From Pseudoxanthomonas sp. SE1 (lineage in GTDB: Bacteria > Pseudomonadota > Gammaproteobacteria > Xanthomonadales > Xanthomonadaceae), in contig NZ_CP113783.1 of NCBI RefSeq assembly GCF_029542205.1, positions 3,463,001 to 3,527,000 of the forward strand: a stretch of DNA of 64,000 nucleotides, read 5' to 3'. This document shows, piece after piece, positions 1-64,000 of the stretch. The notes beneath the pieces are model-generated. The model saw only the letters and a list, made by a program, of their open reading frames with translations, was not told the DNA's origin and made no database searches. Numbering within the stretch: position 1 is the first letter of the stretch; each line of letters opens with the position of its first letter. Both the position numbers and the translations under genes were made by a program.

Positions 1-2
1 GC

Positions 3-491
3 TACGCTGCCCGCTACGACGACCTGTTCGGTTGCGAAGTCCGTTTCAACCAGCCGCGGCACGCCATGGTGGTGGACCGTCGCTGGCTGGAACTGCCGTT
101 CGCCAGCTACAACCCGGTGACGTCACGGCAGGCGCTCGCGTTGTGCCAGGCACAGCTGACGGCGATGTCGTTGCGTGGCGAGACCACCGCGGCGGTGGAG
201 CGGCAGTTGCGCCCGCGCCTGCGCGAGAACCCGCAGATGACCGACGTGGCCACCGCACTGCACCTCAGTGAGCGCACGCTGCGCCGCCAGCTCGCCGAGG
301 AAGGCACCAGCTTCAGCGCAGTGCACGACCGCGTGCGCACGGAACGCGCGCTGGAGCTGTTGCACGACGAAGAAACGACCATTGCCACCGTCGGCAGCCA
401 GATAGGCTTCAACGACGTGCGTGAATTCCGCCGCGCGTTCAAGCGCTGGACCGGGCACACGCCCAGCGACACGCGACGACGCCCCACGTAG
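3..491 (+). CDS. AraC-family transcriptional regulator, 3' part
   Basis: The gene enters from the left edge; its reading frame is open from base 3 and no start is visible. The first residues (YAARYDDLFG...VRFNQPRHAM) resemble the end of the ligand-binding domain of the AraC_binding_2 type. The last ~100 residues form the double helix-turn-helix of AraC/XylS: a first helix pair around LHLSERTLRRQL and the second around IATVGSQIGFND followed by the family signature FRRAFKRWTGHTPS. It probably binds DNA and responds to a small molecule, but its target is not visible. The stop codon lies inside a GTAG-headed palindrome that starts at 488. Confidence 0.88.
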   Translation, partial: YAARYDDLFGCEVRFNQPRHAMVVDRRWLELPFASYNPVTSRQALALCQAQLTAMSLRGETTAAVERQLRPRLRENPQMTDVATALHLSERTLRRQLAEEGTSFSAVHDRVRTERALELLHDEETTIATVGSQIGFNDVREFRRAFKRWTGHTPSDTRRRPT

Positions 492-570
492 AGCGGAGCT
501 TGCTCCGCCGCCTTTCGTTCTCGCGCAAACCTGCCGGATGGCATCCGGCGCCGGGCAAGCCCGGCGCTAC
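488..570. repeat. GTAG-headed REP-like pair (inverted)
   Basis: A palindrome beginning GTAGAGCGGAGCTTGCTCCGC (488-508) faces an inverted partner at 548-570 that ends CCCGGCGCTAC, so both arms carry GTAG at their outer end. This head-to-head arrangement is typical of REP/BIME elements mobilised by RAYT transposases. The pair lies between two convergent genes and may also act as a terminator. No transposase is present. Confidence 0.7.
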
Positions 571-583
571 GGGGTCTCCACGA

Positions 584-967
584 TCACTCCAGCACCATCA
601 CCGCATCGACTTCGAAAGCGGCGCCCTTCGGCAGGCCGGAGACTTCGATCGTCGAACGTGCGGGGTAAGGCGCGGCGAAATATTCCTGCATTACCGCATT
701 GACCGCCGCGAACTGCGACAGGTCGGTCAGGTACAGACCCAGGCGCACGATGCGGTCCAGCGAGCCGCCCGCCGCTTCGGCGACGGCCTTGAGGTTGTCG
801 AAAGCACGGCGGGCCTGCGCGCCGATGTCGCCTTCCACCAGATTGCCGGTGGCCGGATCCAGCGGGATCTGCCCCGAGAAGTACACGGTATTGCCCGCGC
901 GCACGGCCTGCGAATACGGACCGATGGCGGCCGGCGCCTGGTCGGTTTGGATGATCTGTTTGGTCAT
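584..967 (-). CDS. ridA: RidA family reactive intermediate deaminase
   Basis: A 127-residue protein of the YjgF/YER057c/UK114 family. RidA enzymes hydrolyse reactive enamine/imine intermediates released by PLP enzymes such as threonine dehydratase, protecting other PLP enzymes in the cytosol. The family hallmarks are visible: N-terminal [20 protein letters not shown], and the motif [12 protein letters not shown] containing the catalytic arginine. Length matches the family (about 125-130). The ATG at 967 is preceded by an AGGAG ribosome site. It sits downstream of spoT, as in many proteobacteria, with a REP pair between them. Confidence 0.95.
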
Positions 968-996
968 GGGCGACTCCTCAGTGGATAGCCGATTCT

Positions 997-1129
997 ACGT
1001 AGGGCGGGCCCAGGCCCGCCATCGCGCGCGACCCGATCACCTTCGCATTGATGGAAACAGGCAACCCAAGCGGATCGCCGCCATTGCGAACATGGGCGCC
1101 ACGACGGCGGGCCTGGGCCCGCCCTACGT
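997..1129. repeat. GTAG-headed REP-like pair
   Basis: The 24-base arm at 997-1020 (ACGTAGGGCGGGCCCAGGCC...) recurs as an exact reverse complement at 1106-1129, about 85 bases away. Each arm is itself a palindrome (GGCGGGCC/GGCCCGCC). The distal arm overlaps the last base of spoT. It fits a BIME between two co-directional minus-strand genes. Confidence 0.75.
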
Positions 1130-3300
1130 CACTGCCGGCGCACGCCGTGCACGACGTTGAGGCGCCGCAGCCGTCGCATCACTTCCGCCAGGTGGTTGCG
1201 GTCGCGTACCTGGATCGAGAAGCGCAGCACGGCGACGTTGATGTCGCGCTCCAGGTATTCGACCCGCTCGATGTTGGACTGGCTCTTCGCGACCGCCGCC
1301 GCGACCTGCGCCAGCACGCCGGGGCGATTCTCCACGTCGATCAGCAGGGCGGCGTCGTAGTCGCCGGTGACCCGTGCGTCCCAGGCGATCGGCACCCAGC
1401 GCTCGGGCGATTTGCGGAATTCGGTAACGTTGGGACAATCCAGCCGATGTACCACGATGCCCTTGCCGGCCGTGTGGTAACCCATGATCTCGTCGCCCGG
1501 GATGGGCTGGCAGCACTGCGCGAAGCTGACCACGCCGCGCTCGCCACCGGTGATCAGGATCTTCTCCTGCGAGTGCTTGGAGTGGCCGCCGGCACGCAGT
1601 TCGGCGAACGCGGTCAGCGCCTGCGCCGCCTGTGCCGGCATCCAGTTGCCCAGCGCCACGTCCGCCAGGAAGGCTTCCAGGCGCGGATACTTGTGCTCGG
1701 TGAGGAAGGCCTCCAGACGCTGCTGCGGCAGCCGCTCGAGCGAACTGTCCAGGTCCTCCAGCGCACGGTCCAGCATGCGGTGGCCCAGTTGTACGGCATC
1801 CTCGTGCTCCAGTTGCTTGAGCTGGTGCCGGATCGCGGTACGCGCCTTGCTGGTGACCACGAACTCCAGCCACTGCGGCTTGGGCGCGGCCGACTTGGCG
1901 GTGATGATCTCCACGCTCTGCCCGCTGGCGAGCTTGGTGCGCAGCGGCACCAGCTTCTTGTCCACGCGCGAGGCCACGGCCTGGTTGCCCACGTCCGTGT
2001 GCACGGCATAGGCGAAATCCAGCGCGGTCGAATTGCGCGGCAGCGACAGGATCTTCCCCTTCGGCGTGAACAGGTAGACCTCGTCCGGGAACAGGTCGAC
2101 CTTGACGTTCTCCAGGAACTCCAGCGACGAGCCCGCTGCGTGCTGGTTGTCGATCAGCTCGACGATCCACGCATGCGCGCGGTTCTGCGCGCTGTTGGGC
2201 GTGTCGGTACCGAACTTGTAGGTCCAGTGCGCCGCGATGCCGCGCTCGGCGATCAGGTCCATCTCGGTGGTGCGGATCTGCACTTCGATCGGCGAACCGT
2301 AGGGTCCGAACAGCACCGTGTGCAGCGACTGGTATCCGTTGGCCTTGGGAATGGCGATGAAATCGCGGAATCGTCCATCCAACGGCTTGTATTGCGCATG
2401 CACCGCGCCCAGTGCGTGGTAGCACGACGGCACCGAATCGACCACGACGCGGAACCCGAACACGTCCATCACCTGGTCGAAGCTTTTCCCTTCGCCCTGC
2501 ATCTTGTTGTAGATGCTCCAGGGCGTCTTGACCCGGCTGACCAGACGATGCTCGATGCCTTCCTTCGCCAGCCGCTGCGACAGATGCGCCTCGATCTGCG
2601 CCATCGATTCGCGGCGCATCACCGGCTGGCTGCGGATATGCTTTTCGATCACCGCGTGACGCCACGGATGCAGCGCGCGGAAGCCCAGGTCCTGCAGTTC
2701 GGACTTGACCAGGTTCATGCCCAGCCGCTGTGCGATGGGCGCGTAGATCTCCAGCGTCTCGCGGGCGATGCGCCCGCGGGCCTCGGCGCTCTGTGCACCG
2801 AGGGTCCGCATGTTGTGCAGGCGGTCGGCCAGCTTGATCATGATCACGCGCAGGTCGCGCGACATGGCCAGCAGCATCTTGCGGAAGCTCTCGGCCGCCG
2901 CTTCCTGACGGTCGCGGAACTTCAGCTTGTCCAGCTTGGTGACGCCTTCCACAAGCTCGGCGACCGACTCGCCGAACTCGGCCGCGATCTCCGCACCGGT
3001 CAGCGGCGTGTCCTCGATGGTGTCGTGCAGGATGGCCGCGATCAGCGTTTCCGCGTCCATGCCAAGTTCGGCCAGCACGCCCGCCACCGCCACCGGATGG
3101 GTGATGTAGGGCTCGCCCGACTTGCGGGTCTGCCCGACATGCGCGGCGGCGCCGACCTCCCATGCGCGTCGCAGCAGCGGCAGCTGGTCCTTGGGCAGGT
3201 AGCGCGCGGTCTTCTCGAACTGCGCGACGTACTCCGGCACCGTTTCGTCGCGCGGCGAAGCGGGGTTGCGGACTGCCTTGGCGATGCGACCTGAACTCAT
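1129..3300 (-). CDS. spoT: Bifunctional (p)ppGpp synthetase/hydrolase SpoT
   Basis: A 723-residue long RelA/SpoT homologue that makes and degrades the alarmone (p)ppGpp. Domains in order: HD hydrolase (H68 in THPVAV and HD at 92-93 in AAILHDTIEDT, intact, so hydrolase-competent); synthetase (~255-370, with DVFGFRVVV, IPKANGYQSLHT and VQIRT); TGS (~395-455, LFTPKGKILSLPR); and a C-terminal ACT domain (~645-720). The synthetase loop reads RFRD, a conservative variant of the RxKD signature of bifunctional enzymes rather than the EXDD of RelA. The gene follows rpoZ on the same strand, the usual order. A hairpin lies between them. The ribosome site before the start is weak. Confidence 0.97.
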   Translation of the reverse strand: MSSGRIAKAVRNPASPRDETVPEYVAQFEKTARYLPKDQLPLLRRAWEVGAAAHVGQTRKSGEPYITHPVAVAGVLAELGMDAETLIAAILHDTIEDTPLTGAEIAAEFGESVAELVEGVTKLDKLKFRDRQEAAAESFRKMLLAMSRDLRVIMIKLADRLHNMRTLGAQSAEARGRIARETLEIYAPIAQRLGMNLVKSELQDLGFRALHPWRHAVIEKHIRSQPVMRRESMAQIEAHLSQRLAKEGIEHRLVSRVKTPWSIYNKMQGEGKSFDQVMDVFGFRVVVDSVPSCYHALGAVHAQYKPLDGRFRDFIAIPKANGYQSLHTVLFGPYGSPIEVQIRTTEMDLIAERGIAAHWTYKFGTDTPNSAQNRAHAWIVELIDNQHAAGSSLEFLENVKVDLFPDEVYLFTPKGKILSLPRNSTALDFAYAVHTDVGNQAVASRVDKKLVPLRTKLASGQSVEIITAKSAAPKPQWLEFVVTSKARTAIRHQLKQLEHEDAVQLGHRMLDRALEDLDSSLERLPQQRLEAFLTEHKYPRLEAFLADVALGNWMPAQAAQALTAFAELRAGGHSKHSQEKILITGGERGVVSFAQCCQPIPGDEIMGYHTAGKGIVVHRLDCPNVTEFRKSPERWVPIAWDARVTGDYDAALLIDVENRPGVLAQVAAAVAKSQSNIERVEYLERDINVAVLRFSIQVRDRNHLAEVMRRLRRLNVVHGVRRQ

Positions 3301-3372
3301 GCCGCCAGCCTATGCCAGTCACGTCGCAACGGCAACGCGCGCGCCTGCCCGATGCGCGCCTGCCTGGAACGC

Positions 3373-3398
3373 AGAAAGCCCGCTTGCGCGGGCTTTCT
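3373..3398. terminator. Hairpin between rpoZ and spoT
   Basis: An 11-bp perfect stem, AGAAAGCCCGC / GCGGGCTTTCT, with a 4-base loop. It lies 40 bases after the rpoZ stop on the minus strand. There is no clear U-tract after it in that direction, so it may attenuate rather than fully stop readthrough into spoT. Confidence 0.6.
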
Positions 3399-3438
3399 GG
3401 TCATCGCCGGTTTCGATGGAAACCCGAGGCGGGGTCGA

Positions 3439-3738
3439 TCAATCGTCGCCCTTGGACAGGTCGTCGTCGGCGACCACTTCGGCGGCGGCCCATTCCAGCG
3501 CTTCGCGCTCGGCGCGCTCGCGCTCGGCCTTCTCGACGCGGTCGATCAGGTCGTTGTCGATCCTGCGGGCGGCGATTTCACGCAGCGCCAGCACGGTGGG
3601 CTTGTCCTGGTGTTCGCTGTTGTCGATGGTCGGCTCCACGCCGTTCGCCAACTGGCGGGCGCGCTTGGCAGCCATCGTGACCAGGTCGAAACGGTTATCG
3701 ACGACTTCCAGGCAATCTTCAACGGTGATGCGGGCCAT
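3439..3738 (-). CDS. rpoZ: RNA polymerase omega subunit
   Basis: A 99-residue omega subunit, which helps assemble RNA polymerase (chaperones beta') and forms part of a ppGpp-binding site. The start [11 protein letters not shown] and the following [16 protein letters not shown] and [11 protein letters not shown] are the classic family sequence. I chose this ATG because upstream in-frame codons do not look coding and family members start with MARITVED. The C-terminus is a charged Glu/Arg helix and acidic tail. It sits between gmk and spoT in the conserved order. Confidence 0.96.
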
Positions 3739-3866
3739 GCGGGCTCCCGGCAGCCTGTTGGCCGCCCAGTGAATGGGGAAAGGGCGTCGATTGTAGGCGG
3801 GCGAGCCCGGATACGCAAGCCTTCCCTTGCAAATCAAGGATTTAAGACGCACGGGGCCGCCATCCA

Positions 3867-3950
3867 GTAGTGCGGAGCTCGCTCCGCTGCTCCTTGCACC
3901 TGACCTTCCCATCCTGGATGGCGTGCGGAGCCGAGCAAGCTCGGCTCTAC
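3867..3950. repeat. GTAG-headed REP-like pair
   Basis: GTAGTGCGGAGCTCGCTCCGC at 3867-3887 and an inverted arm at 3928-3950 (GAGCCGAGCAAGCTCGGCTC + TAC). This is the same subtype as the element at 488. It fills the gap between gmk and rpoZ, which otherwise shows nothing recognisable. Confidence 0.7.
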
Positions 3951-3952
3951 CT

Positions 3953-4570
3953 TCATTCCGCCAGCAGGGTGGCGATCAGGCCGGCGTGCCGGACATCCTG
4001 CGCCTCGCGGCGCAGTCGGCTGGCGGTGAAGATGGCGTGCATCTGCTCGACGGCGGTCTCGAACACATCGTTGACGATCACGTAGTCGAATTCCGCGTAG
4101 TGCGACATTTCCTCGCGGGCGGCCGCCAGCCGGCGCTGGATGACCTCCTCGCTGTCCTGCCCGCGCGCCCGCATGCGCTGTTCAAGCGCGTCGCGCGAGG
4201 GCGGCAGGATGAACACACTGACCGCGTCCGGCACCTTCTCGCGCACTTGGCGGGCGCCCTGCCAGTCGATTTCCAGCAGCACGTCCTTGCCTGCCGCGAG
4301 CTGCGGTTCGACCGACTGGCGCGCGGTGCCCTTCCAGTCGCCGTGCACCTCGGCGTACTCGAAGAAGTCGCCTGCACGGATCATCGCCTTGAATTCGTCG
4401 GCGCTGATGAAGTGGTAGTGCTGCGCATGCCGTTCACCGGGACGCGCGCCACGCGAAGTGAACGAGATCGACAGCGCGATATCCTCGTCCCGCGCCAGCA
4501 CGGCATTGACGATGCTGCTCTTGCCCGCGCCCGAGGGGGCCGCGACGATGTAGAGGGTTCCGCGCTTCAT
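3953..4570 (-). CDS. gmk: Guanylate kinase
   Basis: A 205-residue enzyme that phosphorylates GMP to GDP with ATP in the cytosol. The P-loop APSGAGKSS is at residues 11-19. [19 protein letters not shown] is the GMP-binding region and [12 protein letters not shown] is the conserved central motif. Length is normal. The start codon overlaps the stop of the yicC gene upstream (ATGA at 4567-4570), indicating translational coupling. Confidence 0.97.
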
Positions 4571-5427
4571 TCGATGTTCTGCGCCTGTTCGCGGATCTGG
4601 TCGATCAGCACCTTCAGCTCCACGGCGATGTTGGTGGTGCGGACGTCGACCGACTTGGAGCCGAGGGTGTTCGCTTCACGGTTGAATTCCTGCAGCAGGA
4701 AGTCCAGCCGCCGACCCTGCGGTTCCTTCTGGGTGAAGACGCGGCGGATCTCCTTGATGTGGCTGTCGAGGCGGTCGAGTTCCTCGTCCACGTCGAGCTT
4801 CTGCAACCACAGCACCAGTTCCTGCTCCAGCCGGCCCTGCTCCATGTTCTGCGCCACGTCGGCCAGGCGAAGTTCCAGCTTCTGCCGCTGCCCCGCGCGG
4901 ATGTGCGGGATCAGGGTCCGTACCTCGGCCGCCAGCGCGGCAATGCCATCCACGCGCTCCAGGATCGCCGCCACCAGCTTGCCGCCCTCGCGTTCGCGCG
5001 CCGCGACGAACTGGTCGAGCACCGCGTCCAGCAAGGCCAGCGCCTCGGCCTGCAGCGCGTCCATGTCCACGCCCTTGCTCTGCAGCACGCCGGGGAACTG
5101 CAGCAGGTCGGTCAGATCGGTGCGCAGGTTGGGCAGGCGCGAGGACAGTTCCAGCGCGAGCTCCGACAGCTGTGCGATGACACCGGGATTGATCTGCAGG
5201 GCACCCCCGCCTTCCGGCGCCCGCAGGCGCAGCGTCAGGTCCAGCTTGCCGCGCGAGACGCGCGAGGCGACCCGTTCGCGCAGCGCCGGTTCGAGCACGC
5301 GCAGTTCGTCCGGCAGGCGGACACCCAGTTCAAGGAAACGGTGGTTGACCGCGCGCAGTTCGGCGGCGAGCGAGCCGCCCTCGGTGGCGCGCTCGGCAGT
5401 GGCGAACGCCGTCATGCTGCGGATCAT
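4567..5427 (-). CDS. yicC: YicC family protein
   Basis: A 286-residue member of the YicC/YloC family, for which endoribonuclease activity has been reported in E. coli. The start MIRSMTAFA is the family's usual beginning; an ATG four codons upstream is less likely. Other family blocks are [12 protein letters not shown] near the N-terminus and the C-terminal [19 protein letters not shown]. It overlaps gmk by four bases, and lies divergent from rph, so the short gap between them should hold both promoters. Confidence 0.93.
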
Positions 5428-5556
5428 GCAGGTGCCCATCGGACCAGTGAGCGGCGCATCTTAGCAGCCTGCGTGGCGCGGACCGGGCCCGGCCGGACCA
5501 ACCAGCCCGAACGGCACGGACTGCTAGACTTCGCCCCCCTCATCGCGGATGCCCCC

Positions 5557-6288
<732 letters not shown>

Positions 6289-6300
6289 TTCCGCACCCTT

Positions 6301-6376
6301 GTAGGAGCGCCCCATGGGCGCGATGCTCTTCGAGCAGATCACGCAGAACCGCATCGCGCCCGAGGGCGCTCCTACA
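6301..6376. repeat. GTAG-headed REP-like pair
   Basis: GTAGGAGCGCCCCATGGGCG at 6301-6320 and an inverted arm ending GGGCGCTCCTAC at 6376, with inner ATGCTCTTCG/CGCATC segments. It lies between rph and the VOC gene, in transcribed sequence. Confidence 0.75.
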
Positions 6377-6392
6377 AGAATCCGGAAATCTC

Positions 6393-6779
6393 ATGCAGAC
6401 CCTCACCCTGATTACCCTGGTCGTCGACGACTACGACCGCGCCATCGCGCACTACTGTGGCGCGCTGGGCTTCGAACTGCGCGAGGACACGGACCAGGGC
6501 CACAAGCGCTGGGTGCATGTCGCCCCGCCGGGCAGCACCGAAACCGGCCTGCTGCTGGCGGTCGCCAGCACGGACGAACAGCGCGCGCGCATCGGTGACC
6601 AGACCGGCGGGCGCGTGGCCTTCTTCCTGCAGACCGACGACTTCTGGCGCGACCATGCGCGCATGGTCGCCGCCGGCATCGAGTTCCTCGAAACCCCGCG
6701 CGAGGAAAGTTACGCCACCGTCGCGGTGTTCCGCGATGCGTACGGCAACCGCTGGGACCTGCTGCAACCCAAGGACTGA
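6393..6779 (+). CDS. VOC superfamily protein (glyoxalase/bleomycin-resistance fold)
   Basis: A 128-residue vicinal-oxygen-chelate protein of the YP_006 type. The two beta-alpha-beta modules are visible: LVVDDYDRAIAHYCGALGF at the start and AVFRDAYGNRWDLLQ at the end. The substrate cannot be told from the sequence. It lies 6 bases upstream of rdgB and is probably co-transcribed with it. Confidence 0.85.
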   Translation: MQTLTLITLVVDDYDRAIAHYCGALGFELREDTDQGHKRWVHVAPPGSTETGLLLAVASTDEQRARIGDQTGGRVAFFLQTDDFWRDHARMVAAGIEFLETPREESYATVAVFRDAYGNRWDLLQPKD

Positions 6780-6785
6780 TCCGAC

Positions 6786-7379
6786 ATGAAGCTCGTTCTC
6801 GCCTCCTCCAACCACGGCAAGCTGGAAGAACTGCGCAGCCTGCTGGCCGATACCGGCATCGAACTGATCGCACAGTCCGACCTGGGCGTGGAGGATGCCG
6901 ACGAAACCGGCGCCACGTTCATCGAGAACGCGCTGATCAAGGCGCGCCATGCCAGCCTGCAGACCGGGCTTCCCGCGCTGGCCGATGATTCCGGCATCTG
7001 CGTCGACGCGCTGAACGGTGCGCCTGGTCTGTATTCGGCACGCTACGCCGGCGAGCACGGCCATGCCGACCGCAATATCGACAAACTGCTGGACGCATTG
7101 AAGGACACGCCTGGCGAACAGCGTGGCGCGCACTTCTATTGCGTCCTGGTGCTGCTGCGCCATGCGCACGATCCGCAACCGCTGATCGTCGAAGGCGAGT
7201 GGCAGGGCCGCATCCTGCTTGAACGTCGCGGCACCGGCGGACATGGCTACGACCCGGTGTTCTTCGACCCGCAGTTCGGCCAGTCGGCGGCGGAGATGCC
7301 GCTGGACGAGAAGAACCGCATCAGCCATCGCGGCAAGGCGCTGGCGGGATTGAAGCAGCGGCTGCAGACATTGCTGTAG
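6786..7379 (+). CDS. rdgB: XTP/dITP pyrophosphatase
   Basis: A 197-residue Ham1/RdgB nucleoside-triphosphate pyrophosphohydrolase that removes deaminated purine nucleotides (ITP, dITP, XTP) from the pool. Visible motifs: N-terminal [42 protein letters not shown] (metal/substrate site), [11 protein letters not shown] and the C-terminal [11 protein letters not shown]. It is followed by a repeat-filled gap and then hemW, the usual partner. Confidence 0.97.
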
Positions 7380-7508
7380 GGCCGCCCTTCTTGCCCCAAC
7401 GGGGTATCGCTGCCCCAACGGGGCACATGGGCGCGGTGCGCTCCCGTACGGCCACGCAAGAAGCATCGCGGGCGTGTATCCCATGCGGGGCACGGAACCC
7501 GCTCCTAC
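7376..7508. repeat. REP-like pair enclosing a tandem palindrome
   Basis: The region opens with GTAGGGCCGCCC and ends with the arm CCCGCTCCTAC, so it looks like another GTAG pair, more degenerate. Inside it the palindrome TGCCCCAACGGGG occurs twice, at 7392-7404 and 7411-7423, six bases apart. It separates rdgB and hemW. Confidence 0.5.
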
Positions 7509-7517
7509 AATAGACCC

Positions 7518-8672
7518 ATGCTGATCCCGCCTCCCCTGTCGCTGTACGTCCACATGCCGTGGTGCGTGCGCAAATGTCCGTACTGCGATTTCAATTCGCA
7601 CCAGGGCAAGGGCGAGCTGCCGTTCGATGCCTATGTCGAGGCGCTGCTGCGCGACCTGGACCACGATCTGCCGCTGGTGTGGGGGCGCACGGTGCACAGC
7701 GTCTTCTTCGGTGGTGGCACGCCCAGCCTGTTCCCGCCGGAGGCCATCGACCGCTTCCTGCAGGCCGCAAGCAGCCGGCTGCGTTTCGCACCGGGGCTGG
7801 AAGTGACGCTGGAGACCAATCCCGGCACCGCCGAGCATGGCCGTTTCGAGAGCTACCGCGCGGCCGGCGTGAACCGCATCAGCTTCGGCATCCAGAGCTT
7901 CGACGACGGCAGCCTGGAGAAGCTCGGTCGCATCCACGACAGCCGCGAGGCCGAGCAGGCCGTGAAGCTGGCGCAGGATGCCGGCTTCGACAACCTCAAC
8001 CTCGACCTGATGTACGCCCTGCCCGGCCAGACCCTGGCCATGGCCGAACATGACCTGCAACGCGCCTTCGCGCTGCGACCCGCGCACATCTCCCACTACC
8101 AGCTGACGCTGGAGCCGAACACGGTGTTCTTCTCGCGGCCTCCGCAGGGCATACCCGACGACGACCATGCCTGGGACATGCAGGAACACTGCCAGGCGCT
8201 GCTCGCCGATGCCGGCTATGGCCACTACGAGGTCAGCGCCTACGCGCAACCGGGCCGTCGCTGCGCGCACAACATGAACTACTGGCGTTACGGCGATTAC
8301 GTGGGGATCGGTGCCGGTGCGCACGGCAAGATCACCTCGGGTGCCACCGGGCAGATCCTGCGCCGCTGGAAGGTGAAGCACCCCACGGGCTATCTGGCGA
8401 CCGCGGGCACGCCGCAGGCCATCGGCGGCGATGACGACATCACGCCGGAACGCCGGCCGTTCGAATTCATGCTCAATGCGCTGCGGCTGCAGGAAGGCTT
8501 TGCGTTGGCCGATTTCACCGCCACTACCGGCCTGCCCGTCGCAATGATCGAGGTGGCGCTGGAACAGGCCCGGCAGCATGGCTGGCTCGATCTGTCGGAC
8601 AGCCATGTGCGGCCCACGGCCCTGGGCCGCCGGTTCACCAACGACGTGATCGAACTGTTCCTCGACACCTGA
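7518..8672 (+). CDS. hemW: Heme chaperone HemW (radical SAM)
   Basis: A 384-residue HemW-type radical SAM protein, often mis-named coproporphyrinogen III oxidase; HemW is known to bind and deliver heme. The [4Fe-4S] motif CVRKCPYC (C16, C20, C23) is intact. FFGGGTPSLF and LETNPGTAE are the SAM-binding GGE-like and following segments. MNYWRYGDYVGIGAGAHG is characteristic of the HemW family. The true oxidase HemN usually carries CxxxCxxCxC; here the residue after the third Cys is Asp, consistent with HemW. Confidence 0.94.
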   Translation: MLIPPPLSLYVHMPWCVRKCPYCDFNSHQGKGELPFDAYVEALLRDLDHDLPLVWGRTVHSVFFGGGTPSLFPPEAIDRFLQAASSRLRFAPGLEVTLETNPGTAEHGRFESYRAAGVNRISFGIQSFDDGSLEKLGRIHDSREAEQAVKLAQDAGFDNLNLDLMYALPGQTLAMAEHDLQRAFALRPAHISHYQLTLEPNTVFFSRPPQGIPDDDHAWDMQEHCQALLADAGYGHYEVSAYAQPGRRCAHNMNYWRYGDYVGIGAGAHGKITSGATGQILRRWKVKHPTGYLATAGTPQAIGGDDDITPERRPFEFMLNALRLQEGFALADFTATTGLPVAMIEVALEQARQHGWLDLSDSHVRPTALGRRFTNDVIELFLDT

Positions 8673-8762
8673 GGCCGGCGCCGTCTCCGCGTGGCGACGG
8701 ATGGATGCGCAGGCAACGCCGGGTGTGATAATGATGGAGTTACAGGGGAGCCTACTGCACCG

Positions 8763-11294
8763 ATGACCGCGCCACGATCGCCTTCGCCTGCCGCCGCGCC
8801 GACCGCCATCGCATCGGCCGCGCTGCCGCCGCGCGTGCGCCGCGTGCTGCAGAACCTGTTCGACCACATCTCGCCGGACTTCATCACCGCGCTGAACGCG
8901 ATGCTGGTGGAGTTCGAGCAGCAATTGTTCAAACAGGCCGAACAGGCCCGCAGCAACCACCTCCAGACCCAGATCTTCGTCGACCTGCGCGCGCTGCAGA
9001 AGCACCGGACCGAACTGGTGCCGCACTACATGTTCGGCCTGGAAGGCGAACTGGCGGGCATCCGCATGCCGCGCGCCGATGCGGACGCCTCGACGGTGAC
9101 GCGCCTGGACTACCAGACGCTGACCCTGGTGGAAGATGCCGCGATGGACCAGGAAATCGTGCTGCGCGAAGTCGCGCGCCGGCACGAGCAGCGTGGCAAC
9201 GCGCAGATCCTGATGCTCGGACAGCGCTTCGGCGTGCTCGCGCGTGCCCCCGCCTACGACGCCGACACCCTGCCGCTCGGACCGAACCGCCTCTGCCATG
9301 TGCTGAAGGAGGCCGCGAACTGCCTGGAGCTGTCGCTGGACGCGCAGCTCGTGCTGTACCGCACCTTCGACCACAAGGTGATGCTGAACTACAGCGAGTG
9401 GGCCAGCACCGTGAACCAGTTCCTGTCCCGCGAAGGCATCCTGCCGGGGCTGGTCTACATGCCGCGCCGGGGCCGCGCGCAGGACGCGATCCGTCGGCAG
9501 CCGCTCGACGAGGGCAGCACCGCACCGCGCCCGATGACCGCCTGGCAGGGCCAGGCAGGCGCGTCGCACTGGGCCACGCTGACGCCCGACCAGTTGCAGG
9601 CCGTCGCCGGCGCCATGACCGACGGCCGGGCGCCAGAACCCGCCCATGGCGCGTCACCGCCATCGGCGCCCCCGGGCGCTGCCGCTGGCGCCGCCGCACC
9701 CGCGACCGGGGATGCGCCACCCGCGGAGGGCGCCGCGGGTTCGTTTGAAGTGCTGCAGAAGCTGCTCGCCATCCGTCGCGGCGGCCTGCAGGCCGATGCC
9801 CACGCCCTCGCTGCCTCGGGCGGCCACGGCGGGCATGGCAGCCTTGGCGGCCACGGAGGACAGGAGGGCCAGGGAGGACCGGGTTCGCCGGGTCAAGGCG
9901 GCCGCCAGGGCGGCGCCCCGACGGGTGATGGTGGCCCGGGCACGGGCACCGACGCACCGGCCGCCCCCACCCACCGGCTGCTGCCTACGCCCGATGTGTT
10001 GAACACATTGCAGGCGCTGCAGGCAGCGCCCCTGCCGCCGCGTACGCCCGACCAGCCGCGCCGCACCGTGGCCGACCTGCAGCAGACCATGCTGGCGGAG
10101 GTACGTGCCAAGCACGGTGCAAACGCCACCCTGGCGAGCGCGGATTCGGACACCTTCGAGCTGCTGGACCTGCTCTACAACGAGATCGAACGCGAGGTGC
10201 AGCACGACGCGCCCGCCGCCGACATGCTGGTGCGGCTGCAGGTGCCGGTCGTGCAGGCCGCGCTGCGCGACCGCAACTTCTTCCTGCGTGCGCAGCATCC
10301 GGCGCGCGACCTGCTCAACACGGTGGCCGAATCCGGCGCCACCTGGCTGGGCGATGACGATGTCGACCCGCAGCTGGTGCAGAAACTGCACCGCGCGGTC
10401 GAGACCGTGGTCGAAACCTACGAAGGCGATGAAGCCGTCTTCGAGGACGCCAACCGCGACGTCCAGCAGCACCTCCAGGCGGCCGCGCGCAAGGCCGAAC
10501 TGGCCGAGCGCCGGCAGATCGAAGCCGCGCGCGGCAAGGACCGGCTGGAAGTCGCCAAGCAGCGCGCCGCGGAGACCATCGAATCCGCGATGGCCGAGGC
10601 CAAGCCACAGAAGTTCGTGCAGGCCCTGCTCAGCCAGGCCTGGGCCGACGTGCTCACGCTCACGCAACTGCGCAACGGCGAATCGTCGAGCGAGTGGACC
10701 GACCAGCTGCAGACCACGCTGGAGATCGTCGCCGCCACCACCACCGCGCAGGAAGCCAGCCCCGCGCTGGCCGACAAGATCGAGAAGTCGCTGGTGCAGG
10801 TGGGCTACCACGAAGACGAAGCGGCCGCGATCGCGCGCCGCCTGTCGAGCGCCGAGGAAGACGAAACGACCTCGCGCACCGAGCTGACCGCGCGCCTCAA
10901 GGCACGCGCACGGCTGGGTGGCCAGGGCGAGGTCAAGAAGAAGCCGGCGCAGCCGCGCACGCCGCAGGAACAGGAGTGCTACGACTACCTGCGCACGCTG
11001 CCGTTCGGCACGTGGTTCGAATTCACCCGCAACCAGCAGGGCGACCTGCAGCGCCAGCGCCTGTCGTGGTTCAGTCCGGTCACCGGCAATGCCCTGTTCG
11101 TCAACCAGCGCGGCCAGCGCGTGGGCGAGCACTCGCTGGACACGCTCGCGCACCTGATGGCCAAGGGCCAAGCGCAGGTGGTGACCGAAGACCGCGGCCG
11201 CCTGATCGACCGCGCATGGAATGCCACCCTCAGTGCGTTGCGCAGCCTCACTGGCCGCCGCGGCGAAACCGAAGCCGCAGGAGACGCCGCATGA
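8763..11294 (+). CDS. DUF1631 family protein
   Basis: An 843-residue protein of the DUF1631 family (function not established). The N-terminal ~240 residues hold a conserved helical region (LPPRVRRVLQNLFDHISPDF...). Residues ~350-400 form a Gly-rich, low-complexity linker (repeats of GGHGG and GQGG). A second conserved half follows, ending with a basic/aromatic domain (YLRTLPFGTWFEFTRNQQGD). No signal peptide or membrane segment is visible, so it is probably cytosolic. The stop overlaps the start of a PilZ gene (ATGA), suggesting the two work together in cyclic-di-GMP signalling; that is inference. The ATG at 8763 follows a GGGAG. Confidence 0.85.
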   Translation: MTAPRSPSPAAAPTAIASAALPPRVRRVLQNLFDHISPDFITALNAMLVEFEQQLFKQAEQARSNHLQTQIFVDLRALQKHRTELVPHYMFGLEGELAGIRMPRADADASTVTRLDYQTLTLVEDAAMDQEIVLREVARRHEQRGNAQILMLGQRFGVLARAPAYDADTLPLGPNRLCHVLKEAANCLELSLDAQLVLYRTFDHKVMLNYSEWASTVNQFLSREGILPGLVYMPRRGRAQDAIRRQPLDEGSTAPRPMTAWQGQAGASHWATLTPDQLQAVAGAMTDGRAPEPAHGASPPSAPPGAAAGAAAPATGDAPPAEGAAGSFEVLQKLLAIRRGGLQADAHALAASGGHGGHGSLGGHGGQEGQGGPGSPGQGGRQGGAPTGDGGPGTGTDAPAAPTHRLLPTPDVLNTLQALQAAPLPPRTPDQPRRTVADLQQTMLAEVRAKHGANATLASADSDTFELLDLLYNEIEREVQHDAPAADMLVRLQVPVVQAALRDRNFFLRAQHPARDLLNTVAESGATWLGDDDVDPQLVQKLHRAVETVVETYEGDEAVFEDANRDVQQHLQAAARKAELAERRQIEAARGKDRLEVAKQRAAETIESAMAEAKPQKFVQALLSQAWADVLTLTQLRNGESSSEWTDQLQTTLEIVAATTTAQEASPALADKIEKSLVQVGYHEDEAAAIARRLSSAEEDETTSRTELTARLKARARLGGQGEVKKKPAQPRTPQEQECYDYLRTLPFGTWFEFTRNQQGDLQRQRLSWFSPVTGNALFVNQRGQRVGEHSLDTLAHLMAKGQAQVVTEDRGRLIDRAWNATLSALRSLTGRRGETEAAGDAA

Positions 11295-11638
11295 TGCGCG
11301 AGTTCCGCCGTGCACGCCGACGCAGCGTGCCCAAACCTGTCCCCGTGTTCGACCTGATGACCGAACAGGTCATCGGCCGCCTGGGCAACCTGTCCGAGTC
11401 GGGCATGTTGCTGGTCGCCACCGAGCCGGTGGTGGACGATGCGCTGTACCAGTTGCGCTTCCATCTTCGCGATGAGCGCGGGCAGGACGTGCCGATCGAC
11501 GTGGGCGCGCACCTGCTGTGGTCCGCGCAGGCCAATACGCCCGGGCAGGCCTTCGCCGGCCTGCGCTTCCTGACCATCGACCGCGAGCCGCTGGAGCGCC
11601 TGCGCCAGTGGGTCAACGCTGGGCCGGAAGCCGAATAA
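11291..11638 (+). CDS. PilZ domain protein (c-di-GMP binding)
   Basis: A 115-residue single-domain PilZ protein. The two c-di-GMP contact motifs are present: an Arg-rich RRARRRS near residues 6-12 and NLSESG (D/NxSxxG) near residue 35. The rest fits the beta barrel (LLVATEP...FHLRDERGQDVPIDVGAHLLW). It probably senses cyclic-di-GMP and acts on a partner. Its start overlaps the stop of the DUF1631 gene by four bases, so that protein is the obvious candidate. Confidence 0.9.
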   Translation: MMREFRRARRRSVPKPVPVFDLMTEQVIGRLGNLSESGMLLVATEPVVDDALYQLRFHLRDERGQDVPIDVGAHLLWSAQANTPGQAFAGLRFLTIDREPLERLRQWVNAGPEAE

Positions 11639-11707
11639 GGACCCCACGCCACGGCCTGCACGGGCCGGATGCGGCAAAATGGCGGCTCTTTCGCACGAGC
11701 CGCCGCC

Positions 11708-13048
11708 ATGAACGCCCCCGCCTCCCCCAGCACCGAACTCGTCCCGCTCTACGCCGACCACTTGGCGACGATGAAGCGGCGCGCGGACGAAGCCCTGGCG
11801 CGCGGCGGCTTCGATCATCTGGTCGTGCCCAGCGGCACGCAGCACTGGCAGGTGTTCGACGACCGCGATTATCCGTACGCGGTCAACCCGCAGTTCAAGG
11901 CCTGGCTGCCGTTGACGCGCGTGCCGTACAGCTGGCTGGTGTACACGCCCGGCGAACGCCCGAAGGTGATCTTCTACCAGCCGTTCGATTACTGGCACGT
12001 GGTGCCGGACGCACCCAGCGGCTGGTGGGTGGACCATTTCGACATCCACATCATCCGCAAGCCGGACGAAGCACTCGCCCTGCTGCCGCCGGCCGCGCGC
12101 AGCGCGATCCTCGGCGAGCCGCAGAGCGCGCTGGGTGACTACGCCCCCAACAATCCCGAGCCGGTCATCCAGTACCTGGAGTACCAGCGCTCCTACAAGA
12201 CGCCGTATGAAATCACCCTGATGCGCCAGGCGCAGCGCCTGGCCGTGCGCGGCCATCGCGCCGCCGAGGCGGCGTTCCGCGCAGGCCAGAGCGAGTTCGG
12301 CATCCACATGGCCTACTGCACTGCGGTGGGCCAGGACGCCAACGACCTGCCCTACGGCAACATCATCGGTCTGAACGAACACGCCGCCGTGCTGCACTAC
12401 ACCGAATTGCAGCGCACCGCGCCCGATCCGCTGCGCAGCTTCCTGATCGATGCCGGCGCCAGCTTCCACGGCTATGCCAGCGACATCACCCGCACTTACG
12501 CCTACGACACCGGCAGCGAGTTCCAGGCGATGATCGATGCGGTGGACGCCGCGCAGCAACGCATGTGCGCCGGCGTGCGCAACGGCGTGGACTACAGGCA
12601 GCTGCACGTGGATGCACACCACACCCTGATGGGCATCCTGAAGGACTTCGGCGTGATCACCGTGTCGCCGGAGGCCGCCGTCGCCAGCGGCGTGAGCGCG
12701 GCCTTCTTCCCGCATGGCCTGGGCCATCCCATCGGCCTGCAGGTGCACGACGTGGCCGGCTTCGCCGCCAGCGACCGCGGCGGCCGCATCGAACGCCCCA
12801 CCGGCCATCCCTACCTGCGCATGACCCGCGTGCTGGAACCCGGCATGGTGGTGACCATCGAGCCCGGCCTGTACTTCATCGATCTTCTGCTTGAAGAGGT
12901 GAGGAAGAACGGCCACGCCGCCAGCGTGGACTGGGCGCGCGTGGATGCGTTCCGCCCGTACGGCGGCATCCGCATCGAGGACGAAGTGCTGTGCACCGAC
13001 GGCGATGCCGACAACCTGACGCGGCCGGCGTTTGCGGAGGTGGGTTGA
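11708..13048 (+). CDS. pepQ: Xaa-Pro dipeptidase (M24 family, PepQ-like)
   Basis: A 446-residue M24 metallopeptidase that cleaves dipeptides with C-terminal proline. The pita-bread catalytic domain carries the five metal ligands: DAGASFHGYASDITRTY (two Asp), FFPHGLGHPIGLQVHD (His), VTIEPGLYF (Glu) and RIEDEVL (Glu). The N-terminal ~150 residues are the creatinase-type domain. Length matches PepQ (~440). A second M24 peptidase, PepP, lies at 18.2-19.6 kb; the two are paralogous in fold but clearly distinct. Confidence 0.93.
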   Translation: MNAPASPSTELVPLYADHLATMKRRADEALARGGFDHLVVPSGTQHWQVFDDRDYPYAVNPQFKAWLPLTRVPYSWLVYTPGERPKVIFYQPFDYWHVVPDAPSGWWVDHFDIHIIRKPDEALALLPPAARSAILGEPQSALGDYAPNNPEPVIQYLEYQRSYKTPYEITLMRQAQRLAVRGHRAAEAAFRAGQSEFGIHMAYCTAVGQDANDLPYGNIIGLNEHAAVLHYTELQRTAPDPLRSFLIDAGASFHGYASDITRTYAYDTGSEFQAMIDAVDAAQQRMCAGVRNGVDYRQLHVDAHHTLMGILKDFGVITVSPEAAVASGVSAAFFPHGLGHPIGLQVHDVAGFAASDRGGRIERPTGHPYLRMTRVLEPGMVVTIEPGLYFIDLLLEEVRKNGHAASVDWARVDAFRPYGGIRIEDEVLCTDGDADNLTRPAFAEVG

Positions 13049-13066
13049 GCCGGCTGCCGTCCCGCT

Positions 13067-14029
13067 TCAGCGTGATGGCACCAGGGTGTAGCTGCCGTCG
13101 TCGTAGCTGACGGGCAGCAAGGCATAAGCGCGCCGTCCGTCTTCCGGCAGCGGGTAAGGCTTCATGCGCATGCTGCGCGCCTGCGCCTCTAGGCCGCGCG
13201 CGCTGGCCGGCGTGGGCAGGCCTTCGATCATCGTCACCACCTCGCCGCGCCCGCCTTCCGGATTGGCGCGATACAGGAAGAAGGCGAACGACGGTCCCAG
13301 CGGGATGCGGGCATCGGGCGCGATGAACTTCTCGCGCTGGTTCTCGGCGGCGATCTCCAACTGTGTCGCGCCCCACACCGCCTTGCTGCCATGCCCGTCC
13401 AGCTGCGTGAACAGCATGCGGTCCAGATCGGTGCCACGCGCCTCGCGCAGTTCGTCGAACCAGCTGCGCCCCACCGCTTCCTGGTCGCCGCCCTTGGGCA
13501 TGGCCTTGTAGCAGCGGCTGATCAGATAGGCGTGGTAGGCCGTGTTGCGGTATGGCGCGTCGGCGGTGTTGCGATGGGGCTGGGTACCGCGTGTGCGGGC
13601 TTCCCTTTCGCGGTCCAGCACCACCCATGCCTGCGCCCACTGCATAGCGGGCTTGGCGTTGCCGGCGGCCAGCTCCAGTTCGGCCAGCGATGCCAGTGCG
13701 ATCAGCGGGCAGCGCGCGGACGCCACGCATTTCTCCAGCCAGAAGCGCGCGGTTTCCACGTCGCGCTCCACACGCCGCGCAGGATGGTCCATGCCGTGCC
13801 GGTACAGCGCGCCCAGGTAGAACGCGGAATAGCCGTCACCGGCCTGCGCATGCGCGACCAGCTGCTGCATGGCGGCATCGCGTTCCGCCGCCGGCGCCTC
13901 GCGATCCAGCAACGTCTCCAGCACTTCCGGCGGCGTCTCGGGCGGCGCCACGGGCTCGTTTCCGTAAGCCGCCGCCATCCACACGGCCCCGGCCACGATG
14001 CACCCCCTGACGACGTTCCGCATGTCCAT
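13067..14029 (-). CDS. Secreted Sel1-like repeat protein, hypothetical
   Basis: A 320-residue protein with an N-terminal signal-like segment (MDMRNVVRGCIVAGAVWMAAAYG). Residues ~60-140 look like one or two Sel1/TPR-type helical repeats (GDGYSAFYLGALYRHGMDHPAR, ETARFWLEKCVASARCPLIALASLAELELA). The C-terminal half has no recognised domain. It is probably periplasmic. A GGAAGGGG ribosome site precedes the ATG at 14029. Function unknown. Confidence 0.75.
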   Translation of the reverse strand: MDMRNVVRGCIVAGAVWMAAAYGNEPVAPPETPPEVLETLLDREAPAAERDAAMQQLVAHAQAGDGYSAFYLGALYRHGMDHPARRVERDVETARFWLEKCVASARCPLIALASLAELELAAGNAKPAMQWAQAWVVLDREREARTRGTQPHRNTADAPYRNTAYHAYLISRCYKAMPKGGDQEAVGRSWFDELREARGTDLDRMLFTQLDGHGSKAVWGATQLEIAAENQREKFIAPDARIPLGPSFAFFLYRANPEGGRGEVVTMIEGLPTPASARGLEAQARSMRMKPYPLPEDGRRAYALLPVSYDDGSYTLVPSR

Positions 14030-14172
14030 GCCACCCCTTCCATTGGTGACCAGACGCTAGCCTGCCAGCGCGCTGCCGGCAAGCCGCCCTGCGGCATTCC
14101 CGTCGTGGTGGTTTGACGGGGGAAGCGGGCGCTTACAGAATCGGGCGGCGCCCGGGGTGCGGGCTAGAAGGC

Positions 14173-14179
14173 GTTAGGG
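14173..14179 (+). other. Core-site-like GTTAGGG before first cassette gene
   Basis: GCGTTAGGG lies just before the ATG at 14183. This matches the integron recombination core GTTRRRY except for the last base and sits where a cassette boundary would be. The preceding 70 bases do not give a convincing complete attC or attI. Confidence 0.45.
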
Positions 14180-14182
14180 CTC

Positions 14183-14578
14183 ATGATCATTCTTTTCCGC
14201 ATCCTGATATTGGTCGCGATTGCTTCCCTTCTAGCGGCGGCGTGCCTGCCGTTCGATCGCCCATTCCAGATCAGCGTCGATCTCAATCAGCCGCCACCGG
14301 CCTGGCTGGCTCTTTCGGGTGCATTTGTCATTGCCGTCTTAGGCGCAGTGGTGGCTTCAGGAGCACTTTTTCTGTTCCGGGGTTGGGGCCGCTGGTTGGG
14401 TGCTCTTGCTTGTGTGGCTGGGCTTGTAATCGCTTGGCTGGCCGCTGGCTCGCCTATCGCTCGATCCGTGAGCACCTTGGCCACCACACTCCTGGTGTTA
14501 TCCGCGTTCACTTGGCTGACGGTCTTGGTACTCTCATGTCATCCCTCGGTAATGGTTAGGTTTCGGCATGAGCGGTAA
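14183..14578 (+). CDS. Small membrane protein, probable gene-cassette product
   Basis: A 131-residue hydrophobic protein with about four membrane-spanning helices (starting MIILFRILILVAIASLLAAA, then ~48-70, ~72-90 and ~100-118). No family recognised. Codon use and GC content are lower than in the flanking core genes. The gene starts 4 bases after a GTTAGGG core-like site and its stop merges into an attC-like element, so it has the layout of an integron cassette. Confidence 0.7.
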   Translation: MIILFRILILVAIASLLAAACLPFDRPFQISVDLNQPPPAWLALSGAFVIAVLGAVVASGALFLFRGWGRWLGALACVAGLVIAWLAAGSPIARSVSTLATTLLVLSAFTWLTVLVLSCHPSVMVRFRHER

Positions 14579-14632
14579 CAGCTCATTCAAGCCGAGCCCA
14601 CTATGTGGGTTCACCCAACCCAGGCACTAGGC
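14573..14632 (+). other. attC-like recombination site 1
   Basis: About 60 bases right after the stop codon. The 5' half reads TAACAGCTCATTCAAGCCGA, very close to the start of aadA-type attC sites. A small hairpin CCCAC/GTGGG is in the centre. The 3' end AGGCACTAGGC corresponds to the usual CAGGCGTTAGGC with two changes in the core, so the site may be inactive. Confidence 0.7.
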
Positions 14633-14635
14633 GCA

Positions 14636-14989
14636 ATGACGCGACTACATAAGCTATGCCTCATAGCCCTCATGACAGCCGTGCTCGGCTGCACGCCATC
14701 GATCTCCCGCGATCAATCCAAAAGTCTGGCCGCGGCGAGTGCCGTCCTTCTCGCGCACCCCGAGGGAGACATTCCTGAATCCAGCTGGCCTGAGGTTGTG
14801 GCCAACCTCAAGCCAAAGCGCGTTTACCGCAACCATCAAGGCGTCTACATCTGCACATACGAGTTCTTTGTTGAGCAGCAAGGTGTTTTCATCCTTGACC
14901 CGGCATCAACGTTCATACCAAATCACAATGGAGATCCCAGCTATGAGGTCGTCGCCGCAGGCATCTTCACCTACCGTAGCGCTGGCTAG
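14636..14989 (+). CDS. Small lipoprotein, probable gene-cassette product
   Basis: A 117-residue protein. I chose the ATG at 14636, not the upstream one at 14603, because the upstream start lies inside the attC-like site and the shorter form begins with a proper lipoprotein signal (MTRLHKLCLIALMTAVLGC, lipobox Cys at 19). The mature part is unremarkable and ends in a stretch with EVVAAGIFTYRSAG. Envelope-located if the signal works. No family recognised; GC is below the window average. Confidence 0.7.
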   Translation: MTRLHKLCLIALMTAVLGCTPSISRDQSKSLAAASAVLLAHPEGDIPESSWPEVVANLKPKRVYRNHQGVYICTYEFFVEQQGVFILDPASTFIPNHNGDPSYEVVAAGIFTYRSAG

Positions 14990-14991
14990 TT

Positions 14992-15054
14992 CGCGCCGGG
15001 CAGTCCATTCGAACTGATGCCGCTTTGCGGTGTAGCCTGATTCAGACGTTGAAT
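14992..15054 (+). other. attC-like recombination site 2
   Basis: Starts a few bases after the stop at 14989. It has CATTCGAACTGATGCCGC, a central CCGC/GCGG hairpin, then GTAGCCTGATTCAGAC and a perfect GTTGAAT core (GTTRRRY) at 15048-15054. The 3' half is the best preserved of the array; the 5' core is degenerate. Confidence 0.7.
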
Positions 15055-15070
15055 CGCACACAAGAAAACC

Positions 15071-15361
15071 ATGACCACTGAAAAAGACGATCATTTCTAT
15101 GATCGGGCAGACGCCCATATTCATCTGGCCAACGATCAAACGAAAGACACGGGTCGCGGCAAAGTGAGCGCCTCGTTCCTTTATGGGGCTGCACGATTCA
15201 ATGTCCATGTCGCGGCCTGCAACTGCGAATCAAAGCATCAGATGATCAATGAGCGCGACAGCATTCGTGACTACTACGTCGCCGAGTACACGAAGATGCT
15301 GGAGGAGCATCTGGATGACTACGTTGAGCATTACGACAGGTACATGCGCAAGGACACGTAG
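15071..15361 (+). CDS. Hypothetical protein, probable gene-cassette product
   Basis: A 96-residue soluble, hydrophilic protein (MTTEKDDHFYDRADAHIHL...). The middle has ASFLYGAARFNVHVAAC and the C-terminus is an acidic/aromatic helix (YTKMLEEHLDDYVEHYDRYM). This resembles short DUF3144-type proteins (DUF3144: FYDRADAHI.LAN), an assignment from memory. It is probably cytosolic. GC is near 50%, far below the flanks. It starts 17 bases after a GTTGAAT core and is followed by another attC-like site. Confidence 0.75.
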   Translation: MTTEKDDHFYDRADAHIHLANDQTKDTGRGKVSASFLYGAARFNVHVAACNCESKHQMINERDSIRDYYVAEYTKMLEEHLDDYVEHYDRYMRKDT

Positions 15362-15363
15362 GG

Positions 15364-15502
15364 TCCTGACAGTTCATTCAAGCCGAAACCGCACCATGGC
15401 GACGTGATCAGGCGTCAGGCGGCATCGCGAGGGTGCAGAGCGCTGAAGACGGCACCTGAACATTCCTCGTGCGACATTCGGCTTCCCTTTCAAGCGTGAG
15501 GC
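15364..15502 (+). other. attC-like recombination site 3 (long, or two half sites)
   Basis: The 5' part has TGACAGTTCATTCAAGCCGA at 15368-15387. The 3' part has TTCGGCTTCCCTTTCAAGC at 15478-15496 followed by GTGAGGC, one change from GTTAGGC. AAGCCGAA and TTCGGCTT pair, as do CGCAC/GTGCG inside, so a single ~139-base attC is possible. An internal AGGCGTCAGGC (15410-15420) could instead end a 57-base site, leaving a half site after it. Confidence 0.65.
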
Positions 15503-15507
15503 GCCGA

Positions 15508-15903
15508 ATGGCTACGCAAGATGAAATCATGGCTCTGGAGCGAAAGTTCTGGCAATCCATGATGGACATGGACCTCGATACGGCTGTGTCCCTTCTGGAT
15601 GAGCAGTCCACGGCTGCAAGTGCCCAGGGCATCCATTACTTCGACCCCGCCGAGTACAAAGCGATGGCCCTATTGGGGGATGCTCGAATCACGTCTTTCG
15701 CGTTCTTTGATGAGAGAGTCATCTTCCCTGTCCCGGACGTGGCTATCGCTTCCTACAAGGCAAAGCAATCTTTCACGATGGGCGGGAAAAGTCATGAGAT
15801 GGTCGTGTATGACACAACCACATGGATCAGGAAGGGTGGAAGGTGGGTAGCTTCTGCCCATACAGAGTCGCCTGAGCAGAAAGATCCGTCGGGCGCCACC
15901 TGA
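15508..15903 (+). CDS. NTF2-like (SnoaL/DUF4440-type) protein, probable gene-cassette product
   Basis: A 131-residue protein with the cone-shaped NTF2-like fold pattern: MALERKFWQSMMDMDLDTAVSLL at the start, then strands ending WIRKGGRWVASAHTESP. Such proteins are common as cassette genes and as stand-alone small-molecule binders or isomerases. No catalytic function can be read. The ATG at 15508 is 5 bases after a GTGAGGC core-like site. GC is lower than in the flanks. Confidence 0.78.
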   Translation: MATQDEIMALERKFWQSMMDMDLDTAVSLLDEQSTAASAQGIHYFDPAEYKAMALLGDARITSFAFFDERVIFPVPDVAIASYKAKQSFTMGGKSHEMVVYDTTTWIRKGGRWVASAHTESPEQKDPSGAT

Positions 15904-15904
15904 A

Positions 15905-15957
15905 GGGGCATTCAAGCCAACTCCACCTCGTTACGCGACTCAATACATGCGTCGAGC
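15905..15957 (+). other. attC-like recombination site 4
   Basis: The decamer CATTCAAGCC at 15909-15918, six bases after the stop of the NTF2-like gene, repeats the arm seen at 14584 and 15375. The far end GCGTCGAGC (15950-15958) is one change from a GTTGAGC core. The two arms pair poorly, so this is probably a remnant. Confidence 0.55.
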
Positions 15958-15973
15958 ATCAAGGATGTCCCAC

Positions 15974-16309
15974 ATGACCCGCGACCTCGGATTCTGCGTG
16001 ATCTACCGTGCACGGGTACATCCCGACAAGGAAGCCCAGTACATCGCCGCCTGGTCCAGGCTGACGATGCTCATCCGTACCCAACGGGGTGGACTGGGTT
16101 CCCGACTCCATCGCGGCAACGACGGGCTCTGGTATGCCTATGCGCAGTGGGAAAGCGCGGAGAAGCGTGCGGCTGCATTCGCAATGCCCGCCGTCGACCC
16201 GGCGGCACAGGCCGACATGGCCGACGCCATCATCGAATCTTTCCCCGAGATTCTGCTGGATCCGGTAGAGGATCAGTTGATGCCGGTCCAGATACGCAGG
16301 ACAGGCTGA
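15974..16309 (+). CDS. Antibiotic biosynthesis monooxygenase (ABM) domain protein
   Basis: A 111-residue protein with the ferredoxin-like ABM fold (FCVIYRARVHPDKEAQYIAAW, then QWESAEKRAAAF). Members include heme-degrading and quinol monooxygenases but many are uncharacterised. The ATG at 15974 has AAGGA 8 bases upstream; 15965 is an alternative. It may be the last cassette of the array or the first chromosomal gene after it; I see no attC-like decamer after its stop. Confidence 0.8.
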   Translation: MTRDLGFCVIYRARVHPDKEAQYIAAWSRLTMLIRTQRGGLGSRLHRGNDGLWYAYAQWESAEKRAAAFAMPAVDPAAQADMADAIIESFPEILLDPVEDQLMPVQIRRTG

Positions 16310-16381
16310 GCTGCACGTGATGTTCAACGGCGGAGCCGGTACACCCATCGAACAGGTGTCGTCCGCACGTCTTGAACGCCC

Positions 16382-16774
16382 CTACGCCTCGAACCGACCT
16401 CCCGCATCACGGTCACGCGCATATCGCTTCGCGAGTGGAAACGCGGGCAGCCAGGACTCGCGACGGATCGTCCACAGCTCGTAGGTGGGCGTCAGCTGGT
16501 CGGGGGCATCCAGGGACCCGAGGTTGAGTTCGATCTCGTCTCCGCTGCAGCCGAACACCGACGCGCCGCAGCGAGGACAGAAGAAACGTCCGGCGTAGTC
16601 GCGCGTCTCGCCTTCCACCGTCACCGCGTCGCGCGGGAAGATCGCCGAGGCGTGGAACAGCGCCCCGTGATGCTTGCGGCAGTCCAGGCAATGACAGAGT
16701 CCAACGCGATACGGGCGCCCCGACGCCACGAACCGCACGTTGCCGCACAGGCAACCACCGGTGAATCGCTCCAT
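16382..16774 (-). CDS. GFA family (glutathione-dependent formaldehyde-activating-like) zinc protein
   Basis: A 130-residue protein with the GFA zinc-binding pattern: GGCLCGNVRF, then CHCLDCRKHHGA and FFCPRCGASVF. Members fold like glutathione-dependent formaldehyde-activating enzyme, but most are uncharacterised. The ATG at 16774 is preceded by AAGGAGA, so the upstream ATG at 16810 is not needed. A second GFA-like gene lies at 17345; the two differ strongly. Confidence 0.88.
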   Translation of the reverse strand: MERFTGGCLCGNVRFVASGRPYRVGLCHCLDCRKHHGALFHASAIFPRDAVTVEGETRDYAGRFFCPRCGASVFGCSGDEIELNLGSLDAPDQLTPTYELWTIRRESWLPAFPLAKRYARDRDAGGRFEA

Positions 16775-16939
16775 GCTGCATCTCCTTCGAACCAGGCACA
16801 CAAGGTACACACCTGACAGGGAAGGAAGCGCTGGTGCCGCGCATTACCCATGTGGATGCGCATTGTCGGCGCATCGCGCCGTGCGTCGCGCTGCCCTGCG
16901 CAGTACGATGCGCCCACTCCGTCCCAACGTGGTATGCCC

Positions 16940-17335
16940 ATGTCGAAGTCCGAATACCTGCTGATCTCCCGCGGCCAGTGGGACGAAACCGCCTCGCCGC
17001 AGGATGTCCAGAGCGCCATCGACCGTTTCTACACGTGGTACGAACAGGGCCTGGCCGATGGCGTGCTGAAGCCCGGCAGCCGGCTGGAGACCCACGGCAA
17101 GCGGGTCACGCGCGATGGCATCACCGACGGGCCGTTCGCCGAGGCGAAGGAACTGGTGGGCGGTTACTGGTTCATCGTCGCCGACTCGCTGGACGACGCG
17201 GCGCGGATCGCCGCCGGGAACCCCTGCCTGCCGTACGGCCTGACGCTGGAGATCCGGCCGCTGGAAGCCGCGCGGGCGCGTGCCAACGATGTGACCAACG
17301 AAACGCCGCCGGCCTGGCGTTCGAGCGGCGGCTGA
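16940..17335 (+). CDS. YCII-related domain protein
   Basis: A 131-residue YCII/DGPF-type protein. The signature is visible: MSKSEYLLISRG at the start and DGPFAEAKELVGGYWFI in the middle (DGPFxExKE). These are dimeric alpha/beta proteins often encoded next to ECF sigma factors; none is present here. The first ATG at 16934 (MPMSKS) is an alternative start. It is 9 bases upstream of the GFA-like gene, suggesting one transcript. Confidence 0.85.
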   Translation: MSKSEYLLISRGQWDETASPQDVQSAIDRFYTWYEQGLADGVLKPGSRLETHGKRVTRDGITDGPFAEAKELVGGYWFIVADSLDDAARIAAGNPCLPYGLTLEIRPLEAARARANDVTNETPPAWRSSGG

Positions 17336-17344
17336 GCCGCGCCG

Positions 17345-17779
17345 ATGACGGCAGCGCATGCCCGGCTGGAAGGCGGCTGCCACTGCGGCGCGATCACGCT
17401 CGCCTTTTTCACCTCGCTGATGCCGGGTGCCACGGCTCCGCGCGCATGCGACTGCAGCTTCTGCCGCGCACACCGCGCGGCCTGGGTGTCGGATGCCGCG
17501 GCGCAGCTGATCATCCACGCGCATCGCCCCGACCGGCTCCGCCGCTACCGGCAGGGCTCGCAGGCGGCGCAGTTCCTGCTGTGCGGCGACTGCGGCGTGC
17601 TGGTGGCGGTGATATTCGAGGAGGATGACCGCATCTGCGCGGCCGTCCATGTCGGTTGCCTGGACGCGCGTGATGCGTTTGCACCTGCCGTGGGCGTCTC
17701 GCCGCAGACCCTGACGCCCGACGAGAAGACTGCGCGCTGGCGGCGGCTGTGGATCCGCGACGTGCGGATGGTGCCGTAA
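17345..17779 (+). CDS. GFA-like zinc-binding protein
   Basis: A 144-residue protein with GFA-type cysteine pairs: GGCHCGAITL, CDCSFCRAHRAAW and LCGDCGVLVA. The expected third set is present, so it can probably bind zinc. The first block is typical; the middle (aligning to the substrate part) is divergent. It probably shares a transcript with the YCII gene. Substrate unknown. Confidence 0.82.
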   Translation: MTAAHARLEGGCHCGAITLAFFTSLMPGATAPRACDCSFCRAHRAAWVSDAAAQLIIHAHRPDRLRRYRQGSQAAQFLLCGDCGVLVAVIFEEDDRICAAVHVGCLDARDAFAPAVGVSPQTLTPDEKTARWRRLWIRDVRMVP

Positions 17780-18235
17780 GTCGGCCTTTGGGCCCGCAAG
17801 CGTTTGAATCCCGATGTCCGGCCATTGACGGTTGCGCGCAAGCCGCTGGGCCTCGTGCGCCCAGTGCGATGAGAGAAGGACAAGGTACGGTGCCTTGTCG
17901 GCGCAAGGGTCCAGGCCTTGCGTGCAGACCATGCCGGCCGGCGCGTAGGCTTTCGAGCCCCGGGCGCCGCCCTCAGGATCTCGCGCGCCCGGCGTAGCGG
18001 CTTGTGCGCAAGAGCGTTGGCCTTGGTGCCGCGAAGTCCGGAGCGCCGTATGCAAGGCTCATCGGCCTCGCGCTTGGGATCCTGGGGCTTGCGCGCAGGG
18101 CTCGATGCCAGACAGGCGACGTCCACCGTGACAAAGAGCGGTCCCGACAGGCCATGCACAAGGCCTGATGCCTTGCGCGCACGGTGCATTTCCTTGCACT
18201 TGTGCCGCGTGGAGTGGACGCGCCGTGCCGCTATG
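17780..18235. other. 456-bp gap rich in TTGCGCGCAA-type palindromes, no gene seen
   Basis: No convincing gene lies here. Open frames on the minus strand have Arg/Pro-rich, non-protein-like content. The sequence holds many variants of a short palindrome: TTGCGCGCAA (17832), CTTGTGCGCAAG (18001), CTTGCGCGCA (18089, 18172), CCTTGCGTGC (17917), plus hairpins such as AAGGC/GCCTT at 18160-18174. The density of these units is higher than elsewhere in the window. Possible explanations are a dispersed repeat, a structured RNA or a decayed gene. Confidence 0.5.
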
Positions 18236-19561
18236 TCAGCCCCTCGCCATCGCCGCCTCGATCTCATCGGCGCTGCGTGCCAGCGCGTCGGTCAGCACGA
18301 CGGGCTCGCCGTCGGTGACCAGCACGTCGTCTTCGGTGCGGATGCCGATGCCGCGCCACTTCGGGTCGACGGTGTCGTCATCGTGGCCGACGTACAGGCC
18401 GGGCTCGATGGTGAACACCATGCCGGCTTCCAGCAGGCGCGATTCGCCGTCGATGCGGTAGTCGCCCACGTCGTGCACGTCCAGGCCCAGCCAGTGGCCG
18501 GTCTTGTGGCGGTAGAAGCGGCGGTAGGTGCCTTCGGCGAGATTCTTTTCCAGCTTGCCTTTCAGCAGGCCCAGCCTGAGCAGGCCTTCGGTGAGGGTTT
18601 CCACGGCCGCGACGTGCCCGGCCTCGTAGGGCACGCCGACGCGCGCGCATGACAACGCGGCGCGCTGGGCGTCGCCGACCAGGTCGTGCAGCGCGCGTTG
18701 CGCGGCGGTGAAGCGGCCGTTGACCGGAAAGGTGCGGGTAATGTCGGCGGCGTAGCCGCGGTATTCGGCGCCGGCATCGATCAGCACCAGTTCGCCATCG
18801 CGCGCCTGTGCCGTATTGGCGCGGTAATGCAGCACGCACGCATTGCGGCCGGCGCCCACGATGCTGTTGTAGGCCGGCCACGCGTCGTGGGCGCGGAACA
18901 CGCGCTCCACGTCGGCCTGCAGTTCGTATTCGCGGATGCCGGGTTTCGCGGCGCGATAGGCGGCCTGGTGGGCGAGCACGCTGATGTCGGCGGCGCGCTG
19001 CATCAGCTTGATTTCTTCCTTGGACTTGAACAGCCGCAGGTCGTGCAGCAGGTGGCCGAGTTCGAGGAATTCGTGCGGCGGCTGCGCGCCCTGCTTGACG
19101 TGCGCGCGCACGTGGCGCACCCAGCCGATCAGCTTGAGGTCGAAATCGGCATCGCGGCCGAAGTGGTAGTAGACGCGCGAACGCCCTTCCAGCAGGCCGG
19201 GCAGGATCTCGTCGAGGTCATCGATGGGATAGGCATCGTCCATGCCGTAGTCGTCGACCGCGCCCTCCTGGCCGGCGCGCGGGCCATCCCAGCCTTCGCG
19301 CTCGGGGTCGCGTTCGCGGCAGAACAGGATGGCTTCGCCATGCTTGCGGCCCGGCACCAGCACCAGCACGGCATCCGGCTCGGGAAACCCGCACAGGTAC
19401 CAGAAGTCCGAATCCTGCCGGTACGGATAGTGCGTGTCGTGGCTGCGCACGCGCTCCGGCGCGGCGGGCAGGACGAGGATGGCGTCGTTGCCGGCCAGCC
19501 GCATCAACTGCCTGCGGCGGCGGGCGAACTCGGCCGCGCTTATCCCGGCCAGTGCCTTCAT
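18236..19561 (-). CDS. pepP: Xaa-Pro aminopeptidase (PepP)
   Basis: A 441-residue M24B aminopeptidase P, which removes N-terminal residues preceding proline. The N-terminal domain has SHDTHYPYRQDSDFWYLCGF, typical of AMP_N. Metal ligands are in LIDAGAEYRGYAADITRTFP, the His in YRHKTGHWLGLDVHDVG, VFTIEPGLYV and GIRTEDDVLV, all intact. I chose the ATG at 19561, whose T overlaps the A of the ygfB stop (TGATG); an ATG 13 codons upstream would overlap more. Order ygfB-pepP is the E. coli order. Confidence 0.95.
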   Translation of the reverse strand: MKALAGISAAEFARRRRQLMRLAGNDAILVLPAAPERVRSHDTHYPYRQDSDFWYLCGFPEPDAVLVLVPGRKHGEAILFCRERDPEREGWDGPRAGQEGAVDDYGMDDAYPIDDLDEILPGLLEGRSRVYYHFGRDADFDLKLIGWVRHVRAHVKQGAQPPHEFLELGHLLHDLRLFKSKEEIKLMQRAADISVLAHQAAYRAAKPGIREYELQADVERVFRAHDAWPAYNSIVGAGRNACVLHYRANTAQARDGELVLIDAGAEYRGYAADITRTFPVNGRFTAAQRALHDLVGDAQRAALSCARVGVPYEAGHVAAVETLTEGLLRLGLLKGKLEKNLAEGTYRRFYRHKTGHWLGLDVHDVGDYRIDGESRLLEAGMVFTIEPGLYVGHDDDTVDPKWRGIGIRTEDDVLVTDGEPVVLTDALARSADEIEAAMARG

Positions 19562-20103
19562 CAGTTCAGGCTCCGGCGATGCCGGGGCCCGAGCACGCAA
19601 TCGCCATGCAGCAACAGGACGGCGACGCGGACGAATTCTTCAAGTTCGGCCAGTGCGTCTTCATCTTCGTCGTCGTCGCTGCTTTCGGCCGAGGCCTGGG
19701 CCAACCGCGCGAGATCCTGCAGCGCTTCCTGTCCTTCTTCGGACAGCGGCGGCGAGGCGCCCGTCGCCAGCCCGAAGGCGCCCAGGAAACCCTGGCACCA
19801 CGAGAACAGCGCTTCGGCACGCTCATCCAGCGGACGGTCGGCGGCAGGCAGCAACAGGTCGAAAGCGAAGCTGCGGTCTTCGAGCTGCGCCACAGCGGTC
19901 TGTCGCAGGTGGTCCAGGGCACTGCCGGCGGCCGGGGCAGGCAGCTGATCGTCGGCCAGCGCGCGCGCCAGCCAGGCGCCATCGGCAGCGCCGCCACCGG
20001 CCAGCCAGCCGCACAGTGCGCCATGCAGTTCCGACGCCTCCATGGCCAGTCCCAACTGGCGGGAAGCGGCGGTCACGTCGGCGATATCGGGAAGGTCGGG
20101 CAT
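19561..20103 (-). CDS. UPF0149 family protein (YgfB-like)
   Basis: A 180-residue protein of the YgfB/YecA family. The block ELHGALCGWLAGGG and, later, LFSWCQGFLGAFGLA are family signatures. An acidic run (SSDDDEDEDALAELEEFVR) precedes the C-terminus. The family's role is unclear; YgfB has been linked to beta-lactamase regulation in Pseudomonas. The ATG at 20103 gives the usual length; upstream codons do not look family-like. It overlaps pepP and is co-transcribed. Confidence 0.9.
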   Translation of the reverse strand: MPDLPDIADVTAASRQLGLAMEASELHGALCGWLAGGGAADGAWLARALADDQLPAPAAGSALDHLRQTAVAQLEDRSFAFDLLLPAADRPLDERAEALFSWCQGFLGAFGLATGASPPLSEEGQEALQDLARLAQASAESSDDDEDEDALAELEEFVRVAVLLLHGDCVLGPRHRRSLN

Positions 20104-20240
20104 AGAAGAACGCAATCCGCCAAGGGTTTCGGACAACCTCGCAAGTGTAGCAACGAAATCCCGCACACCGACTTGTTGTGCGTGTGTACGCATGCCTACA
20201 CTCCAGCATCGCTCAGGCTCGGCACGGTCCGTCCACCCGC

Positions 20241-22502
20241 ATGCACGCCCCCTCTGTCGTCGCACTGCTCGCAACGGCGTCCCCGCTGTCGTCCCGGGTG
20301 CCGGTCATGCTGCTTGCCGGCGTGGTGCTGGCGGGCGTAGTGGTGATCGGCACGCGCCGCTGGTGGCAGGCCTGGCTGGCGGCCCGGCAGCTGCCGCAGG
20401 AACCCTTGCGCAGCGAATCCCTGCGCAACCGCGACGAACGCCTGAAGCTGGCGCTGTGGGCGTCAGGCGAACAGTTCTGGGATTACGACCTGGTGCAGCG
20501 CAGGCTGTACCGGATGCGCGCCGACGAGACCGCCGTGCAGACGGGCGACATCACCGTGCTTACGCGACAGGGTGAAGTACCGACCATCCACGAAGAAGAC
20601 CTGCCATTGGTGATGGAGCGCCTGCGCCTGCACCTGCAGGGAAAGTCGCCGATCTTCACGTCCGAACACCGCATGGACATGCACGGCAACGGGACGTGGG
20701 TGTGGGTGCGCGCCCGCGGCCGGGTGGTCGATCGCGACACCGAGGGCCGGCCGATCCGCATCGCCGGCACCGCACGCGACATCACCGCCAGCCGCAACGC
20801 CGAATACGAGCACCGTATCGCCGGCGAGGTGATGCGCAGCATGAACGAGGCCGTCGCGGTGCTGGACTGGGCGCACCAGTTCATCACCATCAACCCGGCG
20901 TTCACCCGCATCACTGGCTACGCCGAAGAAGAAATCATCGGCCAGCCGATGACCATGCTGGACAGCGACCAGCACGAGGACGCGTTCTTCGAACGGATGA
21001 ACCGCGAGCTGCGGCTCACCGGACGCTGGTCCGGCGAAATCTGGAAGGTGCGCAAGGACGGCGAGGAGATCCTCTGCCGCATCGAGACCAACGTGGTGCC
21101 CGATGCCAGCGGCGAACGTCCGCTGTACGTGCAGGTGCTCACCGACATCACCGAGCAGAAGCGGGCCGAGCAGGAGCTGCGCTACCTGGCCAACTACGAC
21201 ACGCTGACCAGCCTGCCGAACCGGTCGCTGCTGTCCGAGCGGCTGTCGCGCGCCATCGTGCGGGCGCGCCGCGAGCACGGGCACGTGGCGGTGCTGTTCA
21301 TCGACCTGGACCGGTTCAAGGACATCAACGATTCGTTGGGCCACGCCACCGGCGACCGCATCCTGCGCGCCGCCGCCGCGCGCGTGCAGCAGACGGTGGG
21401 CACCCAGCACACGGTGGCGCGCCTGAGTGGCGACGAGTTCACCGTGGTGCTGGAAGACATCAACGGCATGCCCGACGCCGAAGCCGTGGCCCAGCGCATC
21501 ATCCAGGCCTTCCGTGCCCCGCTGAATTTCGGCGAGCGGCTGGAACTGGCGGTCTCGCCGTCGATCGGCATCAGCCTGTATCCCGAACACGCGCAGGTGC
21601 CGACCGAGCTGCTGAAGCATGCCGACACCGCCATGTACCAGGCCAAGGCGATGGGCCGGCACACGTACGAGATGTACTCCGAGTCGATGGACGAGAAGAA
21701 CCGGCACCGCGCGATCCTCGCCAGCGCACTGCGCCGGGCGATCGACCGCAACGAGCTGTCGCTGGTATTCCAGCCGCGGCTGTCGATCTCGCGCCAGCGC
21801 ATCACCGGCGTGGAAGCCCTGCTGCGCTGGGACAGCAAGGAATTCGGCATGGTCTCGCCGGCGCAGTTCATCCCCCTGGCCGAAGAGTCCGGGATGATCT
21901 TGGAGATCGGCGCCTGGGCGCTGCGGGAAGCCTGCCTGACCCTGCGCACCTGGCACGACGAAGGCATGGAAGAACTTTCGATGGCGGTGAACGTGTCCGC
22001 CACCCAGCTCCAGCGCGGCGACCTGCAGACGGTGGTGGCCCGCACGTTGCAGGAGACGGGCGTTCCCGCCGGCAGGCTGGAACTCGAACTGACCGAAAGC
22101 GTGGTGATGGCCAGCCCCGAACAGAACGCGGACACGCTGCGCGCCTGCCGCCGGCTGGGCATTTCGCTGGCGATCGATGATTTCGGCACCGGCTATTCGT
22201 CGCTGGCGTACCTGAAGCGCCTGCCGTTGACGACGCTGAAGATCGACCGCGAGTTCATCAGCGACCTCACCCACGATACCGACGACGAAGCGATCACCAG
22301 CACCATCATCACCATGGGCCAGTCGCTGGCGCTCAAGGTGGTGGCCGAGGGCGTGGAAACGTGGGACCAGTACGAGTTCCTGCGCAACCATGGCTGCGAC
22401 GAAGTCCAGGGCCACTGGGTCTCACAGGCGCTGAGCCCGGACCAGTGCCTGCGCTTCATCCGCGAGTACTACCCCGGCTCGGGCATGCGCGTCGCTTCCT
22501 GA
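20241..22502 (+). CDS. PAS-PAS-GGDEF-EAL cyclic-di-GMP turnover protein
   Basis: A 753-residue signalling protein. Order: one N-terminal membrane helix (~15-38), PAS ~65-190, second PAS ~200-315 (ITINPAFTRITGYAEEEIIG), GGDEF ~325-485 and EAL ~500-750. The GGDEF site reads RLSGDEFTVV; Ser for the first Gly is tolerated in active enzymes. The EAL domain looks catalytic: GVEALLRW (E525), ELTESVV, DDFGTGYSSL, LKIDREF and VAEGVET are intact. It may make or break c-di-GMP depending on PAS input. It diverges from ygfB, with the shared upstream region at 20104-20240. Confidence 0.95.
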   Translation: MHAPSVVALLATASPLSSRVPVMLLAGVVLAGVVVIGTRRWWQAWLAARQLPQEPLRSESLRNRDERLKLALWASGEQFWDYDLVQRRLYRMRADETAVQTGDITVLTRQGEVPTIHEEDLPLVMERLRLHLQGKSPIFTSEHRMDMHGNGTWVWVRARGRVVDRDTEGRPIRIAGTARDITASRNAEYEHRIAGEVMRSMNEAVAVLDWAHQFITINPAFTRITGYAEEEIIGQPMTMLDSDQHEDAFFERMNRELRLTGRWSGEIWKVRKDGEEILCRIETNVVPDASGERPLYVQVLTDITEQKRAEQELRYLANYDTLTSLPNRSLLSERLSRAIVRARREHGHVAVLFIDLDRFKDINDSLGHATGDRILRAAAARVQQTVGTQHTVARLSGDEFTVVLEDINGMPDAEAVAQRIIQAFRAPLNFGERLELAVSPSIGISLYPEHAQVPTELLKHADTAMYQAKAMGRHTYEMYSESMDEKNRHRAILASALRRAIDRNELSLVFQPRLSISRQRITGVEALLRWDSKEFGMVSPAQFIPLAEESGMILEIGAWALREACLTLRTWHDEGMEELSMAVNVSATQLQRGDLQTVVARTLQETGVPAGRLELELTESVVMASPEQNADTLRACRRLGISLAIDDFGTGYSSLAYLKRLPLTTLKIDREFISDLTHDTDDEAITSTIITMGQSLALKVVAEGVETWDQYEFLRNHGCDEVQGHWVSQALSPDQCLRFIREYYPGSGMRVAS

Positions 22503-22528
22503 ACACGGCAACCGTTGACGGAAACCCT

Positions 22529-22602
22529 GTAGGAGCGGGCCATGCCCGCGATGCTTTTCAATGAGACCACGCAAGAGCATCGCGGGCATGGCCCGCTCCT
22601 AC
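22529..22602. repeat. GTAG-headed REP-like pair
   Basis: GTAGGAGCGGGCCATGCCCG at 22529-22548 is matched by the inverted arm CGGGCATGGCCCGCTCCTAC at 22583-22602, and the adjoining CGATGCTTTTC and AGAGCATCG also pair. Nearly the whole 74 bases can fold into one long stem. Confidence 0.8.
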
Positions 22603-22658
22603 AGAGCATCGCCAGCCGCCGCTTGACCGGCCGCCAACCGCATGCCTATCGTGCCCCC

Positions 22659-22880
22659 ATGGACAACGCCGACCTGCTCGACCAGCTTCGCGCGCTCAGC
22701 ACGCGCATCCAGGACCTGGCGGACCGCTGCCAACGCCTGGCGGACGAGAACCGCAGCCTGCGCCAGCAGCAGGAACAGCTGGTCGGCGAACGCTCGCAAT
22801 TGCTGGCCAAGAACGAACAGGCGCGTTCGCGGGTGGAAGCGATGATCAGCCGCCTGAAATCCCTGGAGCAGCACACGTGA
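22659..22880 (+). CDS. ZapB-like small coiled-coil protein (TIGR02449 type)
   Basis: A 73-residue all-helical protein: heptad-rich LLDQLRALSTRIQDLADRCQ and QLLAKNEQARSRVEAMISRL, with LRQQQEQLVGERS between. This is the short cell-division partner usually found immediately upstream of zapA. The start at 22659 was chosen over an earlier ATG inside the preceding repeat. The stop overlaps the GTG start of zapA (GTGA), so the two are translationally coupled. Confidence 0.88.
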   Translation: MDNADLLDQLRALSTRIQDLADRCQRLADENRSLRQQQEQLVGERSQLLAKNEQARSRVEAMISRLKSLEQHT

Positions 22881-23173
22881 GCGCCAACGAACCGGTCAGC
22901 GTCCACCTCCTGGACCGCGAGTACACCGTCGGCGTCGCGCCCGATGAACGTTCCAGCCTGATGGCGGCCGCCAAGCTGCTCGACAGCCGCATGCGCGAGG
23001 TGCGCGGCAGCAACCGCATGGCGGCGGTCGACCGCATCGCCGTGCTGGCCGCACTCAACCTGGCACACGAATTGCAGCAGTTGCGCGATGAACAGCACGC
23101 GCGCAACCGCGATGTCGAACGCACGCTGCAGGATCTGCACCGCAAGCTCGACGGCGTGCTGGGTACGCCCTGA
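22877..23173 (+). CDS. zapA: Cell division protein ZapA
   Basis: A 98-residue ZapA, which binds and bundles FtsZ at the division ring. The N-terminal beta strands and family motif are visible: PVSVHLLDREYTVGVAPDER, then SLMAAAKLLDSRMREVRG and DRIAVLAALNLAHEL. A C-terminal coiled coil follows. It uses a GTG start overlapping the upstream gene. It is followed by 6S RNA, the conserved gammaproteobacterial order. Confidence 0.94.
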   Translation: MSANEPVSVHLLDREYTVGVAPDERSSLMAAAKLLDSRMREVRGSNRMAAVDRIAVLAALNLAHELQQLRDEQHARNRDVERTLQDLHRKLDGVLGTP

Positions 23174-23230
23174 CAGCGTGTGCATGTCGCCGACCGCGCA
23201 CTGAATCGGCCGACGAACGGGCTAGGCAAA

Positions 23231-23250
23231 AAGTCTTCAATCGCTATACT
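23231..23250 (+). promoter_or_regulatory. Probable sigma-70 promoter of 6S RNA
   Basis: TATACT at 23245-23250 is a good -10, about 8 bases before the inferred 6S start. The -35 (around AAGTCTTCA or the preceding GGCAAAAA) is weak. Confidence 0.55.
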
Positions 23251-23257
23251 GGCCCGG

Positions 23258-23443
23258 CGTCCTCTGCTGTACTCGACAGTGAGCGCAAACATTCGCCTTG
23301 TCCCTTAATTACGACCACGGGATGGTGACGGTTACCGGGAGTGCAGGTCTGCCTCGCAGCGGAAAGCCCGATGGTTGCCCAACCTTCCCACTTGAACCCC
23401 GGGTTCAAGGTCGTTTCGCGAACATCGTGCATGGCGGAGGACG
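23258..23443 (+). ncRNA. ssrS: 6S RNA
   Basis: About 186 bases. The ends pair: CGTCCTCTGC at the 5' end with GCGGAGGACG (23434-23443). The 3' arm holds TTGAACCCCGGGTTCAAGG (23393-23410), the well-conserved hairpin also seen in E. coli 6S. It is between zapA and the 5-formyl-THF cyclo-ligase, the conserved location. A T-rich run (TATTTTT) follows. 6S RNA binds the sigma-70 holoenzyme in stationary phase and mimics an open promoter. Ends are estimated from pairing. Confidence 0.88.
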
Positions 23444-23622
23444 TATTTTTCCCGCGGCAGCGGCATCAGCCGCGACCCGGCCGGTCCTGTCGCACCCGCC
23501 CTTGAGCGGGATGACTTCGAAACGAAGCCGATTGCACTAGGGATCCGACGCACTGGGCCGTGACTGACGCCGCTCCCGCGGATTCACCGGCAACGCCGGT
23601 GCGCATGCCGTAAAATTCGCGC

Positions 23623-24245
23623 ATGCCCGACTCCCCGCCTTTCGCCCTGGCCGCCGAGCGCAATGCGCTGCGCCGCGAGCTGCGCGTGCGCCGCCGCGCC
23701 CTGCCCGCCGCCGAGCGCATCGCCGGCGCCGACGCGCTCGCCACGCGCCTGTTCGCCCTCCCCTTTTTTCCTTCCACCGGTTATGTCGCCGGCTACTGGG
23801 CGATGGACGGCGAAATCGGCCTGCACAGCTGGCAGCTGCGCCTGCCGCCCGGCCTGGTCTACTGCCTGCCCGTATTGGCCGACGACGAAACGCTGCGCTT
23901 CGCACCCTGGCGACCGGGCGATGAGCTGGTGACCAACCGCTACGGTATTCCCGAGCCGGATGTCGATCCACGCACCGGGCTGACCGCCACCGAGATGGCG
24001 TTGATCGTCGTGCCGCTGGTGGGCTTCGACGCCGCAGGCCATCGCCTCGGCATGGGGGGCGGCTGGTATGACCGCACACTGGCACCACGCCTGCAGCGCC
24101 CCGCGCCGCCGTGGCTGGTCGGGGTGGGTTTCGAAGCGCAGCGCGTCGACACGGTCGGCGCGCAGGCCTGGGACGTACCGCTGGATGCCGTCTGCACCGA
24201 GCGCGACACGCTGCTCCCCTTCTCTTCTTTGCCGGACGCCCCGCC

Positions 24246-24249
<4 letters not shown>
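23623..24249 (+). CDS. 5-formyltetrahydrofolate cyclo-ligase
   Basis: A 208-residue enzyme converting 5-formyl-THF to 5,10-methenyl-THF with ATP. The N-terminal RNALRRELRVRRRALP and the C-terminal site GHRLGMGGGWYDRTLA are family signatures. Location after 6S RNA matches ygfA of E. coli. The stop overlaps the start of the EVE gene by four bases. Often coexpressed with 6S by readthrough. Confidence 0.94.
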
Positions 24250-24713
<464 letters not shown>

Positions 24714-24724
24714 TCTCTCCCCGT

Positions 24725-24851
24725 GTAGGAGCGACGTGAGTCGCGACCGGGAGGGCGGGGGTCCAGCGAAAACGAGGGGAAGTGGAGGTCAAGATGCCGT
24801 CGCTTTCCCCGACCTCCGACGCCGTGCGGTCGCGACTCACGTCGCTCCTAC
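24725..24851. repeat. GTAG-headed REP-like pair
   Basis: GTAGGAGCGACGTGAGTCGC at 24725-24744 and the inverse GCGACTCACGTCGCTCCTAC ending at 24851, about 75 bases apart. The same subtype occurs at 27986 and 53012. Confidence 0.8.
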
Positions 24852-24884
24852 AACAACCCCATCCTGTACACGAGTGTTGAACCC

Positions 24885-25535
24885 ATGAGCGAAGCAAAGC
24901 GCCTGGCCGGCGAGAAGGCCATCGAGTTCGTCGAGGACGGCATGATCGTCGGCGTGGGCACGGGCTCCACCGTCGCGTTCTTCATCGACGCGCTGGGCGG
25001 CATCAAAGACCGCATCAAGGGCGCGGTGTCCAGTTCCGAACAGAGCACGGCGCGCCTGAAGCAGCACGGCATCGAGGTGCTCGACCTCAACCACACCGGC
25101 ACGCTGTCGCTGTACGTGGACGGTGCCGACGAGTGCGACCCGCACAAGCGCCTGATCAAGGGCGGCGGGGCGGCGCTGACGCGCGAGAAGATCATCGCAG
25201 AGGCCAGCAAGCAGTTCGTGTGCATCGTCGACCCCAGCAAGCAGGTGCCCGTGCTGGGTAGGTTCCCGCTGCCGGTGGAAGTGATCCCCATGGCACGCAG
25301 CCTGGTGGCACGCGAGATCCTCGCCCTGACCGGCGGCCAGCCGGTGTGGCGCGACGGCGTGACCACCGACAACGGCAACGTGGTGCTGGACATCCACAAC
25401 CTGTCCATCACCGACCCGGTGGCGATGGAACGCGAGATCAACCAGATCCCCGGGGTGGTCAGCGTGGGCCTGTTCGCCCGCCGTCCGGCGGATATCGTCA
25501 TCGTCGGCGGCGAACCGCCGATCGTGCTGCGCTAG
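24885..25535 (+). CDS. rpiA: Ribose-5-phosphate isomerase A
   Basis: A 216-residue enzyme interconverting ribose-5-phosphate and ribulose-5-phosphate in the pentose phosphate pathway. Active-site blocks are present: [20 protein letters not shown] and [14 protein letters not shown]. Length is normal. It follows a REP pair and is probably a single-gene unit. Confidence 0.97.
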
Positions 25536-25561
25536 GCAACGGGCATGGCGGCCGAACGCTT

Positions 25562-25951
25562 CTACGCCTCGTCCGCCAGCGCCTTCACCAGGTCGCCCAC
25601 GAGTTCGCGCTTCTTCGGCGGCAACCGCAGGAAGGCATCGATGACCTGGCGCTCGCGGCTGCCGGCACCCGCAGGCCAGGTGGCGCGCGTCTCGGCCACG
25701 CGCGAACGTGGGTTCGTGCCGAATCGCAGAACGTGCGGATCCACCCCCAGCAGATCCGCCAGCACCTGCAGCTTGTCCTGCGCGGGTATCGCGCGGCCAC
25801 CCAGCCAGCGCGATGTGGTCTGGACGCTCACGGAGCGACCGCGATAGCGGGTGTTGAACAGGTGGAACAGGACCGTCGGACGTGGCTCGTAGCCTGCCTG
25901 CTGCATGGCGTGCGCCAGTCGCTGCGAGAATTTTTCGTGCTCGTTACCCAT
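25562..25951 (-). CDS. Helix-turn-helix transcriptional regulator
   Basis: A 129-residue Cro/XRE-like protein. Residues ~8-75 hold a divergent HTH: KFSQRLAHAMQQAGY, then VSVQTTSRWLGGRAIPAQDK and LQVLADLLGVDPHVLRFG. The C-terminal tail (RERQVIDAFLRLPPKKRELV) resembles the end of many short xanthomonad regulators. Two palindromes at 25984 and 26008 lie directly upstream and could be its operators, giving control over itself and the divergent gene at 26113. Confidence 0.82.
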   Translation of the reverse strand: MGNEHEKFSQRLAHAMQQAGYEPRPTVLFHLFNTRYRGRSVSVQTTSRWLGGRAIPAQDKLQVLADLLGVDPHVLRFGTNPRSRVAETRATWPAGAGSRERQVIDAFLRLPPKKRELVGDLVKALADEA

Positions 25952-25983
25952 GCCGGGAACGTTAGCGGCGCCGAATCACACTT

Positions 25984-26002
25984 ATTAACCTGTTAAGTTA
26001 AT
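25984..26002. promoter_or_regulatory. Palindrome, candidate operator A
   Basis: ATTAAC-N7-GTTAAT, perfect in both 6-base arms. A nested TTAAC-CT-GTTAA (25985-25996) overlaps it. It is AT-rich in a GC-rich genome and lies 33 bases upstream of the HTH gene. Confidence 0.55.
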
Positions 26003-26007
26003 TGACG

Positions 26008-26024
26008 TGAACTTATCGAGTTCA
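26008..26024. promoter_or_regulatory. Palindrome, candidate operator B
   Basis: TGAACT-N5-AGTTCA, perfect 6-base arms. It lies 6 bases after operator A, between the divergent HTH gene and the gene at 26113. Confidence 0.55.
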
Positions 26025-26112
26025 TACAGTCGGCCCTGATCGCGCGGCGACGTTCCCGCCCACGGAAAGCCGGACCCTCGCGAGCGTTCCCACAGACACA
26101 AGGAGATGTCCG

Positions 26113-26541
26113 ATGCCGCTGATGGAAGCCACCGCGCACGAAGCGCCCGCCGTCGCTGATGCGGGCGATGCGACGGTGCCCACAACACCCCTCATTCCGC
26201 TGGATGACGCATTGCACGTACTGCAGGCCGATCCTGGCCACAGCCTGGCAGACCCGGGCCTCGCCAGGCTGCCGCCGGCCGGGCTCGACCGGCTGTTCCT
26301 CGCGGCACGCAGGCAGGCCGAACGCAACCATGACGGCATCCTGCTGCTGCTCGACCTGCTGCAGGTCGCGCAGCGCGCGGACAGCGCAAGCCATCGGCAG
26401 CTGATACCCAGTGTCGTCCGCCAGCTGCGCCACCACGTGGAAGACCAGCAGCGCTGGCAGGCGCTGGCGGAGAACGCCGCCTACTATCGCGACAACCGGC
26501 TCGCCGCGGAAAGGATCGCCGCCAGGCTGCGCACGGACTGA
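26113..26541 (+). CDS. Hypothetical protein divergent from the HTH gene
   Basis: A 142-residue helical, charged protein with no recognised family. The N-terminus is Ala/Pro-rich (~1-28), then LDDALHVLQADPG and a predominantly helical remainder (LLLLDLLQVAQRA, LRQLRHHVEDQQRWQALAEN). An AAGGAGAT ribosome site precedes the ATG at 26113. It is probably cytosolic. It may be controlled by the divergent regulator through the two palindromes between them. Confidence 0.7.
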   Translation: MPLMEATAHEAPAVADAGDATVPTTPLIPLDDALHVLQADPGHSLADPGLARLPPAGLDRLFLAARRQAERNHDGILLLLDLLQVAQRADSASHRQLIPSVVRQLRHHVEDQQRWQALAENAAYYRDNRLAAERIAARLRTD

Positions 26542-26632
26542 ATCCGCATGGGCACGCGCCACCACGTTCGCGCGCCGCCAGGCTCCGGGCAGGGCGCTAC
26601 ACTACGGCCCTCCTCGAACAGCGGACTTCGAC

Positions 26633-27079
26633 ATGCGTCCCTCACAGCTGCCCGTGCTCGCTTTCGCCCTGCTCCTCAGCGGCTGCGCCAACGGCGGGCC
26701 ATGGGTCGAAATCGGCGGCGAGCGCTTCGCGGTGGAGATCGCCGATGACGATGCCGAGCGGGCACGCGGCCTGATGTTCCGTGACGAGCTGGCCGACGGC
26801 ACCGGCATGCTCTTCATCCACGACGCCGAAGAGCCACAGGCGTACTGGATGAAGAACACCCGCATCGCTCTGGATATCCTCTACTTCGACACCGGCCGCA
26901 AGCTGGTGTCGCAGCAGCGCAACGTGCCGCCCTGCTCCGGCGGCAATGCCTGCCCGTCCTACCCCAGCACCCGGCCTGCCCGTTACGTGCTTGAACTCAA
27001 TGCCGGCGAAGCGGAGCGGCTGAAGCTCCAGGATGGCGCGGAACTGGGCCTCGGGGATGGCATTCCACCCGTCCGCTGA
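26633..27079 (+). CDS. DUF192 family lipoprotein
   Basis: A 148-residue protein with a lipoprotein signal (MRPSQLPVLAFALLLSGC, lipobox Cys at 18). The mature part is a DUF192 domain: ERARGLMFRDEL, GMLFIHDAEEPQAYWMKNT, LDILYFD and YVLELNAG are the family blocks. Probably attached to the outer membrane on the periplasmic side. Family function is unknown. The ATG at 26633 is chosen because it gives a full signal peptide. Confidence 0.9.
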   Translation: MRPSQLPVLAFALLLSGCANGGPWVEIGGERFAVEIADDDAERARGLMFRDELADGTGMLFIHDAEEPQAYWMKNTRIALDILYFDTGRKLVSQQRNVPPCSGGNACPSYPSTRPARYVLELNAGEAERLKLQDGAELGLGDGIPPVR

Positions 27080-27117
27080 GGCTTGATTGTCGGCGCGAAC
27101 GGCCGCACTCTGTGGCC

Positions 27118-27966
27118 ATGGGGGATCGACTGACATTGCCGGAATGGAATGCGTTGGCCAGCCAGGCGGACGAGACCGTCCCGCTGCTGGAAACCGCGCT
27201 GCTGATCGCGCGCGACGAGTACCCCGACCTGGACGCCGATCTCTACGACACGCTCGTCCAGAGCCATGCCGAACACCTGCGCCACGAGATCGACACCATC
27301 GAGCCGTGGCCGCTGAAGATGGCCGCGATCAACCGGCACCTGTTCGACGAACTGGGCTATACCGGCAACCACGACGAGTACTACGACCCGCGCAACAGCT
27401 ACCTCAACCAGGTGTTCGAGCGCCGGCTGGGCAATCCGGTGTCGCTGGCGATGGTGCAGATCGAAGTGGCCCACCGGCTGGGCGTGCCGCTGGACGGCGT
27501 GTCCTTCCCCGGCCATTTCCTGGTGCGCCTGCCGGTGGACGACGGCCTGCTGGTGATGGACCCCTTCAACGGTGGCCGCCCGCTGGGCGTGGACGAACTG
27601 CGCGAACGCGCCAAGCCGCACCTGGGCGGCGATGTTCCCGATGATGCGGCGCTCCTGCACATCCTCAACCCAGCCTCACCGCGCGCGATCCTGGTGCGCA
27701 CGCTGCGCAACCTGCACGGCGTGTATGCCGAGCGCGAGGAATGGGACCGCGCCGCGCGCAGCGCCGATCGCGTGCTGAAGCTGACGCCCGACCAGCCCGA
27801 TGCCCTGCGTGACCGCGGGCTGGCCTACCTGAAGATGGACCACCGCCATGGCGCCCAGCGTGACCTGACGCGCTATCTGCAACTGGCACCGGAAGCGAAC
27901 GACGCCTCGGCGATCCGCGAGCAACTGGTTGAGCTCAGCGCGGTGCGATCGTCGCGGATGCATTGA
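27118..27966 (+). CDS. SirB1-like transglutaminase-fold/TPR protein
   Basis: A 282-residue cytosolic protein. The N-terminal ~190 residues are a SirB1/transglutaminase-like domain (NSYLNQVFERRLGNPVSLAM, PGHFLVRL, MDPFNGGR). The C-terminal ~80 residues are a TPR pair (HGVYAEREEWDRAARSADR, ALRDRGLAYLKM). Related proteins lie near prmC/hemK in other genera, but no such neighbour is here. An in-frame ATG two codons upstream (27112) is an alternative start. Catalytic activity is not established for the family. Confidence 0.88.
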   Translation: MGDRLTLPEWNALASQADETVPLLETALLIARDEYPDLDADLYDTLVQSHAEHLRHEIDTIEPWPLKMAAINRHLFDELGYTGNHDEYYDPRNSYLNQVFERRLGNPVSLAMVQIEVAHRLGVPLDGVSFPGHFLVRLPVDDGLLVMDPFNGGRPLGVDELRERAKPHLGGDVPDDAALLHILNPASPRAILVRTLRNLHGVYAEREEWDRAARSADRVLKLTPDQPDALRDRGLAYLKMDHRHGAQRDLTRYLQLAPEANDASAIREQLVELSAVRSSRMH

Positions 27967-27985
27967 CGCGGCGTGTGGCTGCCTT

Positions 27986-28050
27986 GTGGGAGCGACGTGA
28001 GTCGCGATGACAACGTGCGGAATGCCCATCGCGACTCACGTCGCTCCCAC
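27986..28050. repeat. REP-like pair, GTGG-headed variant
   Basis: GTGGGAGCGACGTGAGTCGC at 27986-28005 and its inverse ending CGACTCACGTCGCTCCCAC at 28050. Same body as the pair at 24725 but with GTGG instead of GTAG, and a shorter interior. It lies between two convergent genes. Confidence 0.75.
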
Positions 28051-28073
28051 AAGCGCCAAGGAACCTGGACCCC

Positions 28074-28265
28074 TCAGTCCAGCTCCACCATCTCGAAATC
28101 GTCCTTGCCCACGCCGCAGTCGGGGCAGGTCCAGTCGGCGGGGATATCTTCCCAGCGCGTGCCCGGGGCGATGCCTTCTTCCGGCAGGCCGTCGGCCTCG
28201 TCATAGATGAAGCCGCAGACCACGCACATCCAGGTGCGGAAGATGGTGGTGGTGGCGTCGGTCAT
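28074..28265 (-). CDS. Rubredoxin
   Basis: A 63-residue one-iron rubredoxin, an electron carrier. The two CxxC iron-ligand pairs are intact: [14 protein letters not shown] and [14 protein letters not shown]. The start at 28265 gives [12 protein letters not shown] before the first pair; a longer frame extends upstream but adds non-conserved residues. It diverges from thiE, as in related genomes. Confidence 0.94.
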
Positions 28266-28330
28266 CGGATAATGCACGCTGGAAGGAGCGGCCATTGTCC
28301 CACCGCCGCCCGTGCACCGGAAGTTCACCC

Positions 28331-28966
28331 ATGACCGCCCTGCCGCCGTCCGTCCGCACTGCCCGCGGGCTGTACCTGATCACGCCGGAGGAGCGGGACA
28401 CGGCGTGCCTGCTGGCACGCGTGGCCGCCGTACTGCCGCATGCGACATGGCTGCAATACCGGCAGAAGGACCCGGATGCCGGCCTTCGCCACGCGCAGGC
28501 CGCGGCCCTGCAAGCACTTTGCGCGCGGGCGAACGTGCCGCTGATCATCAACGACGATGTGGCGCTGGCAGAGGCCGTCGGTGCCGCCGGCGTCCATCTG
28601 GGGGAAGACGACGGCGATCTCGCCGCCGCGCGCAGCCGCCTGGGCGTGCACGCCATCGTCGGCGCCTCGTGCTACGACGATGCCGCGCTGGCCGAGCGCG
28701 CGGTGGCCGCAGGCGCCAGCTACGTCGCGTTCGGGGCCTTCTTTCCCACTGCCAGCAAAGTCACGACACGACGCGCCACGCCGGCGTTGCTGACCGATGC
28801 CGCGGTGCTTGGCGTCCCGCGGGTGGCGATAGGCGGGATTACCCCGGACAATATGGGGCCGCTGGTGGCGGCCGGCGCCGACCTGGTTGCCGTGATCGGC
28901 GGCGTGTTCGAGGCGTCCGACCCGCTGGCCGCAGCGATCGCCTATCGACGCGGCTTCGGTTCCTGA
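28331..28966 (+). CDS. thiE: Thiamine phosphate synthase
   Basis: A 211-residue TIM-barrel enzyme joining HMP-PP and thiazole phosphate to thiamine phosphate. Active-site features: [48 protein letters not shown] and [29 protein letters not shown]. No TPP riboswitch is seen in the short gap upstream, so regulation, if any, is elsewhere. Confidence 0.94.
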
Positions 28967-28974
28967 TCCAGCTC

Positions 28975-29040
28975 TGCAGGAGGGGCTTCAGCCCCGACCA
29001 CGACACCTGCAAGAGCCGTCGGGGCTGAAGCCCCTCCTAC
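28975..29040. repeat. REP-like pair
   Basis: GCAGGAGGGGCTTCAGCCCC at 28975-28994 and the inverse GGGGCTGAAGCCCCTCCTAC at 29021-29040. One arm is headed GCAG, the other GTAG. It lies between thiE and hemL. A related single arm occurs at 41591. Confidence 0.75.
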
Positions 29041-29061
29041 AAAGTTCTCCCCTGGAATCCC

Positions 29062-30354
29062 ATGAACCACGACCAGTCCCACGCCCTCTTCACCCGCGCC
29101 CAGGCATTGCTGCCCGGCGGCGTCAATTCGCCGGTGCGCGCGTTCAAGTCGGTGGGGGGCGAACCGTTCTTCGTGCAGCGCGCCGATGGCGCGTACCTGC
29201 ATGACGTGGATGGCAACCGCTACATCGACTACGTGGGTTCGTGGGGTCCGATGATCGTCGGCCACAACCATCCGGCCGTGCGCGACGCCGTGCAGGCAGC
29301 GATCCAGAACGGTCTGTCGTACGGCGCGCCCTGCCCGGCCGAAGTGACGATGGCCGAGACGATCACCCGGCTGGTGCCGTCGTGCGAGATGGTGCGCATG
29401 GTCAACTCCGGCACCGAAGCCACGCTGTCGGCGATCCGGCTGGCGCGCGGCGCCACGGGCCGCAACCGCATCGTCAAGTTCGAAGGCTGCTACCACGGCC
29501 ACGGCGACTCGTTCCTGGTGAAGGCCGGCAGCGGCATGCTGACGCTGGGCGTGCCGACCTCGCCCGGCGTGCCGGCGGGACTGAGCGAGCTGACGCTAAC
29601 GCTGAGCTACAACGATTTCGATGGCGCGACGGCACTGTTCGAGCAGTACGGCAGCGAGATCGCCTGCCTGATCATCGAACCCGTCGTCGGCAACGCCAAC
29701 TGCCTGCCGCCGCGCGAAGGCTACCTGCAGCACCTGCGCGCGCTGTGCACGCAGCACGGCGCACTGCTGATCTTCGACGAGGTGATGACCGGCTTCCGCG
29801 TGGCGCTGGGCGGCGCGCAGGCGCACTACGGCATCACACCGGACCTGACCACCTTCGGCAAGATCATCGGCGGCGGCATGCCGGTGGGCGCCTACGGTGG
29901 CCGCCGCGACCTGATGCTGCAGATCGCGCCCGCCGGCCCGATCTACCAGGCCGGCACGCTGAGCGGGAATCCGGTGGCGATGGCCGCGGGTCTGGCGATG
30001 CTGGAGCTGATCCAGTCGCCCGGCTTCCACGACGGGCTCGCCGCCGCCACGGCCGCGCTGTGCGAAGGTATGGAAGCCGCCGCGCGCGACGCCGGCGTGC
30101 CGCTTACGACGACCCGCGTCGGCGCGATGTTCGGGCTGTTCTTCACGGATCAGCAGGTCGACACCTATGCACAGGCCGTCGCCTGCGATACCGCGGCGTT
30201 CAACCGCTTCTTCCACGCCATGCTGGAGCGCGGCGTGTACCTGGCGCCGTCGGCGTTCGAGGCCGGCTTCATGTCCAGCGCACACACGCCCGAGGTGATC
30301 GAGGCGACGCTCGTCGCCGCGCGCGAGGCGTTCAAGGTGGTCGCGGCTGGATGA
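29062..30354 (+). CDS. hemL: Glutamate-1-semialdehyde 2,1-aminomutase
   Basis: A 430-residue PLP enzyme that makes 5-aminolevulinate, the heme precursor, from glutamate-1-semialdehyde. Signatures: [20 protein letters not shown] at the start, [18 protein letters not shown], the PLP lysine K267 in [18 protein letters not shown], and [13 protein letters not shown]. Length is normal. The stop overlaps the start of a HAD gene (ATGA). Confidence 0.97.
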
Positions 30355-30980
30355 AGCCGCGCATCCACCAGGTGCTGTTCGACTTCGATGGCGTCCTGGC
30401 GCACTACCGGCACGAAGTCCGCATCGCTCACCTCGCCGCGCACGCTGGCTGCGAACACGAGCGCGTGCGCGAGGTGCTGTTCGTATCGGGGCTGGAAACC
30501 GAGTACGACAGCGGCAGCGTCGACACGGCGGCATACCTGCACCGTCTCGGCGAGGGGATCGGCGCCGCCATTGACGAGGACGCATGGATCGCCTCGCGGA
30601 TGGCCGGCAGCACGGCCATGGACGACGTGCTGACCCGTGTCACTGCACTGCACGCAGACGTGGCGATGGGCGTGCTGACCAACAACGGGGCCATGATGAC
30701 GCAGGCCATCCCGTGCATCGTCGCGCCGCTGGCGGCGCGGATCGAGGGCCGCGTGCTGACCAGTGGCGGCCTGCAGCGCCGCAAACCCGCACCGGCCACC
30801 TTCACGCATGCGCTGGAACTGCTCGGCTGGGACGCTGCCAGCACGCTGTTCGTCGACGACAGGTTCACCAACGTGCAGGGGGCGCGCGAAGCCGGCCTGC
30901 ACGCGGAGACCGTGACCGACGGACGCACGCTGGGCAAGGCGCTGAAGCGTTATGCCTTCGGCCCCCAGACCGGCTGGTGA
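30351..30980 (+). CDS. HAD-superfamily hydrolase
   Basis: A 209-residue HAD phosphatase-like protein. Motif I is [10 protein letters not shown], motif II is VLTNNGAM (Thr/Asn), motif III the Lys in RRKPAPATF, and motif [15 protein letters not shown]. All catalytic residues are intact, so it is likely active. The substrate is not evident. It overlaps hemL by four bases, so it is translated with it; a role near heme or PLP metabolism is possible but unproven. Confidence 0.88.
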
Positions 30981-31050
30981 CCGGCCTGGTTTGAACCTTG
31001 ATTGATCCGGCGACGGAACACTGGTGCCCAACCACCGGAGAACCCTCGTC

Positions 31051-32175
31051 ATGCGCTTCATTCCACGCACCTTCCACCTGGCCTGCGCGCTCCTGCTGGC
31101 CACCCTCGCCACACCGCTGCACGCGGCGGATGCAGGCAGGATCCTGATCGTCGTCAGCGGCGAAGGCCGCGACCAGGGCAAGACCCGCCCGGGCTACGAG
31201 TTCGACGAACTGTCGCAGGCATGGCTGATCTTCAAGGCGAACGGCTTCGCCATCGAGGTCGCCAGTCCGCAAGGAGGAGCCGTGGAAGCCGACAAGTACA
31301 ACCCGCAGGAACCCTTCAATGCCGCCCTGCTCGCCGATGCGGACGCCACACGCGTGCTCGCCGACACGCGGAAAACCCGCGACGTGAAGGCGAGCGACTA
31401 CGCCGCCATCTACGTGGTCGGCGGCAAGGGCGCGATGTTCGATCTGCCGCGCGACGCCGCGCTGGCATCGCTGCTGGCCGATGCGTACGACCACGGCGCG
31501 GTGATCGGCGCGGTCTGCCACGGACCGGCCGCGCTCGTCGACGTCCGCCTGCGCAATGGCGCGTCGCTCGTGGACGGCAAGACCTTGACCGGCTTCACCA
31601 ACGAGGAGGAGGCCCTGTTCGGCAAGCGCTGGGCGAAGGAGTTTCCCTGGCTGCTGGAAGACAGGCTGCGCGAGCGCGGTGCGCGCTGGGAGGAAGCACC
31701 GCTGATGATGGTGAAGGTCGTCGTGGATGGTCGCCTCGTCACCGGGCAGAACCCCTACTCCACCGCGGGCGTCGCCGAGGCCATCGTGCGCGCGACGGGG
31801 CGCACGCCGGTCGCACGCACGCCGTGGCGCGACGAACTGACGATGGCGCTCGCGGCACAGGCGCGCGAGGGCGATATCGAGGGCGTCGCGGCCGCCCTGT
31901 CGACCGACACCACGCGCTACCACGTCGACCTGCTCGGTCTGCTGGGCTACTACCAGGCGCAAGCCGCCACCCGCGACGATGACGTGCGCCATGCACTGCG
32001 GCTGATGCAGCTGGCGATGCCGTACATGGCGCAACCCGAACTGAAACTCGGTGCCGCCGAAGCGCATCTGCGACTGGGTGAGCGTGCGCAGGCCAAGGCA
32101 CTGGTGCAACGCCTGCTGGAAGGCAAGCCCGACATGGAAGAAGCTAGGGCCCTCCTGCAACGCATCGACGGCTGA
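31051..32175 (+). CDS. Periplasmic DJ-1/PfpI family protein with C-terminal helical domain
   Basis: A 374-residue protein with a signal peptide (MRFIPRTFHLACALLLATL...LHA). Residues ~28-245 are a class I glutamine-amidotransferase-like DJ-1/PfpI domain of the Hsp31/ThiJ type. The nucleophile C156 lies in VIGAVCHGPAALV; VVGGKGAMFDLP is the preceding Gly-rich loop. The last ~110 residues are helical and TPR-like (LKLGAAEAHLRLGERAQAKAL). It is probably exported. Just 3 bases separate it from a two-component system, with which it is likely co-transcribed. Confidence 0.85.
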   Translation: MRFIPRTFHLACALLLATLATPLHAADAGRILIVVSGEGRDQGKTRPGYEFDELSQAWLIFKANGFAIEVASPQGGAVEADKYNPQEPFNAALLADADATRVLADTRKTRDVKASDYAAIYVVGGKGAMFDLPRDAALASLLADAYDHGAVIGAVCHGPAALVDVRLRNGASLVDGKTLTGFTNEEEALFGKRWAKEFPWLLEDRLRERGARWEEAPLMMVKVVVDGRLVTGQNPYSTAGVAEAIVRATGRTPVARTPWRDELTMALAAQAREGDIEGVAAALSTDTTRYHVDLLGLLGYYQAQAATRDDDVRHALRLMQLAMPYMAQPELKLGAAEAHLRLGERAQAKALVQRLLEGKPDMEEARALLQRIDG

Positions 32176-32178
32176 ACG

Positions 32179-32868
32179 ATGAAGCCTTCCGCGCTCCGCA
32201 TCCTGGTGATCGAGGACAACCCGTTGCTGCGCGCGCAGCTCGATGGCCTGTTCACGGCGGAAGGCATCCATGCCGAGTTCGCCGGCGACGGACTGAGCGG
32301 GCTTCAGATGGCGCTGGCGTCGCCGCCGGACGTGCTGGTGCTGGACTTGGGACTGCCCGGGCTTGATGGCATCCGTCTCTGCGAGCGCCTGCGGGCGGAG
32401 GCCGACCGGCATGTCCCCGTGCTGATGCTGACTGCACGCGACGCGCTGGAGGACAAGCTGCAGGGCTTCCGCGCCGGCACCGACGACTACCTGGTGAAGC
32501 CGTTCGCGGGCGCGGAGCTGCTGGCGCGCTGCATCGCCTTGTCGCAACGCCACCGTGCCGGGAAGACACACGTGCTGCGGATCGGCACACTGGAGGTCGA
32601 CCGCCGCCACGGCCATGCGCGCCGCGGGGACCGCGAGCTGGACCTCCATGCCACCAGCTACCAGATCCTGCTGGCGCTTGCCGAGGCCTGGCCCCGCACG
32701 CTGACGCGCAGCGACCTGGTCCAGCGACTGTGGGACGATGCGCCACCCGAGTCCGATCCCCTTCGCACCCATCTCTACCTGCTGCGGCAGGCGCTGGACA
32801 AACCGTTCGCCACGCCGATGCTGAAGACCGTGCATGGCGTCGGTTTCCGGCTGGAGGCCGACGCATGA
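32179..32868 (+). CDS. OmpR-family response regulator
   Basis: A 229-residue response regulator: receiver domain (~7-120) with phosphorylatable D56 in VLVLDLGLPGLDG, acidic pocket at ED12-13, Thr in LMLTARD and Lys in YLVKPF. The winged-helix output domain follows (~130-225; LDLHATSYQILLALAE...GVGFRLE). Its stop overlaps the kinase start by four bases. It may regulate the preceding DJ-1 gene or itself; no operator was recognised. Confidence 0.94.
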   Translation: MKPSALRILVIEDNPLLRAQLDGLFTAEGIHAEFAGDGLSGLQMALASPPDVLVLDLGLPGLDGIRLCERLRAEADRHVPVLMLTARDALEDKLQGFRAGTDDYLVKPFAGAELLARCIALSQRHRAGKTHVLRIGTLEVDRRHGHARRGDRELDLHATSYQILLALAEAWPRTLTRSDLVQRLWDDAPPESDPLRTHLYLLRQALDKPFATPMLKTVHGVGFRLEADA

Positions 32869-34145
32869 TGCCCTCCGGCCCGTCGCGCCGACGCCTGCGC
32901 AACCGCCTGATGCTGGCGTTCGCCGGCTTCACCCTGCTGGTCGCTGCCGTGTTCGCGTTGTACGTCGTGCTGTTCGTGTACGCGGTGGAAGACCAGCTCT
33001 TCGAGACGATGCTGGACCGCGAGGTCGCCGCGCAGCAGGCGTACCACGAGGAACATGGCGACTGGACCACGCCACGCGACGGCTTCATGTCCATCGCGAC
33101 AACGGCGTCGGCCCTGCCCGACGGCATCGCCGACGTCCTGCGCGAGGAGCCGCGACGACGCGAATTCGCCGGCGCGGAGGGCCGCCACTACCACGTGCGC
33201 ATGCTGCCATCACGCGATGCGGGCGAACCGGCCGCGTGGCTGGTCGCCGAAGTCAGCTCCCTGCTTGTCGTCCGGCCGATGCGTGCGCAGATCGTGCAGT
33301 TGCTGGTGTGGTCCGGGGTCGCCATGGTGGCGTTCGCCCTGCTGCTGGGCGGCTGGCTGGCGCGGCGCACCACCGCGCCGCTGTCGCGGCTGGCGGATGC
33401 CGTGGGCGATGCGACACCGGAACGGCTGCCGCCCGGTTTCGCCGCCGGTTTCCCGGACGACGAGGTTGGCGTGGTCGCCCGCCGGCTGGATGACCTGATC
33501 GCACGCGTTCGGGATTTCGTCGAGCGCGAACGGGAATTCACCCGTGACGCCAGCCACGAACTGCGCACGCCGTTGACGGTGATCCGCACCGCGACGGAAC
33601 GGTTGGGCATGGAAGCCGGTTTGTCCGATGCGGCACGACGCCACCTGGACCACATCGCGCAATCGTCGCGCCAGCTCGAACAGACCGTCGCGCTGCTGCT
33701 TTCGCTGGCACGGGAGCAGGCATCGCCCGAATCGGAGACCAGGACGCCGGTGCTGCCGCTGCTGGAACGCGTCATCGTCGAGCAGTCTCCGCTGCTGGAG
33801 CACAAGCCGGTCGAGGTGCGGGTCGATGTCGCAACCCACGTCTTCACGACACTGCCGGCGACCGTGCTGAACATCCTGCTGTCGAATCTCGTCGGCAACG
33901 CCTTCGCGCACACCTGCGCCGGTCACATCGTCATCGACATGCAAGACAGCGCGTTGCGCATCGCCAATCCCGGTGGCGACGTGCGCGATGTCGACTTCGA
34001 ACCGTTCGTGAAAAGCGGCGACAGCAGCGGCTTCGGCCTTGGACTGTCGATCGTGCAGCGGCTCTGCGAGCGCCACGGCATCGCGCTGCGGATCGATAGC
34101 GCGGCGGGCCGGACGATTGCGCGGCTCACGCTGCCTGCGGGCTGA
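32865..34145 (+). CDS. Sensor histidine kinase
   Basis: A 426-residue membrane kinase with TM1 (~20-40), a ~100-residue periplasmic sensor, TM2 (~145-165) and a HAMP-like linker (LARRTTAPLSRLADAVGD). The dimerisation/phosphoacceptor helix has H231 in DASHELRTPLTVIR. The catalytic domain has the N box LLSNLVGNAFAHT and GLGLSIVQRL as the G2 box. The signal it senses is unknown. It ends exactly where argD on the other strand ends (TGA/TCA adjacent). Confidence 0.93.
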   Translation: MMPSGPSRRRLRNRLMLAFAGFTLLVAAVFALYVVLFVYAVEDQLFETMLDREVAAQQAYHEEHGDWTTPRDGFMSIATTASALPDGIADVLREEPRRREFAGAEGRHYHVRMLPSRDAGEPAAWLVAEVSSLLVVRPMRAQIVQLLVWSGVAMVAFALLLGGWLARRTTAPLSRLADAVGDATPERLPPGFAAGFPDDEVGVVARRLDDLIARVRDFVEREREFTRDASHELRTPLTVIRTATERLGMEAGLSDAARRHLDHIAQSSRQLEQTVALLLSLAREQASPESETRTPVLPLLERVIVEQSPLLEHKPVEVRVDVATHVFTTLPATVLNILLSNLVGNAFAHTCAGHIVIDMQDSALRIANPGGDVRDVDFEPFVKSGDSSGFGLGLSIVQRLCERHGIALRIDSAAGRTIARLTLPAG

Positions 34146-35381
34146 TCACGCCACCGTCCGGTCCGCGAACGCGCGCAGCGCGGCGTGCAGGCGCTGCAGG
34201 CCGTCGGCCACTTCCGCATCGGTGATGTTGAGCGAGGGCACGAAGCGCAGCACGTCGGGGCCGGCCTGCAGCATCAGCAGGCCCTGCGCCGCGGCCAGGT
34301 CGAGCACTTCGCCGGCACGCCCCGCGTACTTCGCATTGAGCACCGCGCCCAGCATCAGGCCACGACCGCGCACCTGCGAGAACAGGCCGAGTTCCGCATT
34401 CATCGCGTCCAGTCCCTTGCGCAACGCGGCCGCCTGGCGGGCGACATTGTTGGCGATCTGCGGCGAAGCCAGCTTGCGCAGCGCCACGCGCGCCACCGCG
34501 GCCGCCAGCGGATTGCCGCCGAAGGTGGTGCCATGCGCGCCGAACTGCATCACCTCGGCCACCTTGGGTCCGGCCAGCATCGCGCCGATCGGGAAGCCTC
34601 CGCCCAGCGCCTTGGCCAGCGTCACGATGTCCGGCACCACGCCGTCCTGCCAGTGGGCGAACAGCGTGCCGGTGCGCCCCATGCCCGCCTGGATTTCGTC
34701 CAGCACCAGCAGCGCACCATGGTGATCGCACAGCGCGCGCACGCCCGCCAGGAAGCCGGGCGCGGCCGGCATCACGCCGCCCTCGCCCTGCACCGGCTCC
34801 AGCATCACGGCAGCCACGTCGCCGCAGGACATGGCGATTTCCAGCTGGGTCAGGTCGTTGAAATCGACGTAGCGGAAACCAGCGGGCAGGGGCTCGTAGC
34901 CCTCCTGGTACTTCGGTTGCGCCGTCGCCGTCACGGTGGCCAGCGTGCGGCCATGGAAACTGCCACGGAACGTCACGATCACGCGCTGGTCCGGTGCACG
35001 ACCCTGCGCGGCGGCCCACTTGCGCACCAGCTTGATCGCCGCTTCATTGGCCTCCGCGCCGGAATTGCACAGGAACACGCGCTCGGCGAAGCGCGACGCG
35101 GTGACCAGTTCCTCGGCCAGGCGCAGCGGCGGCTCGCTGTAGAAGACGTTGCTGGTATGCCACAGCTTGCCCGCCTGCTCGGTCAGCGCCGCGACCAGGT
35201 CGGGATCGTTGTGGCCAAGGCCGCAGACGGCGATGCCGGCCGACAGGTCCAGGTACTCGCGGCCCTCGCTGTCCCACACCCGTGCGCCCTGGCCGCGCTC
35301 CAGGATCACCTCGCGCGGACGGTAGACCGGCAGGTAGTAACGCTGTCCGTTCGACAGCAGGTCGGGAGTCGTGGCGCTCAT
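34146..35381 (-). CDS. argD: Acetylornithine/succinyldiaminopimelate aminotransferase
   Basis: A 411-residue class III PLP aminotransferase. ArgD converts N-acetylglutamate semialdehyde to N-acetylornithine (arginine pathway) and often also serves in lysine synthesis. Signatures: YLDLSAGIAVCGLGHNDPD, FLCNSGAEANEAAIKL, FHGRTLAT, LVLDEIQAGMGRTG, and the PLP lysine in VTLAKALGGGFPIGAM. The ATG at 35381 gives the usual length; an upstream in-frame extension is Cys-rich and not family-like. Not near other arg genes. Confidence 0.93.
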   Translation of the reverse strand: MSATTPDLLSNGQRYYLPVYRPREVILERGQGARVWDSEGREYLDLSAGIAVCGLGHNDPDLVAALTEQAGKLWHTSNVFYSEPPLRLAEELVTASRFAERVFLCNSGAEANEAAIKLVRKWAAAQGRAPDQRVIVTFRGSFHGRTLATVTATAQPKYQEGYEPLPAGFRYVDFNDLTQLEIAMSCGDVAAVMLEPVQGEGGVMPAAPGFLAGVRALCDHHGALLVLDEIQAGMGRTGTLFAHWQDGVVPDIVTLAKALGGGFPIGAMLAGPKVAEVMQFGAHGTTFGGNPLAAAVARVALRKLASPQIANNVARQAAALRKGLDAMNAELGLFSQVRGRGLMLGAVLNAKYAGRAGEVLDLAAAQGLLMLQAGPDVLRFVPSLNITDAEVADGLQRLHAALRAFADRTVA

Positions 35382-35485
35382 GGTCTGGCAGGCAGCAGGC
35401 GGGGGCCATATTGTGACGCAAGCGGGCAGGCACCGCAGGCAGGGGCCGAGGCAGGCAGCCACGTGTTGGTGCATCATGGCGACCC

Positions 35486-36370
35486 ATGAAGTTCCAGCCG
35501 CGCCTGTTTTCGGACCCCCAGCTCAACCCCGCCACCGAGGACGGCTGGAGAAGGCGCTGGTTCGACATCATCTACCGGCACGACACGCCGCCGTCGCGCA
35601 ATTTCGATCTCGTGCTGGTGCTGGCCATCCTCGCCAGCGTCATCGTCATCATGCTGGACAGCGTGCAGTCCTTCCACGCGCGTCATGCCGACGTGCTCTA
35701 CGCGGCCGAATGGGCGTTCACGCTGCTGTTCACCGCCGAATACGCACTGCGGCTGGCGACCGTGCGGCGGCCGCTGCGCTACGCAATCAGCATCTGGGGG
35801 ATCATCGACCTGCTGTCCATCCTGCCGACCTACCTGTCGGTGCTGGTACCGGGCGCGCAGAGCCTGCTGGTGGTACGCATCCTGCGCATCCTGCGGCTGT
35901 TCCGCATCCTGAAACTGACCCAGTACGTCGAGGAGAGTGGACAACTGGTGGGCGCGCTGTGGCGCAGCCGGCGCAAGATCTTCGTCTTCGTCTGCGCGGT
36001 GCTCACGCTGGTCGTCATCTTCGGCGCCCTGATGTACGTGGTCGAAGGCCCGGAGCACGGCTTCACCAGCATCCCCACCAGCATGTACTGGGCCATCGTG
36101 ACGATGGCGACCGTCGGTTTCGGCGACATCGCGCCGCAGACCACCGCCGGCCGTGCGATCACCTCGGTGCTGATCCTGATCGGTTACAGCATCATCGCCG
36201 TGCCCACCGGCATCTACACGGCGGAGCTGGCCAGCAGCCTGCGCGAGGCCTCCCACGAGCGTGGGCACCTGGACCGCCGCGGCTGTCCGGAGTGCGGGCT
36301 GGAAGGCCACGATCCCGACGCCCTGCACTGCCGCCACTGCGGCTCGCGGCTCCACGCGCCGATGGGCTGA
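35486..36370 (+). CDS. Voltage-gated-type cation channel with C-terminal zinc ribbon
   Basis: A 294-residue six-TM channel of the Kv/Kch class. The S4 helix is VVRILRILRLFRILKL with spaced Arg/Lys, so it can sense voltage. The pore filter is TVGFGD (Phe in place of the common Tyr in TVGYGD), consistent with K+ selectivity. After S6 a ~40-residue tail ends in two CxxC pairs, CPECG and CRHCG, a likely zinc ribbon in the cytosol. This tail may control gating or assembly. The start is 104 bases from the divergent argD. Confidence 0.93.
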   Translation: MKFQPRLFSDPQLNPATEDGWRRRWFDIIYRHDTPPSRNFDLVLVLAILASVIVIMLDSVQSFHARHADVLYAAEWAFTLLFTAEYALRLATVRRPLRYAISIWGIIDLLSILPTYLSVLVPGAQSLLVVRILRILRLFRILKLTQYVEESGQLVGALWRSRRKIFVFVCAVLTLVVIFGALMYVVEGPEHGFTSIPTSMYWAIVTMATVGFGDIAPQTTAGRAITSVLILIGYSIIAVPTGIYTAELASSLREASHERGHLDRRGCPECGLEGHDPDALHCRHCGSRLHAPMG

Positions 36371-36376
36371 AGCGGC

Positions 36377-36913
36377 TCAGCCCGCGAACGCAATCTCCGC
36401 GGCAGGCAATGCACGGATGCTCACACCGAAGCTGCGGATCGCCGGCAGCGTGGCGTTGTGGTGCGTGCGGATCTGGTCGGCCGTCGCGTGCGCCTTGTCG
36501 TGGGTGGTGTGCGCGTCGGCGGCCAGCACCACGTGGTACCCATGCGCCGCCGCGCTGCGCGTGGTGGTATCCACGCAGAACTCCGTCGCGTAGCCGCACA
36601 GCACCACGCCCTCCACCCCGCAGAACGACAGCACCTCGTCCAGCCCGGTGCGAAGGAACGCGTCCGGCGTGCTCTTGCGGATACGGTGGTCGCCCTCGGC
36701 CACCGACAACGCGGGATGCAGCGCCCAGCCCGTGGATTGCGGCTCCAGGTCGCCCGCGCGTTCATGCTGCACGAAGATCACGGGCATGCCGGCATCGCGG
36801 GCCTTCGCCGACAGCGCGTTGATGCGCTCGATCACGCCATCGGCATCAGCCGGCGACGGTTGCGGCTCGAACAGGCCACGCTGCACATCGATCACGACCA
36901 GGGCAAGGTTCAT
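36377..36913 (-). CDS. Cysteine hydrolase (isochorismatase-like)
   Basis: A 178-residue isochorismatase-fold hydrolase. The catalytic triad is visible: Asp in LVVIDVQRGLF, Lys in RIRKSTPDAF and Cys in GYATEFCVDTT. Members include nicotinamidases and many uncharacterised amidases. An AGGAG site precedes the ATG at 36913. It may share a transcript with the VOC gene upstream (gap 26 bases). Substrate unknown. Confidence 0.9.
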   Translation of the reverse strand: MNLALVVIDVQRGLFEPQPSPADADGVIERINALSAKARDAGMPVIFVQHERAGDLEPQSTGWALHPALSVAEGDHRIRKSTPDAFLRTGLDEVLSFCGVEGVVLCGYATEFCVDTTTRSAAAHGYHVVLAADAHTTHDKAHATADQIRTHHNATLPAIRSFGVSIRALPAAEIAFAG

Positions 36914-36939
36914 CTGTCGGGCTCCTTCTTGCGGATGCG

Positions 36940-37377
36940 TCACCAGCTTCCCGTATTCGGCATCGAAAGCCAAGGCTCCTGCGGCGGCAGCGCGGCACCC
37001 TTCTGCAACAATTCGATCGAGATCAGGTCCGGCGTCCGGACGAAGGCCATGCGGCCATCGCGCGGCGGGCGGTTGATGGTGATGCCCAGCGACTGCAAGT
37101 GCGCGCAGGTCGCATGGATGTCATCGACCTCGAACGCGAGATGGCCGAAGTTGCGCGCGCTGCCATAGTCCTCGGCAGGCGATCCGTCTTCCGGCGGCCA
37201 GTTGTAGGTCAGTTCGATCTCCGCTTCCGGATTGGCCGGCGCGCCGAAATAGACCAGGGTGAAACGCCCCTGCGGGCTCTCCATGCGGCGGGTTTCCACC
37301 AGGCCCAGGCCTTCGGTGAGGAAGCGGCCGGTGGCTTCGAGATCGTGGACGCGGATCATCGCGTGCAGGTATTTCAT
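36940..37377 (-). CDS. VOC family protein (lactoylglutathione lyase-like)
   Basis: A 145-residue glyoxalase I-type protein: [46 protein letters not shown] and [11 protein letters not shown] match the GloA pattern, with metal-ligand candidates H6, E70 (EIELTYNW), H94 (FGHLAF) and the C-terminal Glu in ISIELL. It may detoxify methylglyoxal with glutathione. The ATG at 37377 is chosen over an upstream frame. It is 7 bases from the DoxX gene. Confidence 0.85.
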
Positions 37378-37384
37378 GACAGCC

Positions 37385-37789
37385 TCATGTCGGAACGGAA
37401 GAGCGGTTTCGGTGCGCCCACGCATGGGCCAGCAGGCAGGCGATGATCAGCACGCTGTACTCGGCGCCATTGCGGCCAAGGCCCACGACGAACCAGCCCG
37501 CCGGCGCGTGCACCAGCCAGATGCCGCAGGCGTAGATCGCGCTGAACACCAGCGCGATCGGCGTGATCCATCGGCCCGCCGCGAACAGCGGCGCCGCGAC
37601 CAGTTCGAACACCGTCACGAACCACGCGATCCCCAGTCCGAACGGAAATCCGCGCGACTCCAGGAATACGCCGAAAGGCGCCACGCCATCGGCCAGCACG
37701 CGCGCGACGCCATGGACGAAAAGCAGCGCGGCCAGGGCGATGCGGATGAACGCCAGCGCCTGGCGTCCTGCGGTTTCAGATGGCGACAT
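37385..37789 (-). CDS. DoxX family membrane protein
   Basis: A 134-residue membrane protein with four helices (~12-30, ~50-70, ~75-95, ~105-125). [19 protein letters not shown] and [15 protein letters not shown] are typical of DoxX/DoxD-like quinol-related proteins of unclear role. It is probably co-transcribed with the VOC and isochorismatase-like genes. Confidence 0.82.
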
Positions 37790-37857
37790 CGTCGTGGCTC
37801 CTCTTCATGACCGGCATCGAACGCAGGTTGCGCGGCACGCGGGGCCGCGCCTGCCCG

Positions 37858-38673
<816 letters not shown>

Positions 38674-38703
38674 GTCGTTTCCTGGTCTCTACAAACCGTC
38701 ATT

Positions 38704-38730
38704 GCAGGAGCGCCCGTGGGACGCTCCTGC
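38704..38730. repeat. Single REP-like hairpin
   Basis: GCAGGAGCGCCCGTGGGACG + CTCCTGC, a 27-base hairpin of the same type as the paired elements but without a partner. It lies between two minus-strand genes and may also act as a terminator. Confidence 0.55.
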
Positions 38731-38756
38731 AGGTCCGGGAGCTGCAACGCCGGGCC

Positions 38757-39419
38757 TCATGGCTTCGGCCCCTGTCCTTCGTTATCTTCCCACTTCAACA
38801 GCCGGCGCGTGATGAAACGATAGACCGGCTTTCCTGTGCGGAACCACAGGTCGCGCAGCCAGGACGTGCGCTTGAGTACGCGCTTCTCGACCGGCGTCAG
38901 CGAGGCGCCGCAGTACATGCGCTTGTGCTTGAGCAGATGGCGCAGGTCCTGCCGCGCCAGCAGGCGCATCCAGCGCGAGCGCGGATCGCCGCGGGTGGCG
39001 AGCTGGAAATCGATGATCGCCGGGCGGCCGTCTTCCAGCACCAACCAGTTCGCCTCCTTGGCGAGATCGTTGTGGGCGATGCCCCGGCGGTGCAGTTGCT
39101 GCAGCAGCCGGCGCGCGGCGCGGAAGTAGGCCAGGTCGCCACGCGGCGGCCGCTGGTACATCGCTGCGCCCTCCATGTAGCTGCGGTCGAGCCGGCGGCC
39201 GGTCCAGTCGAGCAGTTGGGGGACATCGGCCATGCCGGCGACCTTGCGCAATGCAAGCGCCTCGCGCCTCGCCAGCCACCAGGCCGGAAACCTCAACCAC
39301 AGCGGGACGTGTGCAAGGTCACGACGTACGAATGGGCCTCCGCCCCCCTGCATCAACGAGATGCGGCCGAAGCTGTCGGCCTTGAGTGCAGCGATTTCGG
39401 AGGGCGAGCGCAAGTCCAC
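38757..39419 (-). CDS. RIO1/lipopolysaccharide-kinase-like protein
   Basis: A 220-residue protein-kinase-fold protein. The catalytic loop HNDLAKEANWLV (HxDxxxxN) and the metal-binding IIDFQLATRG (DFQ in place of DFG) are intact; a clear Gly-rich loop is not seen. It resembles RIO-type and LPS-core kinases. Cytosolic. It diverges from the DedA-PAP2 gene with a 63-base gap, so the two may be co-regulated. Confidence 0.8.
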   Translation of the reverse strand: MDLRSPSEIAALKADSFGRISLMQGGGGPFVRRDLAHVPLWLRFPAWWLARREALALRKVAGMADVPQLLDWTGRRLDRSYMEGAAMYQRPPRGDLAYFRAARRLLQQLHRRGIAHNDLAKEANWLVLEDGRPAIIDFQLATRGDPRSRWMRLLARQDLRHLLKHKRMYCGASLTPVEKRVLKRTSWLRDLWFRTGKPVYRFITRRLLKWEDNEGQGPKP

Positions 39420-39482
39420 GACGTCATTCTACCGTCCATAGGTCGCAGACGCCGGTCATGTGCCGCCGCCTATAATCCGGCG

Positions 39483-41489
39483 ATGGAGTCCTCCTGGTTC
39501 GACAACCTGCTGGCCTGGATCAGCGCGCATCCCGTGGCCGCAGGGCTGGTGATCTTCGCCATCGCCTTCTGCGATGCGGTGATCATCATGGGCGCCATCG
39601 TGCCGGCCCTGCCGTTGCTGTTCGCGGTCGGCGTGCTGATCGGCCTGGGCGAAATCTCGGGTCCCTACGCCGTCCTCTGCGCGACGCTGGGCGCGCTCCT
39701 GGGCGACGCGACCAGTTACTGGGTCGGTCATCGCTGGGGCCAGCAGCTGCGCACGGTGTGGCCGTTCCGCAAGTATCCGCAGCTGCTCGACCGCGGCGAA
39801 CTGCTGTTCCGCCGCAATGCATGGAAGAGCATCTTCATCGCGCGCTTCGTTGGCCCCATCCGGCCGTTCGTGCCGGCGGTCGCCGGCATCTCGCGCATGC
39901 CGCTGCGGCGCTATGCCGTGGCAAGCGGTGCGGCCTGCGTGGCATGGGCGGTGGCCTTCCTGCTGCCCGGCTGGGTGCTGGGCCACGCATACGATGCCGT
40001 GGCCGCCGTGGCGGGCCGACTGGCGCTGGTCCTGGGACTGCTGGTGCTGGTGATCGCGCTGGCATGGGCCATGGTGCTGTACACCTATCGCTGGTTTGCG
40101 GCCCACGCCGATGCCCTGCTGGCGCGCGCACTGGCGTGGTCGCACGCACATCCGGTGCTCGGCCGTTACACCGCCGCGGTCTTCGAGCCTGCGCGGCGCG
40201 AATCCGTGCCGCTGGCCCTGCTGGCCATCCTGTTGCTGGCGATCGTGTGGGTATGGTTCGCGTTCCTCATCATCGTGATCGGCCATGGCGAGCCGCTGGC
40301 GGCGGACCTGTGGGTGTACGAGTTGATGCGCGCGTTGCGCAACCCGCTGGCGGATCATCCCCTCGCCGCGATCGCCTCGCTCGGCGACGAACAGGTGCTG
40401 GCCCCGGCATCGCTGCTGGTCCTCGGCTACCTGTGCTGGCGCAAGCGCTGGATGGCGGCCGCACACTGGCTGGCCGCCATCGCCTTCGGCCTGGCCCTGA
40501 CGGCGTGGCTGGGCGCGTCAGTGGATATTCCGAAGCCCCCCAGTGTCAGCAGCGGGTTCGGCTTCCCGTCCATCGCGGTGACGATGTCGACGATCACCTT
40601 CGGCTTCTTCGCCGTGCTGATCGCGCGCGAACTGCCGGGCCGCACGCGCGTGTGGCCGTACCTGGTCTCGGGCATCGTGGTGGCGCTGATCGGCTTCGCG
40701 CGCATCTACCTGGGCGCGCACTGGCTCAGCGACATCATCGGCGGCATGTTGTTCGGCCTGGTGTGGCTGCTGGTGCTGGGCATCGCGTACCGGCGCCGCA
40801 TGGTGCGCTCGTTCTGGATCAAGCCCATCGCGTGGCTGTTCTACGGCAGCTTCGTGCTGGCCGGGCTGTGGCATGCGCCGCGCAACGTGGAGCACATGCT
40901 GGCGCAGTTCCAGACACCGGTGATCGAACGGACGGTCGCGCTGCAGGACTGGTGGCAGCGCGACTGGCAGGCATTGCCGGCGCGCCGCAACGAGTTCGAC
41001 GACGAACAGCGCTGGCCGCTGGACGTGCAGGTCGCCGGGCCGCTGGCGCCGCTGAAGGCCAGCCTGACGGCCGCCGGTTGGCGCGAACAACCGCAGGCCG
41101 GGTGGGAGGAAGCCCTGAACCTGCTCGACAGCGACCTGCCCGACGATGAGCAACCCGTGCTCCCCGCCACGCTCGACACGCGCGCTGAAAGCCTGCTGAT
41201 GGTGCGCAAGGGCGACCAGCCGGGCGAAGTGTTCGTGCTGCGCCTGTGGCCGGCCGACACGCGCCTGCTGCCCGGCGATGTGCCGCTTTGGATCGGCAGT
41301 GCGCAGGTGCTGCAGCAGCAGCGCGCCTTCAACCTGGTGCGTCTGTGGCGGCCGTTACGCGAGGCGCGCACGGCGCTGGATGCGGTGACGCAGGCCACGC
41401 CGGATCTCGCCCACGTGATCGCGCCGCATCCGGACTCCGGGCTGCCGGTGCTGCGCTTGCGTACCGACGACGAGGCGGTCCCGCCCTGA
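39483..41489 (+). CDS. DedA - PAP2-like fusion membrane protein with LssY-type tail
   Basis: A 668-residue fusion. Residues 1-~200 are a DedA/SNARE-associated domain: FCDAVIIMGAIVPALPLL, GDATSYWVGHRWGQ, FIARFVGPIRPFVPAVAGISRM. Residues ~245-445 are a PAP2-like phosphatase fold; motif 3 (ARIYLGAHWLSDIIGG) keeps Arg, His and Asp, but motif 2 reads FPSIAVTM where PSGH is expected, so the usual His is Ala and the Lys/Arg-Pro motif 1 is degenerate. The last ~200 residues form a soluble LssY-type domain. It may handle lipid carriers or phospholipids, but phosphatase activity is doubtful. No homologue check was possible. Confidence 0.88.
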   Translation: MESSWFDNLLAWISAHPVAAGLVIFAIAFCDAVIIMGAIVPALPLLFAVGVLIGLGEISGPYAVLCATLGALLGDATSYWVGHRWGQQLRTVWPFRKYPQLLDRGELLFRRNAWKSIFIARFVGPIRPFVPAVAGISRMPLRRYAVASGAACVAWAVAFLLPGWVLGHAYDAVAAVAGRLALVLGLLVLVIALAWAMVLYTYRWFAAHADALLARALAWSHAHPVLGRYTAAVFEPARRESVPLALLAILLLAIVWVWFAFLIIVIGHGEPLAADLWVYELMRALRNPLADHPLAAIASLGDEQVLAPASLLVLGYLCWRKRWMAAAHWLAAIAFGLALTAWLGASVDIPKPPSVSSGFGFPSIAVTMSTITFGFFAVLIARELPGRTRVWPYLVSGIVVALIGFARIYLGAHWLSDIIGGMLFGLVWLLVLGIAYRRRMVRSFWIKPIAWLFYGSFVLAGLWHAPRNVEHMLAQFQTPVIERTVALQDWWQRDWQALPARRNEFDDEQRWPLDVQVAGPLAPLKASLTAAGWREQPQAGWEEALNLLDSDLPDDEQPVLPATLDTRAESLLMVRKGDQPGEVFVLRLWPADTRLLPGDVPLWIGSAQVLQQQRAFNLVRLWRPLREARTALDAVTQATPDLAHVIAPHPDSGLPVLRLRTDDEAVPP

Positions 41490-41590
41490 CTCAGCGGGAA
41501 GGTTCCTGGAGGAGGGCCGACCAGCCGTGCGGCTGTTGAAAGCCAGTTCCGATGCCACCCCGTCAAACATCCCGGAATTCAGAACGTGCG

Positions 41591-41613
41591 GTCGGGGCTG
41601 AAGCCCCTCCTAC
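41591..41613. repeat. Single GTAG REP-like arm
   Basis: GTCGGGGCTGAAGCCCCTCC + TAC, in the inverted orientation. Same subtype as the pair at 28975. No partner found nearby. It lies between the DedA-PAP2 gene and the convergent LON gene. Confidence 0.55.
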
Positions 41614-41623
41614 CGGGGCGGTG

Positions 41624-42199
41624 TCAGTCGATCCACTCCAGCAGGCGCTGCAGGCGTGCGTGCACGTCGTCTTCCTGCAGGATCGACACGCGCTGCTCGG
41701 GCGTGATCGGCAGCACCTGCGCCAATCGCCATCCCACCCAGGCGGCGTGCTCGAAGATGCGCGGCGGCAGGCCATTCAGATCGGTGCCCACCTTTTCCAT
41801 CATGGTCTGCAGCAAGGTGCCCAGCAGTGCGTGCTCGGGACGGATCTCCCAGTCCTCGTCGGCGCACAGCCATTCCACATCCGCCATCACCAGCCCGTTG
41901 TCGCGAACGCGCGTGCGGACCACGTGGAAACGCCGGTGCCCGCGCACGCGCAGCGACAACAGCCCGTCCTCGCCCATGTCGAAGTTCTCGATCCGCGCTT
42001 CGACGCCGTAGGCCGCCGGCGTCGCGGGCGCCCCCGCCTCGCTGCCCTCCAGGATCAGGCAGACCCCGAATCCGCCACCGGAACGCCCGCAGTCGCGGAC
42101 CAGATCCAGGTAGCGCCGCTCGAAGATGCGCAGATCCATCGCGGCACCAGGCAGCAGCACCTTGTGCAGGGGGAACAGCGGCAGGGATTCGTGCGCCAT
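41624..42199 (-). CDS. LON substrate-binding domain protein
   Basis: A 191-residue protein consisting of the N-terminal domain of Lon protease only. ESLPLFPLHKVLLPGAAMDLRIFERRYLDL and GFGVCLI are the family blocks. There is no AAA+ or protease part, which is normal for this stand-alone family; its role is unknown. The ATG at 42199 is 10 bases after the mpl stop, so it is probably in the mpl operon. Confidence 0.92.
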   Translation of the reverse strand: MAHESLPLFPLHKVLLPGAAMDLRIFERRYLDLVRDCGRSGGGFGVCLILEGSEAGAPATPAAYGVEARIENFDMGEDGLLSLRVRGHRRFHVVRTRVRDNGLVMADVEWLCADEDWEIRPEHALLGTLLQTMMEKVGTDLNGLPPRIFEHAAWVGWRLAQVLPITPEQRVSILQEDDVHARLQRLLEWID

Positions 42200-42209
42200 G
42201 GCGGCCACC

Positions 42210-43568
42210 TCAGCCTTGCAGTGCCGCCAGAAAGCGTCGCGGCGCACCGTCGAAGCCGCCATTGGACATGAACACCACGTGGTCGCCCGGCCGCGCCTGC
42301 GTCTTCAACGCCGCGATCAGCGCATCGGCGTCGGGCACGGTGCGCGCGTCGCCACGGATGGCGGCGACGATCTTGCCGGCGTCCCATGCGAGTTCCGGCC
42401 GGTGCAGGAAGACGACCGCGTCGGCGATGTCGAGCGACGGTGCCAGCGCCCCGGCATGCGCGCCGGAGCGCATCGAGTTGCTGCGCGGTTCCATCGCCAC
42501 CAGGATGCGTGCCTCGCCGACACGCGCACGCAGGCCTTCCAGCGTGGTGTGGATGGCGGTGGGATGGTGCGCGAAATCGTCGTAGACGGTGATGCCGTCG
42601 TGCTGGCCGATCACTTCCATCCGCCGCTTCACGCTGCGGAACGCCGCCAGCGCCGGCAGCACGGTGGCGACATCGACGCCGACCGCATGGCATGCGGCGA
42701 GCGCGGCCAGGCCGTTGAGCACGTTGTGGCGGCCGAGCATGGGCCAGTGCACCTCGCCGATCTCGTTGCCGTGGTGGCGTACGGCGAACGCGCTGCCGTC
42801 TTCGCGGATCAGGCGCGCGCTCCACTCCAGTGCGGCATCGAAGCCGAAGCGTTCCACCGGCGTCCAGCACCCCATGGCCAGCACTTCGGCCAGCCTCTGG
42901 TCCTCGCCATTGACGATCAGGCGACCACGGCGCGGCACGGTACGCACAAGGTGGTGGAACTGGCGCTGGATCGCGGCCACGTCGGGAAAGATGTCGGCGT
43001 GGTCGTATTCCAGGTTGTTGAGGATGGCGACCAGCGGGCGGTAGTGGACGAACTTGCTGCGCTTGTCGAAGAAGGCCGTGTCGTATTCGTCGGCCTCGAC
43101 CACGAACTCGCGGCCGCCGCCGATGCGCGCGGACACGCCGAAGTCCTCGGCCACGCCGCCGATCAGGAAGCCGGGCGAACGCCCCGCCGCGTCCAGCAGG
43201 TAGGTCAGGATGGTCGTCGTGGTGGTCTTGCCGTGCGTGCCCGCCACGGCCAGGGTGTCGCGGCCCGGCAGCACGCGCTCGGACAGCCACTGCGCGCCGG
43301 AGATGTAGCGCCGGCCCTGGTCCAGCACCGCCTCGACCGCGGGGTTGCCGCGAGACAAGGCATTGCCGATCACGATCTCGTCGCAGTCCGGCGCGATGTT
43401 CTGAGGCTGGTAGCCCTGCGCCAGCGCGATGCCGAGCTTTTCGAGCTGGGTCGACATGGGCGGGTAGATGGCCTGGTCGCTGCCTTCGACGGTGTGGCCG
43501 AGTTCGCGGGCCAGGGCGGCCACGCCGCCCATGAAGGTGCCGGCGATGCCGAGGATGTGGATCTTCAA
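42210..43568 (-). CDS. mpl: UDP-N-acetylmuramate:tripeptide ligase Mpl
   Basis: A 452-residue Mur-ligase-family enzyme that recycles murein by attaching L-Ala-gamma-D-Glu-meso-DAP to UDP-MurNAc in the cytosol. The N-terminal MKIHILGIAGTFMGGVA is diagnostic of Mpl against MurC. The ATP P-loop AGTHGKTTTT is at residues 109-118; EADEYDTAFFDKRSKF and YDDFAHHPTAI are further Mpl blocks. Length is normal. Confidence 0.97.
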   Translation of the reverse strand: MKIHILGIAGTFMGGVAALARELGHTVEGSDQAIYPPMSTQLEKLGIALAQGYQPQNIAPDCDEIVIGNALSRGNPAVEAVLDQGRRYISGAQWLSERVLPGRDTLAVAGTHGKTTTTTILTYLLDAAGRSPGFLIGGVAEDFGVSARIGGGREFVVEADEYDTAFFDKRSKFVHYRPLVAILNNLEYDHADIFPDVAAIQRQFHHLVRTVPRRGRLIVNGEDQRLAEVLAMGCWTPVERFGFDAALEWSARLIREDGSAFAVRHHGNEIGEVHWPMLGRHNVLNGLAALAACHAVGVDVATVLPALAAFRSVKRRMEVIGQHDGITVYDDFAHHPTAIHTTLEGLRARVGEARILVAMEPRSNSMRSGAHAGALAPSLDIADAVVFLHRPELAWDAGKIVAAIRGDARTVPDADALIAALKTQARPGDHVVFMSNGGFDGAPRRFLAALQG

Positions 43569-43653
43569 GACTGCAGTTCCGGGATGAGTCCGCGAACTTT
43601 AGCCGAGCGCGCTGGGTTCGGCACCTCCTGCAAGACGTGGGCGTGACGCGGGT

Positions 43654-45363
43654 TCAGCGGGAAAAATGCAGGGTCTGCAGATCCAGGCCGTCGCTCTCGG
43701 CCTTCACCACCAGCGTGTTGCACCCGGGCGCGAGCGGCAGCGCGCGGAATCCGCGGGCGCGCTCGGCGGCCTTCACCGGTACTCCGTTGAGCACCAGCGA
43801 GACACGCCCCTTGCCGCGCCCGTCCAGCGCCAGTCGATACCGGCCGCCAGTGCCGGCATCGAAGGTGTACTTGAGCCACTCGCCGCGTCGCATGCCGGCG
43901 ACATGGAGCGCACCGTCGGCGTCCTTGCCGAGGTCCACCCCATCGTTGCGGTAGGTCATGGCCGGATTCCACACCACGCGTTCGCCACCGTCGGAGATAT
44001 GGTGGTTGGCCGGCGTCAGGTCATGGTAGGCGACGCCATTGCGGCCCATGTCGAAATCGACCGCCGCGATGCGGCCTCCTTCCCTGCCGATCACATGGGT
44101 CTTGAACGGCACCGACTGATCCGAATGCGGCGCGCGGAACAACGCATCGATCACGTCCGGGTGCTGCACGTTGTCCTCATGGCGCACGTCCTGGCGGGCG
44201 AACCGCATCAGAGCCGTCTCTGCTGCTTCCGGCGAGGGGCGCGGACCCTCGCCCTTCCAGTACGCCAGCACCTGCCGGTAGCCCGCATTTGGCACGATCT
44301 GCAGCGGATTGTTGTAGCGGATCTTCTTCAGCGGCCACCACGCCCAGCCGATGCCCTCGCCCTCGACAAGGGCGACGGTGCGGGCGAACCAGTCGTTGGA
44401 GTTCTCGCCGGTCTCGCCCAGCCACAGCGGCATCTTGTGCTTGTCGCGCAGCGCCAGCAGGTCGGCGATGCTGTCGCGCGTGGTGACGTTCCAGTACTTG
44501 TGGAAGCTGATCACCAGATTGTCGTCCCACGGGCCGTCGTCGAGCACGCCGCGGTAGTTGTTGCCCCAGCAGTTGCCTTCGATGACGATGATGTGGCGCG
44601 TGTCCACCTCGCGGATCGCACGTGTCGTGCGCACCAGCAGGTCCTTCAGCGGTGCGTTGTCATTCTCCTTGCAGCCGTTGGTGTCGGCCTTGTCGGCGAA
44701 GCCCCAGTTGGGCTCGTTGATGATGTCGTAGGCGGCGATGTACGGCTCATCGCTGTAGCGCTGCGCCAGCTTCTTCCACAACGCGACCATCTTGTCCTGG
44801 TGGCGCGGGTCGTCCCACAGCGAGGGCTGCGTGGGGTCGCGGTCGGCGATGTTGTTGTCGTTGCCCTGCCCGCCGGGCGCGGCGTGCAGGTCGAGGATCA
44901 GGTACAGGTCGTTGGCCTTGGCCCAGGCCAGCAGTTCGTCGGTGCGGCGGAAGCCTTCCTCCACCCAGGTCTGCCGGCCGGCGACCGGCTCCTGCTCCAC
45001 CGGCAGCGTGTACAGGGCGTAGTGCATCGGCAGGCGCACGGAGTTGAAACCCCAGCGCGCCATCGCGTCGATGTCGGCCTTGGTCGTGTGGTTGTCGCGC
45101 CAGGCCTGGTAGAACGCCTCGGCCTTCTCCGTCCCGATCAGCTCGACGATGCGCGCATGGATGCTGCGTTGGGTGCCTACGCCGTCGATGTCCAGCATGT
45201 AGCCTTCCTGCAGCATCCAGCCGCCCAGGCCCATGCCGCGCAGGATCACCGGCCTGCCTGATTCGTCGACGATCTGCGGGCCCTGCGTGCGCAGGAAGTC
45301 CTTGGCTTCGGCTACGGATACGGCGAGCAGGCTGGCAAGCAGCAGGCAGGCGATGCGCTTCAT
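43654..45363 (-). CDS. Secreted glycoside hydrolase family 5 protein with C-terminal CBM
   Basis: A 569-residue exported beta-glycosidase. The signal peptide is MKRIACLLLASLLAVSVAEA. The GH5 barrel (~25-400) carries the acid/base E217 in DIINEPNW and the nucleophile E317 in WLGETGEN; INEP and the GMGLGGWMLQEGYM start are typical. The C-terminal ~130 residues look like a carbohydrate-binding module (CBM6/35-like: VAYHDLTPANH, GEWLKYTFD, RYRLALDGRG). It likely cleaves a beta-glucan or related polymer outside the cytoplasm; the exact substrate is not readable. It is probably a single-gene unit. Confidence 0.92.
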   Translation of the reverse strand: MKRIACLLLASLLAVSVAEAKDFLRTQGPQIVDESGRPVILRGMGLGGWMLQEGYMLDIDGVGTQRSIHARIVELIGTEKAEAFYQAWRDNHTTKADIDAMARWGFNSVRLPMHYALYTLPVEQEPVAGRQTWVEEGFRRTDELLAWAKANDLYLILDLHAAPGGQGNDNNIADRDPTQPSLWDDPRHQDKMVALWKKLAQRYSDEPYIAAYDIINEPNWGFADKADTNGCKENDNAPLKDLLVRTTRAIREVDTRHIIVIEGNCWGNNYRGVLDDGPWDDNLVISFHKYWNVTTRDSIADLLALRDKHKMPLWLGETGENSNDWFARTVALVEGEGIGWAWWPLKKIRYNNPLQIVPNAGYRQVLAYWKGEGPRPSPEAAETALMRFARQDVRHEDNVQHPDVIDALFRAPHSDQSVPFKTHVIGREGGRIAAVDFDMGRNGVAYHDLTPANHHISDGGERVVWNPAMTYRNDGVDLGKDADGALHVAGMRRGEWLKYTFDAGTGGRYRLALDGRGKGRVSLVLNGVPVKAAERARGFRALPLAPGCNTLVVKAESDGLDLQTLHFSR

Positions 45364-45449
45364 CGGCGGCTCCGGGTGACCCCTCGGGACCCGGACCATA
45401 ACAGCCGGCCCCACGGACGGCGATGCCCGCCATCACAGCCCTCAACGAC

Positions 45450-45472
45450 GAAGCCCCGCATGGCGGGGCTTC
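45450..45472. terminator. Hairpin downstream of adk
   Basis: GAAGCCCCGC-ATG-GCGGGGCTTC, a perfect 10-bp stem with a 3-base loop, 29 bases after the adk stop and about 85 bases upstream of the GH5 start. U-tract is weak. Confidence 0.6.
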
Positions 45473-45501
45473 GTGGAGTCACGTCCGGGAATGCGGGAAC
45501 G

Positions 45502-46080
45502 TCAGCCCACTTCCTTGGCCGGCGCCAGCGCCTCGGTGATGCGGGTGAACACCTCGTCCAGCGAACCCACGCCGTCCACCACGGTCAGCTGACCATGCTG
45601 GCGGTAGTAGTCGATCACCGGCGCGGTCTGGGTGGTGTACTTGTCCAGGCGGTTGCGCACCACCTCGGGCGTGTCGTCGTCGCGGCCTTCCGCAGCGGCA
45701 CGGCCGGCGATGCGCTCGACCAGCAGGTCGGCCGGGACCTCCAGTTGCACCGCATAGTCCATGGGCTGGCCCAGCCTGGCCAGCAACGTGCCCAGCGCAT
45801 CGGCCTGGGCCTGGTTGCGCGGATAACCGTCCAGGATGAAGCCGTTGGCGGTGTCGGGGCGGGCGAAGCGGTCTTCCAGCATGCCGAGCAGGATGTCGTC
45901 GCTGACGAAGTCGCCGCGCGCCATGATTTCCTTGGCCTGCAGGCCCAGCGGGCTGCCGGCGGCCACTTCGGCGCGCAGCAGGTCGCCGGTGGAGATGTGC
46001 GGTACCTGCAGGTAGTCCTTCAGGCGCGCCGCCTGAGTGCCCTTGCCCGACCCGGGTGGGCCCAGTAGAACCAATCGCAT
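45502..46080 (-). CDS. adk: Adenylate kinase
   Basis: A 192-residue short-form adenylate kinase (AMP + ATP to 2 ADP). P-loop LGPPGSGKGTQA at residues 7-18, AMP site ISTGDLLRAEV, NGFILDGYPRNQAQ, and RLDKYTTQTAPVIDYY at the C-terminal side. The LID is short (GRAAAEGRDDDTPE), as in xanthomonads. The ATG at 46080 is the first with family-like sequence after it. It diverges from the PPi-dependent PFK. Confidence 0.96.
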   Translation of the reverse strand: MRLVLLGPPGSGKGTQAARLKDYLQVPHISTGDLLRAEVAAGSPLGLQAKEIMARGDFVSDDILLGMLEDRFARPDTANGFILDGYPRNQAQADALGTLLARLGQPMDYAVQLEVPADLLVERIAGRAAAEGRDDDTPEVVRNRLDKYTTQTAPVIDYYRQHGQLTVVDGVGSLDEVFTRITEALAPAKEVG

Positions 46081-46200
46081 GCTGTAACTCCCAAGCTGGA
46101 ATCCTGCGGGCGGTGGACCGCGCCGGGCGCCGGGCGCCGCGCTGCACCGCGTCATCTGTGTGAAGCTTACCGCATCCCGGCAACCCGGAACGAACCCCAC

Positions 46201-47457
46201 ATGGCATCTGGCACCCTACTTTATGCGCAGTCCGGCGGCGTCACCGCCGTCATCAACGCCTCCGCATCGGCGGTCATCACCGAAGCGCGGGCCCGGAAAA
46301 TCAAGGTCTTGGCGGCGCGCAACGGCATCCTCGGCGCACTTCGCGAAGACCTGATCGACACCAGCAAGGAGTCGGCGGCCGCCATCCGCGCACTCGCCCA
46401 CACCCCGGGCGGCGCCTTCGGCAGCTGCCGCGTGAAGCTGAAATCGCTGGAGGCCGACCGCGCGAAGTACGAGCGCCTGCTGGCGGTGCTGAAGGCGCAC
46501 GACGTGCGTTACTTCCTCTACAACGGCGGCAACGATTCGGCCGACACGGCGTGGAAGGTCTCGCAGCTGGCGCAGGCCTTCGACTACCCGCTGACCTGCA
46601 TCGGCGTGCCGAAGACGGTCGACAACGACCTGGCCGTCACCGACACCTGCCCCGGCTTCGGCTCGGCGGCGAAGTACACGGCGGTCTCCGTGCGCGAGGC
46701 TGCGCTGGACGTGGCCGCGATGGCGGAAACTTCCACCAAGGTGTTCGTCTACGAGGCCATGGGCCGGCACGCCGGCTGGCTGGCCGCGGCGGCGGGCATG
46801 GCCGGGCAGACGCCTGACGAGGCGCCGCACATCATCCTGTTCCCGGAGCGCGCCTACGACGAGACGCAGTTCCTTGCGCAGGTGAAGAAGGTCGTCGACC
46901 GCGTCGGCTGGTGCGTGGTGGTGGCCAGCGAGGGCATCCAGCATGCCGATGGCCGCTTCGTCGCCGATGCCGGCGGCGGCAAGGATTCGTTCGGCCATAC
47001 GCAGCTCGGTGGTGTGGCTTCTTATCTGGCGGGCCGGGTGAAGGACCAGTTGGGCCTGAAGGTGCACTGGACCTTGCCCGACTATCTGCAGCGCTCCGCG
47101 CGCCACATCGCCTCGAAGACCGACTGGGAGCAGGCGCAGGCCGTCGGCAAGGCGGCCGTGCAGTTCGCGCTGAAGGGACAGAATGCGGTGATGCCGGTGA
47201 TCGTGCGCACGTCCGACGCGCCGTTCCGCTGGAAGATCGAGGCCGCGCCGCTGTCGAAAGTGGCCAACCACGAGAAGAAGTTCCCGCCGGGCTTCATCCG
47301 CAAGGATGGCTACGGCATCACCCCGGCCGCACGGAAGTACCTGCAACCGCTGATCCGCGGCGAAGCCTACCCCCCGTATGGCACCGATGGCCTGCCGAAG
47401 TACGTCGCGCTGAAGAACGTGGCGGTGAAGAAGAAGCTGCCTGCCTGGGAAGGCTGA
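46201..47457 (+). CDS. pfp: Pyrophosphate-dependent 6-phosphofructokinase
   Basis: A 418-residue PPi-PFK, which phosphorylates fructose-6-phosphate reversibly with pyrophosphate. The phosphate-donor loop reads YNGGNDSADTAW, with Asp after the Gly pair region as in PPi-users; ATP-PFKs have GGDGS. VPKTVDNDLAVTDTCPGFGSA (catalytic TVDND) and EAMGRHAGWLAA are family blocks. Such bacteria often lack ATP-PFK. Neighbour adk is divergent. With the membrane pyrophosphatase at 50.5 kb it makes PPi an energy carrier here. Confidence 0.94.
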   Translation: MASGTLLYAQSGGVTAVINASASAVITEARARKIKVLAARNGILGALREDLIDTSKESAAAIRALAHTPGGAFGSCRVKLKSLEADRAKYERLLAVLKAHDVRYFLYNGGNDSADTAWKVSQLAQAFDYPLTCIGVPKTVDNDLAVTDTCPGFGSAAKYTAVSVREAALDVAAMAETSTKVFVYEAMGRHAGWLAAAAGMAGQTPDEAPHIILFPERAYDETQFLAQVKKVVDRVGWCVVVASEGIQHADGRFVADAGGGKDSFGHTQLGGVASYLAGRVKDQLGLKVHWTLPDYLQRSARHIASKTDWEQAQAVGKAAVQFALKGQNAVMPVIVRTSDAPFRWKIEAAPLSKVANHEKKFPPGFIRKDGYGITPAARKYLQPLIRGEAYPPYGTDGLPKYVALKNVAVKKKLPAWEG

Positions 47458-47464
47458 TCGCCTG

Positions 47465-47857
47465 ATGGGCATCCGCATCGTCCGCCTCGGCAGTCCGCGC
47501 GCGAAGGACGAAGGCCTGCGCATCGGCACGGTGCGCAGGCCGCCACGTGGCGTGCCGAAGGCGGAGTTCGCGGCGCAGGACTGGTACGACGTCTGGTATC
47601 CCAATCTCGCGCCCAGCACGGAGCTGGTGAAGCAAGCGCAGGAGGCGACGACACCCAAGGACTGGGCTGCCTTCGCCAGGAAGTACCGCACCGAGATGGC
47701 CGTGCCCGACAATGCCCGCACGCTGGACCTGCTTGCTGCGCTGTCGCACGGCAGCGACTTCTCGGTGGGCTGCTACTGCGAGGATGAAGCACACTGCCAC
47801 CGGTCGGTGCTGCGCGCGCTGCTGGCCGAACGCGGCGCCATCATCAAGGCAGGATGA
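47465..47857 (+). CDS. DUF488 family protein
   Basis: A 130-residue DUF488 protein. Family blocks: MGIRIVRLGSPR, AAQDWYDVWYPNLAPS, FARKYRTEM and GCYCEDEAHCHRSVL with paired Cys/His. Role unknown. It is 7 bases after the PFK gene and likely co-transcribed. Confidence 0.88.
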   Translation: MGIRIVRLGSPRAKDEGLRIGTVRRPPRGVPKAEFAAQDWYDVWYPNLAPSTELVKQAQEATTPKDWAAFARKYRTEMAVPDNARTLDLLAALSHGSDFSVGCYCEDEAHCHRSVLRALLAERGAIIKAG

Positions 47858-47927
47858 CTTCAGGCACCGGTCCGTCGAAACGGGCGGTGCTAGCGTGGGC
47901 TCCTCGCCTTCGCTCAAGGATCCCGCC

Positions 47928-48059
47928 ATGTTCCGCAAAGTGCTCATCGGACTGCTTGCCGTCGCCATCGGTCTGGCCATCGCGGGCGCCGGCTACCGTT
48001 TCGGCCAATACCTCGCGCAGAAAGACAATGCGGCTTCGTTCGTCGGTGAGACATCCTGA
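47928..48059 (+). CDS. 43-residue single-pass membrane protein
   Basis: A small protein starting MFRKVLIGLLAVAIGLAIAG, with one clear membrane helix (~5-25) and a short polar tail (FGQYLAQKDNAASFVGETS). A CAAGGA ribosome site precedes the ATG. No family is recognised. The gene sits in the gap between the DUF488 gene and an NTF2-like gene. Confidence 0.6.
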   Translation: MFRKVLIGLLAVAIGLAIAGAGYRFGQYLAQKDNAASFVGETS

Positions 48060-48090
48060 TCGATGCCATCCATCGCGCCAGGATGATGCA

Positions 48091-48459
48091 ATGGACGACC
48101 TGCTCGCCGAACTGACGGCGCTGGAAACCGAACTCCACCACCCCGGCGCGACGTGCTCGCGCGAGCGGCTGGAGCGCCTGTTGCATGCCGACTTCCATGA
48201 GGTGGGCCGTTCGGGCACGCGCTACACGCGGCAGACCGTCATCGACTTTCTCGTCGATCGCCCGTCTCCGCCCCGCGTCCTCGCCTACGATCACCACATC
48301 GAGCGGCTCTCGGACGGCGTGGTGTTGCTGCACTTCGCTTCGCACGGAATCGCGGCCGATGGCACACGGCACAATGCCGCGCTGCGCATGTCGGTGTGGC
48401 GACATACCGCGCTCGGCTGGCAGCTGTCGTATCACCAGGGTACCCCTGCCGCTTCGTAG
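48091..48459 (+). CDS. DUF4440/NTF2-like protein
   Basis: A 122-residue protein with the NTF2-like pattern: LLAELTALETELHHPGATCSRERLERLLHADFHEVGRSG, then YDHHIERLSDGVVLLHFASHG and WQLSYHQGTP. The family includes isomerases and binding proteins; the subgroup with LHADFHEVGRSG is common in proteobacteria and uncharacterised. Start chosen at 48091 close to the AGGATGATG. Confidence 0.85.
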   Translation: MDDLLAELTALETELHHPGATCSRERLERLLHADFHEVGRSGTRYTRQTVIDFLVDRPSPPRVLAYDHHIERLSDGVVLLHFASHGIAADGTRHNAALRMSVWRHTALGWQLSYHQGTPAAS

Positions 48460-48555
48460 CGGACGCCCCCGACATCGGGCCCTGGCCACGGAATGGCCGC
48501 TTCCCCCGCTTGGCGACCCCCTTCTGTTGCGCTAGCGTTGCCACCAGGGGGGAAC

Positions 48556-49194
48556 ATGCAAAGACAATGGACATGCGTGGGCGCGGGCCTGCTCGCGGTA
48601 CTGTGCGCCTTGCCGTGCGGCGCGCAGGACGCACCGGTGCCGCCTGCTCCCTTTAGCGGTGAAACAGCGCAGCCTGCGTGCTGCGTACTGCCTGATGGCA
48701 CGCTGCTCGTCATCGAGATACTCGACCCCATCAGTTCCGCGCACGCCCACCGCGGCGACGTCTTCCGTCTGCGCCTGAAGGAAGCGGTGGTCGTGGACGA
48801 TGCGGTCGTGATCCCCGCCGGTATCGAAGGCGTCGGCGAGATCGTCCATGCCGAGCCCTCGCGCGGTGGAGGCAAGCCCGGCGAACTCATCCTCGCGGCG
48901 CGTAGCCTCCAGATCGGCGACCACACCATCCGGCTGCGCGGCTTCAAGCTGGGAGGTGCTGGACGCGACACCAGCGGCGCCGCACTGGGCGCGTCGCTGG
49001 GCATCGGACCCTTCGCGCACTTCATCCACGGCAAGGAAATCGAAATACCCGCGCTGACGACGGCGACGGCCAAGCTGGCCGGCTCCTTCTCCACGGAAGC
49101 CGCCACGAGCGGCATCGCGCCAGACGCGGCGACCCCGACGCCCTCGATGCCCGACATCCCATCCACCCCGAAACCACCCGACACACAGGAGTAA
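48556..49194 (+). CDS. Exported protein with DUF-like beta domain, hypothetical
   Basis: A 212-residue exported protein (signal MQRQWTCVGAGLLAVLCALPCGA). The central ~110 residues form a beta-rich domain (GTLLVIEILDPISS, GDVFRLRLKEAVVVDDAVVIPAGIEGVGEI) like those of proteins that handle 'hot-dog'-type beta sheets near TonB/conjugal TraB; no firm match. A Gly-rich loop (AALGASLGIGPFAHF) and a Pro/Thr-rich tail end it. A GGGGGGA ribosome site precedes the ATG. 3 bases separate it from the next gene, so they are co-transcribed. Confidence 0.75.
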   Translation: MQRQWTCVGAGLLAVLCALPCGAQDAPVPPAPFSGETAQPACCVLPDGTLLVIEILDPISSAHAHRGDVFRLRLKEAVVVDDAVVIPAGIEGVGEIVHAEPSRGGGKPGELILAARSLQIGDHTIRLRGFKLGGAGRDTSGAALGASLGIGPFAHFIHGKEIEIPALTTATAKLAGSFSTEAATSGIAPDAATPTPSMPDIPSTPKPPDTQE

Positions 49195-49197
49195 CCC

Positions 49198-49689
49198 ATG
49201 CGTCATCCGTTGAACCGTTCGCTGCTCTGCCTCGCCCTGCTGCTGCCGATGGCGGCCGGCCACGCCCAATCGCAGGAGGCCGCTGCGCCTGCCGCCACCG
49301 AAGCACCCGAGGCAGCGCCCGCGCCTGCGCCGGCAGCGGGCGACAGCCTGATCGGAGCACCGTCCGAAGGCATGGGCCAGATCGTGTTCTTCCGCGAGAA
49401 GAAATTCGCCGGCGCCGCCGTGAAGTACAAGGTCCGCGAAGGCGAAACGGAGCTCGGCAAGCTCAGCAGCGGCACGTACTTCGTCGCCTCCGTCGCGCCG
49501 GGCACCCATCAGTACACGGTGCACTCCGAAGCCAAGGATGTGCTGACACTGGAAGTGGAAGCAGGCGAGACCTACTACGTGCTCGGCTCGATCACGATGG
49601 GCTTCATGGCCGGTCGCCCGAACCTGTCGCCTTCCGACGAGGCTGCCTTCAACGGCATGGCGAAAGAGCTCAAGCCCGCGAAGAAGTAA
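49198..49689 (+). CDS. DUF2846-type exported protein
   Basis: A 163-residue protein with a signal peptide (MRHPLNRSLLCLALLLPMAAGHA), an Ala/Pro/Glu-rich linker (~25-48) and a DUF2846-like domain (GQIVFFREKKFAGAAVKYKV, GTYFVASVAPGTHQYTVHSEA, YYVLGSITMGFM). Periplasmic or envelope-associated. Role unknown. It is encoded in one unit with the preceding exported protein. Confidence 0.85.
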   Translation: MRHPLNRSLLCLALLLPMAAGHAQSQEAAAPAATEAPEAAPAPAPAAGDSLIGAPSEGMGQIVFFREKKFAGAAVKYKVREGETELGKLSSGTYFVASVAPGTHQYTVHSEAKDVLTLEVEAGETYYVLGSITMGFMAGRPNLSPSDEAAFNGMAKELKPAKK

Positions 49690-49708
49690 GCGCGGACGCG
49701 GACCCCGC

Positions 49709-49739
49709 GGCGACGGTTTCCCCCAGGGACACCGTCGCC
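49709..49739. terminator. Bidirectional hairpin between convergent genes
   Basis: GGCGACGGT ... ACCGTCGCC, a perfect 9-bp stem with a 13-base loop between the DUF2846 gene and the convergent exported-protein gene. No strong U-tract. Confidence 0.55.
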
Positions 49740-49743
49740 GTCC

Positions 49744-50265
49744 TTATCTGCAGGCCTTGCCTTCCACCTCGAGTTTCGCCGCATACAACGTCAGCGACGG
49801 CGCCTGTGCGGCGGTGCCCGCCTGCTGCTTCGCGTCCTGCAGGTAGATGCGGGACTGGCCCTGGCCGTCCAGCGGTGGCGGCGCGGCGCTGCCGGGCTTG
49901 CGCCACACGCGCACGACTGCCTGTTGCGACGGACACGCGGCATTCGGCACGCGGATGAGGTCATTGAGCTTCCAGCCAGTCGCGACCGATGGCTTCGCTT
50001 TGTCGAAATCGATGAAGCGTGCACGCGGCTGGCACTGCGGGCTTGTGCGCACCGGGGCATAGCGATAGGGCTGCGCTGCGTCGCCGGTGAAGGCGCCCTC
50101 CAACCGCGCGCAGGCCTCGGGGATCTGACGCAGGCTGTGCACCGCACCGACGGCCTGCGGCGCACCTGCGGGTCGTTGGATCTCGGGCACCGGATCGGCC
50201 GCCCACGCGGGCAACGCCATCACCAGGCACACGACAAACAGCGGAAGTGCGACGGTCTGACGCAT
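49744..50265 (-). CDS. Exported hypothetical protein
   Basis: A 173-residue exported protein with signal [22 protein letters not shown]. The mature part is Pro-rich at first ([17 protein letters not shown]), then contains four Cys that could form disulfides. No family recognised. It is convergent with the DUF2846 gene; the gap to the pyrophosphatase gene (50266-50525) holds no clear promoter or repeat. Confidence 0.7.
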
Positions 50266-50525
50266 GGCAACTCCTTGAAACGGATACGGAAACAGGATCA
50301 GGGTCGCAAGGCTGGCATGGAATGCCTGAACCGGTCCGTCACCGCTGGCGGCATGGGTCGCATCCGGTCATACTCGGGCCAGCTCCAGGGATGTCTGAAC
50401 AAGGGTTTCGTGCTGCAGTCCATCGCAGCGGTCGAGTGCGCTCAATCGTTCAACAGGCTCCATCAGGATTGGGTTGCGTGTTCATGCGTTTCGCTGGACG
50501 ACATCCATCAACCTTGGGAGGGGTC

Positions 50526-52949
<2,424 letters not shown>

Positions 52950-52973
52950 ACGTCCGCGCTACGCGGCATGAAG

Positions 52974-53008
52974 AAGGGCGGCCACTGGCCGCCCTTTCTC
53001 TTCTTTTG
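52974..53008 (+). terminator. Rho-independent terminator of the pyrophosphatase gene
   Basis: AAGGGCGGCC-ACT-GGCCGCCCTT, a 10-bp stem, followed by TCTCTTCTTTT. This is the best-formed terminator in the window. Confidence 0.85.
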
Positions 53009-53011
53009 ACT

Positions 53012-53160
53012 GTAGGAGCGACGTCAGTCGCGACCGTGTGCCATCAACACCACTGAACATCGATGAGCGTGCGAGAAGAGAATCGTGCCGACCACCTGTT
53101 CTTGGCTTGCGATGATCCATGGCATCCGAACCGTGCGGTCGCGACTGACGTCGCTCCTAC
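53012..53160. repeat. GTAG-headed REP-like pair
   Basis: GTAGGAGCGACGTCAGTCGC at 53012-53031 and the inverse GCGACTGACGTCGCTCCTAC at 53141-53160, about 109 bases apart. Same subtype as 24725 with one changed base (GTCAG/GTGAG) matched in both arms. Confidence 0.8.
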
Positions 53161-53184
53161 AGAGGTCACAACAGTCGCCGCGGA

Positions 53185-53712
53185 TCACGACGCCGGCTGC
53201 AGCGCCACCACGCGCACGTCGACATCCTTGCACGCATCATCCTTACAGATGCCGTTCACCCAGGCTTCGCCGTTGCCGAACATCACGCCCTTGTAGTTGA
53301 CCATCAGCTGCGAGTACTTCTGCCGCGTGATGGCCTCGGCGATGGCCGGCAGCATGATCCGGTCGTAGTCGCGCACGAACGCGCCGGCATCGGCCACTTT
53401 CAGCGGCTGCCCTTCCCTCACGGTGGAGAACGGATAGTCCACCAGCGCGGCCACGGCGACCGCGTCGTTCGCTGCGACCGCCTGCTGCAGTTGGCGGATC
53501 ACGGCTTCATAGCGCGCGTGGTCACCCAGCACTTCGTCGATCGCCTGGTTCACGGCCGCGGGATCGTCCGCAAGCTCAGGCGGAGGCGTCGCCGTCTTGA
53601 TTACCGCCGCCTGCGCGGGCGCCGCAGGCGTGGCCCTCGTATCCGCCTCGGGCGCGGAAGGCGCGCAGGCCGCAAGCCACAGCACCATCGATGCTGTCAT
53701 CAGCTTCTTCAT
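53185..53712 (-). CDS. Hypothetical lipoprotein
   Basis: A 175-residue lipoprotein (MKKLMTASMVLWLAAC, Cys at 16) with an Ala/Pro linker to ~residue 45. The mature domain is helical then beta (EVLGDHARYEAVIRQLQQAVAANDAVAVAALVDYPFSTVREG...). Four late residues GICKDDACKD include two Cys that may pair. It is outer-membrane-attached by inference. No family recognised with confidence. Confidence 0.75.
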   Translation of the reverse strand: MKKLMTASMVLWLAACAPSAPEADTRATPAAPAQAAVIKTATPPPELADDPAAVNQAIDEVLGDHARYEAVIRQLQQAVAANDAVAVAALVDYPFSTVREGQPLKVADAGAFVRDYDRIMLPAIAEAITRQKYSQLMVNYKGVMFGNGEAWVNGICKDDACKDVDVRVVALQPAS

Positions 53713-53859
53713 CGTTCGGATTCCTGGTCAGGTGGCAGGCGCGGTGCAGTGGCCCATCCATGGCGCGACAACCCAGCTCCGGCGATGCGTCTCCATCCTA
53801 GCCAGCCTTGCACGCGCTTGCGTTCGGGAATCGTTAGCCGGCGCCCGGCCGCATCCGCT

Positions 53860-53960
53860 GTCGTCCCGGCGCAGGCCGGGACCCGTTCTGTCTTCGCCTG
53901 TATTCGAAAACCACAGGAGCAACCGCAAACGCCATTGGGTCCCAGCCTGCGCTGGACGAC
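53860..53960. repeat. Inverted repeat pair, CCCGGC type
   Basis: GTCGTCCCGGCGCAGGCCGG at 53860 onward and the inverted arm CCAGCCTGCGCTGGACGAC ending at 53960, enclosing ~50 bases. It differs in sequence from the GTAG elements and looks like a second dispersed-repeat family. It lies between two minus-strand genes. Confidence 0.55.
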
Positions 53961-53978
53961 GGCGCCTGCCTGCCGCCG

Positions 53979-55007
53979 TCAACTCAGCACGTCGGCCAGC
54001 ACCTTGCGTCCCACGGCCGTCGCAGCTTCGGCCGCGGGTGCCGTCCCGGCGGCAGCGCGCGCCTCGGCCTGCTGCTTCAGGTACACCGGGCAGTGCTCCA
54101 TCATGTAGTCCACGTCGAACTTCATGCGCTCGACGAGGAAGTCGACGAACGCGCGCACCTTCGGCGACTGCACGTGGCCGCGCGGGAACACCGCATTGAA
54201 CTCGTACTCGGGTCCCGTCCAGCCGGCGAGGACGCGCAGCAGATGCCCCTGTTCCAGGTACGGTTTCACCATCACGTCGGCGCCGACCATGATGCCCTCG
54301 CCACACAGCAGCGCGCCTTTCAATGCGGCGGGATCGTTGGCCACCAGGATCGGGTTGATCGGGTAATCCTGCTCGCCTTCGGCATCGCGCAGGGTCAGTG
54401 CGAAGCCGTTGCCGCGCCGGTTCTTCTGCATGGCAAGCACGCGATGGTGCTGCAGGTCATCGGGATGCAGGGGTTCGCCATACCGCGCCAGGTACTTCGG
54501 GCTGGCATACACCTGGGTGCGCAGGGTGCTGAGCCGGCGCGCCACGAGGTTGGAATCCGGCAGGCTGCCGATGCGCAGCGCCACGTCGATCTCGCCGGAA
54601 ATCAGGTCGAGCGTGTCGTTGGCCAGCAGCATCTCCACCCGGATCTCGGGGTACTGCGCATGGAACTCGCCCAACAGCGGCGAGATCTTGTCGATGCCGA
54701 TCGAGTACGGCGCAGTGAAGCGCAGCCAGCCGCGCGGACCGGCATGCAATTGGCTGACCGCGCTCGCCGCTTCGTTCAGCTCGCGCGCGATGCGCTGGCA
54801 ATGTTCGTAGTAGACGTTGCCCGCTTCGGTGAGGCCCAGCTTGCGCGTGGTCCGGTGCAGCAACTGCGCGCCCAGACGTGTCTCCAGTTCCTGCACCTTG
54901 CGGCTGACCGTGGTCTTGGGCAGGCGCAGCAGGTTGGCGGCGGCGATGAAGCTGCCCTGCTCCACCACTTTCACGAAGATCAGGGTGTCGTTGAGATCGT
55001 GGCTCAT
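53979..55007 (-). CDS. LysR-family transcriptional regulator
   Basis: A 342-residue LTTR with an N-terminal winged HTH (DTLIFVKVVEQGSFIAAANLLRLPKTTVSRKVQELE) and a substrate-binding domain (~95-300; LRFTAPYSIGIDKISPLL...). The C-terminal ~40 residues (MMEHCPVYLKQQAEARAA) are an Ala-rich extra tail. It diverges from the efflux locus, the usual arrangement for the regulator of such an operon. The ATG at 55007 matches family starts (MSHDLNDTLIF). Ligand unknown. Confidence 0.93.
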   Translation of the reverse strand: MSHDLNDTLIFVKVVEQGSFIAAANLLRLPKTTVSRKVQELETRLGAQLLHRTTRKLGLTEAGNVYYEHCQRIARELNEAASAVSQLHAGPRGWLRFTAPYSIGIDKISPLLGEFHAQYPEIRVEMLLANDTLDLISGEIDVALRIGSLPDSNLVARRLSTLRTQVYASPKYLARYGEPLHPDDLQHHRVLAMQKNRRGNGFALTLRDAEGEQDYPINPILVANDPAALKGALLCGEGIMVGADVMVKPYLEQGHLLRVLAGWTGPEYEFNAVFPRGHVQSPKVRAFVDFLVERMKFDVDYMMEHCPVYLKQQAEARAAAGTAPAAEAATAVGRKVLADVLS

Positions 55008-55071
55008 CGTATGACTCCAGGGGAACGAAGGGCGCATTGGCCCGCTGACGGGATGATTATTCCCCTAAATC

Positions 55072-55088
55072 AGGACTAATCAAGTCCT
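55072..55088. promoter_or_regulatory. Palindrome in the LysR-efflux intergenic region
   Basis: AGGACT-AATCA-AGTCCT, perfect arms, 65 bases upstream of lysR and before the first downstream frame. It is a plausible LysR binding site, though it is not a plain T-N11-A box. Confidence 0.5.
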
Positions 55089-55138
55089 CATTGGAGGCGT
55101 AACGTGGCGTCCATCGTCCTCCACCGGGTACCGCCCCC

Positions 55139-55366
55139 ATGCTGTTCGCCCGCCTTTTCCAATCGCTGGAACATCCCGAAGACCCGCAGGAAGCCGCGAC
55201 ACAACGCGCTTTCCGTCGCGGCAAAAGCCTGTTGTTACAGGACCTCTCCGGTCACGTCGCCGCGCCCCGTTCGCAGCGCGGCGGTGTCCTGGGCGGTGGT
55301 CGGCGCATCGGTCGCCTGGGCATGCTGAGTGGGATTATCCCGGTCGTGGGAGGATTCATCCCATGA
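55139..55366 (+). CDS. Small hypothetical protein, uncertain
   Basis: A 75-residue frame with a glycine-rich C-terminal part (MLSGIIPVVGGFIP). It has no clear ribosome site; a GTG-started frame at 55104 has GGAGG before it but a less protein-like sequence. The stop overlaps the ATG of the next frame (ATGA), which supports translation. No family recognised. Confidence 0.4.
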   Translation: MLFARLFQSLEHPEDPQEAATQRAFRRGKSLLLQDLSGHVAAPRSQRGGVLGGGRRIGRLGMLSGIIPVVGGFIP

Positions 55367-55830
55367 GCGGGACACTTGCCCGGCGCCTTCCGACAAACGG
55401 CATCGCCACCGATGCCGATGGCCGCTGCGCCCCCGCCCTGCGCCTTGGCACCTGCCGGGCCTTCGTGGCCACGGCTATCGAGGGCATGCAGGATCAGGCA
55501 ATCGTGCAACAGGATCCGGATATCGCGATCACTGCACCGGTCGCCAGACTATCGTCCATGCCCTTCTCCCTACCGAGTGCCGCCGCGCGCTGGCTCCGTG
55601 CCGTTGCGCGCGCGCTGGCCGAACGCTTCCGCAGGCCGGCCGGCCCGTCGTCATCCTCCCCCGCGACGGGTCGGCCCGCCGTGCGCCTGCCGTTGGCGAG
55701 CAAGGCCACCGGCTTCCGCGAGTTCACGCTGCCCCGCCACCTGGCGGATGGCGGCCGTCTGCGCCTGCGGGTGAAAGCGGCCGGTACCAGCGCGCGCATC
55801 GCGCCCCTTTCGATGCGGGGCAATCGGTGA
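55363..55830 (+). CDS. Hypothetical protein, uncertain
   Basis: A 155-residue frame without recognised domains, Arg/Ala-rich in the middle (AAARWLRAVARALAERF). It overlaps the preceding small frame by four bases and ends 5 bases before the SDR-like gene (or overlaps a GTG start of it), so it could be part of one operon. Codon use is moderately like the flanking genes, so it may be real. Confidence 0.45.
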   Translation: MSGTLARRLPTNGIATDADGRCAPALRLGTCRAFVATAIEGMQDQAIVQQDPDIAITAPVARLSSMPFSLPSAAARWLRAVARALAERFRRPAGPSSSSPATGRPAVRLPLASKATGFREFTLPRHLADGGRLRLRVKAAGTSARIAPLSMRGNR

Positions 55831-55835
55831 ACGCG

Positions 55836-56633
55836 ATGAAGGATTCGCTCACTCCGGGCGCGCTGGTGCTGGGCGCAGGCGGCAATGTCGGGTTCGGTGT
55901 GGTCGGTGCGTTGCTGGAAGCCGGCAGCCCGGTGCTGGCGGTCGGTCGCGACGGCCCGCGCATGAGTGCGCTGGCGGAGCACTTCGAGGACGAACCCGGA
56001 CTGGAACTGATCCATTCCCCCTGCATCCACGACGACCGCGACGCCGCGCGCCTGGCCGAACAGGTGCGCGAACGCGGACGCCCGCTGCGGGCCGTATTCG
56101 CCAGCATGGGCACGCCGCTGCAGAGCGGGCGCCTGCTGGATCGCCCGGCATCGTTCCTGCTGGAGAAACTGGAAGCCGACCTGATCCCGCATCTCGCCGC
56201 CGCCCGCCACCTGCTGCCGGTGCTGGCGGAAAGCCAGACCGCCGCGAACTACGTGCTGATCGGTGGACCGTATGCGGAGCGCGGCTGGTCGGGCTATGGC
56301 CATGCCTCGGTCACCGGCGCCGCGATGCGCATGCTCGCGCAGGTGCTGCACGAAGAAGCGCATGCACTTGGCGTGCGCGTGCAGCTGCTTTCCGTGGACA
56401 AGCCGGTATGTACGCCGGAGAACGCGATCAACGCCTGCGCGGAATGGCCCGATGCGCTGGCCGTGGGACGCAGCGCAGTGTCGCTGCTGACGCGCACAGG
56501 CCGCTCTTCGCAATCCATCGTCACCTGGTCCGCACGCGACGCGAAACCGCCGGAGCAGACCGTGGCGTGCGACTTCGAAGATGCGTTGTGGGCCGTCGCC
56601 GGCGCCCGACGCAATGGCCGCGCTTCCGCCTGA
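55836..56633 (+). CDS. SDR-family oxidoreductase-like protein
   Basis: A 265-residue Rossmann-fold protein. The NAD(P) loop LVLGAGGNVGFGVVGALLEAG is a variant of TGxxxGxG; the YxxxK pair of classic SDRs is not obvious (SGYGHASVTGAA has Tyr but Ser/Val follow), so it may be an atypical SDR. It is first in the run leading to the RND efflux genes. A GTG at 55827 is an alternative start. Function unknown. Confidence 0.82.
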   Translation: MKDSLTPGALVLGAGGNVGFGVVGALLEAGSPVLAVGRDGPRMSALAEHFEDEPGLELIHSPCIHDDRDAARLAEQVRERGRPLRAVFASMGTPLQSGRLLDRPASFLLEKLEADLIPHLAAARHLLPVLAESQTAANYVLIGGPYAERGWSGYGHASVTGAAMRMLAQVLHEEAHALGVRVQLLSVDKPVCTPENAINACAEWPDALAVGRSAVSLLTRTGRSSQSIVTWSARDAKPPEQTVACDFEDALWAVAGARRNGRASA

Positions 56634-56758
56634 CTGTCACGCCACACCGCATCGCCCCGTCCCATCTGCATCGACCCGACCTGCCGCTTGACCTCAACCT
56701 GACTTCAGGTAGCAGTCTTGGCCCCCGTTTCCTCCTCTCCCCCAAGAGACCACTCCCC

Positions 56759-57967
56759 ATGAACACGAATCTCCCCACTTCCCCGCGCGCCCGCCGCCTG
56801 TTGGCGCTGGGCGCGTTCAGTGCGCTCGCCCTTGCCGTGCTGGCCGGTTGCAGCGGACAGGCCGCCGAGCAAGGTGCGCCGCCCCCGCCGGAGGTCAGCG
56901 TCGCAGCCGTGCCCGTGAAGTCGGTCAGCCAGTGGGACGAATTCAGTGGCCGCGTCGAGGCCATCGAGCACGTCGACCTGCGTCCGCGCGTGTCCGGCTA
57001 CATCGACCGCGTGAACTACACCGAAGGCCAGGAAGTGAAGAAGGGCGACGTCCTCTTCACCATCGACGCGCGCAGCTACCGCGCCGAACTGGCACGCGCG
57101 CAGGCCGAACTGGCACGTGCACGCACCCTGGCCGAACTCGGCCGCAGCGAGGCCTCGCGCGCCAAGCGCCTGTCCGACCTGCAGGCCCTGTCCACCGAGG
57201 AGTACGAACAGCGCCGCGCCAACGCCGACCAGGCGCAGGCGAACGTCGCCGCCGCGCAGGCCGCGCTGGAAAGCGCGCGTCTGAACCTGGAATGGACCCA
57301 GGTGCGCGCACCCATCAACGGCCGCGCCGGTCGTGCGCTGGTCACCGCGGGCAACCTGGTCAGCGCCGGCGATGCCGCCAGCGTGCTGACGACCGTCGTC
57401 TCGCTGGACAAGGTGCACGTGCACTTCGATGCGGACGAACGCGCCTTCCTGCGCTATGCCGAGATGGCCCGCAACGGCGAACGCCCGAGCGAACGCGACG
57501 GCAAGGTGCCGGTGCAGGTGGCGCTGGCTGACGAAACCGACTTCCCGCATGCGGGCGTGGTCGACTTCCTCGACAACCAGGTCGACCGCAGCACCGGCAC
57601 CATCCGCGCCCGCGCGCTGCTGGACAATGCCGACCGCGTCTTCACCCCCGGTCTGTATGCCCGCGTACGCCTGCTGGGCAGCGGTGAATTCAAGGCCGCG
57701 CTGGTGGACGACAAGGCCGTGCTGACCGATCAGGACCGCAAGTACGTCTACGTGGTCGACAAGGAAGGCAAGGCCCAGCGCCGCGACGTGCAGGTGGGCC
57801 GCATGGCCGACGGCCTGCGCATCGTCGAAAAGGGCCTGTCGGCCGGCGACCGCGTGATCGTCAGCGGCGTGCAGAAGGTGTTCTTCCCCGGCATGCCGGT
57901 GCAGGCCAAGGCCGTGGTGATGGGCGCGGCGGAAGCGCCGCCGACCCAGGCCGTCGCCAAGAACTGA
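56759..57967 (+). CDS. RND efflux periplasmic adaptor (MexE/OqxA-like)
   Basis: A 402-residue membrane-fusion protein linking pump and outer-membrane channel. Lipoprotein signal ...ALAVLAGC (Cys at 31). Lipoyl/barrel-sandwich halves: RVEAIEHVDLRPRVSGYIDR and TQVRAPINGRAGRALV; an alpha-helical hairpin (~100-180, Ala/Glu-rich) between them; beta-barrel and membrane-proximal domains follow. The 5' gap of 90 bases to the pump is short. The substrate is not readable. Confidence 0.93.
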   Translation: MNTNLPTSPRARRLLALGAFSALALAVLAGCSGQAAEQGAPPPPEVSVAAVPVKSVSQWDEFSGRVEAIEHVDLRPRVSGYIDRVNYTEGQEVKKGDVLFTIDARSYRAELARAQAELARARTLAELGRSEASRAKRLSDLQALSTEEYEQRRANADQAQANVAAAQAALESARLNLEWTQVRAPINGRAGRALVTAGNLVSAGDAASVLTTVVSLDKVHVHFDADERAFLRYAEMARNGERPSERDGKVPVQVALADETDFPHAGVVDFLDNQVDRSTGTIRARALLDNADRVFTPGLYARVRLLGSGEFKAALVDDKAVLTDQDRKYVYVVDKEGKAQRRDVQVGRMADGLRIVEKGLSAGDRVIVSGVQKVFFPGMPVQAKAVVMGAAEAPPTQAVAKN

Positions 57968-58057
57968 CGCTCCGCGCACCGCCCTGATTGACCCCACGCC
58001 TGCCACTCCCCTGGCAGGCGACGGGGACGCTCTTTCTTCTTTCCAGGAAATCCACCC

Positions 58058-61000
58058 ATGGACTTCTCAAGATTCTTCATCGACCGGCCGATCTTCGCCG
58101 CGGTGTTGTCGATCGTGATCTTCGCCGCCGGCCTGATCTCGATCCCGTTGCTGCCGATCGGCGAATACCCCGAAGTGGTACCGCCATCGGTCGTCGTCCG
58201 TACCGTCTATCCCGGCGCCAACCCCAAGGTGATCGCCGAAACCGTCGCCACCCCGCTGGAAGAAGCCATCAACGGCGTGGAGGACATGATGTACGTCAAG
58301 TCCGTCGCCGGTTCCGATGGCGTGCTGTCGCTGACGGTGACTTTCAAGCCGGGCACCGATCCCGATGAAGCCGCCGTGCGCGTGCAGAACCGCGTGGCGC
58401 AGGCGCAGGCGCGCCTGCCCGAGGACGTGCGCCGGCAGGGCGTCACCACCCAGAAGCAGTCGCCCGTGTTCCTGATGGTCGTGCATCTGACATCGAAGGA
58501 TGGCAAGTACGATTCGCTGTACCTGCGCAACTACATGCGCCTGCACGTCAAGGATGAGCTGGCGCGCATCCAGGGCGTCGGCGATGCGCAGCAGTTCGGC
58601 GGCGGCGACTACGCGATGCGCCTGTGGCTGGACCCGGACAAGGTGGCCGCGCGCGGCATGACCGCCGGCGACGTGCTGCGCGCCGTGCGCGAGCAGAACG
58701 TGCAGGTCTCGGCCGGCCAGCTCGGTGCCGAGCCGATGCCGAACGGCAGCGACTTCCTGCTGCCGATCAATGCCAAGGGCCGGCTGGAGACCACCGAGGA
58801 ATTCGGCAACATCGTGCTGAAGAGCGGCGCCGACGGCGAGATCGTCCGGCTGGCCGACGTGGCCCGCATCGAACTGGCGGCCGGCGACTACACCCTGCGC
58901 GCCCGCCTGGACGGCAAGAACGCCTCGGCGATCGGCATCTTCCAGGCCCCCGGCGCCAACGCGCTGGAGATCCGCGACGCGGTGGTCGCCAAGATGGACG
59001 AGATCCGCCCGACGCTTCCGCCGGGCGTGGAGATCCAGTCGATCTACGACACTACCATCTTCGTCCGCGACTCCATCAAGTCCGTCGTCATGACGCTGCT
59101 GGAAGCCACCCTGCTGGTGGTGCTGGTGGTGATCCTGTTCCTGCAGACCTGGCGCGCCTCGATCATCCCGCTGCTGGCGGTGCCGGTCTCGGTGGTCGGT
59201 ACGTTCGCGGTGCTGTACGTGCTGGGCTACTCGATCAACACCTTGACCCTGTTCGGCCTGGTGCTGGCGATCGGCATCGTGGTCGATGATGCCATCGTGG
59301 TGGTGGAGAACGTCGAGCGCCACATCGAACTCGGCGCCACGCCGCTGGAAGCGGCCCACCTGGCGATGAAGGAAGTCTCCGGCCCGATCATCGCCATCGC
59401 ACTCGTGCTGTGCGCGGTGTTCGTGCCGATGGCCTTCCTGACCGGCGTGACCGGCCAGTTCTACAAGCAGTTCGCCGTCACCATCGCCATCTCCACGGTC
59501 ATCTCGGCCATCAACTCGCTGACCCTGTCGCCGGCGCTGGCCGCCAAGTTGCTGAAGTCGCACGACGCGCCCAAGGACGGCCCGTCGCGTCTGATCGACC
59601 GCCTGTTCGGCTGGCTGTTCCGTCCGTTCAACCGTTTCTTCAACCGCAGCTCGCAGCGCTATGAAGGCGCGGTGTCGCGCGCGCTCGGCAAGCGCGGTGC
59701 GGTGTTCGCGGTCTACATGGTGCTGCTGGTCGGCGCGGGCCTGATGTTCAAGGCGGTGCCGGCGGGCTTCATTCCCGTGCAGGACAAGCTGTACGTGATC
59801 GCCGGCGTGAAGATGCCGGAAGGCGCCTCGATCGAACGTACCGACACCGTGCTCAAGAAGATGGCGGCCCTCGCCAACGAAGTGGACGGCGTCGCCAGCG
59901 AGATCGCGTTCCCGGGCCTCAACCCGCTGCAGTTCACCAACACACCCAACAACGGTGTGATCTTCTTCACCCTCGACCCCTTCGGTGAGCGCTCGCGCTC
60001 GGCCGAGGAGATCACCGCCGAACTCAACCAGAAGTTCTCCACCATCCAGGAAGGCTTCACCTTCGCCTTCATGCCGCCGCCCATCCAGGGCCTGGGCAAT
60101 GGTTCCGGCTGGTCGCTGTTCATCGAGGACCGCACACGCCTGGGCTATGGCGAACTGCAGAACGCCGTGCAGGCGTTCCAGGGCGCGGCGTCGCAGACGC
60201 CGGGCCTGGGCTTCCCGATCAGCAGCTACCAGGCCAACGTGCCGCAGCTGGATGCCGAGGTCGACCGGGTGAAGGCGAAGGCACAGGGCGTGCCGCTGAC
60301 CGAGCTGTTCGACACGCTGCAGACCTATCTGGGTTCGGCCTACGTCAACGACTTCAACATGTTCGGACGTACCTGGCAGGTGATCGCGCAGGCCGACGGT
60401 CCGTTCCGCGACAACGTCGAGGACATCGCCAACCTGCGTACCCGCAACGGCAATGGCGAGATGGTGCCGATCGGCAGCATGGTCAGCGTCAAGCAGACCT
60501 ACGGCCCGGACCCGGTGATCCGCTTCAACGGCTATCCCGCCGCGGACCTGCTGGGCGATGCCGACCCGCGCGTGCTGTCGTCGGGCGAAGCGATGGCCAA
60601 GGTCACCGAGCTGGCGCAGCAGGTGCTGCCGACCGGCATGGGCATCGGCTGGAGCGATCTGAGCTACCAGCAGATGACGCAGGGTGGCGCCGCGCTGGTG
60701 GTGTTCCCGCTGGCGGTGCTGCTGGCCTTCCTGGTGCTGGCCGCGCTGTACGAAAGCTGGACGCTGCCGCTGGCGGTGATCCTGATCGTGCCCATGACGC
60801 TGCTGTCGGCCCTGTTCGGCGTGTGGCTGGCCGGTGGCGACAACAACGTGTTCGTGCAGGTGGGTCTGGTGGTGCTGATGGGCCTGGCGTGCAAGAACGC
60901 CATCCTGATCGTCGAGTTCGCCCGCGAGCTGGAGCTGCAGGGCAAGGGCATCGTCGAATCAGCACTGGAATCCTGTCGCCTGCGCCTGCGTCCCATCATC

Positions 61001-61228
61001 ATGACGTCGGTGGCGTTCATCGCCGGCACCGTGCCGCTGGTGCTGTCCAGTGGCGCCGGCGCCGAAGTCCGCTCGATCACCGGCATCACGGTGTTCGCCG
61101 GCATGCTGGGCGTCACCCTGTTCGGCCTGTTCCTGACGCCGGTGTTCTACGTGGCCCTGCGCAAGCTGGCCAACCGTCCGCTCGTTTCCCATGCGCCGGC
61201 CAACGCCGATGCGCATGCCCATTCCTGA
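58058..61228 (+). CDS. RND efflux pump (MexF/OqxB/AcrB-like)
   Basis: A 1056-residue hydrophobe/amphiphile efflux (HAE1) pump in the inner membrane. It starts with MDFSRFFIDRPIFAAVLS. Proton-relay Asp pair D410/D411 lies in TM4 (AIGIVVDDAIVVVENVER). Twelve TM helices and the two large periplasmic loops are in the expected places (PGANPKVIAETVATPLE; VTFKPGTDPDEAAVRVQNRV). Similarity to MexF fits the LysR-type regulator, MexE-like adaptor and neighbouring oxidoreductases, as in mexT-mexS-mexEF-oprN. Confidence 0.95.
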   Translation: MDFSRFFIDRPIFAAVLSIVIFAAGLISIPLLPIGEYPEVVPPSVVVRTVYPGANPKVIAETVATPLEEAINGVEDMMYVKSVAGSDGVLSLTVTFKPGTDPDEAAVRVQNRVAQAQARLPEDVRRQGVTTQKQSPVFLMVVHLTSKDGKYDSLYLRNYMRLHVKDELARIQGVGDAQQFGGGDYAMRLWLDPDKVAARGMTAGDVLRAVREQNVQVSAGQLGAEPMPNGSDFLLPINAKGRLETTEEFGNIVLKSGADGEIVRLADVARIELAAGDYTLRARLDGKNASAIGIFQAPGANALEIRDAVVAKMDEIRPTLPPGVEIQSIYDTTIFVRDSIKSVVMTLLEATLLVVLVVILFLQTWRASIIPLLAVPVSVVGTFAVLYVLGYSINTLTLFGLVLAIGIVVDDAIVVVENVERHIELGATPLEAAHLAMKEVSGPIIAIALVLCAVFVPMAFLTGVTGQFYKQFAVTIAISTVISAINSLTLSPALAAKLLKSHDAPKDGPSRLIDRLFGWLFRPFNRFFNRSSQRYEGAVSRALGKRGAVFAVYMVLLVGAGLMFKAVPAGFIPVQDKLYVIAGVKMPEGASIERTDTVLKKMAALANEVDGVASEIAFPGLNPLQFTNTPNNGVIFFTLDPFGERSRSAEEITAELNQKFSTIQEGFTFAFMPPPIQGLGNGSGWSLFIEDRTRLGYGELQNAVQAFQGAASQTPGLGFPISSYQANVPQLDAEVDRVKAKAQGVPLTELFDTLQTYLGSAYVNDFNMFGRTWQVIAQADGPFRDNVEDIANLRTRNGNGEMVPIGSMVSVKQTYGPDPVIRFNGYPAADLLGDADPRVLSSGEAMAKVTELAQQVLPTGMGIGWSDLSYQQMTQGGAALVVFPLAVLLAFLVLAALYESWTLPLAVILIVPMTLLSALFGVWLAGGDNNVFVQVGLVVLMGLACKNAILIVEFARELELQGKGIVESALESCRLRLRPIIMTSVAFIAGTVPLVLSSGAGAEVRSITGITVFAGMLGVTLFGLFLTPVFYVALRKLANRPLVSHAPANADAHAHS

Positions 61229-61255
61229 CCCATCCCCACATCACGAGGCAAAGCC

Positions 61256-62005
61256 ATGAACACGTCATCCAAGATCGCGCTGGTCACCGGCGCCACCCGC
61301 GGCATTGGCCGTGAAACCGTCCGCCAGCTGGCCGAAGCCGGCGTGCACACGATCCTTGCCGGCCGCAACCGCGACAAGGCCGTCGAAGCCACGCTCGACC
61401 TGCAGGCCCAAGGCCTGCCGGTGGAAGCCATCGCGCTGGACGTCACCGACGCGGCCAGCATCGCCGCGGCAGTGAAGGAGATCGAGCAACGCCACGGCAA
61501 GCTCGACATTCTGGTCAACAACGCCGGCATCCTGGTCGACGACGGCACCAAGGGCGTGTCCGGCCAGTCGCTGGAAACCTGGCGCACCACGTTCGACACC
61601 AATGTGTTCGGCCTGATCGAAACCACGCAGGCCTTCCTGCCGCTGCTGCGCAAGTCCGACGCGGGCCGCATCGTCAACGTGTCCAGCCTGCTGGGCTCGA
61701 TCTCGGAGCACCAGAACCCGGCCTCCTTCATCTACGAGTTCAAGGGCATCCCGGCCTACAACGTGTCCAAGAGCGCAGTGAATGCGTGGACGGTGCACCT
61801 GGCGCACGAGCTGAAGGACACCGGCATCAAGGTCAACACCATCCACCCGGGCTACGTGCAGACCGACATGAACAAGTCGGGCGACCAGCAGAACGGTGAG
61901 CTGTCCGTGCCGGAAGGCGCGCGCACCAGCGTGCGGCTGGCCCTGATCGACAACGACGGCCCGACCGGCGGCTACTACTACTTCGACCAGGTGCTGCCAT
62001 GGTGA
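61256..62005 (+). CDS. Short-chain dehydrogenase inside the efflux operon
   Basis: A 249-residue classical SDR. TGATRGIGRETV is the NAD(P) loop, NNAG is present, and YNVSKSAVNAW carries the catalytic Tyr/Lys; Ser lies in VSSLLGSI. It looks like the carbonyl reductase-like SDRs (family CBR1 types). It is between the pump and the outer-membrane channel and overlaps the channel gene by 7 bases, so it is translated with the efflux system. Confidence 0.93.
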   Translation: MNTSSKIALVTGATRGIGRETVRQLAEAGVHTILAGRNRDKAVEATLDLQAQGLPVEAIALDVTDAASIAAAVKEIEQRHGKLDILVNNAGILVDDGTKGVSGQSLETWRTTFDTNVFGLIETTQAFLPLLRKSDAGRIVNVSSLLGSISEHQNPASFIYEFKGIPAYNVSKSAVNAWTVHLAHELKDTGIKVNTIHPGYVQTDMNKSGDQQNGELSVPEGARTSVRLALIDNDGPTGGYYYFDQVLPW

Positions 62006-63414
62006 TCCGCACCCTCACGCTCGGCGTGGCAGCCGCGCTGCTCGCCGGCTGCGTCACCGTGGGGCCCGACTACGTGGCGCCGCAGACCGCACCGGCCACG
62101 CTGCAGCACGCGGCGTCGGCCGGCTACGTGGCCGACCATCCGGTCGCCACATGGTGGGGCCAGTTCGACGACCCGGTGCTCGACCAATTGGTGCGCGAAT
62201 CGCTGCTGGCCAATCCCGACGTGCGCATCGCGATAGCGCGCGTCAACGAAGCGCGCGCGGTGTTCTCCGAACGCCGCCTGGACCTGGCCCCGCACGTCAC
62301 CGCCGCGGTGGAAGGCACGCGCACCAAGCAGCCCGTTGAAGGACAGGGCCGCGTGGAGACCGACAGCTACTCCGCCGGCTTCGATGCCGCGTGGGAACTG
62401 GATCTGTTCGGTCGCGTGCGCCGCAATACCGAAGCCGCACACGCGGACCTGCAGGCGCAGCGCAATGACCTGCAGGCCGCGCAGGTGACCGTGGCCGCGG
62501 AGGTGGCACGCAATTACTTCGAACTGCGCGGCACGCAGAAGCGGCTGGAGGTGGCGCGTCGGATCCTGCAGACACTGGGCGACACCCAGCGCCTCACGGA
62601 ATCGCGCTTCGACTTGGGCGCCGGCAGCCAGCTGGAAGTACAGAGCAGTCTGGCGCGCGTGCGTGCGGTGGAAGCCGAAGTGCCCGCACTGGAAGCGAGC
62701 GAAGGCCAATCGCGGCATCGGCTCGCCGTGCTGGTGGGCAAGCGCCCCGGTGAACTGGACGCCGTGCTCGCCCCGCGCGAGGCCCCGGCCTTCGCCAAGG
62801 CGTTGCCGATCGGCGACACCACCGACCTGCTTCGCCAGCGGCCTGACGTGCGCGCGGCCGAGCGCCGCCTGGCCGCAGCCACGGCACGCGTCGGCGTGGC
62901 GACGGCCGACCTGTTCCCGCGGGTCAGCCTGCGCGGTTTCATCGGTTTCCTGTCCGGCGGCTGGGGCAACCTGGTGAACAGCGACAACCGGGCCTGGCAG
63001 GTCACGCCCTCGATCAGCTGGGCCGCGTTCGACATGGGCAGCGTGCGCGCTCGCCTGCGTGCCAGCGAAGCCCAGGCCGATGGCGTGGCGGCGCAGTACG
63101 AAAAGACCGTGCTTGGCGCCCTGGAGGAAACGGAAAACGCACTGCTGTCCTATGCCAAGCAGCAGACGCAGCTGAAATTCCGGCTGGAACAATCCGTTGC
63201 CGCGCGCCGTGCAGCAGAACTGGCCGAAGTCCGGTATCGTGCCGGCTCGTCCGATTTCCTCACCCTGCTGGACGCGCAGCGTACCCAGCTGGCCGCCGAT
63301 GACGCGCTGGCACAGGCAGAGGCAGGCGTGAATGTCGGGGTGGTGGCGATCTACAAATCGCTGGGCGGTTGGGGCGAACAGGACGTGGCCCCCGCGCTCG
63401 CGGCGCAGCCCTGA
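61999..63414 (+). CDS. RND outer-membrane factor lipoprotein (OprM/NodT type)
   Basis: A 471-residue OM channel. Lipoprotein signal MVIRTLTLGVAAALLAGC (Cys at 18), TVGPDYVAP start typical of NodT. Two OEP repeats: helical segments around LVRESLLANPDVRIAIARVNEARA and AQADGVAAQYEKTVLGALEETENAL. LRQRPDVRAAERRLAAATA is the conserved block. It ends the efflux operon. With the adaptor and pump it spans the envelope. Confidence 0.95.
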   Translation: MVIRTLTLGVAAALLAGCVTVGPDYVAPQTAPATLQHAASAGYVADHPVATWWGQFDDPVLDQLVRESLLANPDVRIAIARVNEARAVFSERRLDLAPHVTAAVEGTRTKQPVEGQGRVETDSYSAGFDAAWELDLFGRVRRNTEAAHADLQAQRNDLQAAQVTVAAEVARNYFELRGTQKRLEVARRILQTLGDTQRLTESRFDLGAGSQLEVQSSLARVRAVEAEVPALEASEGQSRHRLAVLVGKRPGELDAVLAPREAPAFAKALPIGDTTDLLRQRPDVRAAERRLAAATARVGVATADLFPRVSLRGFIGFLSGGWGNLVNSDNRAWQVTPSISWAAFDMGSVRARLRASEAQADGVAAQYEKTVLGALEETENALLSYAKQQTQLKFRLEQSVAARRAAELAEVRYRAGSSDFLTLLDAQRTQLAADDALAQAEAGVNVGVVAIYKSLGGWGEQDVAPALAAQP

Positions 63415-63502
63415 GCACGCCGCGCAGCCTTCACGCGCCCTGAGCCAATCTGGAAAATGTACCGCCGCGCCCACGGGCGCGGCCTGTTCCCTTCGATCGA
63501 GT

Positions 63503-64000
63503 GTGTCCGTGTCCAACCAGAACCTTGCCGTCTTCCCCCCACGCGCCCGTCGCCCTTCCCCCTTGCCCCTGCTGAGCCGCTGGTCCCTGGCCGGCTTGAT
63601 GGCGCTTGCCGCCGGTACGGCCACCGCCGCCGAACCGCGCACGGCCTGGTTCGTGCAGGGCGGCGTTGCTGAAGACGCGCACGCGCTCACGGTTGGCGCG
63701 AGCCGCGACTGGCGTTGGGAAAAGCAGTACCGCTACGGTCACGTCAGCGGCCAGTGGCAGGCCGAAATCGGTCGCTGGCACAGCGACAGCGACAACAGCA
63801 CGCAGGTCGGCTTCACGCCGGCGCTGCGCTGGCGCCCGAATGGCTGGAGCGAAGGCTGGTTCGTCGAAGGCGGCATCGGCGTGAACGTGATCTTCCCGAA
63901 ATACAACACGCGGAAGAAAGAATTCGGCACCACCTTCAACTTCGGCGACCACATCGCCGTGGGCAAGACCTTCGGCGCGGATCGCCAGCACGAATGGTCG
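63503..64000 (+). CDS. Lipid A deacylase PagL-like, 5' part
   Basis: A GTG-started frame, open to the right edge (166 residues seen). Signal-like start (LAGLMALAAGTATAAEP), then a beta-barrel pattern of acyloxyacyl hydrolase/PagL: AWFVQGGVAEDAHALTVGASRDW, GHVSGQWQAEIGRW, GWFVEGGIGVNVIFP and FNFGDHIAVGKTFG. The catalytic His-x-Ser follows in the family just after the visible end (QHEWS is the approach). PagL removes the 3-position acyl chain of lipid A in the outer membrane. A second GTG two codons later is possible. Confidence 0.8.
   Translation, partial: MSVSNQNLAVFPPRARRPSPLPLLSRWSLAGLMALAAGTATAAEPRTAWFVQGGVAEDAHALTVGASRDWRWEKQYRYGHVSGQWQAEIGRWHSDSDNSTQVGFTPALRWRPNGWSEGWFVEGGIGVNVIFPKYNTRKKEFGTTFNFGDHIAVGKTFGADRQHEWS

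Follow-up and report, generated by a model that had tools for sequence, protein, structure and literature searches.

Remains of a probable integrase-less integron platform in the chromosome of Pseudoxanthomonas sp. SE1

To address how a row of small genes separated by attC-like motifs could come to lie in a chromosome with no integrase gene (intI) beside it, we analyzed positions 14173 to 15957 of the window, the 64,000-nucleotide stretch C1:3463001-3527000 of Pseudoxanthomonas sp. SE1 (genome code G000; one contig of 4,229,371 bases). Four small genes (c1-c4), all on the plus strand, lie here between core-like sites. A first-pass annotation had described them as small genes of one strand with a lower GC content than their flanks, and this was confirmed, as the array has 55.6% GC versus 68% in the flanks, below all other 1771-bp stretches (sampling step 50 bp). 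The sequence of the c1 product (14183-14578, 131 aa) suggests a membrane protein and is negative in Pfam, with no family; c2 (14636-14989, 117 aa) is lipoprotein-like by eye; c3 (15071-15361, 96 aa) belongs to DUF3144 (PF11342, E 2.2e-29) and c4 (15508-15903, 131 aa) to DUF4440, NTF2-like (PF14534, E 2.6e-10). None of the four was assigned to a family by NCBIfam or PADLOC. When 14000-16500 was searched against plasmids, the matches were solely to the right-hand GFA gene, in rhizobia and their relatives, and the array was unmatched. Relatives of one flanking gene at five named loci came from Pseudoxanthomonas (4/5) and Lysobacter (1/5). Rfam at gathering thresholds reported 6S RNA alone in the whole window, at 23258-23444 (80.7 bits).

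The decamer CATTCAAGCC occurs exactly, on the plus strand, at 14584, 15375, and 15909, in each case 6 to 14 bases past a stop codon, and a variant, CATTCGAACT, follows the stop codon of another small gene at 15006. Three exact copies were observed where 0.09 are expected, and none of 100 shuffles contained at least three. A search allowing one mismatch was rejected as a signal, since it showed no excess (6 hits versus 3.5 expected, equaled in 18 of 100 shuffles). Reading of the sequence gave six core-like ends: GTTAGGG, ACTAGGC, GTTGAAT, GTCAGGC, GTGAGGC, and GTCGAGC. The decamer positions, their spacing from the stop codons, the variant, and the core-like ends other than GTTAGGG had all been noted in the first-pass annotation, and all were borne out.

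As a check that the annotation had itself proposed, we built an attC covariance model (R1), for which 34 of the 38 attC sites in the intact integron of the same genome were used. Over the whole window with filters off, its three best matches all fell inside the array and in array orientation, with the next match anywhere at 11.1 bits. They are remnant 1 (14572-14633, plus strand; core ACTAGGC at 14626-14632; 15.3 bits, window E 0.15), remnant 2 (14994-15055, plus strand; core GTTGAAT at 15048-15054; 15.9 bits, window E 0.098), and remnant 3 (15363-15421, plus strand; core GTCAGGC at 15414-15420; 25.1 bits, window E 1.6e-4). Taken alone, the matches of 15.9 and 15.3 bits are near noise and not significant: R1 found no attC in the stretches of nine relatives (best E 0.39), where the best chance-like match reached 14.4 bits. 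We accepted these two matches because the sister genome described below agrees with them, as do their position, their strand, and the decamer. Remnant 4 (15909-15957, plus strand), the right end of the array, is identified by the exact decamer CATTCAAGCC as its arm, the core GTCGAGC at 15951-15957, and homology to the sister genome from 15956. The stretch 15421-15502 is, as its sequence reads, probably a gene-less cassette remnant (15422-15502, plus strand) that ends in half an attC with the core GTGAGGC at 15496-15502. R1 gave no match distinguishable from noise at 15909 or at the core at 15496, so that the annotated attC at the end of each gene is upheld by three model matches and the last one is unconfirmed by the model.

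The bottom strand of a functional attC site folds to an attC hairpin. When the bottom strands of remnants 1-4 were folded as single-stranded DNA and compared with shuffles, the z scores were -0.5, -1.5, +0.3, and +0.1, versus -7.6 for a native attC and -4.0 and -0.3 for the first and second sites of the sister genome. Since its attC hairpins fold no more, the window array looks dead, as the view of a mostly fossil array had it, and we infer that excision from the window copy is unlikely.

The absence of an integrase from the window, also annotated earlier, was true of the locus: a tblastn search with the intI protein and a search of the flanks revealed neither a match nor a stub, whether in the window as a whole or next to the array. 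It was not true of the genome. A search for an integrase elsewhere, likewise suggested by the annotation, returned a strong intI (TIGR02249, 474.8 bits, cut-off 265) at C1:2549350-2550288, 0.93 Mb from the array. This is the one intact intI, the other seven rows of the TIGR02249 search being below the cut-off. A strict pattern counts 38 attC sites in the array beside it, with the arm TTCAAGC in all and CATTCAAGCC in most, which makes the window decamer the left arm of a native attC. R1 also matched 17 sites on the plus strand at C1:4054762-4062366 (E up to 0.015; 14 at 77 bits or more), further clusters at C1:111777-123745 (n = 6) and C1:3748250-3749523 (n = 2), minus-strand sites at C1:3913233-3914721 (n = 3) and C1:3712208 (n = 1), and a doubtful site at C1:3950255 (16.3 bits). 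In these other attC clusters, tblastn with the intI protein gave nothing better than E 0.9, and none of the cassettes of the window array was found in the other arrays of the genome.

Comparison with relatives, another check proposed with the annotation, identified one sister genome, G024, as informative. Among the stretches of 34 relatives compared (G001, G015, and G025 were left out), it alone keeps the gene order p320, array, ABM, GFA. Homology between the window and G024 ends at 14185 on the left, covers 14578-15001 around c2, and restarts at 15956; the breaks thus lie at core sites, as cassette boundaries do in a cluster of attC sites lacking integron-integrase (CALIN; PMC9024848, in the passages available). 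Instead of c1, G024 has another gene (134 aa) with an attC of 48.8 bits (E 1.5e-12), and instead of c3 and c4 two different open frames (133 and 97 aa). The common cassette gene c2 is 86% identical with a dN/dS of 0.33, and because its dS of 0.23 is within the range of the flanking genes (0.17-0.31; PepQ 0.26, p320 0.17, GFA 0.18, ABM 0.31), it was probably in place before the split from G024. As one cassette is common, the rest differ, and the breaks are at core sites, the array probably predates that split and its content changed later. With the R1 matches in the array as well, neither of the outcomes that the annotation named as refuting it was observed. The attC scores in G024 fall from left to right (48.8, then 22.8 for the counterpart of remnant 2, then none over noise), as expected for new cassettes entering at the left; the window scores (15.3, 15.9, 25.1) show no such fall and leave a left-entry order unsupported. 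No empty, uninterrupted site was found among the 34 stretches. The PepQ-PepP interval in which the locus lies (window 13049-18235) is highly variable among relatives, both in the genes that it holds and in their order, and p320, GFA, and YCII-like genes appear, vanish, and move within it.

Relatives of the four genes were sought in 297 genomes of the family. For c3, with relatives in 50 other genomes, nine loci were tested. The four closest (L109-L112) adjoin strong attC sites, and in three of these attC lies on both sides; the remaining five were without attC. Three of six c1 relatives adjoin an attC (two on both sides), and c1 is absent from G024. Besides G024, one of eight c2 relatives adjoins attC; the model matches that flank it left and right are partial and score 36 bits. 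The search listed 27 c4 relatives in other genomes; 12 were tested, and none of these was beside an attC. The annotation of four cassette genes is thus backed by attC-flanked relatives for c1, c2, and c3; c4 is counted as a cassette because of its position in the array and its absence from G024 at the threshold used.

The annotated start of the array at 14173 does coincide with a core, GTTAGGG at 14173-14179, and what had been missed is a probable attI with a promoter just to the left of it. A TTGACG box (14113-14118) is separated by 17 bases from CAGAAT (14136-14141), which places a promoter-like site where a cassette promoter is expected, and an inverted repeat follows (GCCCG at 14150-14154, CGGGC at 14160-14164). 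To derive an attI model, we retrieved the DNA upstream of 26 Pseudoxanthomonas intI genes. An attI-like module was present in 25 of them and missing in L198, and an alignment of 24 rows (23 modules of one type and the module of G000 itself) with a five-pair stem gave the model R2. A second, distinct intI type (372-378 bits) with its own attI type was seen at G024:C1:980090-981028 and G036:C18:1686-2624. The distance from the -35 box to the core is 69 to 72 bp in 21 measured modules versus 67 bp at the window site.

In the window, the best match of R2 was 14111-14179 on the plus strand (17.3 bits, E 0.0021), with the next at 7.3 bits. Genome-wide the site ranked fourth (E 0.135), below matches of 81.7, 76.3, and 55.1 bits and just above one of 16.6 bits. 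An nhmmer attI model left the window's left end unmatched, and R2 scored the G024 counterpart at 10.6 bits (E 0.24) and a core-less decoy in L065 at 14.1 bits. By a composite attI score, the window site was first of 127,844 positions with a loose geometry, and 0 of 653,540 positions in the loci of 33 relatives reached 20 or more with the same geometry, whose ranges were chosen after sight of the window site; we therefore repeated the scoring with a strict geometry, where the site was third. Judged by these sequence features, 14111-14179 is probably a decayed attI, for which cassette-promoter activity is predicted.

We went on to ask how common attI sites without an integrase are in the genus. 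At E values up to 0.001, R2 identified 95 attI-like sites in 31 of 38 Pseudoxanthomonas genomes; 26 of the 38 have an intI over the cut-off. By comparison of coordinates by eye, 24 of the 95 sites adjoin an intI and 71 are without a detected one, a count that includes some sites near contig ends and that used an intI list from which decayed intI genes would be missing. In six one-contig genomes, 4 of 14 sites adjoin intI. Twenty of the 71 sites were sampled, and 18 have a same-strand attC downstream at E up to 0.1 (exceptions, L226 and L229); the 20 are not independent, as eight come from G029 and four of those lie within 17 kb. An N-terminal intI stub was present in 4 of the 20 (L220, L223, L228, L229) and also in L206 and L207. 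Contigs C4 and C5 of G029 (L206, L220-L227) contain nine attI-like sites and no intI over threshold; several of these sites keep N-terminal intI stubs, and the four in 17 kb have one orientation. In G000 itself, the locus L099 (C1:106001-126000) has an attI without intI at 5262-5332 (scored at 40 bits with nhmmer and 55 bits with R2) and six attC matches over 12 kb with an 8-kb gap among them, and the clusters L100, L101, and L102 have no attI by nhmmer or R2.

One attI site without intI recurs in seven genomes (G000, at L098, and G024, G013, G014, G012, G030, G032) with left flanks 85 to 92% identical; the gene in its flank looks like one for a sensor kinase. Six of the seven genomes carry an intI elsewhere, and G012 has none over threshold. 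In G000 (L098, C1:4050000-4068000), a well kept attI with a promoter (4441-4510) heads an integrase-less array with 17 attC matches. The left flank is common to the six other genomes, and the cassettes differ from those at the G024 site. Three cassettes are shared with the main array of G000 at 96 to 99% identity, and the first cassette matches a cassette of the G024 main array at 99.4% identity, compared with 88% for the chromosomal flank. The excess of cassette over flank identity and the cassettes in common with the main array suggest that cassettes recently entered at an attI with no neighboring integrase, whether exchanged in trans or transferred, the catalyzing enzyme being putative.

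Taken together, these results lead us to read the window locus, with a probability of roughly 75%, as a small satellite integron platform, now fossil, in the Pseudoxanthomonas chromosome. A cassette promoter and attI at 14111-14179 would once have taken up circular gene cassettes inserted by an integron integrase, and four genes and a gene-less remnant, divided by attC remnants, would be what is left over. A local intI may have been lost, or the attI module may have been copied without it; no intI lies next to the attI and array today, as it would in a complete integron. The array would have formed before the split from G024 and its cassette content turned over afterward. The insertions would likely have been catalyzed either by the intact intI, which lies 0.93 Mb off, or by a former intI at the locus itself, and we lean, if only slightly, toward action in trans at this locus. 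As the attC hairpins eroded, the cassettes would have become fixed as ordinary genes.

Three origins have been proposed for CALINs in the passages seen of PMC8618304, namely off-target insertion, loss of intI, and rearrangement. In the off-target version, a distant integrase put cassettes into an ordinary attG-type site, more joined them, all decayed, and the left end is no attI. Such insertion has been shown for E. coli according to passages of PMC12444791, and it would agree with the intact intI in the genome, the lack of an intI stub at the locus, the weak genome-wide attI score (E 0.135), and the clusters L100-L102 without attI. However, the window's best attI match sits exactly at the left end of the array, with promoter, inverted repeat, and core at near-usual spacing. 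Because attI sites without intI abound in the genus, have attC downstream in 18 of 20 sampled cases, and in one case are common to seven genomes, we consider a fossil platform likelier than random insertion, and the off-target version unlikely.

We give still less weight to the rearrangement proposal, in which chromosomal rearrangement brought in a complete integron, or part of a main array, which then broke down; it is improbable here. The variable content of the PepQ-PepP interval speaks for it, but the local order is the same in G024, no intI remnant lies beside the array, and no cassette is shared with the main array. That there is no integron at all, and that four unrelated small genes carry chance motifs, is hardly credible: two of three attC matches are weak, the hairpins are unfolded, and the c4 relatives tested are not cassettes, yet three decamers appeared in 0 of 100 shuffles, the breaks are at core sites, some gene relatives are cassettes, and the G024 array with its 48.8-bit attC, in our view, already refutes this explanation.

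We tentatively hypothesize, at somewhat less than even odds, that integrase-less platforms, each with its own promoter and attI, form a network in Pseudoxanthomonas chromosomes and would be filled and reshuffled in trans by one distant integrase; some would keep their place across species while their cassettes change wholly, and the window locus would be a dead one. If so, integrase-less arrays would in many cases be outposts of an integron spread over several sites, and more than debris, and cassette capture would be independent of the integrase's own address. The attI heads, some with an intI stub, let the proposed CALIN origins be tested site by site within one genus, and the window locus and its G024 copy together exemplify cassette turnover without a local integrase and the passage from array to fixed genes.

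The term CALIN reportedly goes back to Cury et al. 2016, and attG insertions of cassettes are said to have been described by Loot et al. 2024. The window array is a CALIN, with several attC sites, small one-strand genes, and no adjoining intI; it differs in its eroded attC sites and in the probable attI and promoter at its head. The annotation took such arrays to be known, and this one with its cargo to be probably undescribed; the CALIN is indeed of a known kind, and the novelty lies in how abundant attI platforms lacking an integrase are. In the literature searched, with subscription papers mostly outside it, we found no report of attI sites without integrase in Pseudoxanthomonas; attC sites of the genus are mentioned in the available part of PMC11089894. 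The attG sites, described in passages of PMC12444791 as neither attC nor attI, would likewise place cassettes far from intI, whereas the window left end resembles an attI. The same passages report CALINs in about half of Xanthomonas genomes, at conserved places away from the ilvD-intI locus. These share with our case the bacterial family, fixed chromosomal places, and an intI elsewhere in the genome, but no attI at their head is described in those passages. Another related case is the CALIN of Shewanella prophage M16-3, which, in the part of PMC9892861 available, has its own attI, one base off that of a known integron, so that an integrase-less array headed by an attI likewise occurs in the same DNA as a complete integron; that array is in a prophage, whereas the window locus is chromosomal, decayed, and one of many in its genus.
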